A stretch of 37,951 nt of DNA, taken from assembly GCA_026394765.1 (NCBI GenBank), contig JAPKXQ010000087.1, forward strand, positions 1 through 37,951. The letters are read 5' to 3'. The stretch is from Methanomicrobiales archaeon (GTDB lineage Archaea > Halobacteriota > Methanomicrobia > Methanomicrobiales > Methanospirillaceae). The position numbers were made by a program, and so were the translations under genes. Positions 1 through 37,951 of this stretch are shown piece by piece. Position 1 is the stretch's first letter. Each line of letters starts with the position of its first letter. The notes under the pieces are model-generated. The model ran no database searches. It was given only the letters and a program-made list of their open reading frames with translations, and was not told the origin of the DNA.

Positions 1-461
1 GTGTATCCCTCAGGAATCTCAGCGTACTGAAAATTGTTGTAGACTCCTGTCACTGCGGGGGGGTAACCCGTGAGCATCTCGGTATGCCCTGCCATCGTGT
101 CGGTGTAGTGATCGGTGATGACAAGGTCCACAAGCTGGCCCTTATCAATGAGTTTTTTGAGATTTGGGAGCTTTTCCTGGTCAAGAGGGGCAGTCAGGGT
201 TTCGCGCCGGGTCCCGTCCCAGCTGATCAGGACAACACTTTTGTTGTAACCCCCCAGTCCTTCGCCTCCCGGTGCGATCAATGGCATATGCTGCTGGGTA
301 TCCCACGGTGCAGTAAGCTTCCCGGGTATAGGGGCCATAACGATCTGGGCTGCAGAGGCCCCGGCGGTCAAAAAGATTACAAGGAGCACCACGAGGGTGG
401 TAGCCAGCAGGCTCTTTAGCAGGCAGTATCCCAATGGCTCCCTCTGCAAGTCCGTACCCAT
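1..461 (-). CDS. Secreted type I phosphodiesterase / alkaline phosphatase superfamily protein (3' end cut by window edge)
   Basis: The frame runs from an ATG at 461 off the left edge of the window, so only the first 153 residues are visible. Residues 14-38 form a signal peptide (hydrophobic run ending in AGASAA), so the enzyme acts outside the membrane. Residues 75-84 read SVVLISWDGT. This is the usual first metal-aspartate (D82) and nucleophile threonine (T84) of the nucleotide pyrophosphatase/phosphodiesterase branch of the alkaline phosphatase superfamily. It is followed by DHYTDTMAGHTEMLTG, also typical of that family. No clear ribosome binding site precedes the ATG, so the start rests on the signal peptide. 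The substrate cannot be told. About 170 bases without a gene separate it from the next gene upstream. Confidence 0.75.
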   Translation of the reverse strand, partial: MGTDLQREPLGYCLLKSLLATTLVVLLVIFLTAGASAAQIVMAPIPGKLTAPWDTQQHMPLIAPGGEGLGGYNKSVVLISWDGTRRETLTAPLDQEKLPNLKKLIDKGQLVDLVITDHYTDTMAGHTEMLTGYPPAVTGVYNNFQYAEIPEGY

Positions 462-631
462 GAGGAGAGATGTCGCGAGGGTATCGGAGATGAAGTTGAC
501 GGATGGGCCATCCCTGCTGCTCGGACGATCTGCCTGGCAAATAGTGCCAGGTGTGGCACCGCCGCGCAAACCTTCCCATGTATCCATTCACATGAGCAGA
601 GGTTTCGCTCAGTCCCCCACCAGGCACCAGG

Positions 632-1276
632 TTACAAGCGCTCCAGCCCGCTGCTCCTCCACCGATACACCAAGGGGACGATTAGGGTAGACCCAAGGAG
701 CGCCCATGTGAGGCCTGCTTTCGTTGGTTGAGGTGTCTGGACAGGGGTGGGGTTGGTATACGTGGGTTGCGTGGCAGGCGTAGTTGCCGGTTGCACTGCT
801 ACTTCCCGTGCGTAGACCTCATGGGACCCGGGGACCTCATACCCGCCGTTGTCAAGCTCGTATGCATCGATCACGATAAAAGACCCGTTCCCCGCCATTG
901 CCGGAACAGCTCCTCTGACCTGGACCGCAACCGCTACATCGCGGGAATCAGGATATGACAGGAGGTAGCCATTCACAAAGACCCGGTCTCCTGCCTTGGG
1001 GATGACGGCAGCCTGAGTGCCATCTACCATCACGCGGACATCCCATATGGCATCAGAGAGCCCGGTAGCAAGGGTGAGAGTATAGCCCGATGGAAACGTC
1101 GCAGTCCCCGCAGGCGTGATGACAAGGGTCACGCTCGCGTTTACAAAGGTTCCCGGAGTATATGCGGGCTGATACGGAACAATTGTGAACGCATCTCCCA
1201 CGAAGGCACCCACGGTAGTCGAAGCGGTGAGGACAATGAGGAGACCGGCCAGCACCAGACCGCAGAGCCGGGTCAT
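632..1276 (-). CDS. Exported, membrane-anchored surface protein of unknown function
   Basis: The 214-residue product has an N-terminal signal peptide (residues about 1-24, ending TTVGA). A beta-rich extracellular part of roughly 130 residues follows. Next comes a threonine/proline-rich linker (about 165-186, with TPATQPTYTNPTPVQTPQP), a C-terminal membrane segment (WALLGSTLIVPLVY) and a short basic tail (RWRSSGLERL). This is the usual build of cell-envelope proteins anchored at their C-terminus in Methanomicrobiales. Its ATG overlaps the stop of the malic enzyme gene by four bases (ATGA), so it is probably translated from the same transcript. I recognise no named domain in the extracellular part. 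Confidence 0.7.
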   Translation of the reverse strand: MTRLCGLVLAGLLIVLTASTTVGAFVGDAFTIVPYQPAYTPGTFVNASVTLVITPAGTATFPSGYTLTLATGLSDAIWDVRVMVDGTQAAVIPKAGDRVFVNGYLLSYPDSRDVAVAVQVRGAVPAMAGNGSFIVIDAYELDNGGYEVPGSHEVYAREVAVQPATTPATQPTYTNPTPVQTPQPTKAGLTWALLGSTLIVPLVYRWRSSGLERL

Positions 1277-2487
1277 CGGTTCACTCCTACACCACTTTCT
1301 ACCGCAGCCTCCCGTACTGCCTCCCCCACCACGCAGGTCATCTTCCTGTCGAGGATGCTGGGAAGGAGTCGGTCACGCCGCGGCCTCTTCACGTACCCCG
1401 CGATCGCGTGCGCTGCAGCAATCTTCATCTCGTCGGTGATCCTTGTTGCGCGTGCATCGAGCGCTCCGCGGAAGACACCCGGGAAGGCAAGGGCATTGTT
1501 GATCTGGTTGGGTAAGTCACTCCTCCCAGTCGCTACAATCGCCGCGCCTGCCTCCCTTGCCAGATCAGGCATGATCTCAGGGACAGGATTTGCCATTGCA
1601 AAGACGATCGGCTCTGGTGTCATAGCCCTCACCATATCCCCTGTGATGATCCCTGCTGCAGAGACCCCGACACAGACATCAGCCCCCTTGAGCGCATCGG
1701 TGAGACCTCCCGTCCGGCCTGCATGATTCGTCTCGTCGGCCAGGATGAACTTGTACTTGTTCGCATAGAGCCCCTCTCGATTGCGGTGTATTATCCCCTT
1801 CCTGTCGCAGACGATGATCTCGCGAACCGTCTCACAGACGTCGGGCCTGTACCCGATGCGGCGGAGTAGGCGGGCGATAGCATACCCTGCCGCACCAGCA
1901 CCTGATATCACGACATTTAAGTCTGAAAAGTCCTTTCCGGTCACCCGGCATGCATTGAGAAGTGCAGCGAGGACCACGATCGCTGTGCCATGCTGGTCGT
2001 CATGCATCACCGGGATGCCGATCTCCTGGAGGGACTCTTCCACCTCGAAGCACTTGGGGGCGGCGATGTCCTCCAGGTTGATCCCCCCAAATACCGGGGA
2101 GATGTTTCGGACCTCGTCTACGAAGTCGGTGTGGTAACTCTCAAAGCAGATCGGGACTGCGTCGATCCCGGCAAACTTCTTAAAAAGGGCAGCTTTTCCC
2201 TCCATCACAGGGATCGCGGCATAACCCCCGATGTTGCCGAGCCCCAGGACTGCAGACCCGTCAGTCACGATCGCGACCGAGTTCCCTTTCATTGTGTATC
2301 GGTAGGCGAGTGAGCGGTCCTGCTGGATCGCCCTGCAGACCGCCGCCACGCCGGGTGTGTATGCCCTCGCCAGGTCGCGCTTGGTAGTGAGCGGCACTTT
2401 CGCCCGCACCTCGATCTTTCCCTGGAACCGTGCATGGAGTGCGAGTGACTCCTCCCCAATCTCGCCTAGTCCGTCCTGTTCGCGCAT
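1273..2487 (-). CDS. NAD(P)-dependent malic enzyme (malate to pyruvate + CO2)
   Basis: The 404-residue protein matches the short prokaryotic malic enzyme without the C-terminal phosphotransacetylase domain. The catalytic tyrosine is in ARAYTPGVAAVC (Y43) and the catalytic lysine in VMEGKAALFKKFAG. The metal ligands fall in CFEVEESLQEIGIPVMHDDQ. The nucleotide fold shows as ISGAGAAGYAIARLL. It would decarboxylate malate oxidatively to pyruvate in the cytoplasm, linking the partial citric-acid pathway to pyruvate. A GGGGGT sequence lies five bases before the ATG. The first 22 bases overlap the 3' end of the PolB2 gene upstream, and the stop overlaps the next gene by four, so it is embedded in a run of coupled genes. 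Cofactor preference cannot be read reliably. Confidence 0.92.
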   Translation of the reverse strand: MREQDGLGEIGEESLALHARFQGKIEVRAKVPLTTKRDLARAYTPGVAAVCRAIQQDRSLAYRYTMKGNSVAIVTDGSAVLGLGNIGGYAAIPVMEGKAALFKKFAGIDAVPICFESYHTDFVDEVRNISPVFGGINLEDIAAPKCFEVEESLQEIGIPVMHDDQHGTAIVVLAALLNACRVTGKDFSDLNVVISGAGAAGYAIARLLRRIGYRPDVCETVREIIVCDRKGIIHRNREGLYANKYKFILADETNHAGRTGGLTDALKGADVCVGVSAAGIITGDMVRAMTPEPIVFAMANPVPEIMPDLAREAGAAIVATGRSDLPNQINNALAFPGVFRGALDARATRITDEMKIAAAHAIAGYVKRPRRDRLLPSILDRKMTCVVGEAVREAAVESGVGVNR

Positions 2488-4565
2488 GAGTACCCCCGAA
2501 AACTCCCGGGACTTCCTTTCGATACTGATACCTCCACGCCTCTTCCAGTTAAACGTGGCGGGGGTACTATGGTTCCATGTCCCCCGGGTGCACCTCCCCT
2601 GTGCTCACTGGCTGATCTGAGTACGAAGGCGACCTCTTCCCAGGCCTTGGTGAGGAGGCCACGGTAGTAGGTCAGGTCAAAAGAAGTGGCCTCATCAGCA
2701 AGAACCACTTCCCAGCGCCCCGCATCGGTGACGACGTACTCGATTGCCATCCCGGGTGCGAGGGGGATCCCACGGGCCGTGCAGGCAGCCACTGCCGAGG
2801 CCTCGGCGCAGCGGCGATGGTAGGTGAGCCTGCTCACCTGGCGGCGGATGGAGAGGTCGCGGGGGTCTGCAGATGGGAGCGCTTCCCAGACGGCACGGTA
2901 CTGGGCCACCACCTCCCAGGCAAGGGCGCTGATCTCAGTTGGAGTCCGTGCCTGGGCCATGAGGGCAAACAGACCCTCCTGCGTCTCTTTGATGAGGTGA
3001 GGTGTGTCGTGCCGACGTGCCAGGACACCCCGCAGACGCATCCTGCCAGACGTGAGCTTTCCCACGTAACGGGTATACGATCCAGTCCCATCGGCCAGGG
3101 GGTAAAAGGCGATCCAGTCGTATGCCTCGGCCTCCAGTGGGAGTCCGGTCTTCTCCTCCACGTGGCGGGCGGCATCTCCCACGCTTCCACCCTGCAGCCA
3201 GAGGCAGTCAATAATACCGTGGAGGACCTTGCATCCATCAGCCTGCGCGATCTCCCTGGCATCGAGGAGGATCTCACGTGCCCGTGATGTGATCGCCTCG
3301 TGGACTTCGATCCCCCCGAATTTTGCGTTCCGAAAGCCCGTGTACCCAAAAGAGGTGACGAGCATCCACTTTAAGATCGCATCGCTCCCGGCATAACGGG
3401 AGTCGTGCTTCTTTCGTGCCTTGGTCTCTTTTCTGAGTGCGAGGAGGGGGGCCAGGATGGTGGGGAGGAACCCAGGCCTCCACTGGTCATGGACTGTCTC
3501 GGGAGAGAGGTTGGACTGGACGATGATGGACGGATAGAGGGAGGTGAAGTCGATCTGGGTTACTGCAGGGTAGATGCCGGGCTTTGGCTGAAAGATAAGC
3601 CCACCCCGGTCCGCGGCGCGGAGGTCTTCAAAGGTACGGAGGGACTCCGGGTCACCCTTCCGAAACGGGACGGCGATGCCACTGCGGATCGCCATGGCGA
3701 CCTCGTAAGAGGAGATGAGGGTTCCGGCGCTGAACCTTGCAGCGAGGTTGGGGGGTATCCCAGTGAGGCGTGATGCAAGGATAACCCCTGTAAGGCCACC
3801 CTCACGGTAGTTGAAACTCTGTGTCGTGTCGATAACGACCCTTCCTTCGGGGATGAGGGCACCGCCCCGGTGGACAGTCCTCCCATAGCTCCAGTAGGAC
3901 TTCTCGGTTAGCCGCCGGTACCGCCCGCTTCGGCTGATCGGAAGCGTAAGGCCACAGGCACGGGCACGGGCGAGGAGGACCGGGGTCCAGAGGTCGCCTG
4001 AAGGGAAGAGGACGAGGTCCGGGTCCTCTGCTGCAAAGACGCTGCAGAAGTCTGCGATAACCTCCTTCTCATGCCCCTTGAGTCTGATGCTCTGTTTGCC
4101 TTTTACTTCCATCTCGGTGATCCCTGCCTCATGTGAGGGGGTCCCCGGGACTTTGATCTCCATCACAAAAAGAGGGATTGGGAAGTCAGGGGAGAAGCGC
4201 GACTCCCCGGGGTAGCTGCAGAGGTCGATTCCCCTGGGAATGAGACAGCGCTGCTCGGCCCTGATGTCGACGTCATAGAGGTCGGCCCCGTACCCGGTCT
4301 GCTCCTCAACTGCGAGGGCAGTGTCCCGGTCTGCATGGATGCGGTACCCCTCGCGCTCCCCGTAGAGGGTCCTGAACCGGCACTCCTCGACCTGGTGGAG
4401 GGCTGATATCGCGTCGACCATCTCCCAGTGGTCGTGGGGGTTTTGAAGATGGAGGAGGAAGGAGGGCTGGTATGGGAGGGTCTCGTTCACGAGGGTGCCG
4501 CACCGGTCCCGCCCCCAGACCTCTACGCCGCCCCTCCTCGGACAGGCGTCAAGGATCCACATCAC
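2466..4565 (-). CDS. polB2: Family B DNA polymerase, PolB2/Dpo2 type (degenerate active sites)
   Basis: The 699-residue protein has the family B polymerase palm, but its key motifs are altered. Motif A is intact ([10 protein letters not shown], residues 339-348). Motif B is a variant (K399...SFGYTG, about 399-410). Motif C, normally YGDTDS, reads HGIIDCLW (449-456) and keeps one aspartate, D453. In the exonuclease domain the Exo I motif, normally DIE, reads VMEIKV (134-139) and lacks the aspartate, so proofreading is probably lost. This pattern fits the archaeal PolB2 family, once predicted inactive. A Sulfolobus member (Dpo2) has been reported as a damage-induced error-prone polymerase. The last 40-odd residues look low in complexity. 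The gene overlaps the 78-residue gene upstream by 17 bases and malic enzyme downstream by 22. A replicative role is unlikely; a damage-tolerance role is inferred. Confidence 0.88.
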
Positions 4566-4785
4566 GTGCCTCCTGGAGTTTCAGCACCTCGATGAGAACT
4601 GAGAAGAAGGCAGCCTCGAGGGGGTCATCGAATGCATAGAACGCCTCACTCGTGTGAGCCTTTGCCATTGCCGCGAGGCGCTCCACGCACTCCCGCTCCT
4701 CCCCGGCAAAGCACCGGGCGGTTCGTGCCCAGCGGTCGGCGATCTTATTGACCTCCTGGCGCACGCTCGGGACGCTGCGGCCCAT
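4549..4785 (-). CDS. Small helical protein of the PolB2 cassette, function unknown
   Basis: This 78-residue acidic, almost entirely helical protein sits between the 176-residue gene (1-base overlap at 4785) and polB2 (17-base overlap). Such overlaps imply coupled translation and matched amounts. It has no membrane segment, no metal site and no recognised domain. The most distinctive part is the stretch around residues 44-70 (HTSEAFYAFDDPLEAAFF, then a leucine-rich helix), which looks like a protein-binding surface. The base composition and frame quality match the neighbours, so I take it as a real gene. It could be an adaptor or subunit of the polymerase, which is inference from context only. 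Confidence 0.72.
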   Translation of the reverse strand: MGRSVPSVRQEVNKIADRWARTARCFAGEERECVERLAAMAKAHTSEAFYAFDDPLEAAFFSVLIEVLKLQEARDVDP

Positions 4786-5315
4786 CAGAACCCCTCCAGG
4801 GTGGTCTGCCCAGTTGAGTGTGCCCGCAGGCGGCGGGCTGAAACAGGACGGGGATTAGCGCGAGCACGGTGCAGGGGCTCATGTGTACCGTAGTGGAAGA
4901 CCCGGTCTGCACGTTTCGCGAGGAGGTCGAAGGTGGGGTCGTGGTTGGGTGCGTAGAGTATCACCAGGGAGTCTGTGGCGGCGTCCTTGAGCGCCTGGGA
5001 GGAACGGACTGTCACTGCAGGCCCGGCTTCCTCGTAGAGCGCAGGGTCGTGTTCGACAAAGATGACGGTGTGGTGGGCACTGCGGAGGAGGGTAAGGAGC
5101 TGGAATGCAGTGAAGGCCCGCTGTACGTCAATATCACTTGAATGACGGTTGATCCCCGCAAGGAGCCTGGAGTAGTTTCCGCTCACGTAGAGGAAGAGGA
5201 ACTTCCGGACTGCACATGTATTGTTGAGCGCAGCGCCCATCATCTCCAGGGGTGCGACGATAGCACAGAACGACCCTGTGGAGAGGGAGAGGGTGGGTGC
5301 AAGATCAAACTCCAT
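4785..5315 (-). CDS. PolB2-cassette protein with possible degenerate RecA-like fold and C-terminal PCNA-binding-like motif
   Basis: This is the 176-residue first gene of the PolB2 cassette. The central part alternates hydrophobic strands and helices: HTVIFVEHD at residues 82-90 looks like a Walker-B strand, and TDSLVILYAPNHD (114-126) and RADRVFHYG follow. This is reminiscent of the RecA/KaiC/Rad51 core, but no Walker A (GxxxxGKT) is present, so any such relation would be to an inactivated paralogue. Residues 150-168 are basic and likely disordered. The protein then ends GQTTLEGF, which fits the archaeal clamp-binding pattern QxxLxxF at the very C-terminus. It is presumably a scaffold bringing the cassette to PCNA. 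The ATG at 5315 has no ribosome binding site, but a TATA-like element lies about 26 bases upstream, suggesting a leaderless mRNA. Confidence 0.7.
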   Translation of the reverse strand: MEFDLAPTLSLSTGSFCAIVAPLEMMGAALNNTCAVRKFLFLYVSGNYSRLLAGINRHSSDIDVQRAFTAFQLLTLLRSAHHTVIFVEHDPALYEEAGPAVTVRSSQALKDAATDSLVILYAPNHDPTFDLLAKRADRVFHYGTHEPLHRARANPRPVSARRLRAHSTGQTTLEGF

Positions 5316-5337
5316 GGGGGTGGGTTCAGTGGTCGCA

Positions 5338-5347
5338 CTATTAAGGG
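5338..5347 (-). promoter_or_regulatory. TATA-like element, probable leaderless promoter of the PolB2 cassette
   Basis: On the minus strand the sequence CCCTTAATAG is centred about 26-27 bases before the ATG at 5315. That is the archaeal TATA-to-start-site distance. With no Shine-Dalgarno sequence between, transcription would begin at or next to the start codon. The match to the TATA consensus is only fair. Confidence 0.4.
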
Positions 5348-5951
5348 TAGGGCGTGCGCAGTGTGAAAGTGAAAGTTAGGCACTCCTGCTCTTCCACCCT
5401 CATTAGATATGAGGCTCTGGTCAAGGGAGACCTTTGCAGAGATGGCGGCGATGTGACGGCCCTGGAACCTGGCGGCGACGAGCTAGTTCTCGCTTGGCCA
5501 TCGCTCATTTCCACCACCCGCATTGGTGGAAGCAACGAAAGAGCCCCACCGTGACCTCTTCAATCCGTGTCTGCCCCTGGGGAAACATGTAGGTGAGACC
5601 GACAATGACCATGCCATGGTGGAAGGGGGGTATGGAAGGATAATAGGGTAGATTCCTGGCTGCCATGCTGGGTGGCCGACCTGGTAAAGACACCCCAGAT
5701 ATTCCAGGGCGAGTGCCCCCCCACTTCTCCGGGGCCTCACACGGGGGTGTAATTTTAGGGACGCGACGCATGGTGACTTCTGCATCCTCCACTTCGAGGG
5801 CACCAACCGCTATCTCCCCGGTGAGACGGTTGAAATGTAAATAGAGAGTCCTTTCAGCCTTTAGAGGTCAGAAAAAGTGCCAGATTGGGAGATACAGCCA
5901 GGGGGACCACTCGTATCATAACGCGGGTGAAGAGTTCCCCAGTCCTCTTCA
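5348..5951. other. Gene-poor stretch of about 600 bases, possibly decayed coding sequence
   Basis: No intact gene can be supported here. On the minus strand some short pieces look protein-coding by composition, for example a frame reading LTGEIAVGALEVEDAEVTMR near 5765-5825 and another reading RHIAAISAKVSL near 5430-5470. They are in different frames, are interrupted by stops, and match no family I know. A decayed gene or non-coding spacer are both possible. Confidence 0.35.
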
Positions 5952-7838
5952 CTATATCACCTCCACTGCAACAGGCACCAGATAGCCCGCCGGGTACCGC
6001 GAGTCATTTGAGGTAATAGTAATACCCCCAGTATAGTCACCCTCAGTAATTCCTGAAGTATCAGCAATTACTCGTATCCTCACCACACCTTTTGGGGCGA
6101 CAGTCCCAGACAGGGGATCTGTTGTAACCCATTCTGGAGTACAGGTGAGTGAATATTCGAGTTCTTCAGTCCCGGTACTCCGGATGGTGAGGTACCTGGC
6201 CCTCCTACTTTCAGTATTTAGTGAGAAGGTGATACCTGGTTGGATCACCCTCATCAACGGGACTGTCGTCACTATCAGGTTCACCTGGACGACGACCGGG
6301 GTGACGCCCGAAGGGGTGATGCTGGATATGGTGATATTGCCCAAATAACTGCCTGAAGGTATGCCGCTCGCATTGATCGATACTATGAGCGTGCGTGATT
6401 GGCCGTTTTGTAAGGATCCCGTCCTTGGTGTCACCTTAAGGTATGGGGCATCCACCAAGTTTTGGAACCGAAGGGTCGCTGGTGTCGGGTGAGAGTCGTG
6501 GTAGGTAAGAGAGAGCTCTCTGCGGGCCTTCTTCCCCGACTCCACCACCAGGTCAAGAGATCCCGGAGTGACTGTTATCCAGCGGTTTGCCAGGGGGTTC
6601 ACCGTGATGAGGATCCCCCCAGAGGTGCTTGTCCCTAAGGGACCCGCAACAGTGAGGCGTGCGGTGTAGGTATTTGGCGTATTATAGGTGTGGGTGGGGC
6701 TCCTCAGTGAACGGTCTGTCGTATTAAACCACGTACCATCACCAAAATTCCAGTTCCAGCTCGCAGGGTTATTTGCTGAAGTGTCAGTGAACTGGACCGT
6801 GAGCGGGGAGGGACCGCTTGTCGGGGCAGCTGAGAACATGGCTACCGGGCCACCTCCGGTGGCAGGGCCCTCCCACCCAGCCAGTCTCGCCATCATCCAC
6901 CAGAATGCAGCGCCTTTTAGTACGCAGTTGAGGCGCTGGGAGTGGGCACATTCCTCACATTTCCCAGGGTTTGCGACTTCTGCCAGTTCACTCCCGGGGT
7001 GAGCAGCGAGCCACTCGTCTGCCCAGTTTCCACCGTCATAGTCGCAGTTATCATTTACCCCCTGGTCAAGGTAGGCCGTCATGTCAGGATCAAAGCTCTC
7101 GATATCAGCAAAGTCAAAGAGCACCTTGTTGTTATTGATGCAGTACTGGCGTACCTGCTCATTACGCTGGTTTAAGTTTCCGGAAACTCCTGAACCGTCA
7201 GTGTGCCCGGTCATGTAGATAAAGTGCATACCAGGGAACGCAGTCTCGAACTGGTTCATGGTTGTAAGATAGCGCTGGGTAGTTGCGTAGGTGCTATCTG
7301 ACTGCTGACCGCACCAGCTCCACATAGAGAGAGAATAATGCCCTGTTGCGGCAACAGACCGTGTACTCGCCCGGCCAGAGATGCTGTCCCAGTAGAGTTC
7401 AGGGGTGATATAGGTCTCGGGAGGGTTCCCATCATAGATCATGAGCGCAGGCAGGTCTTCTGCGAGTGGGAGTCCCTCTTCTCCGGATTCTCTGACTGCA
7501 ACACTATATCTTAAGGGGTCTTCTGACTCCCAGGCGTACAGCCCGGTGATGACCTGGGACCCGTGCGAGGTATGGGCATAGTGAACTGTGAGGTTCTTGG
7601 CCTTCTGGAGCCACTCGTTGGGGATCTGGTGGATGTCTGTACAGGTATGGTCGATGATGAGGGGTGCTGCACCTGCAGCAGACGAGCAACAAATAAGAAT
7701 ACACGCCATCAGGAGCACGACTCCTGTCCATGTGGCTCTCAATTGGAGGCAGTCGTTTCGGGACCTCACGCCTTCTCCAGGTATCCAGACCTCATTTTTT
7801 AGTTGTAACAGTTGTTTAGATTTATTCGTCACTGGCAT
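5952..7838 (-). CDS. Secreted PKD-domain surface protein
   Basis: The frame is open further upstream, but the ATG at 7838 is preceded by GGAGGTG four bases away, so I start there (628 residues). A hydrophobic segment at residues about 39-58 (VVLLMACILICCSSAAGAA) is a signal peptide with a long basic N-region. A globular domain of about 270 residues follows (containing VHYAHTSHGSQV and WSWCGQQS), with several cysteines (CDYD, CEECAH) and no assignment I am sure of. A PKD domain lies at about 332-417 (FTDTSANNPASWNWNFGDGT ... HTYNTPNTYTARLTV). Two related beta-sandwich repeats of about 100 residues make up the C-terminus, each ending near SGxYxGxITI(S/T)S. The protein is exported and probably cell-surface bound; its function is unknown. 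Confidence 0.82.
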   Translation of the reverse strand: MPVTNKSKQLLQLKNEVWIPGEGVRSRNDCLQLRATWTGVVLLMACILICCSSAAGAAPLIIDHTCTDIHQIPNEWLQKAKNLTVHYAHTSHGSQVITGLYAWESEDPLRYSVAVRESGEEGLPLAEDLPALMIYDGNPPETYITPELYWDSISGRASTRSVAATGHYSLSMWSWCGQQSDSTYATTQRYLTTMNQFETAFPGMHFIYMTGHTDGSGVSGNLNQRNEQVRQYCINNNKVLFDFADIESFDPDMTAYLDQGVNDNCDYDGGNWADEWLAAHPGSELAEVANPGKCEECAHSQRLNCVLKGAAFWWMMARLAGWEGPATGGGPVAMFSAAPTSGPSPLTVQFTDTSANNPASWNWNFGDGTWFNTTDRSLRSPTHTYNTPNTYTARLTVAGPLGTSTSGGILITVNPLANRWITVTPGSLDLVVESGKKARRELSLTYHDSHPTPATLRFQNLVDAPYLKVTPRTGSLQNGQSRTLIVSINASGIPSGSYLGNITISSITPSGVTPVVVQVNLIVTTVPLMRVIQPGITFSLNTESRRARYLTIRSTGTEELEYSLTCTPEWVTTDPLSGTVAPKGVVRIRVIADTSGITEGDYTGGITITSNDSRYPAGYLVPVAVEVI

Positions 7839-7842
7839 ATCA

Positions 7843-7849
7843 CACCTCC
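7843..7849 (-). promoter_or_regulatory. Strong ribosome binding site fixing the start of the PKD protein
   Basis: On the minus strand GGAGGTG lies four bases before the ATG at 7838. It argues against the longer open frame that begins at 8012. Confidence 0.75.
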
Positions 7850-8249
7850 ATTCACTTTCTCCGGATCTCATAGAGAGAAGTGAGTTACGGTACGTGACGA
7901 TCTTCCATCGCTCTAATATGGATATCGGCCATTTATTCCCGGGCAGTTGTGATCTGAACAGATATGCTCTCCCCCCTATATCCACTAAATACAACTGCCT
8001 GACCGGCCTCATCGGATTTTAACAGGAATTATTGCTCCGATCTGGTAATTCCATGCGAGGCATATCGGATTGCATACTGAAGTGGACCTACTGGCTGGCA
8101 TCACCGGTTCAGTCGCAGGAGCCATTTTTAAGGCTTAAGTCCGGGCGAGAACTATGAGGTGGTCTAATAGACCAAACACAGACTTCATGCACATGCGGGG
8201 ATGAATAGGTCGGAGGTCTCACCTGATGGATATCTTCCAGTTACTCCTC
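7850..8249. other. Intergenic region of about 400 bases between two minus-strand envelope genes
   Basis: I see no gene here. The promoter of the PKD protein should be inside. AT-rich candidates on the minus strand include CCTTAAAAATGG near 8123-8134 and GTATTTAGTGGATATAGG near 7976-7993, but none stands out. A short perfect palindrome is listed separately. Confidence 0.4.
8160..8174. repeat. 15-bp palindrome (7-bp arms, 1-bp centre)
   Basis: TGGTCTA-A-TAGACCA is a perfect inverted repeat lying 76 bases below the stop of the cytochrome b561-like gene and about 320 bases above the PKD start. It could be an operator or a weak hairpin; there is no T-run next to it to support termination. Confidence 0.45.
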
Positions 8250-9104
8250 TCACCCGCCAACTATCCCAGTAAGCACAAGACCCGATATGATGGTGGCTAT
8301 GACCAGAACAATCGACACTCTCCCGGTCCAGAGGTGGACGGTGCGGAGCTGCCCTTTCCGATGGGTGCTGTGCTCACGCAGGAACCCTGTTGCTGCAGTG
8401 AGGACCGCGACCGCTATCGTGAACGCTCCCAGGAGGGCGTGGGAGACACGGAGGTGTGGCCCGCCTGTTGCAGCAACTGATATGGCTGCAGAAGTGAGCC
8501 CGACGGTGAAGAGTATGACACCTCCTCCTGCGGTGACGCGGTGCATGGCATACCACCTACCCCTCCGGAAAAACTTAGGGATAGCGGCGGCATAGGTCAT
8601 CACGACAAACCCTGCGACCATGAGGGCGGCGTGGACCGGCCAGAGTGGTGGTGCCGACCCTGCACCCTGCGACATTACAGGGCCCCCTGCAGTGTACTCG
8701 GCACTTCGTGCGCCATAGTGGTTGCAGGTCGCTGTGGCGCTAATGACGTCTCCTGGAATGGCAGGGACCTCGTACTGGTACGTAAATGTGTCAGGGGACG
8801 TCTGGGAGGTATAGTGGACGTCTTGGATGACAGCGCCGTTCTTCTCGATCACGATACTGTAGATGTAGTGCGTCGTGACATCGTCTACCAGGTGAGTTAC
8901 CGTGACGTTGAGGGCTCCCGCACTCCCGTCATACTGAAGTGTCACCATGGCTGGTGGATGAGCATTTGCAGGAACCGGGACGAAGAGTGCTGCGAGCATT
9001 ACTGCCGCGAGTACGACAACTCCTGCGTGGTGGTAGCAGAGTGACTGGGGGCACTCCATGCAGGAATGGTGGGCCGGGAGAGGTGATAGGAGATGCGGTG
9101 ACAC
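8250..9104 (-). CDS. Exported-domain plus cytochrome b561-like four-helix membrane protein
   Basis: The N-terminal hydrophobic segment ends PVPANAH and acts as a signal. About 100 residues of beta-rich extracytoplasmic domain follow (from HPPAMVTLQYDG to ATATCNHYG). The C-terminal half has about four membrane helices with histidines placed as in the cytochrome b561 fold: PVHAALM, AMHRVTAGG, LRVSHALLGA and TVHLWTGRV. It could bind two haems and carry electrons across the membrane. The 284-residue frame begins with GTG at 9104. An in-frame ATG at 9059 leaves an equally good signal peptide, and neither has a clear ribosome binding site, so the start is uncertain. The partner and electron donor are unknown. 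Confidence 0.72.
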   Translation of the reverse strand: MSPHLLSPLPAHHSCMECPQSLCYHHAGVVVLAAVMLAALFVPVPANAHPPAMVTLQYDGSAGALNVTVTHLVDDVTTHYIYSIVIEKNGAVIQDVHYTSQTSPDTFTYQYEVPAIPGDVISATATCNHYGARSAEYTAGGPVMSQGAGSAPPLWPVHAALMVAGFVVMTYAAAIPKFFRRGRWYAMHRVTAGGGVILFTVGLTSAAISVAATGGPHLRVSHALLGAFTIAVAVLTAATGFLREHSTHRKGQLRTVHLWTGRVSIVLVIATIISGLVLTGIVGG

Positions 9105-9117
9105 CCCGATACACTTC

Positions 9118-9319
9118 AGAAGAAGTACCTCACCTTGAAGGGTCTTGCAGACCGTATCGTTGTCTTCGAGGGTGGGCAGGTCAGGGGTTACGGTCCCAGA
9201 ATAAGATCCTGCGCGATAGGTATGTCAGGCGGACGCTCATCTCTGACTATTCATGGACAAGGTATTTTTTTGCGTCTCCCAGGGAGCTCAACGCACTGGG
9301 GGTTGAGAACGGGTCATGA
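9118..9319 (+). pseudogene. Possible frameshifted gene fragment, family unknown
   Basis: One frame reads KKYLTLKGLADRIVVFEGGQ and then loses sense. From about 9195 the neighbouring frame reads NKILRDRYVRRTLISDYSW and SPRELNALGVENGS to a stop at about 9319. Both pieces look like protein by composition, and joining them needs one frameshift. I cannot name the family; LADRIVVFEGG resembles the tail of ABC ATPases, but that alone is weak. Confidence 0.3.
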
Positions 9320-9670
9320 AAGATTCCCCTGATCACGCACTCAAGTGGCCTCCTGCGTCTGACATCCGGGAGTGTGCGGATCCCAAGGGTGTATGGCCCC
9401 GACAGAGGGGTGAACAGGCAAGTTCAAAGAGCATCATAACGGGGAATAGTCCCGCTCGTCTCTAGTGCCCTTGGGCGCACAACCACGCTTGGGTCTCGCA
9501 ATCGACATGCGGGGCAATACATCTGAAACGGCGCAGCCCCCTATACAGGAGCGCAAGGTCCAGGCTCGCGTTAGTGTCATGTGTTTAGTAATTGAGTTCT
9601 ACCCTGTTGCCTATGCAGTTCATCTCAAATGGCTCGTGAAGGTCGGAGTGTGTTCCCAACCATATAAAGG

Positions 9671-9679
9671 AAAAAAAAA
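9671..9679 (-). terminator. Poly-U terminator after the DUF333 lipoprotein
   Basis: Nine consecutive A on the plus strand give a nine-base U-run in the minus transcript, 25-33 bases past the stop at 9704. This is the typical archaeal oligo-U terminator. Confidence 0.6.
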
Positions 9680-9703
9680 GAAAGGTGAAGGCCGTGGTGC
9701 CAA

Positions 9704-10390
9704 TCACTTGAGCGTGTGGGTGTGGTTCCCTACACCTGCAGGCCCTGCGAGGTTGGCAGCAAGGTCTATGGGGTGCGTGTGGCAGGCACCCTGAGCAGTG
9801 CAGAATTTTCCGGTGGTGGTAGCGCCATCACACCACTGGTGGACATGGTCTGGTGCCCCAGCCGAGGTACTGGTCGTGTTGTGGCATACCGCCGCGGTAG
9901 CGTTCGTAAATGAGCACTCGCCGCGGAAGAGCGCCCATTCCTCGCACTCTGACCCGTTCAGGACACAGACACCATACTCGCCCCCGTCCTTATCCTTTCT
10001 GATTTCGAGCGTTCCTCCGAGGTTGACGCAGTTAACCGAGGCAGGGTTTGCGATACCGGTCTGGGTAGAGGTGGTCTTTGTAGCATTCGCAAATGAGCAC
10101 TCGCCGCGGAAGAGCGCCCATTCCTCACATTCTGACCCGTTCAGGATACAGACGCCATACTCGCCCCCGTCCTTATCCTTTCTGATCTCGAGCGTTCCTC
10201 CGAGGTTGACACAATTCACCGAGGCAGGGTTTGCGATCCCTGCCTGTGGGGTGGTGGGTGTGGCCTTCACCGTCGCGGTGGTGGTGGGAGTGGTCTGAGT
10301 CTGCGGGGGGGTCTGAGTACAGCCCGATACGAAGAGTAGTACGATGACAAGGACCGCCAGGGCAGTCCCGTACCATGAGGCATGATGCAT
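9704..10390 (-). CDS. Lipoprotein with two tandem DUF333 domains and a His/Cys-rich tail
   Basis: The start is set at the ATG at 10390, which has GGTGAG seven bases upstream; the open frame continues further but has no better start. The product (228 residues) has a lipobox (LLFVSGC, modified cysteine near residue 24) and a threonine-rich linker. Two almost identical copies of a short cysteine-containing DUF333 (putative hemolysin) domain follow, each running from NPASVNCVNLGGTLEIRKD to EEWALFRGEC. The C-terminal tail of about 60 residues is rich in His and Cys (PDHVHQWC, CTAQGACHTHP, NHTHTLK) and could bind metal. The protein sits on the outer face of the membrane. DUF333 has no proven activity, so the function is unknown. 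Confidence 0.8.
   Translation of the reverse strand: MHHASWYGTALAVLVIVLLFVSGCTQTPPQTQTTPTTTATVKATPTTPQAGIANPASVNCVNLGGTLEIRKDKDGGEYGVCILNGSECEEWALFRGECSFANATKTTSTQTGIANPASVNCVNLGGTLEIRKDKDGGEYGVCVLNGSECEEWALFRGECSFTNATAAVCHNTTSTSAGAPDHVHQWCDGATTTGKFCTAQGACHTHPIDLAANLAGPAGVGNHTHTLK
9901..10243. repeat. Direct tandem repeat, period 183 bp, inside the lipoprotein gene
   Basis: About 160 bases starting near 9901 recur 183 bases later starting near 10084, with only scattered substitutions. The period is 61 codons, so the reading frame is kept and one protein domain is duplicated. The close match at DNA level points to recent duplication or gene conversion. Confidence 0.85.
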
Positions 10391-10583
10391 AATTCGCTCA
10401 CCAGAGAAGGGTGTGAGGGGATCCCACTTGAGGTGAGAGGATCTGTACCGACATAAGTAACAGTAGGTAATTCCATCTCGCTCAGTGTAGATATCGGATT
10501 CAGTTCCGTGCATGGCGGAACGGAGGAGACTATGTGACCAGATACAGAAGATTCATCATCTAGTACCTTTTAACCTGTAAGGG

Positions 10584-11171
10584 ATGAAGCGCGTAATACT
10601 CATCGTTTCACTGGTCATCCTCACTGCGCTTGTGTGTGGATGCACCCAGCCGACCACACCCGGGGGACAGGTAACCCCTACTCAGACTAGTGTTCAGTCT
10701 GCGACCACGAGCGCCCAGCCCCAGTCTACGGAAGGGGCGCTTACTGCCTTTGACCTGGCGATCGAGAAGGCCCAAACCCTCTATGATGAAGGAATCACGC
10801 TCAGCTTCGATGCGAGTGACCAGGCCTTCAATGAGAGCTGGGACCAGGCGAAGCAGCTGTATGGTCAGGCCAAGGCGAAACTTGAAGAGGCTAAGGTCTC
10901 CTATAAAGCGGCCTCACAGAGTGGCGGGACATCTATTGACTCCCAGTATGCAGACCTGAAGGCCCAGGCGATCACTCTCTACGAACAGGCGATGGAGTAT
11001 GACGTCAAGCTGATGGAGGAGTCCAGAAAGGAGACTCCGGACGAGAACTTGATCGAGCAACTGATCGATAACTCAACCAACCTCTATGACCAGGCATCAG
11101 AGCAGGACTGGAAGGCAGAGGAACTCTACCTCCCGATTGAGCTCATAGAGACGCCTGCACCGACGAAATAA
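10584..11171 (+). CDS. Helical lipoprotein, function unknown
   Basis: The 195-residue product starts MKRVILIVSLVILTALVCGC, a signal peptide with a lipoprotein cysteine at residue 20. A serine/threonine/glutamine linker to about residue 50 follows. The rest is helical and acidic, rich in A, E, K, Q and L (AKQLYGQAKAKLEEAK is typical), and probably forms coiled coils. No domain is recognised. It is divergent from the DUF333 lipoprotein and stands alone, ending in a T-run terminator, so it is a single-gene unit. The ATG has no clear ribosome binding site. Confidence 0.72.
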   Translation: MKRVILIVSLVILTALVCGCTQPTTPGGQVTPTQTSVQSATTSAQPQSTEGALTAFDLAIEKAQTLYDEGITLSFDASDQAFNESWDQAKQLYGQAKAKLEEAKVSYKAASQSGGTSIDSQYADLKAQAITLYEQAMEYDVKLMEESRKETPDENLIEQLIDNSTNLYDQASEQDWKAEELYLPIELIETPAPTK

Positions 11172-11179
11172 CATCCACC

Positions 11180-11186
11180 TTTTTTT
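11180..11186 (+). terminator. T-run terminator of the helical lipoprotein gene
   Basis: Seven T lie nine bases after the TAA at 11169-11171, between convergent genes. This fits archaeal oligo-U termination. Confidence 0.55.
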
Positions 11187-11193
11187 CTCTTGA

Positions 11194-11751
11194 TCACACC
11201 CGATTGAGCGCCTGGCATCGCAGGACAACAAGTAGCTCACCTTCGACTTCCTCTTTAGCAGCGATATCAGTCACCAGGCCATGTGCCGTGAGGACCTCCC
11301 GCACCTCCTTGATGCCGGTTATGCTGGAGACAAGGAGAAGGGCCCGTCCATCCGGCCCGATAAGAGTGGGCAGGACCTCTGCAAATCGCCGTATCGTAGA
11401 CCGTCCGTCTCTTCCTCCATCGAGGGCGTACTCGAGCCAGTCATCGACCCGCTCTTCAGAGCATGTGGGGAGGTAGGGGGGATTGAATAGTACGAGGTCA
11501 AAAGGGCCACGGAGTGCAGATGCGAGGTCGCACCGCACCACCATAAGGCCTATCTGTCGTGCGGCAAGGACTGCATGGGGGCTGATATCGGTTGCCACGA
11601 CACATTTTGCTATCCTTGTGAGGGAGGCGGAGACAAAACCGCTCCCGGTCCCTATCTCGAGGACGTAATCACCGGGGAGGACCTCTGAACATGCAGCACT
11701 TGCGAGAAGGAGGGTATCGACCTCCACAGGGTAGACCTGCTCATTGACCAT
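11194..11751 (-). CDS. HemK-type (HemK2/Mtq2-like) N5-glutamine methyltransferase
   Basis: The protein is a 185-residue class I methyltransferase. Motif I is VLEIGTGSGFVSASL (about residues 29-43) and the NPPYLP motif at about 90-95 holds the amide nitrogen of the target glutamine. The short length without a separate N-terminal domain fits the archaeal/eukaryal HemK2 form, which methylates the GGQ glutamine of release factor aRF1. It is the last gene of the long informational run, six bases after ksgA, which suits a translation role. A general small-molecule or rRNA N6 methyltransferase is the alternative. Confidence 0.85.
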   Translation of the reverse strand: MVNEQVYPVEVDTLLLASAACSEVLPGDYVLEIGTGSGFVSASLTRIAKCVVATDISPHAVLAARQIGLMVVRCDLASALRGPFDLVLFNPPYLPTCSEERVDDWLEYALDGGRDGRSTIRRFAEVLPTLIGPDGRALLLVSSITGIKEVREVLTAHGLVTDIAAKEEVEGELLVVLRCQALNRV

Positions 11752-11757
11752 CTGGCA

Positions 11758-12522
11758 TCAGGGGATGTTTGCGATCAGTGCGAAGTCCTCCAGGACAAGA
11801 GCCTCTGGCCTCGCTTCCAGGACTTTTGGTGGGAGGTCATTGAGGACACGGTCGGTCCATCCTACGTCCAGTTCGCCACCGGCATACCTGATGCAGTTTC
11901 GCACGGTCTTGCGCCGGTGGGAGAAGAGGACTCTGACCAGGTCGGCGTAACGGGCAAGGTCTCTTATTGGGAACTGTGGGGGCCGTGGGGTTACCCGCAC
12001 CACGGTGGACCAGACCTGGGGGACTGGGGTGAAGTGGGCGGGAGGGACGTCAAAGCACCGTACCACTCCTGCAAAGGTCTGGAGCATCACAGAGAGCCTC
12101 CCGCACGCGGGGGTTCCTACCTCCGCGACCATCCTCATAGCGAACTCACGCTGGACCATTAGGACTGCCATCCCGGGGTCAATTGCGAGGAGGCGAAAGA
12201 GGATCAGGGAACTCACAGAATAAGGGAGATTGGAGACCACGAGAGAGCAGGAGGGTAGAGGGCAGCGGGTCGCATCGCCAACGGTCACATGGAGTCTCCC
12301 TTCTGCAACCGCGTCAGAGAAGCGCCGAATAACCTCTTGGGCAAGGATGGGGTCGATCTCCACGGCATGCACGATTGCGCCCCTACTCAGGAGTTCAACC
12401 GTGAGGGCTCCTCTTCCAGGGCCGATCTCGAGGACACCCTGCTCTGCTACCTGGGCGCAGTCCACGATCCGCGCTGCTGTGTGGGGGTTAGTAAGGAAGT
12501 GCTGGTCCCGCCAGGCCCTCAT
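11758..12522 (-). CDS. ksgA: 16S rRNA dimethyladenosine transferase (KsgA/Dim1)
   Basis: The 254-residue protein carries the SAM loop LEIGPGRGALTVELL, the acidic ribose-binding HAVEIDP and the catalytic NLPYSVSS (family NLPYxxS). It also has the family's C-terminal helical domain with FSHRRKTVRNCI. It would dimethylate two adjacent adenosines near the 3' end of 16S rRNA late in small-subunit assembly. The ATG overlaps the stop of the DUF655 gene by four bases, so the pair is probably coupled. Length and motifs are normal for the family. Confidence 0.95.
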   Translation of the reverse strand: MRAWRDQHFLTNPHTAARIVDCAQVAEQGVLEIGPGRGALTVELLSRGAIVHAVEIDPILAQEVIRRFSDAVAEGRLHVTVGDATRCPLPSCSLVVSNLPYSVSSLILFRLLAIDPGMAVLMVQREFAMRMVAEVGTPACGRLSVMLQTFAGVVRCFDVPPAHFTPVPQVWSTVVRVTPRPPQFPIRDLARYADLVRVLFSHRRKTVRNCIRYAGGELDVGWTDRVLNDLPPKVLEARPEALVLEDFALIANIP

Positions 12523-13082
12523 CGTGAAGTGAAGAGGTGATACTTCACGTCCGGATCCTGAATCTCTTCAAGCACCCTGTTGATGATCATCCGCTCAGGG
12601 TGGGGAATGGCTTTGATCCGATGGCTGATGTCAGAAAAGTTCTCGAATGGCTTTTTCTCTCTCTCCCCCAGGATCTCCCACATCAGTTTCTTCCCGATTC
12701 CTGGAAGGAGGTGGAGCATATGCAGCTTTGGGGTGACTGATATGGCCCTGTTGAAGAAACTGACGTATTCAGGTTCTCTTTCCCGAACGATCTTCTCGAT
12801 CACAAAAGGCAGCTCAATCCTGGCAGTTGGTGTGAGGTCGCGGTAGTGGATCCGCCGTTTCACCCGCTCGATCTTCTCCCTCTCTCCGTCCCCGATGTAG
12901 AGGTCTTCGTGGAGCCTGATCTCGATCTTTTTTGGGATGAGCTCTAATAGCTTGAACTGTGTTATGCCGACAGCCTGGACGAGCGGCTCACGCTTGAAGA
13001 TCGGCCTGGGATCCTCAGGGTGGCCCTTCATCAGGATGTCTATCACTATCCCGTGGGTCTCTTTCTTCTCTGCCAGGTTCAT
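12519..13082 (-). CDS. DUF655 family putative RNA/DNA-binding protein
   Basis: The 187-residue protein matches the archaeal DUF655 family. A small beta domain comes first, including the IGDGEREKIERVKRRI segment. A helix-hairpin-helix-like region follows around residues 133-175 (LHLLPGIGKKLMWEILGERE), a fold that usually contacts nucleic acid backbone. Its place between rpo4 and ksgA is common in archaea and suggests a role in ribosome or RNA metabolism, but no biochemical role is established that I know of. It follows rpo4 by 17 bases and overlaps ksgA by four. Confidence 0.88.
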   Translation of the reverse strand: MNLAEKKETHGIVIDILMKGHPEDPRPIFKREPLVQAVGITQFKLLELIPKKIEIRLHEDLYIGDGEREKIERVKRRIHYRDLTPTARIELPFVIEKIVREREPEYVSFFNRAISVTPKLHMLHLLPGIGKKLMWEILGEREKKPFENFSDISHRIKAIPHPERMIINRVLEEIQDPDVKYHLFTSR

Positions 13083-13099
13083 ACAGCCCCTCCGCGCGA

Positions 13100-13450
13100 T
13101 CAGACGTGCGAATTCACGAGGTTGAGGATGGCATCAAGATCCTCACCTGTCAGGGAGAACTTCTCCTTTGCATAGATGGCGCGGAGCTCGTCCCTCGTTC
13201 GGGGATTGATATTTGCTATGCGGAGGGCTATCTCGGGGCGCATCTTGTCAAGTCTGAGGAGGTCCTCAACGAGTTCCCGCGACTGCTCTGGGGTAGTCTT
13301 TGCGAGGAGATTTACATGTTCGATGCTCCTTCGCAGCTCCCATGGCATCTCTTTTCCCGCGGCGATCCGGTCGGCCTCGACAGTAGCGAGGATGGCACGG
13401 AGCTCGGAGAGGGTGATCTTCTCTTCGCTGCTAACTGCCTTGACCTTCAT
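13100..13450 (-). CDS. rpoF: DNA-directed RNA polymerase subunit Rpo4 (RpoF)
   Basis: Product of 116 residues from the ATG at 13450, preceded by GGTGAGG; an in-frame GTG five codons upstream is less likely. The sequence shows the Rpo4/RpoF pattern: ITLSELRAILATVE, then a central helix with SRELVEDLLRLDKMRPEIAL and the C-terminal HRDC-like helices ending GEDLDAILNLVNSH. Rpo4 pairs with Rpo7 to form the stalk of the archaeal polymerase and helps open complex formation and processivity. It lies between L21e and DUF655, the usual archaeal order. Confidence 0.93.
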   Translation of the reverse strand: MKVKAVSSEEKITLSELRAILATVEADRIAAGKEMPWELRRSIEHVNLLAKTTPEQSRELVEDLLRLDKMRPEIALRIANINPRTRDELRAIYAKEKFSLTGEDLDAILNLVNSHV

Positions 13451-13473
13451 CTCCTCACCACCCACTCATGTCG

Positions 13474-13764
13474 TCACTGCTGTGCCCTGAGGTGCTGGGG
13501 CCTCGCGATAACCGTCTTTGTTATCCCGCCGTCCCTCACCTCGAGGACCCATGCCCGCCCCCTCTGCCCGACAATTGTGCCAGTCTTTCCATGGAAGCGG
13601 TGGTGCGGCATGCCCTTCTGCGTGGATGGCTCGCATACGACATGGACCTTCTGTCCGTTCTCAAACTTCTGGATGAGTGCGGTCACCGGGATGATCCCGC
13701 GTCTCCTAGGGTCTTTCTTTAACTTATACCGTGTCTTCTTCCGAATGCCGTTGTGGTGTGCCAT
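13474..13764 (-). CDS. rpl21e: 50S ribosomal protein L21e
   Basis: The 96-residue basic protein (MAHHNGIRKKTRYKLKKD ... HHRFHGKTGTIVG) is a full-length archaeal L21e with its SH3-like core. The ATG at 13764 lies inside the 3' end of pus10, a 41-base overlap, and is preceded by GGAGGAG about seven bases away. The ribosome binding site is therefore within the pus10 coding sequence. Such a long overlap is unusual in this run, where most overlaps are 4-17 bases. Confidence 0.96.
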   Translation of the reverse strand: MAHHNGIRKKTRYKLKKDPRRRGIIPVTALIQKFENGQKVHVVCEPSTQKGMPHHRFHGKTGTIVGQRGRAWVLEVRDGGITKTVIARPQHLRAQQ

Positions 13765-14998
13765 GTGTCGTCTCCTCCAGGTGATCCGCCACCTCGATCA
13801 CATCAAGGTGTGTGACCCGGGCGGGCCGGCCGAGGATCTCGGTGAGGCTGGGCCGGGTCCGGCCCGCATCCCCTGATATCAGTTCCTTTATATAGAGGCC
13901 TGCCTCACCCGTCACCCCGATGAGGAATTCTCCCTCAACTGGGCCGAGACAGGTGATGGCAAGCACCGTGCGCTGCCGGACCTTGTCAGCCCTCCGGTGC
14001 GCGACCCGAATGGGCGTGCGCTGCGCAATCTGTGCCCCATTAAGGGCGGAGAGAGCGCTACAGAGCTCTTCCGGCGATACGGAACCGTCGATCTCGACCT
14101 GGATCCTGTATTTTTTTACCCATCGGTGCGATTTAAGGATTTGTACGTCAGCCCGGTCTGCATGACCAGTGAGTGTGACCTCGACCCGCCCGGTGGCATA
14201 GTGGTTCACTGCACCCTCAAGTGTGTTGAGGGGGACATCCCGCCGCCGCGGTGCGACCACCTCCATCACGAATGGGCGGCCTGTACCAATCATCCTCGCA
14301 TCGATGTCCTCTCTCCCGGCACCATGGAGGACTGCGCCCTGTGCGTCAAAGGCAGTGATGACTGGGCGCCCAATCAACTCCTCGACTGAGTCAGTATACT
14401 GCTTTCCGGTGAAGTGGCAGGCCTCACAACCCTCTCCCCGACAGCTCCGGCAGTCCCAGTGGGTCTGTGGGATCCCCCTGATCAACTTACGGTACCTGCC
14501 TGAAAAAAAGACAGGTGCAATCTGCAGGTCCACCGTGCCCTGGTCGAGGACGAGGACAAAGATTAGGTCAGGCCGGGAGAGGTCGGCAGTCTTCCCGGTC
14601 TTTTCTGAAAAAAGCTTCCCTATCTCACGGTTCACCTGGGACTTGAGGGGTTCGGTCCCATCCAGAGCTAGGTCGCTCCAGACCATCTCCTCTCCTTCGG
14701 AGATGAGTGGTGGGACCTTTGACCCGACAACGAAGGTAGAGAACGCAATGCCCTGGGAAGCTGACTCCATCCTGGCCACCCAGGGGTCCAGTGTCGCAAA
14801 GAAGTCGTTGCAGAGCCAGCACGACCCGTCTTGGGATTTGAAAGGGATATTTTTCCACATGGCATGCGACACTCTGAGTGCCGCGCCCCGGCAGGCATTG
14901 GAGAGGCCGAACGACCGCCTGCCAAAGAACCTCCCGAGGCAGTGGTCACAGATCGTTCCATAGGAGAAGATCGATTCTACACTCTCCATCAGGTCCAT
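13724..14998 (-). CDS. pus10: tRNA pseudouridine synthase Pus10 (positions 54/55)
   Basis: Full-length protein of 424 residues. The N-terminal THUMP-containing zinc region has CDHC (C17, C20) and CWLC (C60, C63). A second Cys cluster, WDCRSCRGEGCEACHFTGKQY (about 181-201), is typical of archaeal Pus10. The catalytic aspartate lies in GREDIDARMIGTGRPF (about 228-243). Pus10 makes pseudouridine 54 and 55 in the T-loop of archaeal tRNA. The gene follows trmY with a 10-base overlap; TrmY methylates pseudouridine 54, so the two gene products act in sequence. Confidence 0.95.
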   Translation of the reverse strand: MDLMESVESIFSYGTICDHCLGRFFGRRSFGLSNACRGAALRVSHAMWKNIPFKSQDGSCWLCNDFFATLDPWVARMESASQGIAFSTFVVGSKVPPLISEGEEMVWSDLALDGTEPLKSQVNREIGKLFSEKTGKTADLSRPDLIFVLVLDQGTVDLQIAPVFFSGRYRKLIRGIPQTHWDCRSCRGEGCEACHFTGKQYTDSVEELIGRPVITAFDAQGAVLHGAGREDIDARMIGTGRPFVMEVVAPRRRDVPLNTLEGAVNHYATGRVEVTLTGHADRADVQILKSHRWVKKYRIQVEIDGSVSPEELCSALSALNGAQIAQRTPIRVAHRRADKVRQRTVLAITCLGPVEGEFLIGVTGEAGLYIKELISGDAGRTRPSLTEILGRPARVTHLDVIEVADHLEETTHGTPQRHSEEDTV

Positions 14999-15567
14999 AC
15001 GAAGTTCCTCCTGTCGATCTCATTGAGCGTGACAGTTATTGCATGGTCTGCGTGGTACGACCTGGGACCGACCGAGACCCGGGGCAGTCCCTCGATTCCC
15101 GCAACTTCTTCAGCAAGGAAGTCATGGTGGTCTGATAAGAGGAACGCCCCCGGGAGCGGGGATACCTTCCGGATGTCTTCTCCCCCCTCATCGAGTACAG
15201 TGAAGTGGTGGTCGGTGAGGAGGTCGTGGATCCCACCACGCCGCATGTAAACGCCGGGTGTCGACTCCTGATAGGTGGGCGTCGGGAGCAGAGTGAGCGC
15301 TTTTTTGATGAGTGATCCTGCACTCCGCTCGTCAGGGCTGAGGTACCGCACCGCTTCACCGCTGAAGAAGACGGTCTTTGGGGGGTCTGGATCACCCTGC
15401 AGGACGAGGTAACACGCGACATCGCGCCTAAGGTCATGGGAGAGGAAGAGGGAGGTGTTTACACAGCGGCAGAGTATGTCCATACGTCCCGCACCACCCG
15501 GGAGGTCGTTGAGGCTGAAGGACCCATCGGTCCGTGCTGTGTGGCCAATGATGGCAAAGACAGGCAT
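14989..15567 (-). CDS. trmY: tRNA (pseudouridine54-N1)-methyltransferase TrmY
   Basis: The 192-residue protein matches the SPOUT-class TrmY family: start MPVFAIIGHTARTDGSFSLN, then GRMDILCRCVNTSLFLSHD, and a C-terminal trefoil-knot region with PGAFLLSDHHDFLAEE and VSVGPRSYHADHAI. It turns pseudouridine 54 of archaeal tRNA into N1-methylpseudouridine. It is coupled to pus10, which makes the substrate base, and lies five bases after srp54. Size and motifs are normal. Confidence 0.94.
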   Translation of the reverse strand: MPVFAIIGHTARTDGSFSLNDLPGGAGRMDILCRCVNTSLFLSHDLRRDVACYLVLQGDPDPPKTVFFSGEAVRYLSPDERSAGSLIKKALTLLPTPTYQESTPGVYMRRGGIHDLLTDHHFTVLDEGGEDIRKVSPLPGAFLLSDHHDFLAEEVAGIEGLPRVSVGPRSYHADHAITVTLNEIDRRNFVWT

Positions 15568-15572
15568 CGGGC

Positions 15573-16901
15573 TTACATCCCGCCAAACTTCTTCATGAGC
15601 CGCTGAAGGTTGAACTTCCCTGCTCCGCCACGGACCCCTTTGAGGGTCTTTTTCATCATCTTGTGGTACTTGAGGAGCTCTCTGACCTCATCGGCACTCG
15701 CCCCGGCCCCCTTTGCGATGCGATGGAGGCGCGCGGACCCAATGAGCCCGGGGTCGTCGAGCTCTGCCCCGGTCATGGAGTCCATGATGATACGGTACCG
15801 GCTCATCTTGGTACTCGTCATGTCATATACGTCAGAGGGGAGCTCCACATTGCCCATCGGGAGCATGCTCATGATCTGCTTGAGAGGTCCCATCTTGTTG
15901 AGCGCCTCGATCTGTTTGTACATGTCCCTTAAGGAGAACTTACCCCGCATCATCGCGTTGACATCGAGATCTTCTGTTTTGACTGTCTCTTCTGCCCGCT
16001 CAACAAGTGCTTTTAGGTCTCCCATCCCGAGGAGGCGCGAGATGAAACTGTCGGGATCGAACCGTTCCAGGTCCTCAACCGTCTCCCCGCTACCGATAAA
16101 GACAATCCCGCTCTTTGTCTCTGCAACCGCGGATAGAGAGCCACCCCCCTTAGCAGTCCCATCCATTTTTGTGATGATAACTCCGTCGATGGTGATGGCA
16201 TCATGGAACCTCTGGGCCTGTTCACGTGCCTGTTGACCGATTGCGGCGTCCAGGACGAGCCAGCGGTGGGTTGCACGGGTGATCTCGTTGATGGCTATGA
16301 TCTCCTGGATGAGGTCCTCTTCCAGTGCATGGCGCCCCTGGGTATCGACTATCACCACCTCGGCCCCCGCGAGGGAGGTGAGGCCGGCCTTTACGATTGG
16401 GAGTGCATCCTTCTGCTCCGGGTCGCCGATACAGGGGACATTGATCCTGGCGCAGTGGGTCGACAGTTGTTCGTAAGCACCGGGCCGGAAGGTATCGGCG
16501 CAGATCACACCCGGCCGTATCCCCTTCCTCTGGAAGTACCGAGCGAGTTTTGCTGCCGTCGTGGTCTTCCCGCTCCCCTGGAGGCCTGCGAGGAGGATGA
16601 CTTGTGGCTCCAGGCGAACTTCCCCTGCTGGCCCCATCAGCCTTACCAGCTCCTGGTAGACGATCCGCAGTACGTGTTCGCGGACGCTCATCCCTTTTTG
16701 GGGCTCTTCCTGGAGTGACCGCGTTTTGATCGCCTGGGAGAGGCCCATCACCAGTTTGACATTGACATCAGCCTGGAGAAGTGCCCTTTGGAGGTCCCTT
16801 ACCAGTTCGTCGACAGCCTCCCGGTCGATGACTGTCTTACCCGCGAGTTTCTTTAAAGCGTCCTTGAGGGTGGTACCGAGACGGTCGAGCATATCAGGCA
16901 C
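15573..16901 (-). CDS. srp54: Signal recognition particle 54 kDa protein
   Basis: 442 residues with the NG GTPase and the methionine-rich M domain. G1 is [15 protein letters not shown], followed by [11 protein letters not shown] (G3) and [10 protein letters not shown] (G4 region). The M domain (from about 300) includes [12 protein letters not shown] and ends with RLMKKFGGM. It binds SRP RNA and signal sequences and docks with FtsY to target proteins to the membrane. The start overlaps the end of ftsY by eight bases, so targeting factor and receptor are made from one message. Confidence 0.97.
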
Positions 16902-17925
16902 TCACCCCGAGGAGTTCGTCCACGATGGCAGTCGGGACAAAGGGGATGATGTCGTCATAGCCCTGCCCAGTCCCAAGGAACATTACCGGCTTGCCGATCG
17001 TGTGGGCAATTGAGAGCGCGGCTCCTCCCTTTGGGTCCATATCTGCCTTGGTAAGGACGACTGCATCGGCTCCAATTGTCCTGTCAAATTCGGCCGCTCG
17101 CGTCACCGCGTCATTGCCAGCGACTGCTTCATCGACGTATACGACGAGGTCGGGCTGCATCACCCGCTTCATCTTCCCCAGCTGACTCATGAGGTTTGAC
17201 CGGTTATGGAACCGACCCGCAGTGTCGGCGAGGACGACATCGACATGATGGGCCAGCGCGTACTGGACTGCGTCGTAGAGGACCGCTGAAGGGTCGGCAC
17301 CCTCCTGGTGCTGGATAACCTTGATCCCCAGGCGTTTTGCATGGAGATCGATCTGGGCAAGAGCCCCGGCACGGAACGTGTCCCCTGCCCCTATCACCAC
17401 CGAGAACCCCTGCTTTCTGAGGTAGGACCCGACCTTTGCAATAGTCGTGGTCTTACCTGTGCCATTCACACCCGTAAAAAGGATTTTAACTGGTCGTTCG
17501 TGCGTTTTGATGTATGCTATAAGGTCAAACCCTTCACCAAGGACTGACAGGATGGCGCTACGGAGTGTGGTAATGATAACGGTCTCTACGTCTTCCCGTA
17601 TCCTTCTCCGTGACCCGGTAAGGTCTCTACGGACGCGAGTGAGGATCTCCTCGGTGACTGATAGAGCAACATCGTTCTCGAGGAGGACTATCTCCAGTTC
17701 ATCGAGGGTTTCCTTGAGGTCCTTATCGCTTATGATGAGCTCACGATCTGTTACCAGGACCTTGATCTTGTCAACTAGCGAGGGTGCCTTCTTTTCAGGG
17801 CTCCCCAAAACCGCAGTTTCAGCCACCTCGCCTGCAGGAAGGGGTTCTTCTTCATGGACACTACTCCCAATCTTTGCCTGGATCTGCTGGAGCCGTGATT
17901 TCAACCCCTCGAACATCGCACTCAC
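16894..17925 (-). CDS. ftsY: SRP receptor FtsY
   Basis: 343 residues: a short acidic N-terminal region with a leading helix ([17 protein letters not shown]), then the NG domain. The P-loop is [16 protein letters not shown]3 is [11 protein letters not shown], and the G4/closing region reads [15 protein letters not shown]. FtsY is the membrane-bound receptor that forms a twin GTPase complex with SRP54. The gene is 21 bases downstream of prefoldin alpha and overlaps srp54. The short acidic region is normal for archaea. Confidence 0.97.
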
Positions 17926-17946
17926 GCTCCGCCCGGGTGCAAGGGC

Positions 17947-18396
17947 TCACGCCTCCTGCTCCAGTCTTCCTGCCTGACCCTGCTGCTGATAGATGAGCTC
18001 GATCCGCTTTGCAAACTCGTTCATCTGATTGCGGATACGCTCGACCATCCCGGCTACGTTCTTGGATGAGGCATCCATCTCTGTGATCCGGTCTTTTAGG
18101 AACTCTGCTGCCTGGTCGCGGGTACGCTCCACAACCACACCAGACCCGATGTTGAGGAGAATACGATCCGGGTCCTCAACCCTTACCCTCATGCTCACAC
18201 CGCCTCCTACCTGAAGGAGTACTACCCGGTCCTCTGCCTCGCTAATGGAGTTTATCGCCTCGATCGCAGCGCCAGCCTCAATTCGACCGTCGTCAAGGAT
18301 CTCCAGCTGTCGCACGAGGACCTCGGCCTGCTGGTTGTAATCATTGTAGTAGGCCTGGAGGGACTGGAGCTCACGCGGGTCGATGGTCTCTGTCAC
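17947..18396 (-). CDS. pfdA: Prefoldin alpha subunit
   Basis: 149 residues with two long coiled-coil arms (residues about 8-55 and 92-140) joined by beta hairpins. The central part RVVLLQVGGGVSMRVRVED and IGSGVVVERT is the alpha-type double hairpin. Two alpha and four beta subunits form the jellyfish-shaped chaperone that hands nascent chains to the thermosome. The gene is six bases from LX and precedes ftsY, the common archaeal order of LX-pfdA-ftsY. Confidence 0.93.
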   Translation of the reverse strand: MTETIDPRELQSLQAYYNDYNQQAEVLVRQLEILDDGRIEAGAAIEAINSISEAEDRVVLLQVGGGVSMRVRVEDPDRILLNIGSGVVVERTRDQAAEFLKDRITEMDASSKNVAGMVERIRNQMNEFAKRIELIYQQQGQAGRLEQEA

Positions 18397-18402
18397 CGGG
18401 CA

Positions 18403-18591
18403 TCACCCTTCTGCGCGAAGTATCGTTGCTATAGTGATGGAACGCCGTGGGAGGCGGTGTTTGCTGCCGAAGAGGTTGTAGGTCCGCTCTCTTGCCTGCT
18501 CTTCATTCGGCGCCTCGATAGTCTTTGTGTAGGGCTTCCATTTGTCACCGATCTTGAATGATCCTGTCACTTTAAACATTTCGTTCTCCAT
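18403..18591 (-). CDS. rpl18a: 50S ribosomal protein LX (L18Ae/L20A)
   Basis: 62 residues: MFKVTGSFKIGDKWKPYTKT, the ERTYNLFGSKHRLPRRSI core and IATILRAE at the end match archaeal LX. A start at the fifth codon (second ATG) is also possible. It sits six bases after aIF6 and six before pfdA. It is a single-domain protein of the large subunit found only in archaea and eukaryotes (L18a). Confidence 0.93.
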   Translation of the reverse strand: MENEMFKVTGSFKIGDKWKPYTKTIEAPNEEQARERTYNLFGSKHRLPRRSITIATILRAEG

Positions 18592-18597
18592 CCCTGT

Positions 18598-19260
18598 TCA
18601 CTCCATGATTCCAATGATATCTTCAATCCGTCCCAGTTCAAAGCCGGTCGTTTCGGACCCGGCAAGGTAGCCTGCGTCGTTTGCAACAAGACCGGACCCT
18701 ACGAGTCCGCTTCCCATGTTCACTGAACCCTTCCCTATGGGGAGTTCAGTTATCGATTGGAGGCGTGCGATCTCCTGTGCAGTAGATCGTGGGTTGATCA
18801 CAACACCCCGGTTCGTGGTGACCGCAGCCATCCCAACGGTCTTGACACCACCCAGGGTGAGGGTGTGGACTTCCACTCCGAGGAACGCGCCAATTGCAGA
18901 GGCGACACCAGCCGGCATGTCGGGATGGACTGCGGCAAAGGAATCGTTTGCAAGTATGACATTCCCTGCGGCATTCATCGTCTCCTCAAGCCAGAGGACC
19001 TCCCCGTACTCGGCGAGTACGGCACGTTCCCGGGCCTCTGCAAGGCTGCAGACAACCATCCCACGACGGTTCCCTGCTATCAAGGAACCGACAATGGGGC
19101 TTCCCTGGATGGTGGTCTCGACGAGGTCTACATTGCAGGCTGCAATAAGGCTTGCCTTGAACTCCGGGGGTGTATGAGGCGGTATTACTGCGAACCCGTC
19201 AAAGACCCGGCAAAAGACACCGATATTGGGGTCACCCCCAAGCGAGGCGGTCCTGTCCAT
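18598..19260 (-). CDS. eif6: Translation initiation factor aIF6
   Basis: The ATG at 19260 gives 220 residues, the usual family length; the frame is open a further 13 codons back into L31e, which I reject. Five repeats of the pentein fold are visible, with [46 protein letters not shown] and [17 protein letters not shown]. aIF6 binds the 50S subunit and blocks premature joining with 30S. The start is four bases after the L31e stop, with GAGG inside the L31e end serving as ribosome binding site. Confidence 0.95.
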
Positions 19261-19264
19261 TACC

Positions 19265-19528
19265 CTATTCCTCGGCGAGTTCGGCCTGGACCTGGCCATT
19301 CTCGAACTTCATCGCCCGGACGCGGACACGCGAGGGTGGCTTCTCAGCTCCCCTGGCCCAAACGTACTCATTTATGCTCTGGTCGATCTTTACCTCTTCA
19401 CCCTTCATGTGGCGGGAGAGGAACTTTCTTATGTCTTTCATTGCGACATGCGACCGTTTCCACCGCGGGGCGCGGCGGGAATCCCTGAGAGGGATGATGT
19501 AGACGTGCTCCTTCAACTTATCAGCCAT
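19265..19528 (-). CDS. rpl31e: 50S ribosomal protein L31e
   Basis: 87 residues: [40 protein letters not shown] and [11 protein letters not shown] are diagnostic of L31e. It follows L39e by six bases and precedes aIF6 by four, the conserved archaeal L39e-L31e-aIF6 order. Full length. Confidence 0.96.
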
Positions 19529-19534
19529 AGGGAA

Positions 19535-19687
19535 TCACACTTTTAAGGTACTTCGGCGCCAGTTACGCCGTTTTGGGTGCGACGAGACGCCCCGTCTCGT
19601 CCTGACTGTTACCCAGGTAGGAACCCGGCGGTTCTGCTCACATGCCTTTCCAAGTCGGATCTTTCGTCCCTTCGTCACCTTGCTCAT
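19535..19687 (-). CDS. rpl39e: 50S ribosomal protein L39e
   Basis: A 50-residue, very basic protein reading [20 protein letters not shown], then [20 protein letters not shown] and ending [10 protein letters not shown]. This is a complete L39e, a small protein lining the exit tunnel. GAGGAG lies about nine bases before the ATG at 19687. It is 24 bases after the PP-loop gene and six before L31e. Confidence 0.95.
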
Positions 19688-19711
19688 CGTTTCATTCTCC
19701 TCTGATTCATC

Positions 19712-20329
19712 TCACTTGTTGATTGAGGTCTGGGGTTGCCCTCGATCTACACGGTCGATAACGAGTGACTGACCGTGGCGCGGAGGGAAGACCGAACTGG
19801 GATCAACCCCGGCCTTCATAAGACCCTCCCTGATCTCTCCTTCATAGTCCCCGTTCTCGATCTCACCCGTCTCACCGTGCTGCACTACGAGGTACCGTGC
19901 AGCGAGACGTGCCACCTCGCGCGCCCCATAACCGAGGAGGGGGCGAACGTAAGAGCACCCATAGAGGTCTGATAACCTGGTCACCTCTGCCCTGGTGAGC
20001 TTGGGGACCTTGTCATTGAGGCGGGTTCCATCAGCTACGACCTCATAATCCCTGACGAGCTGGTGGATGGCACGACCATGGACCAGGTTGAGTGCATTGT
20101 TCGGGAACCCATCCTGTATCGCCCTATTCACCGCATCATCGAGTATACCTTCCTCAAAGACTCGGACACTGAACGGGAGGCCGAGTGCCTCTGCCGCCCT
20201 CTTCACGCCGCAGACGTCCCGATCTGGCGCAAAGACGAAGGTGGTTAAATCAACCTCGTAGTGGGGTGAGAGCATGATCGCCGCCAGGGCACTGTCTTTT
20301 CCACCTGAGAAGAGTACACACGCTCTCAT
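19712..20329 (-). CDS. PP-loop ATP pyrophosphatase family protein
   Basis: 205 residues starting MRACVLFSGGKDSALAAIML; SGGKDS is the pyrophosphate-binding loop of the adenine nucleotide alpha-hydrolase (N-type ATP pyrophosphatase) superfamily. The middle region ALNLVHGRAIHQLVRDYEVV and ADGTRLNDKVPKL is like archaeal proteins annotated as asparagine synthase-like or DUF7411. Such enzymes adenylate a substrate before amide or thiol transfer, often on tRNA. Its place among translation genes fits a tRNA or rRNA modification role, but the substrate is unknown. It overlaps PDCD5 by four bases. Confidence 0.8.
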   Translation of the reverse strand: MRACVLFSGGKDSALAAIMLSPHYEVDLTTFVFAPDRDVCGVKRAAEALGLPFSVRVFEEGILDDAVNRAIQDGFPNNALNLVHGRAIHQLVRDYEVVADGTRLNDKVPKLTRAEVTRLSDLYGCSYVRPLLGYGAREVARLAARYLVVQHGETGEIENGDYEGEIREGLMKAGVDPSSVFPPRHGQSLVIDRVDRGQPQTSINK

Positions 20330-20667
20330 CCCTTGCGCCGTATCGTGAAGTCCCGCTTTTTAGGGGTTAGCTGGGAGAGGACGCTCTTCAGCTGTTCATC
20401 TGATAGCCGCTGCTTAAGTCGTCCCTGCTGGGCGAGGGTGACTAGCTGGGTCTCGACAGAGCGGGCGAAATCCGGACGGGTGAGCCGGATCGCATTCAAC
20501 CGCTCGCGCGCTTCAGGCTCGAGGATCTGCATAAGGACGGCGTGGATCTGGGCATCAGTCTGCCGCTGTCGCTCGGCATCCTCCTGCATCATCTGCTGAT
20601 CGACCGCCTGCTGTTGCATCTGTGCAATCCGCCGGCGGCGCAGTTCGGTTAGCTCCTCCTCCCCCAT
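20326..20667 (-). CDS. PDCD5-family DNA-binding protein
   Basis: 113 residues: a charged, glutamine-rich N-terminal helix (RRRRIAQMQQQAVDQQ), then a three-helix core (ILEPEARERLNAIRLTRPDF) and the C-terminal LKSVLSQLTPKKRDFTIRRK. This is the archaeal PDCD5/TFAR19 family, reported to bind double-stranded DNA; a cellular role in archaea is unproven. It lies between S19e (11-base gap) and the PP-loop gene (4-base overlap), as in many archaea. Confidence 0.92.
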   Translation of the reverse strand: MGEEELTELRRRRIAQMQQQAVDQQMMQEDAERQRQTDAQIHAVLMQILEPEARERLNAIRLTRPDFARSVETQLVTLAQQGRLKQRLSDEQLKSVLSQLTPKKRDFTIRRKG

Positions 20668-20678
20668 ACTATTCCCTG

Positions 20679-21128
20679 TTAACTCGTCGTTTCTTCAGTC
20701 TTTTGGACCGGTTCTGCAATAGAGACCCGGTAAGCAACGCCGTCGAGGAACGAGGCACCTGCCGGTGAGATCTTCCGGCCTGTCTTGTCCTTTGCGACAA
20801 ATCCAACAGACTCGAGCTGCTGGAGAGATTTTCTCAGGATCGAACCGCTTCCTCTACGAAGCGCGTTCGGTTTTGAGCCCCTGTTCTTCTTTCCTCCATA
20901 AAAGCTCCGCATCCGCTGGACCCCGACAGGGCCGTCGATATAGACCCTCCGTAGGATCGCGGCGGCGCGGATGAACCACCAGTCCTCCTGCTGGGGGGGC
21001 ATCTCTTTGTGAACACCGGTCTTTACGAACGGTGCCCAGGGTGGAGGAGTCATCTCGGGTCGTTTCTTCAGTTCCGCAGCCACTTCGATGATTAAGCGGG
21101 AAGCAGGGACGTCATATACTGTGGTCAT
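20679..21128 (-). CDS. rps19e: 30S ribosomal protein S19e
   Basis: 149 residues: MTTVYDVPASRLIIEVAAEL, WFIRAAAILRRVYIDGPVGV, YGGKKNRGSKP and GSGSILRKSLQQLESVGFV match S19e throughout. It is the first gene of the long informational run. GTGAGG precedes the ATG at 21128 and a clear TATA element lies about 65 bases upstream, so the whole run down to 11194 may be transcribed from here. Confidence 0.96.
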   Translation of the reverse strand: MTTVYDVPASRLIIEVAAELKKRPEMTPPPWAPFVKTGVHKEMPPQQEDWWFIRAAAILRRVYIDGPVGVQRMRSFYGGKKNRGSKPNALRRGSGSILRKSLQQLESVGFVAKDKTGRKISPAGASFLDGVAYRVSIAEPVQKTEETTS

Positions 21129-21186
21129 CCAGAGTCCTCACAAATGTAATCGATTTCGCAGTCTCTATCTATTTGCGCGCGCACAA

Positions 21187-21198
21187 CATATATATTTC
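21187..21198 (-). promoter_or_regulatory. TATA box of the S19e informational operon
   Basis: The minus-strand sequence GAAATATATATG is a strong archaeal TATA element. Its centre near 21193 predicts transcription from about 21167, leaving a leader of roughly 40 bases before the S19e ATG. Confidence 0.65.
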
Positions 21199-21229
21199 GA
21201 GCAATCGCCTGAGATCGCAGGGTAACATA

Positions 21230-21487
21230 TCACTTACCACGACTTCCCCGCGCTCTCTTTGCAAAGACCATCGTTTTACCGCGTACATCAAGCAGCCTCA
21301 CTCCGGCAGCATCTGCAAGCGCAGACGGGTCAACTTCGGCTGCTTTGAGGCACTTAACTTTCACCACGCCCCTTTTCTCCACCTGCGCGGCGATCTCGGC
21401 TATGACAGTGGTGGTAGCTCCCATCTTCCCTATCCAGACCGTGGGCTTTACGTCCTGGATCCCACTGCGCGGATCAGATTGGCCCAT
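21230..21487 (-). CDS. YhbY/CRM-domain RNA-binding protein
   Basis: 85 residues of a single CRM (YhbY) domain: DVKPTVWIGKMGATTTVIAE, KRGVVKVKCLKA, LADAAGVRLLDVRGKTMVFAKR. The usual GxxG loop reads GKMG. CRM proteins bind RNA, in bacteria the pre-50S particle. The first 14 bases overlap the end of the RNase P gene. It is the last gene of the unit that starts at 23845. Confidence 0.9.
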   Translation of the reverse strand: MGQSDPRSGIQDVKPTVWIGKMGATTTVIAEIAAQVEKRGVVKVKCLKAAEVDPSALADAAGVRLLDVRGKTMVFAKRARGSRGK

Positions 21488-21803
21488 CTTTCCTCCTTAG
21501 TGGTATGCGGGTCTGCTGATGGCACGATAGGCAGGTCATCACCACTCTCCCGGAATGGACCCTGACCCTGAGGCTTGCTCCCGGGACGAGGAACCGGTAG
21601 CAGTGGTGACAGAACTGCCGCCTGAATTGGTAGTCGATCCTGACTCTCTGCCGCATTGCGATCCTGCGCGCAAGAATGACGCACCGGTCGCTCCATGCCG
21701 GATCATCCTGGTAGAACCTTGCTGCCTGCATAAAGAGTATGGAGATCCGCTCCCGTGCGATACGCTTTGAACCATGGTCTCCCTTCTTCTTGTGCGCTCT
21801 AAT
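21474..21803 (-). CDS. rnp4: Ribonuclease P protein component 4 (Rpp21), apparent ATT start
   Basis: The conserved part has CHHC (CxxC) and CLSC (CxxC), the zinc ribbon of Rpp21/Rnp4, which binds the specificity domain of RNase P RNA with Rpp29. The only ATG in frame is at 21731. It would remove a helix that clearly belongs to the family: upstream codons read RAHKKKGDHGSKRIARERIS then ILF in the same frame. An in-frame TGA stops this frame three codons further up. Between that TGA and 21731 there is no ATG, GTG or TTG. The ATT at 21801-21803 has GGTGA six bases before it and gives 109 residues, the normal family size. I therefore place the start there. A sequencing error or a point mutation (ATG to ATT) is the alternative. 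Confidence 0.8.
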   Translation of the reverse strand: MRAHKKKGDHGSKRIARERISILFMQAARFYQDDPAWSDRCVILARRIAMRQRVRIDYQFRRQFCHHCYRFLVPGASLRVRVHSGRVVMTCLSCHQQTRIPLRRKDGPI

Positions 21804-21926
21804 AGTCGTTCACCGCCGGTTGCCTGCCCTGCTGCCAGAAAAGGTGAGGACCCGGACATCAGCCGTAATCTATGGTTGTCTGGCCTGAAGAGGGAGACCC
21901 TCCCGGATGGAGATGGGGTGGATGCA

Positions 21927-22559
21927 TCAGTTTTGTTCAGGAAGGATATCTGTCCGCACCACTCTGCCCTCAAGTTTGAGCCTTCCCTCACAGAAGAGGC
22001 GGACTGCCTCGACCAGGCAGAGATGCTCGAATGCAAGGATCCGTGCCGCGAGGCTCTCACTATCGTCATCCTCATGGACCGGAACGCAGCGCTGGGCAAT
22101 AATTGGCCCTGCGTCCATCTCTTCAGTGACGAAGTGTACTGTGCACCCCGCAATCTTTACACCATGGTCAAGGGCCTGTTGCTGCGCGTGGAGTCCCGGG
22201 AAGCTCGGGAGCAGTGCGGGGTGGATGTTAATGATCCTGTCAGGGAACCGCGCGACTACGTGCGCACTGAGGATGCGCATGTACCCGGCGAGGACGAAGA
22301 GGTCGGATGCAGAGGCCTCCATTGCGGCGAGGAGTGCATGCTCATAGTCCTGCCTGGAAGAAAACGCCAGGTAATCAACCACGGTGACCGGGACTCCTGC
22401 ATCATGTGCCCTGGTCACTGCATACGCACCGGGGTTGTCGGTGATGAGGCCGGCGCAGACTGCCTGGATGGAACCTCCAGCAGCCGCGTCGATGATCGCC
22501 TGGAAGTTGGAGCCGCGACCCGACGCGAGCACCACGATTCTGTGAGGCCTGCTGGTCAT
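21927..22559 (-). CDS. purN: Phosphoribosylglycinamide formyltransferase (PurN)
   Basis: 210 residues. VVLASGRGSNFQAIID binds the phosphate of the substrate, INIHPALLPSFPG holds the catalytic histidine, and HFVTEEMDAGPIIAQ the catalytic aspartate. It transfers the formyl group of 10-formyl-tetrahydrofolate (or tetrahydromethanopterin analogue) to GAR in step 3 of purine synthesis. The ATG overlaps the stop of the CNNM-like gene by four bases. About 120 bases without a gene separate it from rnp4. Confidence 0.95.
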   Translation of the reverse strand: MTSRPHRIVVLASGRGSNFQAIIDAAAGGSIQAVCAGLITDNPGAYAVTRAHDAGVPVTVVDYLAFSSRQDYEHALLAAMEASASDLFVLAGYMRILSAHVVARFPDRIINIHPALLPSFPGLHAQQQALDHGVKIAGCTVHFVTEEMDAGPIIAQRCVPVHEDDDSESLAARILAFEHLCLVEAVRLFCEGRLKLEGRVVRTDILPEQN

Positions 22560-23845
22560 CTCTCTAATCCCTCGCCTTTAAGTGGGGTGGAAGATGAGCC
22601 CTCCTGGAGGACAACCTTAATTTTGACGATACGGTGGCCCTGCATCAGGAGGACGACGAGGGTAATGTGCTGTTCAGAGAGGGACACCCGCTCACCCTGG
22701 TGGGGGATATGGCCAAGGCGGTCGATGATGAGCCCTCCGACTGTCTCATAAGACTCTGCCAACGGGAGGTCGATCCCAAGGTCCTTGTTCAGGTCTTCCA
22801 CCCATATCTGCCCATCAATGATGTAGACGCCTTCTCCAGCCTTCACGATGGCTGGCTCTTCACTGTCAAACTCATCCAGGATATCTCCTACGAGTTCCTC
22901 GAGTATGTCCTCGACTGTGATCACCCCGACAAAGTTGCTGTATTCGTCCAGGACCACGGCCAGGTGGACTCGCCTGAGCTGCAGCTCTTTGAGGAGGTCA
23001 TCTATCTTCTTTGTTTCAGGGATGAAGTAGGGCTCAAACATCAGTTCTTTTACCGGGGTGTCCCGCTTGTCTGCAACGAGTGCTGCAAAGACGTCTTTTA
23101 TATTGAGGATCCCGATAATATTGTCGATACGGTCATGATAGATAGGGATCCGAGAGAATCCGGTGTCATCGAATGCCTGGAGTGCCGCATTGAGGGTGTT
23201 GGTGTCTTCCATCACCGTAACATCCAAGCGGGGGGTCATCACCTCACGTGCAGTGGTGTCCCCGAACTCAAAGACGCTGTAGAGCATCTCCCGCTCTTTC
23301 TGCTCGATTGCACCCCCCTCTTTCCCAACATCAATCCACTCCTTGATCTCAGCCTCTGTCACTGCAGGGTCCAGAGTTGTGCCATCGGCTTCGTCGCGAC
23401 GAGAGAAGCGTTCTACGAGGAGGACGAGAGGTGAGAGGACTCGGGAGAAGTAGAGGATGATTGGGGCCACGGTGAGTGCAAAGCCCTCGATATGCCGGCT
23501 TGCGTACATCTTTGGGCCTATCTCCCCGAAGATTAGCAGAAGGACGATGACCACCCCGGTTGCGATCCCAACCCCTATCTCACCAAAGAGATCGATCGCA
23601 ATCGCGGTGGCAATCGCGGCTGCGGCGATGTTGACGATATTGTTCCCGATGAGGATGGTGATCAAGATCCGTTCAGGTGATTCCTTTAGCGTGGCGAGTG
23701 AGGCTGCCCCCTTGTGGCCTTCATTCACGAGGGTACGGACTTTTGCCTTTGTGATCGCGATGAGGGCGACTTCAGAACTCGAGAAGAAGGCAGAGAGGGC
23801 GAGGCACACCACGAAGAGGAGGGTCTTTAATGCGGCCTCTATCAT
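22556..23845 (-). CDS. CNNM/CorC-type membrane protein (DUF21 + two CBS + CorC_HlyC)
   Basis: 429 residues. Residues 1-190 are the DUF21 domain with about four membrane segments (LLFVVCLALSAFFSSSEVAL, GNNIVNIAAAAIATAIAI, VVIVLLLIFGEIGPK, APIILYFSRVLSPLVLLV). A CBS pair follows (VMTPRLDVTVMED ... FSRIPIYHDRIDNIIGILN; and VHLAVVLDEYSNFVGVITVE), then a CorC_HlyC domain near 340-420. Relatives are Mg2+/Co2+ transport or efflux proteins (CNNM, CorC, older label hemolysin). CBS domains normally sense ATP-Mg. It leads the unit CNNM-purN-rnp4-yhbY. Confidence 0.9.
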   Translation of the reverse strand: MIEAALKTLLFVVCLALSAFFSSSEVALIAITKAKVRTLVNEGHKGAASLATLKESPERILITILIGNNIVNIAAAAIATAIAIDLFGEIGVGIATGVVIVLLLIFGEIGPKMYASRHIEGFALTVAPIILYFSRVLSPLVLLVERFSRRDEADGTTLDPAVTEAEIKEWIDVGKEGGAIEQKEREMLYSVFEFGDTTAREVMTPRLDVTVMEDTNTLNAALQAFDDTGFSRIPIYHDRIDNIIGILNIKDVFAALVADKRDTPVKELMFEPYFIPETKKIDDLLKELQLRRVHLAVVLDEYSNFVGVITVEDILEELVGDILDEFDSEEPAIVKAGEGVYIIDGQIWVEDLNKDLGIDLPLAESYETVGGLIIDRLGHIPHQGERVSLSEQHITLVVLLMQGHRIVKIKVVLQEGSSSTPLKGEGLER

Positions 23846-23942
23846 TGGACTCCACGCCCAGACTGGACGGAATGTAAATGAACGGTCATATTTCTAAGAA
23901 TAATAGAGTATCGTAGCCGGATAACATTAAATTAGTGGACTA

Positions 23943-24761
23943 TCACAGGAATTTTTCAAGAAACTCTCTCTCTCTTATGAGGAGGGTGACTTTCTCTTCT
24001 GCGGATAGGTCTGATCTGAAGTGCTGGTCCTCGATCTCCAGGGTGAGGGGGCCGCGGTACCCCGTCCGGGTGAGCATCTCCACTGTTGCTGCAACAGATG
24101 CATCCCCTGATACCGGTAAGTGGACAGTTCCGTTCCTGGCTGCTCCGAGGTGGACATTTGCAAGCCGCCCCAATGAAACCTCAATAAACTCCTCCACCTC
24201 ACCAAGTGAGACTACGAGGGCATGCGAGACGTCTAATGTGAATGAGAGCCAGCAGTACTCCCCGAGGACCTTTGCGACATCCCTTGGAGAGGAGAGGAGT
24301 GAGTTTGTGGCCCGCTCCATGTTCTCGATAGCAACGGTAACCTCACTCCCATGTAGCGCGCGTTCGAGTCGTGTGAGATAGGTGGTGAACCTCTCAAAGT
24401 CCTTCCCGCTTGGCGGACGCTTTGCAGTCCTTCTGCCGGGGTGGACCGTGACGAGGGGCGCGCCGATCTCTCCTGCAAGGGCGATGGCATCTTCGACCGC
24501 GACAATTGAGACCTCTGTTACCGATGGGTTGATAGAGCAGGGGTTTAAGTCCAGGACAGGTGCATGGACCGTGAGGGAGAGAGGAGGGTCATATTCCCGC
24601 AGTGCTGCAAGGAGTGCGTCGACTGGCCGTTCGTTCAACCAGAAGTCCGGAGTCTCCACCCAGAACTCAAGTCCCTGATACCCCGCAAGTACGACGAGGT
24701 CGAGTATCTCGGCACAGGGGTACTCATGGAAGAACATGCTGGAGACTGATAGGGTGGGCAT
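23943..24761 (-). CDS. Sugar phosphate isomerase/epimerase-type TIM barrel
   Basis: 272 residues of the xylose isomerase-like TIM barrel (AP2Ec) family. LVVLAGYQGLEFWVETPDFW, SLTVHAPVLDLNP, LVTVHPGR, VAIENMERAT, LSFTLDVSHALV and LANVHLGAARNGT carry the expected metal-binding H, E and D. The actual substrate is unknown; related folds act on sugars or as endonuclease IV, and the metal set here fits the former. Divergent from the exonuclease VII genes. A TATA-like CTTATAGC about 29 bases before the ATG suggests little or no leader. Confidence 0.82.
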   Translation of the reverse strand: MPTLSVSSMFFHEYPCAEILDLVVLAGYQGLEFWVETPDFWLNERPVDALLAALREYDPPLSLTVHAPVLDLNPCSINPSVTEVSIVAVEDAIALAGEIGAPLVTVHPGRRTAKRPPSGKDFERFTTYLTRLERALHGSEVTVAIENMERATNSLLSSPRDVAKVLGEYCWLSFTLDVSHALVVSLGEVEEFIEVSLGRLANVHLGAARNGTVHLPVSGDASVAATVEMLTRTGYRGPLTLEIEDQHFRSDLSAEEKVTLLIREREFLEKFL

Positions 24762-24801
24762 GGTGCCATTTGATATGGGGCTGCCACGCTATAAGTTTTG
24801 G
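24762..24801. promoter_or_regulatory. Compact divergent promoter between TIM-barrel and xseA genes
   Basis: Forty bases separate the ATG at 24761 (minus) from the ATG at 24802 (plus). A minus-strand CTTATAGC (24788-24795) and a plus-strand TTTGATAT (about 24768-24775) each lie roughly 29-31 bases from the start codon they would serve. This is consistent with near-leaderless divergent transcripts. Elements are weak matches. Confidence 0.35.
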
Positions 24802-26052
24802 ATGAGCGGGCTGCAGAAGCAGATCGGCGATTTTGAGAGCCCCTCAAAGAAGGAATTTTCTGTCATAGACCTCTCACTCCTGATTGGGGACCTCTTTGAG
24901 AGGTCTGACCTCCAGGGGATCACGGTTATTGGAGAAGTGACGAACTTCAAGCGCCATGGATCAGGCCACCTCTATTTCTCGCTCTCTGAGCAGCGGGATG
25001 ATAAGGCTGCCATGGTGAACTGCGTGATGTGGCGCAGGGAGGCCGGTTCTGCACAGTTCCTGGAATCAGGGATGAAAGTGAGAGCTGAAGGCTCTATCTC
25101 TCACTATGCGCCCCAGGGCAAGTACCAGTTCTATGTGAATCGTTTGAGAAAAGAAGAGGACCGGGGGGCAAAGTTTGTCCTCGTTGAGCAATGGAAGCGT
25201 GAGCTCGAGGCTGAAGGGATATTTGCCCTGGAGCGGAAGCGTCCTGTCCCCAAGTTCCCTACGAGGGTGGGAGTCGTCACCTCCGAGACGGGAGCAGTCC
25301 TCCAGGACATCAAGAATATCATTGCCAGACGATTCCCATTGGAGATCTGGCTCTCCCCTACCCTGGTTCAGGGCGAAGAAGCACATTTGCGGATCGCAGA
25401 AGCCATTCGGAGGATCGACGGCCAGGTAGATGTCATCATTGTCTGTCGTGGCGGAGGGTCCTTTGAAGACCTCTTCCCTTTCAACCATCCTGATGTGGCC
25501 AGGGCAGTCGCTGCCTGCCGTGTGCCGGTGGTGAGCGCGATAGGCCACGAGGTGGACACCACCCTCTGCGACTTTGCAGCAGACCTCCGCGCACCGACGC
25601 CATCTGCCGCAGCAGAGATGGTGGTGCCTGACAGGGCCGCTCTCTCTCTCGAACTCCAGGTTGCGGGAGACTTTATGCGCACCGCATTGGTCCGGCGCCT
25701 GGGAGTGTCACTTGAAGAGGTGGGGGACCTCAGAGAGCGCATCAGGCCTCATCGCCTCCTTCGCCGCCTCACTGAACGCCGTGAATATGTCGATGAGATC
25801 GGTGAGCGCCTCTGCAGGGCGCTGCAGGTGCGGATCGGACGCGGGCGTGCGGAACTGAGCGAACTATGCGGGCTCCTAACAGGCGTTAGCCCTGCAAGGG
25901 CCCTCTCCCTTGGCTACGCCTTTGTCAGGCGTGATGGCAAGATAGTAGGGTCAGTTGGGGAGATTGACGCTGGGGACCGACTGGAGGTCACCCTCTCAGA
26001 CGGGACGTTTTATGTGGTGGTGCAGGAGGTGAAGCATGGGAGCACGGTATGA
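24802..26052 (+). CDS. xseA: Exonuclease VII large subunit (XseA)
   Basis: The frame is open from 24736, but that start overlaps the divergent gene, so the ATG at 24802 is preferred (416 residues). The N-terminal OB fold (ITVIGEVTNFKRHGSGHLYF ... VMWRREAG) binds single-stranded DNA. The catalytic Exonuc_VII_L core shows PTRVGVVTSETGAVLQDIKN, VIIVCRGGGSFEDLFPFNHP and VVSAIGHEVDTTLCDFAADL then RAPTPSAAAE. The tail includes SPARALSLGYAFVRRDGK. ExoVII degrades single-stranded DNA from both ends. The C-terminal helical part is shorter than in E. coli. xseB starts 17 bases before the end. Confidence 0.95.
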   Translation: MSGLQKQIGDFESPSKKEFSVIDLSLLIGDLFERSDLQGITVIGEVTNFKRHGSGHLYFSLSEQRDDKAAMVNCVMWRREAGSAQFLESGMKVRAEGSISHYAPQGKYQFYVNRLRKEEDRGAKFVLVEQWKRELEAEGIFALERKRPVPKFPTRVGVVTSETGAVLQDIKNIIARRFPLEIWLSPTLVQGEEAHLRIAEAIRRIDGQVDVIIVCRGGGSFEDLFPFNHPDVARAVAACRVPVVSAIGHEVDTTLCDFAADLRAPTPSAAAEMVVPDRAALSLELQVAGDFMRTALVRRLGVSLEEVGDLRERIRPHRLLRRLTERREYVDEIGERLCRALQVRIGRGRAELSELCGLLTGVSPARALSLGYAFVRRDGKIVGSVGEIDAGDRLEVTLSDGTFYVVVQEVKHGSTV

Positions 26053-26218
26053 AGACCTTATAAGGGATCTTAGGGAGATCGTGAAGAAGATCGAGGCTGA
26101 TGAGACAGGGCTTGAAGAGAGCATCGTCCTCTATGAGCGGGGCGCAGTCCTCGTGAAGCAGTGCGAAGAGGTCCTTTCTGCGGCAGAACTCAAGGTCACG
26201 TCCCTTGGTCGGGACTGA
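26036..26218 (+). CDS. xseB: Exonuclease VII small subunit (XseB)
   Basis: 60 residues forming two helices (YEDLIRDLREIVKKIEADET, GLEESIVLYERGAVLVKQCE), as in XseB, but shorter than the usual 70-85. It assembles in several copies around the XseA C-terminal helix. AGGAGGTGA lies just before the ATG inside xseA, and the 17-base overlap implies coupled translation. Its last 23 bases overlap the end of the convergent DUF371 gene. Confidence 0.9.
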   Translation: MGARYEDLIRDLREIVKKIEADETGLEESIVLYERGAVLVKQCEEVLSAAELKVTSLGRD

Positions 26219-26633
26219 CTGCGAGAAGGTCTACCTCAAGATCGGCACCTCTTTTTAATGTGGCGATGAGTGGGCGGGGAAGTGTGGCTGCGGTCGTATC
26301 GGCGCAGATGGCAATTGTCCTCCCGCATGTGAATGAGCTCCTCCGCCACACGAGGTCGGTGGGGTGGTCCAGAGAGAGCAGAGGGCTCCCCTGCGCGTGG
26401 ACAACCGCAACTTCCTCACCGCAAGTGAGGGTGGTAGTGAGTGTTGCACCCGGGCACTGGAGGATAGAGCGGAAATGTGGGCTCATATCCATTGCACCTT
26501 TATCTGCGGCAATTGCAATGATGCAGTCCCCGGTGGCGGTGAGGTGGCGGTGTGTGGTTACCTCAAACGTAGTCGGGTGATGCCCTAGGACTGCGGGATC
26601 TCCATGGGCAGTGATCAGCTCGCGGGCCTCCAT
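26196..26633 (-). CDS. DUF371 family protein
   Basis: 145 residues matching the archaeal DUF371 family: ELITAHGDPAVLGHHPTTFE with repeated histidines, GDCIIAIAADKGAMD and the C-terminal PRPLIATLKRGADLEVDL. A beta-rich small protein of unknown role. Convergent with xseB (23-base overlap). Its first codons overlap the TATA box of the plus-strand zinc protein, so transcription of the two may interfere. Confidence 0.85.
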   Translation of the reverse strand: MEARELITAHGDPAVLGHHPTTFEVTTHRHLTATGDCIIAIAADKGAMDMSPHFRSILQCPGATLTTTLTCGEEVAVVHAQGSPLLSLDHPTDLVWRRSSFTCGRTIAICADTTAATLPRPLIATLKRGADLEVDLLAVSPDQGT

Positions 26634-26638
26634 ATATA
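26632..26638 (+). promoter_or_regulatory. TATA box of the zinc protein gene at 26665
   Basis: ATATATA is centred 30 bases before the ATG at 26665, predicting a start of transcription at about 26661 and a leader of only a few bases. Confidence 0.5.
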
Positions 26639-26664
26639 GTAGGAGCGGCCACTATCCCTATCTA

Positions 26665-27249
26665 ATGTCCCCATACCTGTGGTGCACTACCTGTGGATCA
26701 GTCCAGGAGCACGAGACATTGCATGCACAGCAGGGAACTCTCCAGCGATGCCTCTTATGTGGGGTACCGCGGCGGGAGGAACGGGCGGCTGCCCCGACTA
26801 CCTGCCGATTAAAGGTGATAGTGAGTGCCGGAGAATCTTCTCATCTCTGTTCTCTTGAGGTATCTGACCTTGAGAGCCTGAAATGTGGAGATCACCTGAA
26901 AGTTATAGTAGGCGACGAGGAGACCGAGGTGGAGGTGACAGGTATTGAATGTGGGCAGCAGCGTTTTCTTTCGTCCAGATGCGAGGACATTTCAACGGTC
27001 TGGTCCCGCGTAGTTGGTATAGTAGCATTAAAGGTTGCAGTCCATTCTGGATGGAAGACGCATGCAGAGACCATCCCCACCCCAGGGGCGAGGACAATCA
27101 CAGTAGGTTCATTCCTGACAGTTCAAACCCGACGCTGCCGCATTCATGCCCTGAAACTGCGTGATGGGGCCCTCCTAAAGCGGGAGGGTCAGTGGGCGGC
27201 GGCTGCCAACATCAAGAGGGTATACTGCAGACCTGTCGACCGCACATGA
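26665..27249 (+). CDS. Archaeal HVO_0476-family zinc finger protein
   Basis: The ATG at 26665 is chosen over an open frame from 26611, because the TATA box lies in between. The 194-residue product begins with a zinc ribbon, CTTC and CLLC (C7, C10, C29, C32). Two small beta domains follow (LKVIVSAGESSHLCSLEVSD; GDHLKVIVGDEETEVEVTGI). The resemblance is to archaeal proteins labelled HVO_0476 family. A nucleic-acid or translation-related role is likely but unproven. Stands alone, convergent with the thioredoxin gene. Confidence 0.75.
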   Translation: MSPYLWCTTCGSVQEHETLHAQQGTLQRCLLCGVPRREERAAAPTTCRLKVIVSAGESSHLCSLEVSDLESLKCGDHLKVIVGDEETEVEVTGIECGQQRFLSSRCEDISTVWSRVVGIVALKVAVHSGWKTHAETIPTPGARTITVGSFLTVQTRRCRIHALKLRDGALLKREGQWAAAANIKRVYCRPVDRT

Positions 27250-27258
27250 AGGGGGCGC

Positions 27259-27525
27259 TCACCCGGTGAGGTGGCGGTTGAGGATCTCCTCAAACTGTTC
27301 CCTCTGAACGACGCCGGGGATAGTCTCTACTGCGATGCCGTCTTTTACTACTACAGTGGTTGGGGTGACCCGAAGGGTGTAGGTGCGGATGGCATCAGGG
27401 CGATCCGCGATGTCGATCTCTTCGATAGTCACCCCGAGTAACTTGCTCACTTCACTGTTGACCGGGGCCTGCTCTTCGCAGGCGATGCAACCCTTCTGGA
27501 TGAAGCAGAGAGCGATCAGGGTCAT
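27259..27525 (-). CDS. Small thioredoxin/glutaredoxin-like protein
   Basis: 88 residues of the thioredoxin fold with the redox motif CIAC (C13, C16) in IQKGCIACEEQAP, the cis-proline segment LRVTPTTVVVKDG and a C-terminal helix. It has no signal peptide, so it is cytoplasmic. Methanogens carry several such short thioredoxins that reduce protein disulfides. The gene lies 55 bases below the FKBP-like gene on the same strand and may be transcribed with it; together they hint at protein-folding maintenance. Confidence 0.85.
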   Translation of the reverse strand: MTLIALCFIQKGCIACEEQAPVNSEVSKLLGVTIEEIDIADRPDAIRTYTLRVTPTTVVVKDGIAVETIPGVVQREQFEEILNRHLTG

Positions 27526-27580
27526 GATCTACTCATTCCGCTCCATGGCGACAACATTGGGTATTGTCTCTTCCACCCAC

Positions 27581-28294
27581 TCACCTTGGGTTCACCTCGA
27601 CAACTGTCACCTCAACTACGTCGAGGCCATAGTCGAGGATGATGCCACCATCAGTTTTGGCATTGATCCTGGCGACCCTGCTGACAGTGGACTGGGGCGA
27701 TGTAGTATTCCCGGCCTCAGCTTCGGGGTCCATTGAAAAGCCGATCAACATCTGTTTGCCTACGACCGCCTGGGAATAGTTTCCACCTATCTGCTCAAAC
27801 TCTTCTACGGTCATCATCTGTGAGAAATTTTCCTCACCCTGGAGAGAGATCTGCTTGGTTTCGCCCTGCCGCAGCCCTGCTATTCCTCCGGTGATAGAGT
27901 TATACTCAGGGCCGAAGAGTGCATAAAAGAGGGGCTGGTACCCCGCAATCGTCCTCATGAAGACCTCAAGCGGGAAGATCTCCTTGATCGTGGTGGCATT
28001 GGTGACGACCTTGAGTGGAGCAGCGAGGAATGCGACATTGCCCTTCTCAATGGTCTGGTTGTAGAGCATCTGATTTGTGGTGATGACAGGAGACCCCTGT
28101 GCATCTCGTACCGTGTAGCTGAGCATAATGGTATCGCCTGCTTTCACCTCCTTGAGGGACTCGAGCCAGCCGAACCCGAGTGAGGAGACCACCATGAGGG
28201 CTGCAAAGGCGATACAAAAGACCACAATAACAATCTTCTTCCAGTTCCAGCCGCCAGGTGCGTTCTTCTTACTCTTCGATCCCGGTTTCATCAC
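27581..28294 (-). CDS. Membrane-anchored FKBP-type peptidyl-prolyl isomerase-like protein
   Basis: 237 residues: a lysine-rich N-terminus, one membrane helix (residues about 20-42: IVIVVFCIAFAALMVVSSLG), then an extracytoplasmic domain. VKAGDTIMLSYTVRDAQGSP and ITGGIAGLRQGETKQISLQG follow the FKBP/SlyD outline, with a long insert between. Several residues of the FKBP active pocket cannot be placed, so activity is uncertain; chaperone use is possible. Related anchored FKBP proteins are common in Methanomicrobiales. Confidence 0.75.
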   Translation of the reverse strand: MMKPGSKSKKNAPGGWNWKKIVIVVFCIAFAALMVVSSLGFGWLESLKEVKAGDTIMLSYTVRDAQGSPVITTNQMLYNQTIEKGNVAFLAAPLKVVTNATTIKEIFPLEVFMRTIAGYQPLFYALFGPEYNSITGGIAGLRQGETKQISLQGEENFSQMMTVEEFEQIGGNYSQAVVGKQMLIGFSMDPEAEAGNTTSPQSTVSRVARINAKTDGGIILDYGLDVVEVTVVEVNPR

Positions 28295-28385
28295 TATTAA
28301 GTGCGCTGTCGCAGGTTAAATGTTGCAGGGGGTTTGTGGAGTATACTGTCACCCTTGATGGATCAGTGTGTAGTTAATGAAATAA

Positions 28386-28425
28386 TTTTAAATAGTAAAA
28401 ATACTAACATGAGGTTAATCCCTCA
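28386..28425 (+). promoter_or_regulatory. hsp20 promoter: TATA box and two inverted repeats
   Basis: TTTTAAATA (28386-28394) is a good TATA element. Just downstream are TAGTA-AAAA-TACTA (28393-28406) and TGAGG-N6-CCTCA (28410-28425); the second covers the predicted start of transcription near 28416-28420. This position suits a repressor such as a heat-shock regulator or a small 5' hairpin in the mRNA. Confidence 0.5.
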
Positions 28426-28460
28426 GGATACCCGGAAGGAGAGAGAAGGAGGTCGCAGAT

Positions 28461-28931
28461 ATGGTGCGAAGAAGGTATCCATACAGCTGGATGATGCGGG
28501 ACTTTGAAGAGATGCTCTCTGATATCGACGCATTGTTCCAGCCCTTTTCAGCCGGGAGGCTGCTGCCTGCCGGCAATGTTGCTGAGCGAATGCTCCCGGC
28601 AATCCGGGGTGAGTTCAGGGTAGATATCCGGGAGCATGAGGATGAGGTGATAGTCGTTGCTGACCTCCCGGGCATAGAGAAGGGAGATGTCAGTATCAGG
28701 CTTTCCAATCCCAGGACACTCGAGGTCTATTCAGAGCGAAAGGACGACAAAGAGGAGAAATCAGAAGGGTATTATGTTCGGGAGCGCCTCTATGGATCAA
28801 TGAGTAGGACCGTTGCCCTTCCCACTGATGTGACAGACCTGGGTGCTCAGGCGAGCTTTAAAAACGGTGTCCTGGAGGTCCGCCTCAAAGTGGTGTCTCT
28901 GGAGCATGGGGCAAAGATCCCCATCGAGTGA
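28461..28931 (+). CDS. hsp20: Small heat shock protein Hsp20 (alpha-crystallin family)
   Basis: 156 residues: a variable N-terminus (MVRRRYPYSWMMRDFEEMLS), then the alpha-crystallin domain from about 50 to 145 (FRVDIREHEDEVIVVADLPG, GYYVRERLYGSMSRTVALP, ASFKNGVLEVRL with the GVL motif). The C-terminal tail is short and contains IPI, the I-x-I contact that locks the oligomer. AAGGAGGTC lies six bases before the ATG. A single-gene unit with its own terminator. It holds unfolding proteins under stress. Confidence 0.95.
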   Translation: MVRRRYPYSWMMRDFEEMLSDIDALFQPFSAGRLLPAGNVAERMLPAIRGEFRVDIREHEDEVIVVADLPGIEKGDVSIRLSNPRTLEVYSERKDDKEEKSEGYYVRERLYGSMSRTVALPTDVTDLGAQASFKNGVLEVRLKVVSLEHGAKIPIE

Positions 28932-28934
28932 ATC

Positions 28935-28941
28935 TTTTTTT
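28935..28941 (+). terminator. T-run terminator of hsp20
   Basis: Seven T three bases past the TGA of hsp20, with 70 bases to the next gene. Confidence 0.55.
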
Positions 28942-29010
28942 AGATCTTACGGGCACGCCAGCAGCATTCGATCAATTCTTCCATTCATAATTTAGAGATC
29001 TGATAGCGAG

Positions 29011-29799
29011 ATGGAGCGAAAGAAGGTCAAGGACTACATGACCTATGATGTCGTCACGGTCGACGCATTTGGGACTGTAAAGGACGTGATCGAGAAGATC
29101 CAGAAGACTCACCATGACGGGTTTCCTGTCGTGGATGGGAGCCAGGAGGTTGTCGGGTACATATCAGCCCGTGATCTCCTCTTTGTCCAGCCCACGCGGC
29201 CGATCCAGGAGGTCATGTCTGATAACCTCATCGTGGCAGACCCTGAAATGAGTATCAACGATGCCGCAAGGGTGATCTTCAGATCAGGGATCCAGAAGCT
29301 GCCGGTTGTGGACGACCACAACCGCCTAGTTGGGATAATATCCAATAATGATGTGATAAGGTCTCAGATCGAGCACGTCTCCCCTGAAAAGGTCTTTGCC
29401 TTCATGACGACCCTTAAGAAACTCCATGGACTGGAGCCGATATTAAAGAGGGAATCGGTCCAGATAGAAGAACTTCTTCCTACCCAGTCCAAGATCTATG
29501 AGGATGAGTTAGAGGGAAGGATGTATGAGATCAGTAAGGGTCTTGCAGAACCCCTCATCGTCGTTCACCGTCCCGGACGGCTCATCCTGGTAGACGGCCA
29601 CCACCGCGCCATCGCCGCGAAGAAGATGGGAATTAAGACACTCGACGCATATGTGATCGAGATCACTGAAGATATTGAACTGGGGATGGAACGGACCGCG
29701 AGGGCGATGAACCTCCACTCACTTGATGATATCACCATCCTCGACTATGCCCGCCACCCGCTTGTTGCGGTCACCCACAGGCTTGTCCGCCGGGCGTGA
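29011..29799 (+). CDS. CBS-pair protein with ParB/sulfiredoxin-like domain (possible nucleotide-regulated free serine kinase)
   Basis: 262 residues. Residues 1-120 are two CBS motifs (VKDYMTYDVVTVDAFGTVKD ... HDGFPVVDG; IQEVMSDNLIVADPEMSIND ... GIQKLPVVDDHNRLVGIISN). Residues about 155-262 are a ParB/Srx fold with EPLIVVHRPGRLILVDGHHR; DGHHR is at 195-199. Chromosome-partition ParB needs a DNA-binding HTH part, which is absent. The archaeal ADP-dependent serine kinase SerK and the staphylococcal SbnI show the same kind of fold and a DGHHR-like motif. A serine kinase regulated by adenine nucleotides through CBS is thus a reasonable guess. It is usually labelled CBS domain-containing ParB-like. 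Confidence 0.8.
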   Translation: MERKKVKDYMTYDVVTVDAFGTVKDVIEKIQKTHHDGFPVVDGSQEVVGYISARDLLFVQPTRPIQEVMSDNLIVADPEMSINDAARVIFRSGIQKLPVVDDHNRLVGIISNNDVIRSQIEHVSPEKVFAFMTTLKKLHGLEPILKRESVQIEELLPTQSKIYEDELEGRMYEISKGLAEPLIVVHRPGRLILVDGHHRAIAAKKMGIKTLDAYVIEITEDIELGMERTARAMNLHSLDDITILDYARHPLVAVTHRLVRRA

Positions 29800-29807
29800 T
29801 GCGCGGG

Positions 29808-30986
29808 TTATGACCCTCCGAGACCTGTGTCGTACTGGTCATTGACGAGGTGCTCCCGTACTATCGTTCCCTGGGGCACGGTGAGGTCAGGCCAGATTCT
29901 AGTCCCTGAATGGACTATAACTCCATCTCCAATGACTACGCGAGGGCCGATGACCGTGTCGTTCTCAACGCAACACCGATCACCAATGACAGTTCGCGTA
30001 TCGATTATGCTCCCGCTCACTGTGGTGTCCTCGCCGATGATAACCCCGTCATAGACTGAAGAGGAGAATATCTTGGCACCGTCCATGATGTGGCAGCCCT
30101 CCCCGATACTCGTGTACGGGCCGATAAGCACCCCTCTGCCCACCGTGGTCGCACTCCCTATCGCCACCGGCCCAATCACCTTTGAGCGCTGCCCCACAGT
30201 GAACGACTCTCCAATCGTGACCGGCCCAAGGATCTGTGCCTGGCGCATGGTGAGGTCACCACTGATGTTGGCATAGGCGAGTTCTTTCAATTTCCAGTGC
30301 TCTGCTCTCCTGAGCATAGCCGGGTTTCCCACATCCGTCCAGTTCCCCCTTGCGAGCCAGGCCTTCAGGGTAAGGCCTTCTTCCATGAGGCGGGGGAAGA
30401 GGTCGCGCGCGAAGTCAAACTTGGTGGCCCTGGGGATGAAGTCGAAGATAGCGGGATTACAAACGTACATTCCGGTACTTGCGAGATTGGAGAATATCTC
30501 ACCGGGCGCGGGCTTCTCCTTAAACCGCTTGATAACAAATTCCGCATCGATCTCGGCGATACCGTATTCGGTGGGGTCTTCGATGCTGATGAGTCCGATG
30601 GTGGTTGTGGCCCGACCTTTCAGGTGGTCTCTGAAGAACTCGACGAGGTTGAGGTTGGTGACGTGGTCCCCGCCGACCACCAGAAAATCCCCCTCGTCCA
30701 GGTACTGCTGGGCATTTTTAACGCTTCCAGCAGTCCCCAGTTTGGTGGGTTCGTGGACGTAGGTGATCTCGGCACCAAAGAGCGATCCGTCTCCTAATGC
30801 ATCTTCAATTGCACTACCCTTGTACCCGATGGTGACGACAATTTCCAAAAACCCGAGGTTTGCAAGGTGCGAGACGAGGTGCTGGATTGAGGGGCGGTTC
30901 ACAATGGGGATACAGGGCTTGGGTCGCTCGAATGTGAGTGGGCGAAGGCGGGTCCCCTCACCCCCGCACATGATGCAGACGTGCAT
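29808..30986 (-). CDS. Sugar-1-phosphate nucleotidyltransferase with left-handed beta-helix tail
   Basis: 392 residues. The N-terminal nucleotidyltransferase has the signature CGGEGTRLRPLTFERPKPCI and VGGDHV with the metal aspartate. From about residue 245 hexapeptide repeats (IGPVAIGSATTVGRGVLIGP, VIGDRCCVENDTVIGPRVVI) form a beta-helix typical of acetyltransferase or oligomerization domains. It probably makes an NDP-sugar (UDP-GlcNAc, GDP-mannose or dTDP-glucose type) for surface glycans. Which sugar cannot be told. The ATG at 30986 has a TATA element about 26 bases upstream, so the mRNA is likely leaderless. Confidence 0.88.
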   Translation of the reverse strand: MHVCIMCGGEGTRLRPLTFERPKPCIPIVNRPSIQHLVSHLANLGFLEIVVTIGYKGSAIEDALGDGSLFGAEITYVHEPTKLGTAGSVKNAQQYLDEGDFLVVGGDHVTNLNLVEFFRDHLKGRATTTIGLISIEDPTEYGIAEIDAEFVIKRFKEKPAPGEIFSNLASTGMYVCNPAIFDFIPRATKFDFARDLFPRLMEEGLTLKAWLARGNWTDVGNPAMLRRAEHWKLKELAYANISGDLTMRQAQILGPVTIGESFTVGQRSKVIGPVAIGSATTVGRGVLIGPYTSIGEGCHIMDGAKIFSSSVYDGVIIGEDTTVSGSIIDTRTVIGDRCCVENDTVIGPRVVIGDGVIVHSGTRIWPDLTVPQGTIVREHLVNDQYDTGLGGS

Positions 30987-31006
30987 ATCAATCGGTGCGT
31001 CAGGAT

Positions 31007-31016
31007 TGCTTTTAAC
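31007..31016 (-). promoter_or_regulatory. TATA element of the nucleotidyltransferase gene (leaderless)
   Basis: Minus-strand GGTTAAAAGC is centred about 26 bases before the ATG at 30986, and there is no ribosome binding site between. Confidence 0.45.
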
Positions 31017-31094
31017 CGTATTGCGGCGAAAATCTCAGGGAATTCTCAAAAGGTTATCATCACCCTGGAAGGAAATACTAATGGAGACTGATTG

Positions 31095-31940
31095 ATGGCA
31101 AAAGAGGCAGGGCCTGTGCCCCTCAATGTACTGGACCACTGGATTGCAATAGGAGTACCCGTGACTTCGTTTGGAGGCATAGGTGTTTCTCTCATCCTCT
31201 GGTATACAGGCATCTTATCTGAGGCCGGCCAGTTCGTATGGGGCTCTGTCATCAGTTCATTCCTCCTCGCAATTCTTGCCTACAGGCTTCCGAGACTGGA
31301 TATTGTCGCGCTCCTTGCTCCTGCATATGCCATCATCATCCTAGTGGTGCCCATGGAGTTCACCCCTACGCTCCTCCTCCAGGTGGTCTTTGCAGTGAGC
31401 ATGACCATCCTCCTTGCCAGGCTGTTGATACGGTTCCGTATCCCAGGAAAAGACGCAGGAGCTATGATAATGAAAGATTTTCTAAACAGTTACATCGAGA
31501 GGATCAGGCCGCACTATTGTGACATCGGGGCTGAGACTGCCCATGAAGTTGCCTCTGCGTTCCTCTCTTTCAAATTCGGCCTCTACCCGAATGCCACGCA
31601 CGATGCTAAAAACGCACTCGCCCTTCTTGGGCCAGGGACTGACCACGCACCCCTCAAAACTGCCCTAGCCCTGATAGGGGAGCGCGCTTCTCGTCTTGAG
31701 AACTCTGACTTCTCGCCGATCACTGAGACTTTGTTCTCACCTGCCGATCACGAGGACCTCGCATTGGACCTCAGCGCCGAAGATATCGATGATGAACCCT
31801 CGCTTGCTCTTGACAATGCGCTCATTCTCCTCTATGCCGTCTCATTGATGGCGTCTGACGAGGACCAGCAGGCCCTCAATGAGCATCAGAGGTTTATCGT
31901 TCAGCTCCTCGGTACCTATCGGAATCTTCTCGATATATGA
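31095..31940 (+). CDS. Four-helix membrane protein with cytoplasmic helical domain, unknown
   Basis: Start at the ATG 31095 (281 residues) with GGAG eight bases before; a TTG one codon upstream is in frame but unneeded. Residues about 15-120 form four hydrophobic segments (TSFGGIGVSLILWYTGIL, VISSFLLAILAYRL, IVALLAPAYAIIILVVP, LLQVVFAVSMTILLARLLI). The remaining 160 residues are soluble, helical and acidic toward the end (LALDLSAEDIDDEPSLALDN). No family is recognised. It faces the end of the pst operon (convergent) and is likely a single-gene unit. Confidence 0.75.
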   Translation: MAKEAGPVPLNVLDHWIAIGVPVTSFGGIGVSLILWYTGILSEAGQFVWGSVISSFLLAILAYRLPRLDIVALLAPAYAIIILVVPMEFTPTLLLQVVFAVSMTILLARLLIRFRIPGKDAGAMIMKDFLNSYIERIRPHYCDIGAETAHEVASAFLSFKFGLYPNATHDAKNALALLGPGTDHAPLKTALALIGERASRLENSDFSPITETLFSPADHEDLALDLSAEDIDDEPSLALDNALILLYAVSLMASDEDQQALNEHQRFIVQLLGTYRNLLDI

Positions 31941-31968
31941 GGTTGTAGAAGAACCCGGTAATCTCCTT

Positions 31969-32006
31969 AAAAAAGTGCGAAATTGGAGGGGGTTTACAAT
32001 CCCCTC
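31969..32006 (-). terminator. Hairpin plus U-run terminator of the pst operon
   Basis: On the minus strand a 6-bp stem (GAGGGG...CCCCTC, 31986-31991 and 32001-32006) starts just after the pstB stop. It is followed about 10 bases later by six T (31969-31974). This looks like an intrinsic terminator. Confidence 0.6.
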
Positions 32007-32007
32007 A

Positions 32008-32808
32008 TCAGCCAAAGACACCCTCGAGGTACTCTTTTGTCCTTGGATCTTTTGGACTGGAGAAGATCTCAGCTGCAGGCCCGGACTCCACCAGCTCCCC
32101 GAGATAGAGGAAGATGACGTGGTCAGCAATACGACGGGCCTGCCGGAGTATGTGGGTGACAAAGATGATGGTGTACTCGTTTTTGATTGCTAGGAGCTCG
32201 CTCTCGATATGTTTTGCTGATATCGGGTCCAGGGCTGATGTTATCTCGTCGCAGAGGAGGACTTCTGGCTCCATTGCAAGGGCCCGGGCAAGGCAGAGGC
32301 GCTGTTGCTGACCTATCGAGAGCTTTGCCGCAGGGTCATACAGCCGCTCGTGGACCTCGTTCCAGAGGCCAACCGTCTTTAAGCACCGCGAGACTGTTGC
32401 ATCCAGCGTTTTGCTGTCGCGTTCCCCATGAATTCGCGGGCCAAATGCGATGTTGTCAAAGATAGACATTGGGAGTGGATTAGGGGTCTGGGAGATCATA
32501 CCCACGCGGCGGCGGAGCTCAGTCAGCTCTATTCCTGGGGACAGCGCGTCAACGTTTCCTATCAGGACCTCGCCTGTGACCGATGCCCCCTCTACGAGGT
32601 CGATCATCCGGTTGATGCAGCGCAGGAGTGTTGACTTCCCACAACCCGAAGGGCCGATGATGGCAGTGATCCGGTTTTTTGGGATCTCGACTGATATACC
32701 TTTCAAGATCTCCCGCTTCTCAAGGATCACGTGCAAGTCGCGGACTCGTATCTCGGGTGCGACACTCTCGGTTGCGTCCATTTCATAAACTCCGGCTTCA
32801 GGACTCAT
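32008..32808 (-). CDS. pstB: Phosphate ABC transporter ATP-binding protein (PstB)
   Basis: 266 residues. Walker A is GPSGCGKSTLLRC and the Q-loop follows at ISQTPNPLP. The signature reads LSIGQQQRLCLARALA (usual LSGGQ), Walker B reads VLLCDEITSALDP (usual DEPTSALDP), and the switch histidine is in VTHIL. Two substitutions (G to I and P to I) occur in otherwise typical PstB sequence. It powers import through PstC-PstA. The ATG overlaps the end of pstA by four bases. No phoU follows. Confidence 0.9.
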   Translation of the reverse strand: MSPEAGVYEMDATESVAPEIRVRDLHVILEKREILKGISVEIPKNRITAIIGPSGCGKSTLLRCINRMIDLVEGASVTGEVLIGNVDALSPGIELTELRRRVGMISQTPNPLPMSIFDNIAFGPRIHGERDSKTLDATVSRCLKTVGLWNEVHERLYDPAAKLSIGQQQRLCLARALAMEPEVLLCDEITSALDPISAKHIESELLAIKNEYTIIFVTHILRQARRIADHVIFLYLGELVESGPAAEIFSSPKDPRTKEYLEGVFG

Positions 32809-33647
32809 TTGATCACATACTTCATATATCGCTTTGTCAGCACCCGCGATACCACCGAGAGGATGAGCACGATGGCGAGGAGGATTATCCCAGAGGCATA
32901 GGCACGTGCCTGGACTGCGGGTATGGGCGAGCCCAGCTGGAAGAAGATCGCGAGGGGGAGGGTTGCGACAGGGTCGCCAAGTGAGGTTGGGATAGAATCT
33001 GTGTAGCCCGCAGTGAAGAGGATAGAGGCAGCATCACCGATACCACGTCCAAAGGCGAGCAAAATTCCGGTGAGGATGCCAGGAAGTGCCTGCCGGCTCA
33101 CCACATAGAGGACGGTCTCGAGACGTGTAGCCCCGAGGGCGAATGAAGCCTCCTTTAATTTGAATGGGACTGTCTGGATGACCTCATCAAAGGATCGTGC
33201 AAGGAGGGGGGTGATGAATAGGGCAATAGTGAGAATTCCCCAGAGAAGTGATGTTTTTGCCCCGATGGCGAGCATTATCGAAAAAGCGAATGCACCATAG
33301 AGAAGTGAGGGAACCCCGGTTGCTATATCGAGGATTGCTCTGAATATGTCTGCAAACCGGGACTTGCCCGCATATTGGTTGAGGTACCATGCGAATGGGA
33401 GTGCTATAACTATGGCGATCAATGTTGCCCCTGTCGCGACATAGAGGGAGCCGATGATGGCATTGAGGATACCACCCTCTTTGCCCAGGTAGAATCCGCC
33501 CTGGGGGACTTGGGTCACCATTGAGAGTGTGAGGGCAGGAGCGCCCCTGATGACCACGACAAGAATGACCGCGAGGAGTGAACCTAGAACGATGAAGAGG
33601 GAGATGACCATGAGTGCTTTGAATACTGCTTCTTCGATCCGTCGCAC
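32805..33647 (-). CDS. pstA: Phosphate ABC transporter permease PstA
   Basis: 280 residues with about six membrane helices. The first helix is VISLFIVLGSLLAVILVVVI. The EAA-type coupling loop reads KEASFALGATRLETVLYVV and is followed by GILTGILLAFGRGIGDAAS. It pairs with PstC to form the channel. Four bases overlap pstB and a three-base gap separates it from pstC. Confidence 0.92.
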   Translation of the reverse strand: MRRIEEAVFKALMVISLFIVLGSLLAVILVVVIRGAPALTLSMVTQVPQGGFYLGKEGGILNAIIGSLYVATGATLIAIVIALPFAWYLNQYAGKSRFADIFRAILDIATGVPSLLYGAFAFSIMLAIGAKTSLLWGILTIALFITPLLARSFDEVIQTVPFKLKEASFALGATRLETVLYVVSRQALPGILTGILLAFGRGIGDAASILFTAGYTDSIPTSLGDPVATLPLAIFFQLGSPIPAVQARAYASGIILLAIVLILSVVSRVLTKRYMKYVIK

Positions 33648-33650
33648 TGG

Positions 33651-34559
33651 TCACACCCCCTTGCGGTAGACCCGCACCAGGACAATACGGGCGAGGATAT
33701 TGAATGCGACGACGATCACGAAGAGGATCAGAGCCGCGAACATGAGTGCGGAATCATATGCCGGGATCGACATCATCTCCCCGTAGTTGTTTGCAATGAG
33801 CGCAGGGATTGGGTACGCGGGATCAAAGACTGATTGAGGGACTATTGGGACGTTACCAACGACCATCAACACCGCCATCGTCTCCCCAAATGCTCTGGAG
33901 AACCCAAGAATGATAGCTGCTATTATTCCGGTTAATGCCTTGCGGAGCACGACAAACTTGACCGTCTCCCAACGGGTGGCTCCGAGGGCAAGGGCCGCCT
34001 CCCGCATCTCAGTGGGTACTGCCCTGATGACTTCGTAGGAGATGGAGATAACAATGGGAAAGACCATGATGGCGAGGACGAGACCACCCGCAAGGACGCA
34101 GTACCCCGAACTGTTCACACCCGCGAGAGGCGCAATCTGCTCCTTGATAAGGGGGACGATGAGGAGGATACCAAAGAGTCCGAATACTACTGAGGGGATA
34201 CCGGCCAGAAGGTCGATGAGTGGCTGGGCCACACCCCGGACACGACGGTGTGCATACTCAGCAAGGTAGACTGCTGATAGAATTGAGATCGGGATAGTGA
34301 TCCCCATTGCCAAAAGTGTCACCCAGACCGTCCCTGAAATGAAGGGGAAGAACCCGAACTGGCCTGATAGCGGATGCCAGGAGGAGGAGAAGAGGAGGGT
34401 GGTGATGGGCTGGGTGATGAAGATGGGACTGGCCTTGTCAAGAAAGACAATGACCATGGCGATGAGAATTACCGAGACCAAGATCGCAGGTATGAGCACT
34501 GCTCGTTCTGCGATGAGGTCCCGGTATCTCCTTGATATGATACCCTTCTGTCGCACCAT
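33651..34559 (-). CDS. pstC: Phosphate ABC transporter permease PstC
   Basis: 302 residues, about six membrane helices (ILVSVILIAMVIVFLDKAS, TVWVTLLAMGITIPISILSA, GIPSVVFGLFGILLIVPLI and others). The coupling loop EMREAALALGATRWETVKFV is followed by IAAIILGFSRAFGETMAVLM, diagnostic of PstC. It follows pstS by 20 bases. PstC is the other half of the membrane channel. Confidence 0.93.
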   Translation of the reverse strand: MVRQKGIISRRYRDLIAERAVLIPAILVSVILIAMVIVFLDKASPIFITQPITTLLFSSSWHPLSGQFGFFPFISGTVWVTLLAMGITIPISILSAVYLAEYAHRRVRGVAQPLIDLLAGIPSVVFGLFGILLIVPLIKEQIAPLAGVNSSGYCVLAGGLVLAIMVFPIVISISYEVIRAVPTEMREAALALGATRWETVKFVVLRKALTGIIAAIILGFSRAFGETMAVLMVVGNVPIVPQSVFDPAYPIPALIANNYGEMMSIPAYDSALMFAALILFVIVVAFNILARIVLVRVYRKGV

Positions 34560-34579
34560 TCCTCACTAACTAGGATTTA

Positions 34580-35560
34580 TCAGGCATTGACCTTTGCGAG
34601 CTGCTCAGCTGCTCTCCCGGGGGAGAGGGGGATGTAGCCGGTTGGGATTGCGTACTGCTGACCGTCGGTGAGGATCCAGATCATGAAGTCCTTGACAGGA
34701 CCATTGAACTTCTCCTTGGTGACGAGGTTGAGCTCTCTTGCAGGTGGCGAGGGGTACTTCCCTGTGTCGATGGCGGAAACGATCTCGTCCCTGGTGGTGT
34801 AGACGCTCTCATTAGTGTCTAAAACACCATCTCCGTTCTGGTCGAGAGGGACAATTGCAAGGCCTGCGATCGGAGCCCCGGTGGTTGCATCATATGCGAA
34901 GCCGATGTTGTTGTACCCAATTCCCAATGTGTCCTTGGCAACTGCCTCTGCAAGGCCAGGGTCACCGAAGACTCCAACTCCCTTGAGGTCTTCCTGGGTA
35001 TAGTTGCCCAGGTACTGGGCCCACACTGTAGGGGCTCCTGCCGCATCAGAACGTGTGTAGACTTGTATCTTGTCATTGTTACCCGGATCATCTAATGCGG
35101 CCCCCCAGGTCTTTACTGATTCATTGATAAAGATCCCCCTAAGAGTCTCCTGATCGATCCCCTTCTTCTGTATCTCAGCGAGGAGGGGATTTTTTGCATT
35201 TATGGTCCCGATAACGGCGTCCTTTGCGACCGGGATCCCGAAAGCTCCTTTCTGGACTTCCTGCGGGTAGATCTCACGTGACACCATGCCGAGGTCAACG
35301 AGGCCCGAGAGGGCGTCGGTCATGCCCTTACCCGCACCTCCGGCACTCACCTCAACCTTTATGCCCGGATGGATCTTCTGATACTCCTCTGCCCACTTGA
35401 CCATGAGTGGATAGAGTGCGAAAGCTCCTGAGACTGTGATCTTCCCGGTTGTGACGGGCACACCAGTCTGGGCCTGCGATGCAGGCTGCGTGCCGGTACA
35501 ACCGGCGAGGAGGATTGCAGCGCAGAGCGCTGCGACGAGGAGGACTGCTTGATACTTCAT
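34580..35560 (-). CDS. pstS: Phosphate-binding lipoprotein (PstS-like)
   Basis: 326 residues: signal peptide with lipobox LLAGC (Cys at about residue 20), then a type II periplasmic-binding fold: KITVSGAFALYPLMVKWAEE, SAGGAGKGMTDALSGLVDLG, MVSREI, TLRGIFINESVKTWGA. The phosphate-binding loops differ a little from the E. coli form (SGAFALYP), but gene order with pstCAB supports phosphate. It sits outside the membrane and hands phosphate to PstCA. First gene of the operon; a strong palindrome precedes it. Confidence 0.88.
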   Translation of the reverse strand: MKYQAVLLVAALCAAILLAGCTGTQPASQAQTGVPVTTGKITVSGAFALYPLMVKWAEEYQKIHPGIKVEVSAGGAGKGMTDALSGLVDLGMVSREIYPQEVQKGAFGIPVAKDAVIGTINAKNPLLAEIQKKGIDQETLRGIFINESVKTWGAALDDPGNNDKIQVYTRSDAAGAPTVWAQYLGNYTQEDLKGVGVFGDPGLAEAVAKDTLGIGYNNIGFAYDATTGAPIAGLAIVPLDQNGDGVLDTNESVYTTRDEIVSAIDTGKYPSPPARELNLVTKEKFNGPVKDFMIWILTDGQQYAIPTGYIPLSPGRAAEQLAKVNA

Positions 35561-35609
35561 CTGTCTTCCAGATCAGGTGGGGATCAGTTCATTATGAATC
35601 TTTTGGTAG

Positions 35610-35631
35610 TATACCAATAATTATTGGTATA
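35610..35631. promoter_or_regulatory. 22-bp perfect palindrome, probable operator of the pst/AbrB intergenic region
   Basis: Arm TATACCAATAA is repeated exactly inverted, with no spacer. It lies 50 bases above pstS, between the pstS TATA element and the expected start of transcription. It is also upstream of the TATA box of the divergent AbrB-type gene. A dimeric repressor bound here would block pstS. Confidence 0.7.
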
Positions 35632-35635
35632 TTAA
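35628..35635 (-). promoter_or_regulatory. Probable TATA element of pstS
   Basis: Minus-strand TTAATATA overlaps the edge of the palindrome. It predicts transcription from about 35605 with a 45-base leader to the pstS ATG. Confidence 0.45.
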
Positions 35636-35646
35636 CCGATTTGTTG

Positions 35647-35654
35647 TATAAAAG
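35647..35654 (+). promoter_or_regulatory. TATA element of the AbrB-type gene
   Basis: TATAAAAG predicts a transcript beginning near 35675, about 90 bases before the GTG at 35764. The leader would hold the small upstream frame. Confidence 0.5.
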
Positions 35655-35695
35655 TAAGTATGTCTGACAAGAGCGCGAAGAGCTAATTAGAAGAG

Positions 35696-35767
35696 ATGAC
35701 CGGAACAACATTCACTACGACAACTCTCAATCTCGTTGGGATGACCTGTAAGGGTGTGACCTGGTGA
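35696..35767 (+). CDS. Possible 23-residue leader peptide coupled to the AbrB-type gene
   Basis: ATG at 35696 opens MTGTTFTTTTLNLVGMTCKG and three more residues, then TGA. Its stop overlaps the GTG start of the next gene as GTGA. The peptide is threonine-rich. It may serve translational coupling or attenuation, or be chance. Confidence 0.3.
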   Translation: MTGTTFTTTTLNLVGMTCKGVTW

Positions 35768-35970
35768 AGGTAGACTTCGACGACATCGCATTTATCGAGG
35801 AGACGGCGGTGACCGTACGATCCTATCGCCACCGGACAACTGTCCCATCCCGGGTGTTCAAGCACCTCGACCTTAAACAGGGAGATATGATCCGCTGGAT
35901 CGTGCTCCGTGACGGAAGCGTGATCCTATCGAAGCTGGATATACCGATGGACAGTGAATCTTCAGAGTGA
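35764..35970 (+). CDS. AbrB/MazE/SpoVT-type DNA-binding protein, possible phosphate regulator
   Basis: 68 residues from a GTG. The core SYRHRTTVPSRVFKHLDLKQ and GDMIRWIVLRDGSVILSK is the swapped-hairpin AbrB fold with the usual (T/I)(V/I)P and GD elements. Such small proteins dimerize and bind palindromic DNA. It is divergent from pstS with a perfect palindrome between them, so it is the best candidate for the operator-binding factor. In many archaea the phosphate regulator carries this domain fused to PhoU; no PhoU is present here. It could alternatively be an orphan antitoxin. Confidence 0.75.
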   Translation: MKVDFDDIAFIEETAVTVRSYRHRTTVPSRVFKHLDLKQGDMIRWIVLRDGSVILSKLDIPMDSESSE

Positions 35971-36061
35971 CAACAACGCCTCGATGGGTCCAATCTATTC
36001 TAACCCGAACCTGTCACTCGTTACTGTCCGAACTCGAGGATATGGTGTCCAGAGAATCGCT

Positions 36062-36070
36062 GATTTATAC
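36062..36070 (+). promoter_or_regulatory. TATA element of the DUF433/DUF5615 module
   Basis: GATTTATAC is centred about 47 bases before the ATG at 36113, giving a leader of about 20 bases, with GGGAGG five bases before the ATG. Confidence 0.45.
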
Positions 36071-36112
36071 AGTTGAACACCCATGCCCGCTCGGCGCTCA
36101 TGGGAGGTTCTA

Positions 36113-36360
36113 ATGAAAACAGTCTCACAAATTATCCTTGATCCTTTGGTGCTAACAGGCAAACCTGTTATCCGGGGACAAGGATTTCTGTTGAGTCTTG
36201 TTCTTGAACTCCTTGCATCGGGATGGCATGAATCCTCTATTCTGAAAGAGTATCCCGAGCTTGAAGGGAAGATATCCTTGCATGTATCAGGTATGCACAG
36301 GAGAGTGTCCATGAAGAGCGAGTGTATTCCACGCCACATCTGAAAAAGATCTCTGGATGA
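36113..36360 (+). pseudogene. DUF433 (VapB45-like) antitoxin broken by three small indels
   Basis: GGGAGG precedes the ATG. The frame starts as a normal DUF433 protein (KTVSQIILDPLVLTGKPVIR). Three frame changes are visible against the family pattern. One base seems missing in the G-run at 36174-36177: the neighbouring frame there reads GTRISV, the conserved loop. One base seems extra near 36195, which restores the first frame for SLVLELLASGWHESSILKEY. One base seems missing near 36268-36270; the neighbouring frame then reads DILACIRYAQESVHEERVYS to a TGA at 36358-36360. The repaired protein has normal length and overlaps the toxin ATG (ATGA). Confidence 0.8.
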
Positions 36361-36714
36361 AACTACTTACTGACGAGAATGTTCGGTTCTTCGGTTGACA
36401 GAGTTCTAGCGGATGGCGGATATGATATTATTTGGGTCCGAACCGGAGCCCCTGGTATTTCGGACCTTGATGTCTTGAGGAATGCCTGTCAGGAAAAACC
36501 TATACTTTTGACTTTTGAAAAGGACTTTGGCGAACTTGCCGTGAAGGACAATCTCTATCACCCTCCAGGAATCATCCTCGTCAGGTTACCCATGAAAAAT
36601 CCCAACCTGATTGCAAAATATATCCTTGTTATCCTCAAGTCTCGTACAGGCTGGGAGGGACATTTCTCTGTGGTTGAAGAGAAAAAAGTCAGAATAAGGC
36701 CGCTTCCCCCATAA
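36357..36714 (+). pseudogene. DUF5615 (PIN-like, Mut7-C) toxin with a one-base insertion
   Basis: ATG at 36357 opens MKLLTDENVR, the family start, then hits a stop (FFG*). Removing one T near 36387-36388 joins it to SSVDRVLADGGYDIIWVRTG and APGISDLDVLRNACQEKPIL, then LTFEKDFGELA to the stop at 36714, a full-length DUF5615 protein. D6 and E7 at the start and the later FEKDFGE supply the acidic residues of the PIN-like nuclease site. DUF433-DUF5615 pairs are a known predicted toxin-antitoxin type. Confidence 0.8.
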
Positions 36715-36764
36715 TGAAAAAAATGTGAATTGTCCTTTCATGTCACCATCTCGTATACCCTTAA

Positions 36765-36869
36765 GAGGAGCACATCTATATCCCCAAATCACCCTACCAA
36801 CGGGATGTATACTGCCTTGACGACCATGCCACTGCAAATCTCGCAGAAACGATCGAACGGTCAAGATGA
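36765..36869 (+). pseudogene. C-terminal remnant of an unidentified gene
   Basis: A 34-codon frame, closed by TAA in front and TGA behind, reads EEHIYIPKSPYQRDVYCLDD and HATANLAETIERSR. The composition is convincing for a protein C-terminus. There is no start codon and no upstream continuation. Family unknown. Confidence 0.35.
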
Positions 36870-37229
36870 AAAACAGTTAATCAGCTACCGGGGGTGAGCG
36901 CGATTATCATCCCATCCCCAGGTCGAGAGGTACCAGTCATATCTACCGCAGAAACCAGAGTGCCATTGATACTCCCAAGGGTGACGAATGACTGGACAAT
37001 CAACATCATCAGCATAGCGGACATTCAACGAAGACAAGAAGCTGATCAGCAGTAACCCCGCTTTATCACCCGGGCAGGTGGATCAGGTTGCTGAAAGATC
37101 TCTTTTCTGCTGGGTTTGTGGGTAATTGAGAAGATACAAAAAGGGGACCAACAGGCCCTCATGACTTAATTGGCATTCCGGGATCCCCTGTTTGGTTGGT
37201 GGGCGAGGGTTTTGGGTGATCAGGAGAGC

Positions 37230-37350
37230 TCACTCACACTCCCAGATGATGACAAGGTATGAGTCGATGCGGCGAAAACTTAATTTCACATTCCATATCG
37301 TCCGGGTCGTTTTCAGCCGTGCACGGGGACCTATTAGTACAGGGGCAGGC
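37230..37350 (-). pseudogene. C-terminal remnant resembling a Vsr/DUF559-type endonuclease
   Basis: The minus frame reads TIWNVKLSFRRIDSYLVIIW then ECE and stop. Very-short-patch repair and DUF559 endonucleases end in the same way (a helix of charged residues, then Y-L-V-I-x-I-W-E-x-E). About 40 codons remain, with a stop in frame upstream. The identification rests on this short end only. Confidence 0.35.
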
Positions 37351-37475
37351 GCTCATCGTATCCTGGCAAGGTGAGCCATTCCAATTGACGAAGGTATATT
37401 TCTCACGGCTCGTAATGCCGATATCCGGGATTTTGTCGGGCATTTTCTCTTCAGTGACCTGTTATACTTCAAGGG

Positions 37476-37880
37476 ATGAATTATTACTTCGCAGATGGGG
37501 CATACAATATATCAACGGAATCGGGTTTTAATTTGAAAGAAGAAGCAGAAGATCAAAACAACCCTTCAGCACGGATAGACGAAGTTACAAAATATTTGTT
37601 TGAAATTTCAGATCCGATTCTTATCGATTTTTTGAACGGGGTGTTTCATCTTAATCTTAACCGGGAACATACCACGGTTATTTCGTGCAAAAATAAGTAC
37701 CCAAATACTGATTTTTCATTAAAAAAAGCAGACATCGTGCTCAAAATTATCGAACAGCCCACTGATATCGAGATGTTTCAGGTCGAAGTTCAGCTTAGTA
37801 ACGACAGTCAGCATAGCACTCAGCTTAAGGATTTTGGTCAAATACGACAATCAAAGGGAGACATTAGAGAATTTAAATAA
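37476..37880 (+). CDS. Truncated Rpn/PD-(D/E)XK nuclease-like protein, AT-rich
   Basis: 134 residues. After an odd N-terminus (MNYYFADGAYNISTESGFNL) the sequence IDEVTKYLFEISDPILIDFL, KKADIVLKI and MFQVEVQLSND follows the N-terminal part of Rpn/transposase-associated PD-(D/E)XK nucleases: an aspartate in ADIVLKI, then E-x-Q in VEVQ. The family normally runs to 250 residues or more, so this is a truncated or frameshifted copy. The codons are markedly more AT-rich than the rest of the window, which suggests acquisition. An upstream part of the frame may not be translated. Confidence 0.55.
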   Translation: MNYYFADGAYNISTESGFNLKEEAEDQNNPSARIDEVTKYLFEISDPILIDFLNGVFHLNLNREHTTVISCKNKYPNTDFSLKKADIVLKIIEQPTDIEMFQVEVQLSNDSQHSTQLKDFGQIRQSKGDIREFK

Positions 37881-37951
37881 AAACAAGTTAATAGATTAGT
37901 TTAAAAGCGGCGCTTGCAGCGGGCAAACGAGAGAGACCTGCCAAAACAAAC

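Follow-up and report, generated by a model that had tools for sequence, protein, structure and literature searches.

The probable PolB2 mutasome operon of a methanogenic archaeon carries a promoter element shared with DNA repair genes and is predicted to be damage-induced

Our analysis makes it very likely that three overlapping minus-strand genes of a Methanomicrobiales archaeon encode a translesion mutasome built around the DNA polymerase PolB2, with synthesis coupled through the overlaps, transcription under a promoter element shared with repair genes, and predicted induction by DNA damage. The genes lie in a window of 37,951 nucleotides, the whole stretch of DNA analysed. The cassette is the methanogen copy of the PolB2–PPB2–iRadA operon described in 2014 (Makarova 2014, PMC4104785), and its arrangement is not new; the complete complex, including the C-terminal PCNA motif of iRadA, was modelled in 2025 (Timinskas 2025, PMC11791011). 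The promoter element on the PolB2 operon appears to be new, and the available parts of the two papers do not mention it. The features are as follows.

5364..5374, minus strand: 11-bp motif TTTCACTTTCA, an exact match to the UV-B motif of Halobacterium radA1/top6B/vng17/vng280
5358..5371, minus strand: promoter element CACTTTCACACTGC, consensus CACTTTCRCNCYRC, 56 nt upstream of the iRadA start
5338..5346, minus strand: TATA-like box CCTTAATAG, about 26 nt downstream of the element start
5315-4785, minus strand: iRadA, 176 aa, ATG to TGA; RecA fold without Walker A, tail QTTLEGF
4788..4808, minus strand: codons of the clamp-binding tail QTTLEGF (iRadA residues 170-176)
4785-4549, minus strand: PPB2 (arCOG07300), 78 aa, helical; N-terminal arm MGRS with R3 and R9
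4562-2466, minus strand: PolB2 DNA polymerase, 698 aa; ATG 4562 favoured over GTG 4565; motif C IID

The open reading frames of iRadA, PPB2 and PolB2 are present at these coordinates and contiguous, and their overlaps are conserved among about 30 family loci, which bears out the initial annotation of one coupled operon. iRadA and PPB2 overlap by 1 base, and in the family loci this junction is either a 1-base overlap or an abutment within 3 bases. The second overlap had been given as 17 bases, which holds only if PolB2 starts at GTG 4565; from ATG 4562 it is 14. The codon equivalent to GTG 4565 is mostly not a start codon in relatives (GCC, GGC, CCG, TGC, ACG), so that ATG 4562 is the likelier start and GTG 4565 is probably not used. 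Read from the GTG position, an overlap of 17 (or 13) bases is kept in nearly all of the loci. The last 40 or so residues of PolB2 reach beyond most of the family, and the 3' end of the gene overlaps a malic enzyme ORF by 22 bases. PolB2 is present in 97 of 108 family genomes (58 of the 59 good ones), and iRadA and PPB2 lie upstream of it in nearly every examined locus with room for both genes; the cassette is therefore conserved far beyond chance. This neighbourhood comparison could have separated the small genes from polB2 and did not.

Sequence searches with iRadA against Pfam, NCBIfam and PDB, a profile search among them, found no match to RadA, and the Walker A motif (GxxxxGK[ST]) is absent from all 38 homologues. 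The predicted model of iRadA (pLDDT 84) has its best PDB matches in RecA, KaiC and RadA, with probability 1.00 and a TM-score to the query of about 0.5. Because the sequence searches gave no RadA, the RecA-type nature of this protein is known from its fold, which is that of a RadA/RecA ATPase with the ATPase motif lost. The QxxLxxF ending noted initially is real: the PCNA-type motif QTTLEGF ends the protein, and 36 of the 38 homologues have QxxL within their last 16 residues. A RecA-like partner and a clamp-tailed subunit had thus both been rightly recognized in a PolB2 mutasome cassette; they had been taken for separate subunits, and both are iRadA. PPB2, annotated as a small helical protein, is predicted to fold into three long helices and one short helix. 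It begins with MGRSVPSVR, in which G2, R3, S7 and R9 are invariant among 29 sequences, in agreement with the helical fold and MGRT-like arm with Arg3 and Arg9 of a family of about 80-90 aa. PPB2 has no Pfam match. A resemblance to the N-terminal domain of sigma factors is expected of this family, and the best hit of a Foldseek search was a non-significant sigma-factor domain (probability 0.89, E = 0.26). The assignment of PPB2 is accordingly based on the sequence signature and the gene context.

PolB2 scores 806.6 bits against the NCBIfam PolB2 model NF004416 (cut-off 516), and Pfam models of the exonuclease domain all stay below their cut-offs. The polymerase motifs had been described as degenerate; this applies to motif C, where IID (GIIDCLW; GIVDC in 29 aligned relatives) replaces DxD, so that the first Asp is lost and the second conserved, and not to motifs A and B, which are intact. 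The D(K/R) motif region, together with a preceding stretch where iRadA may dock, occurs in 30 of 30 aligned PolB2 sequences. The loss of the first Asp and the decay of the exonuclease are compatible with the proposal, put forward in 2014 (PMC4104785), that PolB2 is catalytically dead and its complex regulates replication initiation or elongation. We regard this as very unlikely, because motifs A and B are conserved, as is the second Asp, and because Dpo2 of Sulfolobales, which has the identical IID, is reported to be active and necessary for targeted mutagenesis; dpo2 is also damage-induced (PMC11791011). The initial annotation had likened the cassette to ImuA–ImuB–DnaE2. In that mutasome DnaE2 is a family C polymerase and ImuB is an inactive Y-family polymerase. 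The combination in one operon of a polymerase with a RecA-like accessory and a clamp-binding function does recall this arrangement. A similar mode of action is nevertheless most improbable, since the polymerase here belongs to family B, one subunit carries both the RecA fold and the clamp motif, and the third subunit is a 78-aa helical protein without Pfam match instead of an inactive Y-family polymerase. In architecture, the published complex is paralleled by Pol V (UmuC–UmuD'2–RecA) (PMC11791011), which replaces ImuA–ImuB–DnaE2 as the analogue.

The conserved element CACTTTCRCNCCGC sits upstream of the genes, outside the region 2466-5315 covered by the initial annotation. Element counts were obtained by pattern searches with the reversed pattern as control; for the operons, matches within -90..-40 of iRadA were counted. 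Of 44 operons in the order, 41 have the element, followed by a TATA-like box, 55-60 nt ahead of iRadA; overall the count is 42 of 51 operons, with just 2 further same-strand matches in 238 kb. In family f9 (5 of 6 PolB2 operons), in f21 and in haloarchaea-like genomes, the operon lacks the exact element. In the family genomes it has 548 matches compared with 50 for the reversed pattern, an 11-fold enrichment. Its invariant core is ACTTTC. The 11-mer TTTCACTTTCA begins 59 nt before the iRadA ATG at 5315, upstream of the TATA-like box, and the window holds its one copy in the whole 1.83 Mb assembly. The spacing of element and TATA-like box points to a leader that would be very short or absent. 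In Halobacterium, TTTCACTTTCA has been tied to the induction of radA1 by UV-B, and the same paper records it at the radA genes of Methanospirillum hungatei and haloarchaea (Boubriak 2008, PMC2556686). Among archaeal papers, a literature text search for the exact 11-mer returned this paper alone, and fragments of the element retrieved papers on other subjects.

The genes behind the element are largely those of recombination and repair. In the genome under study it precedes, with 0-1 mismatch, radA, RPA, mre11, an Orc1/Cdc6 paralog, an RNase_H_2 (RNase H-like) nuclease gene and the PolB2 operon. With one mismatch allowed, this genome has 22 matches and the reversed control 17, so that sites with one mismatch draw their support only from the genes that they precede. 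All five exact matches in the complete genome G015 precede RPA, RNase_H_2, iRadA–PolB2, a 137-aa gene and radA. In haloarchaea-like genomes the element precedes Hel308, Hef, Hjc, NrdJ, RPA and Orc. Some matches fall inside genes, and others precede genes without an obvious repair role, such as TnpB transposons, threonine dehydratase and a GyrI-like gene. The sharing of the element among repair genes suggests an SOS-like DNA damage regulon that would include PolB2. More broadly, we suppose, with slightly less than even confidence, that Halobacteriota methanogens and haloarchaea share such a regulon, defined by TTTCACTTTCACNCYGC before the TATA box and comprising radA, RPA, mre11, Hjc/RuvC, Hef, Hel308, ribonucleotide reductase, Orc1/Cdc6 paralogs and, in methanogens, the PolB2 mutasome. 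It would be controlled by one trans-acting factor, possibly of the Orc1/Cdc6 type and related to crenarchaeal Orc1-2.

The element might instead be a feature of strong promoters in general (BRE/TATA context) in these archaea, uninformative on DNA damage. Its fixed position about 26 nt before the TATA-like box and the targets outside repair (TnpB, dehydratase) would fit such a role, which is however distinctly unlikely: exact copies number 3 in the genome under study and about 5 in a family genome, numbers much too small for a promoter of general use, and the targets are strongly biased to recombination and repair. Moreover, the 11-mer was originally found through UV-B-induced genes (PMC2556686), and no such element accompanies the gene for the Y-family polymerase in this genome. 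The regulon reading could be refined by assuming that the element is bound by an Orc1/Cdc6 paralog, as ANTTTC is by Orc1-2 in Saccharolobus, and that this paralog autoregulates its own gene. The core ACTTTC fits ANTTTC, and element-bearing Orc1/Cdc6 paralogs occur in the genome under study, G002, G030, two genomes of family f3 and one haloarchaea-like genome. A hexamer match is weak evidence, however; most family Orc genes lack the element, those that carry it are divergent sequences that do not group in a single conserved clade, and they may be targets of the regulon instead of its regulator. Among 30 Orc loci the element lies near the start only in the genome under study and G030 (exact) and in G019 and G020 (2 mismatches). 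A conserved, autoregulated Orc1/Cdc6 regulator is therefore kept as a rival explanation, a possible but rather doubtful one.

We infer for the methanogen the complex, its PCNA binding and its damage induction. The operon would be transcribed from a TATA promoter with TTTCACTTTCACNCYGC, common to radA, RPA, mre11, an Orc1/Cdc6 paralog and other repair genes; because of this sharing it is predicted to be induced by DNA damage along with recombinational repair. The overlapping genes would allow co-translationally coupled synthesis of iRadA, PPB2 and PolB2, which might assemble as one PolB2, one iRadA and probably three PPB2. iRadA may use a RadA-like oligomerisation motif, which immediately precedes the DRGG loop, to dock on PolB2, the N-terminal arm of PPB2 may lie between PolB2, iRadA and DNA, and the QTTLEGF tail may tether the complex to PCNA, so that PolB2 could extend primer ends that are damaged or mispaired.

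As a cassette, the operon extends a published system to one further host. The promoter result places the error-prone PolB2 and the error-free RadA/RPA/Mre11 repair of methanogens under one element, and a motif that had been remarked on once, in Halobacterium in 2008, is probably the mark of a larger regulon. A direct prediction is that methanogen PolB2 is damage-induced despite the missing first catalytic Asp, and the short list of target promoters with the 17-bp element offers a means to fish out the euryarchaeal damage regulator.

The operon agrees with published PolB2 (Dpo2)–PPB2–iRadA in gene content, the order iRadA–PPB2–PolB2, the MGRS/T arm of PPB2, the inactive RadA, the IID motif C, the DR motif and the C-terminal PCNA motif of iRadA; the host genus is new, and the promoter element is reported here. 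Published operons have been linked to Orc1/Cdc6 and LexA neighbours (PMC4104785, PMC11791011). The UV-B motif of Halobacterium NRC-1 (PMC2556686) is the exact 11-mer, and in both organisms it is located upstream of TATA, about 50-60 nt ahead of the start codon. In contrast to Halobacterium, it is found here on the PolB2 mutasome operon, has the 3' extension C-N-C-C-G-C, and accompanies a wider range of repair genes within one methanogen order. The Saccharolobus Orc1-2 regulon with its DDRE ANTTTC (PMC9738581) is similar in that the core ACTTTC fits and Orc paralogs are among the targets, whereas here the conserved sequence is longer, lies about 26 nt before TATA, and has radA, RPA and mre11 among its targets. 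The parallel to E. coli Pol V, proposed in 2025 (PMC11791011), consists of a polymerase, a small oligomeric accessory with an N-terminal arm and a RecA-type partner, although the polymerase family and the accessory fold differ and the RecA partner here is inactive and dedicated.

The PolB2 operon lies on the minus strand and consists of three genes in the following order:

5315-4785, minus strand: iRadA, 176-residue ORF
4785-4549, minus strand: PPB2, 78-residue ORF
start ATG 4562 or GTG 4565, end 2466, minus strand: PolB2, family B polymerase

The polymerase matched the PolB2 model in NCBIfam (806 bits). The initial annotation regarded its motifs as degenerate; motifs A and B are intact, whereas motif C (GIIDCLW) has lost its first Asp, which is replaced by Ile, like 401-IID-403 in Saccharolobus islandicus PolB2 (PMC11791011). 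The 78-residue protein begins with MGRSVPSVR, in which G2, R3, S7 and R9 are invariant (n = 29 homologues); this is the PPB2 arm reported in 2025 (PMC11791011). A sequence search of Pfam and PDB with the 176-residue protein gave no match, and a Walker A motif is absent from all 38 homologues. Its AlphaFold2 model (pLDDT 84, pTM 0.76) matched RecA, KaiC and RadA structures with a probability of 1.00, and the modelled fold identifies the protein as iRadA. The clamp-motif tail noted earlier, QTTLEGF, is present and belongs to the PCNA motif class reported for iRadA in 2025 (PMC11791011), and QxxL is kept within the last 16 residues in 36/38 homologues.

McrA is present in the host genome, and the host is a methanogen, probably of the order Methanomicrobiales. 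PolB2 was found in 97 of 108 family genomes (58 of the 59 good ones). Across about 30 loci of the family, every contig that extends far enough has PPB2 and iRadA immediately upstream of PolB2, overlapping in the same way, and operons in families f2, f3, f9 and f21 have the same appearance. In some operons (f5, f6 and two f1 loci) iRadA was present but no separate PPB2 was found. The co-occurrence comparison therefore does not refute the cassette proposed in the initial annotation. It is not new, since a 2014 paper had already described the operon (PMC4104785) and the complex was modelled in 2025 (PMC11791011); the operon here is a further case of that published system. Second, partial or broken polB2 matches occur in six relatives (G035, G036, G043, G067, G089 and G090).

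The iRadA and PPB2 ORFs overlap by 1 base, as first annotated. The 17-base overlap given for PPB2 and PolB2 requires GTG 4565, and ATG 4562 gives 14 bases. Most relatives have no start codon at the position of 4565 and have one at the next codon, so this comparison makes ATG 4562 the more likely start. PolB2 extends about 40 residues past the C-terminus of most family members and therefore shares 22 bases with the downstream malic enzyme ORF (1273-2487). The extension (2466-2600, minus strand) looks like a shifted stop codon.

Alignment of the sequences upstream of iRadA yielded an element, ACTTTC-R-C-N-C-C-G-C, conserved in 28/28 family loci examined at 55-60 nt before the iRadA start, with a TATA-like CTTAT about 26 nt downstream in family promoters. 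With up to one mismatch it was located at -90 to -40 of iRadA in 42/51 loci (41/44 within the order), and same-strand matches elsewhere in the 51 loci numbered 2 in 238 kb. Five of six PolB2 operons of f9 lack it, as does f21, and haloarchaea-like PolB2 genes showed no exact copy. Lone PPB2-like genes with their own element copy occur at loci L107, L064/L114, L073 and L088; the one at L107 lacks the MGRS arm.

A role as a general promoter was rejected: the own genome holds 3 exact copies of the pattern CACTTTCRCNCYRC, and the 108 family genomes contain 548 matches vs 50 for the reversed pattern used as control. Matches exceeded the control in 101/108 genomes, with a like excess order-wide. When one mismatch was allowed, the own genome gave 22 matches, near the 17 of the control, and such sites are therefore judged by gene identity only. 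The two incomplete assemblies of genus g8 (G017, G018) have neither PolB2 nor an exact copy.

In the own genome, one exact copy stands before the PolB2 operon, one before an Orc1/Cdc6 paralog (53 nt) and one before an RNase_H_2-type nuclease (63 nt). One-mismatch copies precede radA, RPA, mre11, a 148-aa gene and a 108-aa gene; all five have conserved counterparts in other genomes. In the complete genome G015, 5/5 exact copies precede RPA, RNase_H_2, iRadA-PolB2, radA and a 137-aa gene of the same uncharacterized family as the 148-aa gene. Nre, Mre11, RuvC and a lone PPB2 paralog are further targets in the family; elsewhere in the order, targets are radA, RPA, Mre11, Orc paralogs, an rSAM_link_UDG protein and an integrase. 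The haloarchaea-like genomes carry a variant, TTTCACTTTCACTCCGC, ahead of Hel308-like and Hef-like helicases, Hjc, RPA, ribonucleotide reductase, an Orc paralog and DUF371; some sites retain only the shorter CACTTTCRCNCCGC, and several variant matches lie inside genes or ahead of non-repair genes. Even when 2 mismatches are allowed, the locus of the own-genome Y-family polymerase gene (L336, C82:7565-8014) shows no copy. The proposed extension of the regulon beyond earlier reports appears to be new, as judged from literature outside subscription journals.

A family of proteins of 137-160 aa (L119:339-818; L320, own genome C26:7259-7272) is among the most frequent targets; it has no Pfam or NCBIfam match and is possibly a new damage-response protein. 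In other families of the order, 14 IS605-type TnpB genes (genomes G153-G157; loci L191, L194, L196-L198, L205, L208, L209, L211, L214, L216-L218, L226) carry the element 27-78 nt before the start, as if these transposons had taken up a damage-responsive promoter. A near match was reported before the npa transposase (Boubriak et al. 2008, PMC2556686). Integrase genes L160 and L314 are downstream of the element, although a long stretch separates it from their predicted starts.

In Halobacterium NRC-1, TTTCACTTTCA lies about 50 nt before radA1, top6B, vng17 and vng280, all UV-B induced, and also occurs at radA of Methanospirillum hungatei (PMC2556686). The exact 11-mer is present in the window at 5364-5374, the sole copy in the own assembly. 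That study also found nrdJ (ribonucleotide reductase), rfa3 and hjr to be UV-induced, and their relatives carry the element in the present genomes. The divergent Orc1/Cdc6 paralog (L036:322-1461 = own genome C73:2125-3264) is a candidate regulator or target of the element. The element is absent from most of the Orc genes examined, and its bearers do not form one clade, so that we consider a regulatory role of Orc1/Cdc6 rather unlikely.

The PolB2 operon most likely makes a damage-induced, PCNA-tethered mutasome, which would be coordinated with RadA/RPA/Mre11 repair. The analysis shows the genes with their motifs and overlaps, the fold, and the element with its targets; from these we infer complex formation, clamp binding and damage induction in the host. 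The initial annotation likened this cassette to ImuA-ImuB-DnaE2, but the nearest analogue proposed in the published account is Pol V (PMC11791011). In the Saccharolobus Orc1-2 system, Orc1-2 binds the DDRE ANTTTC (PMC9738581), with which the element core ACTTTC is compatible.
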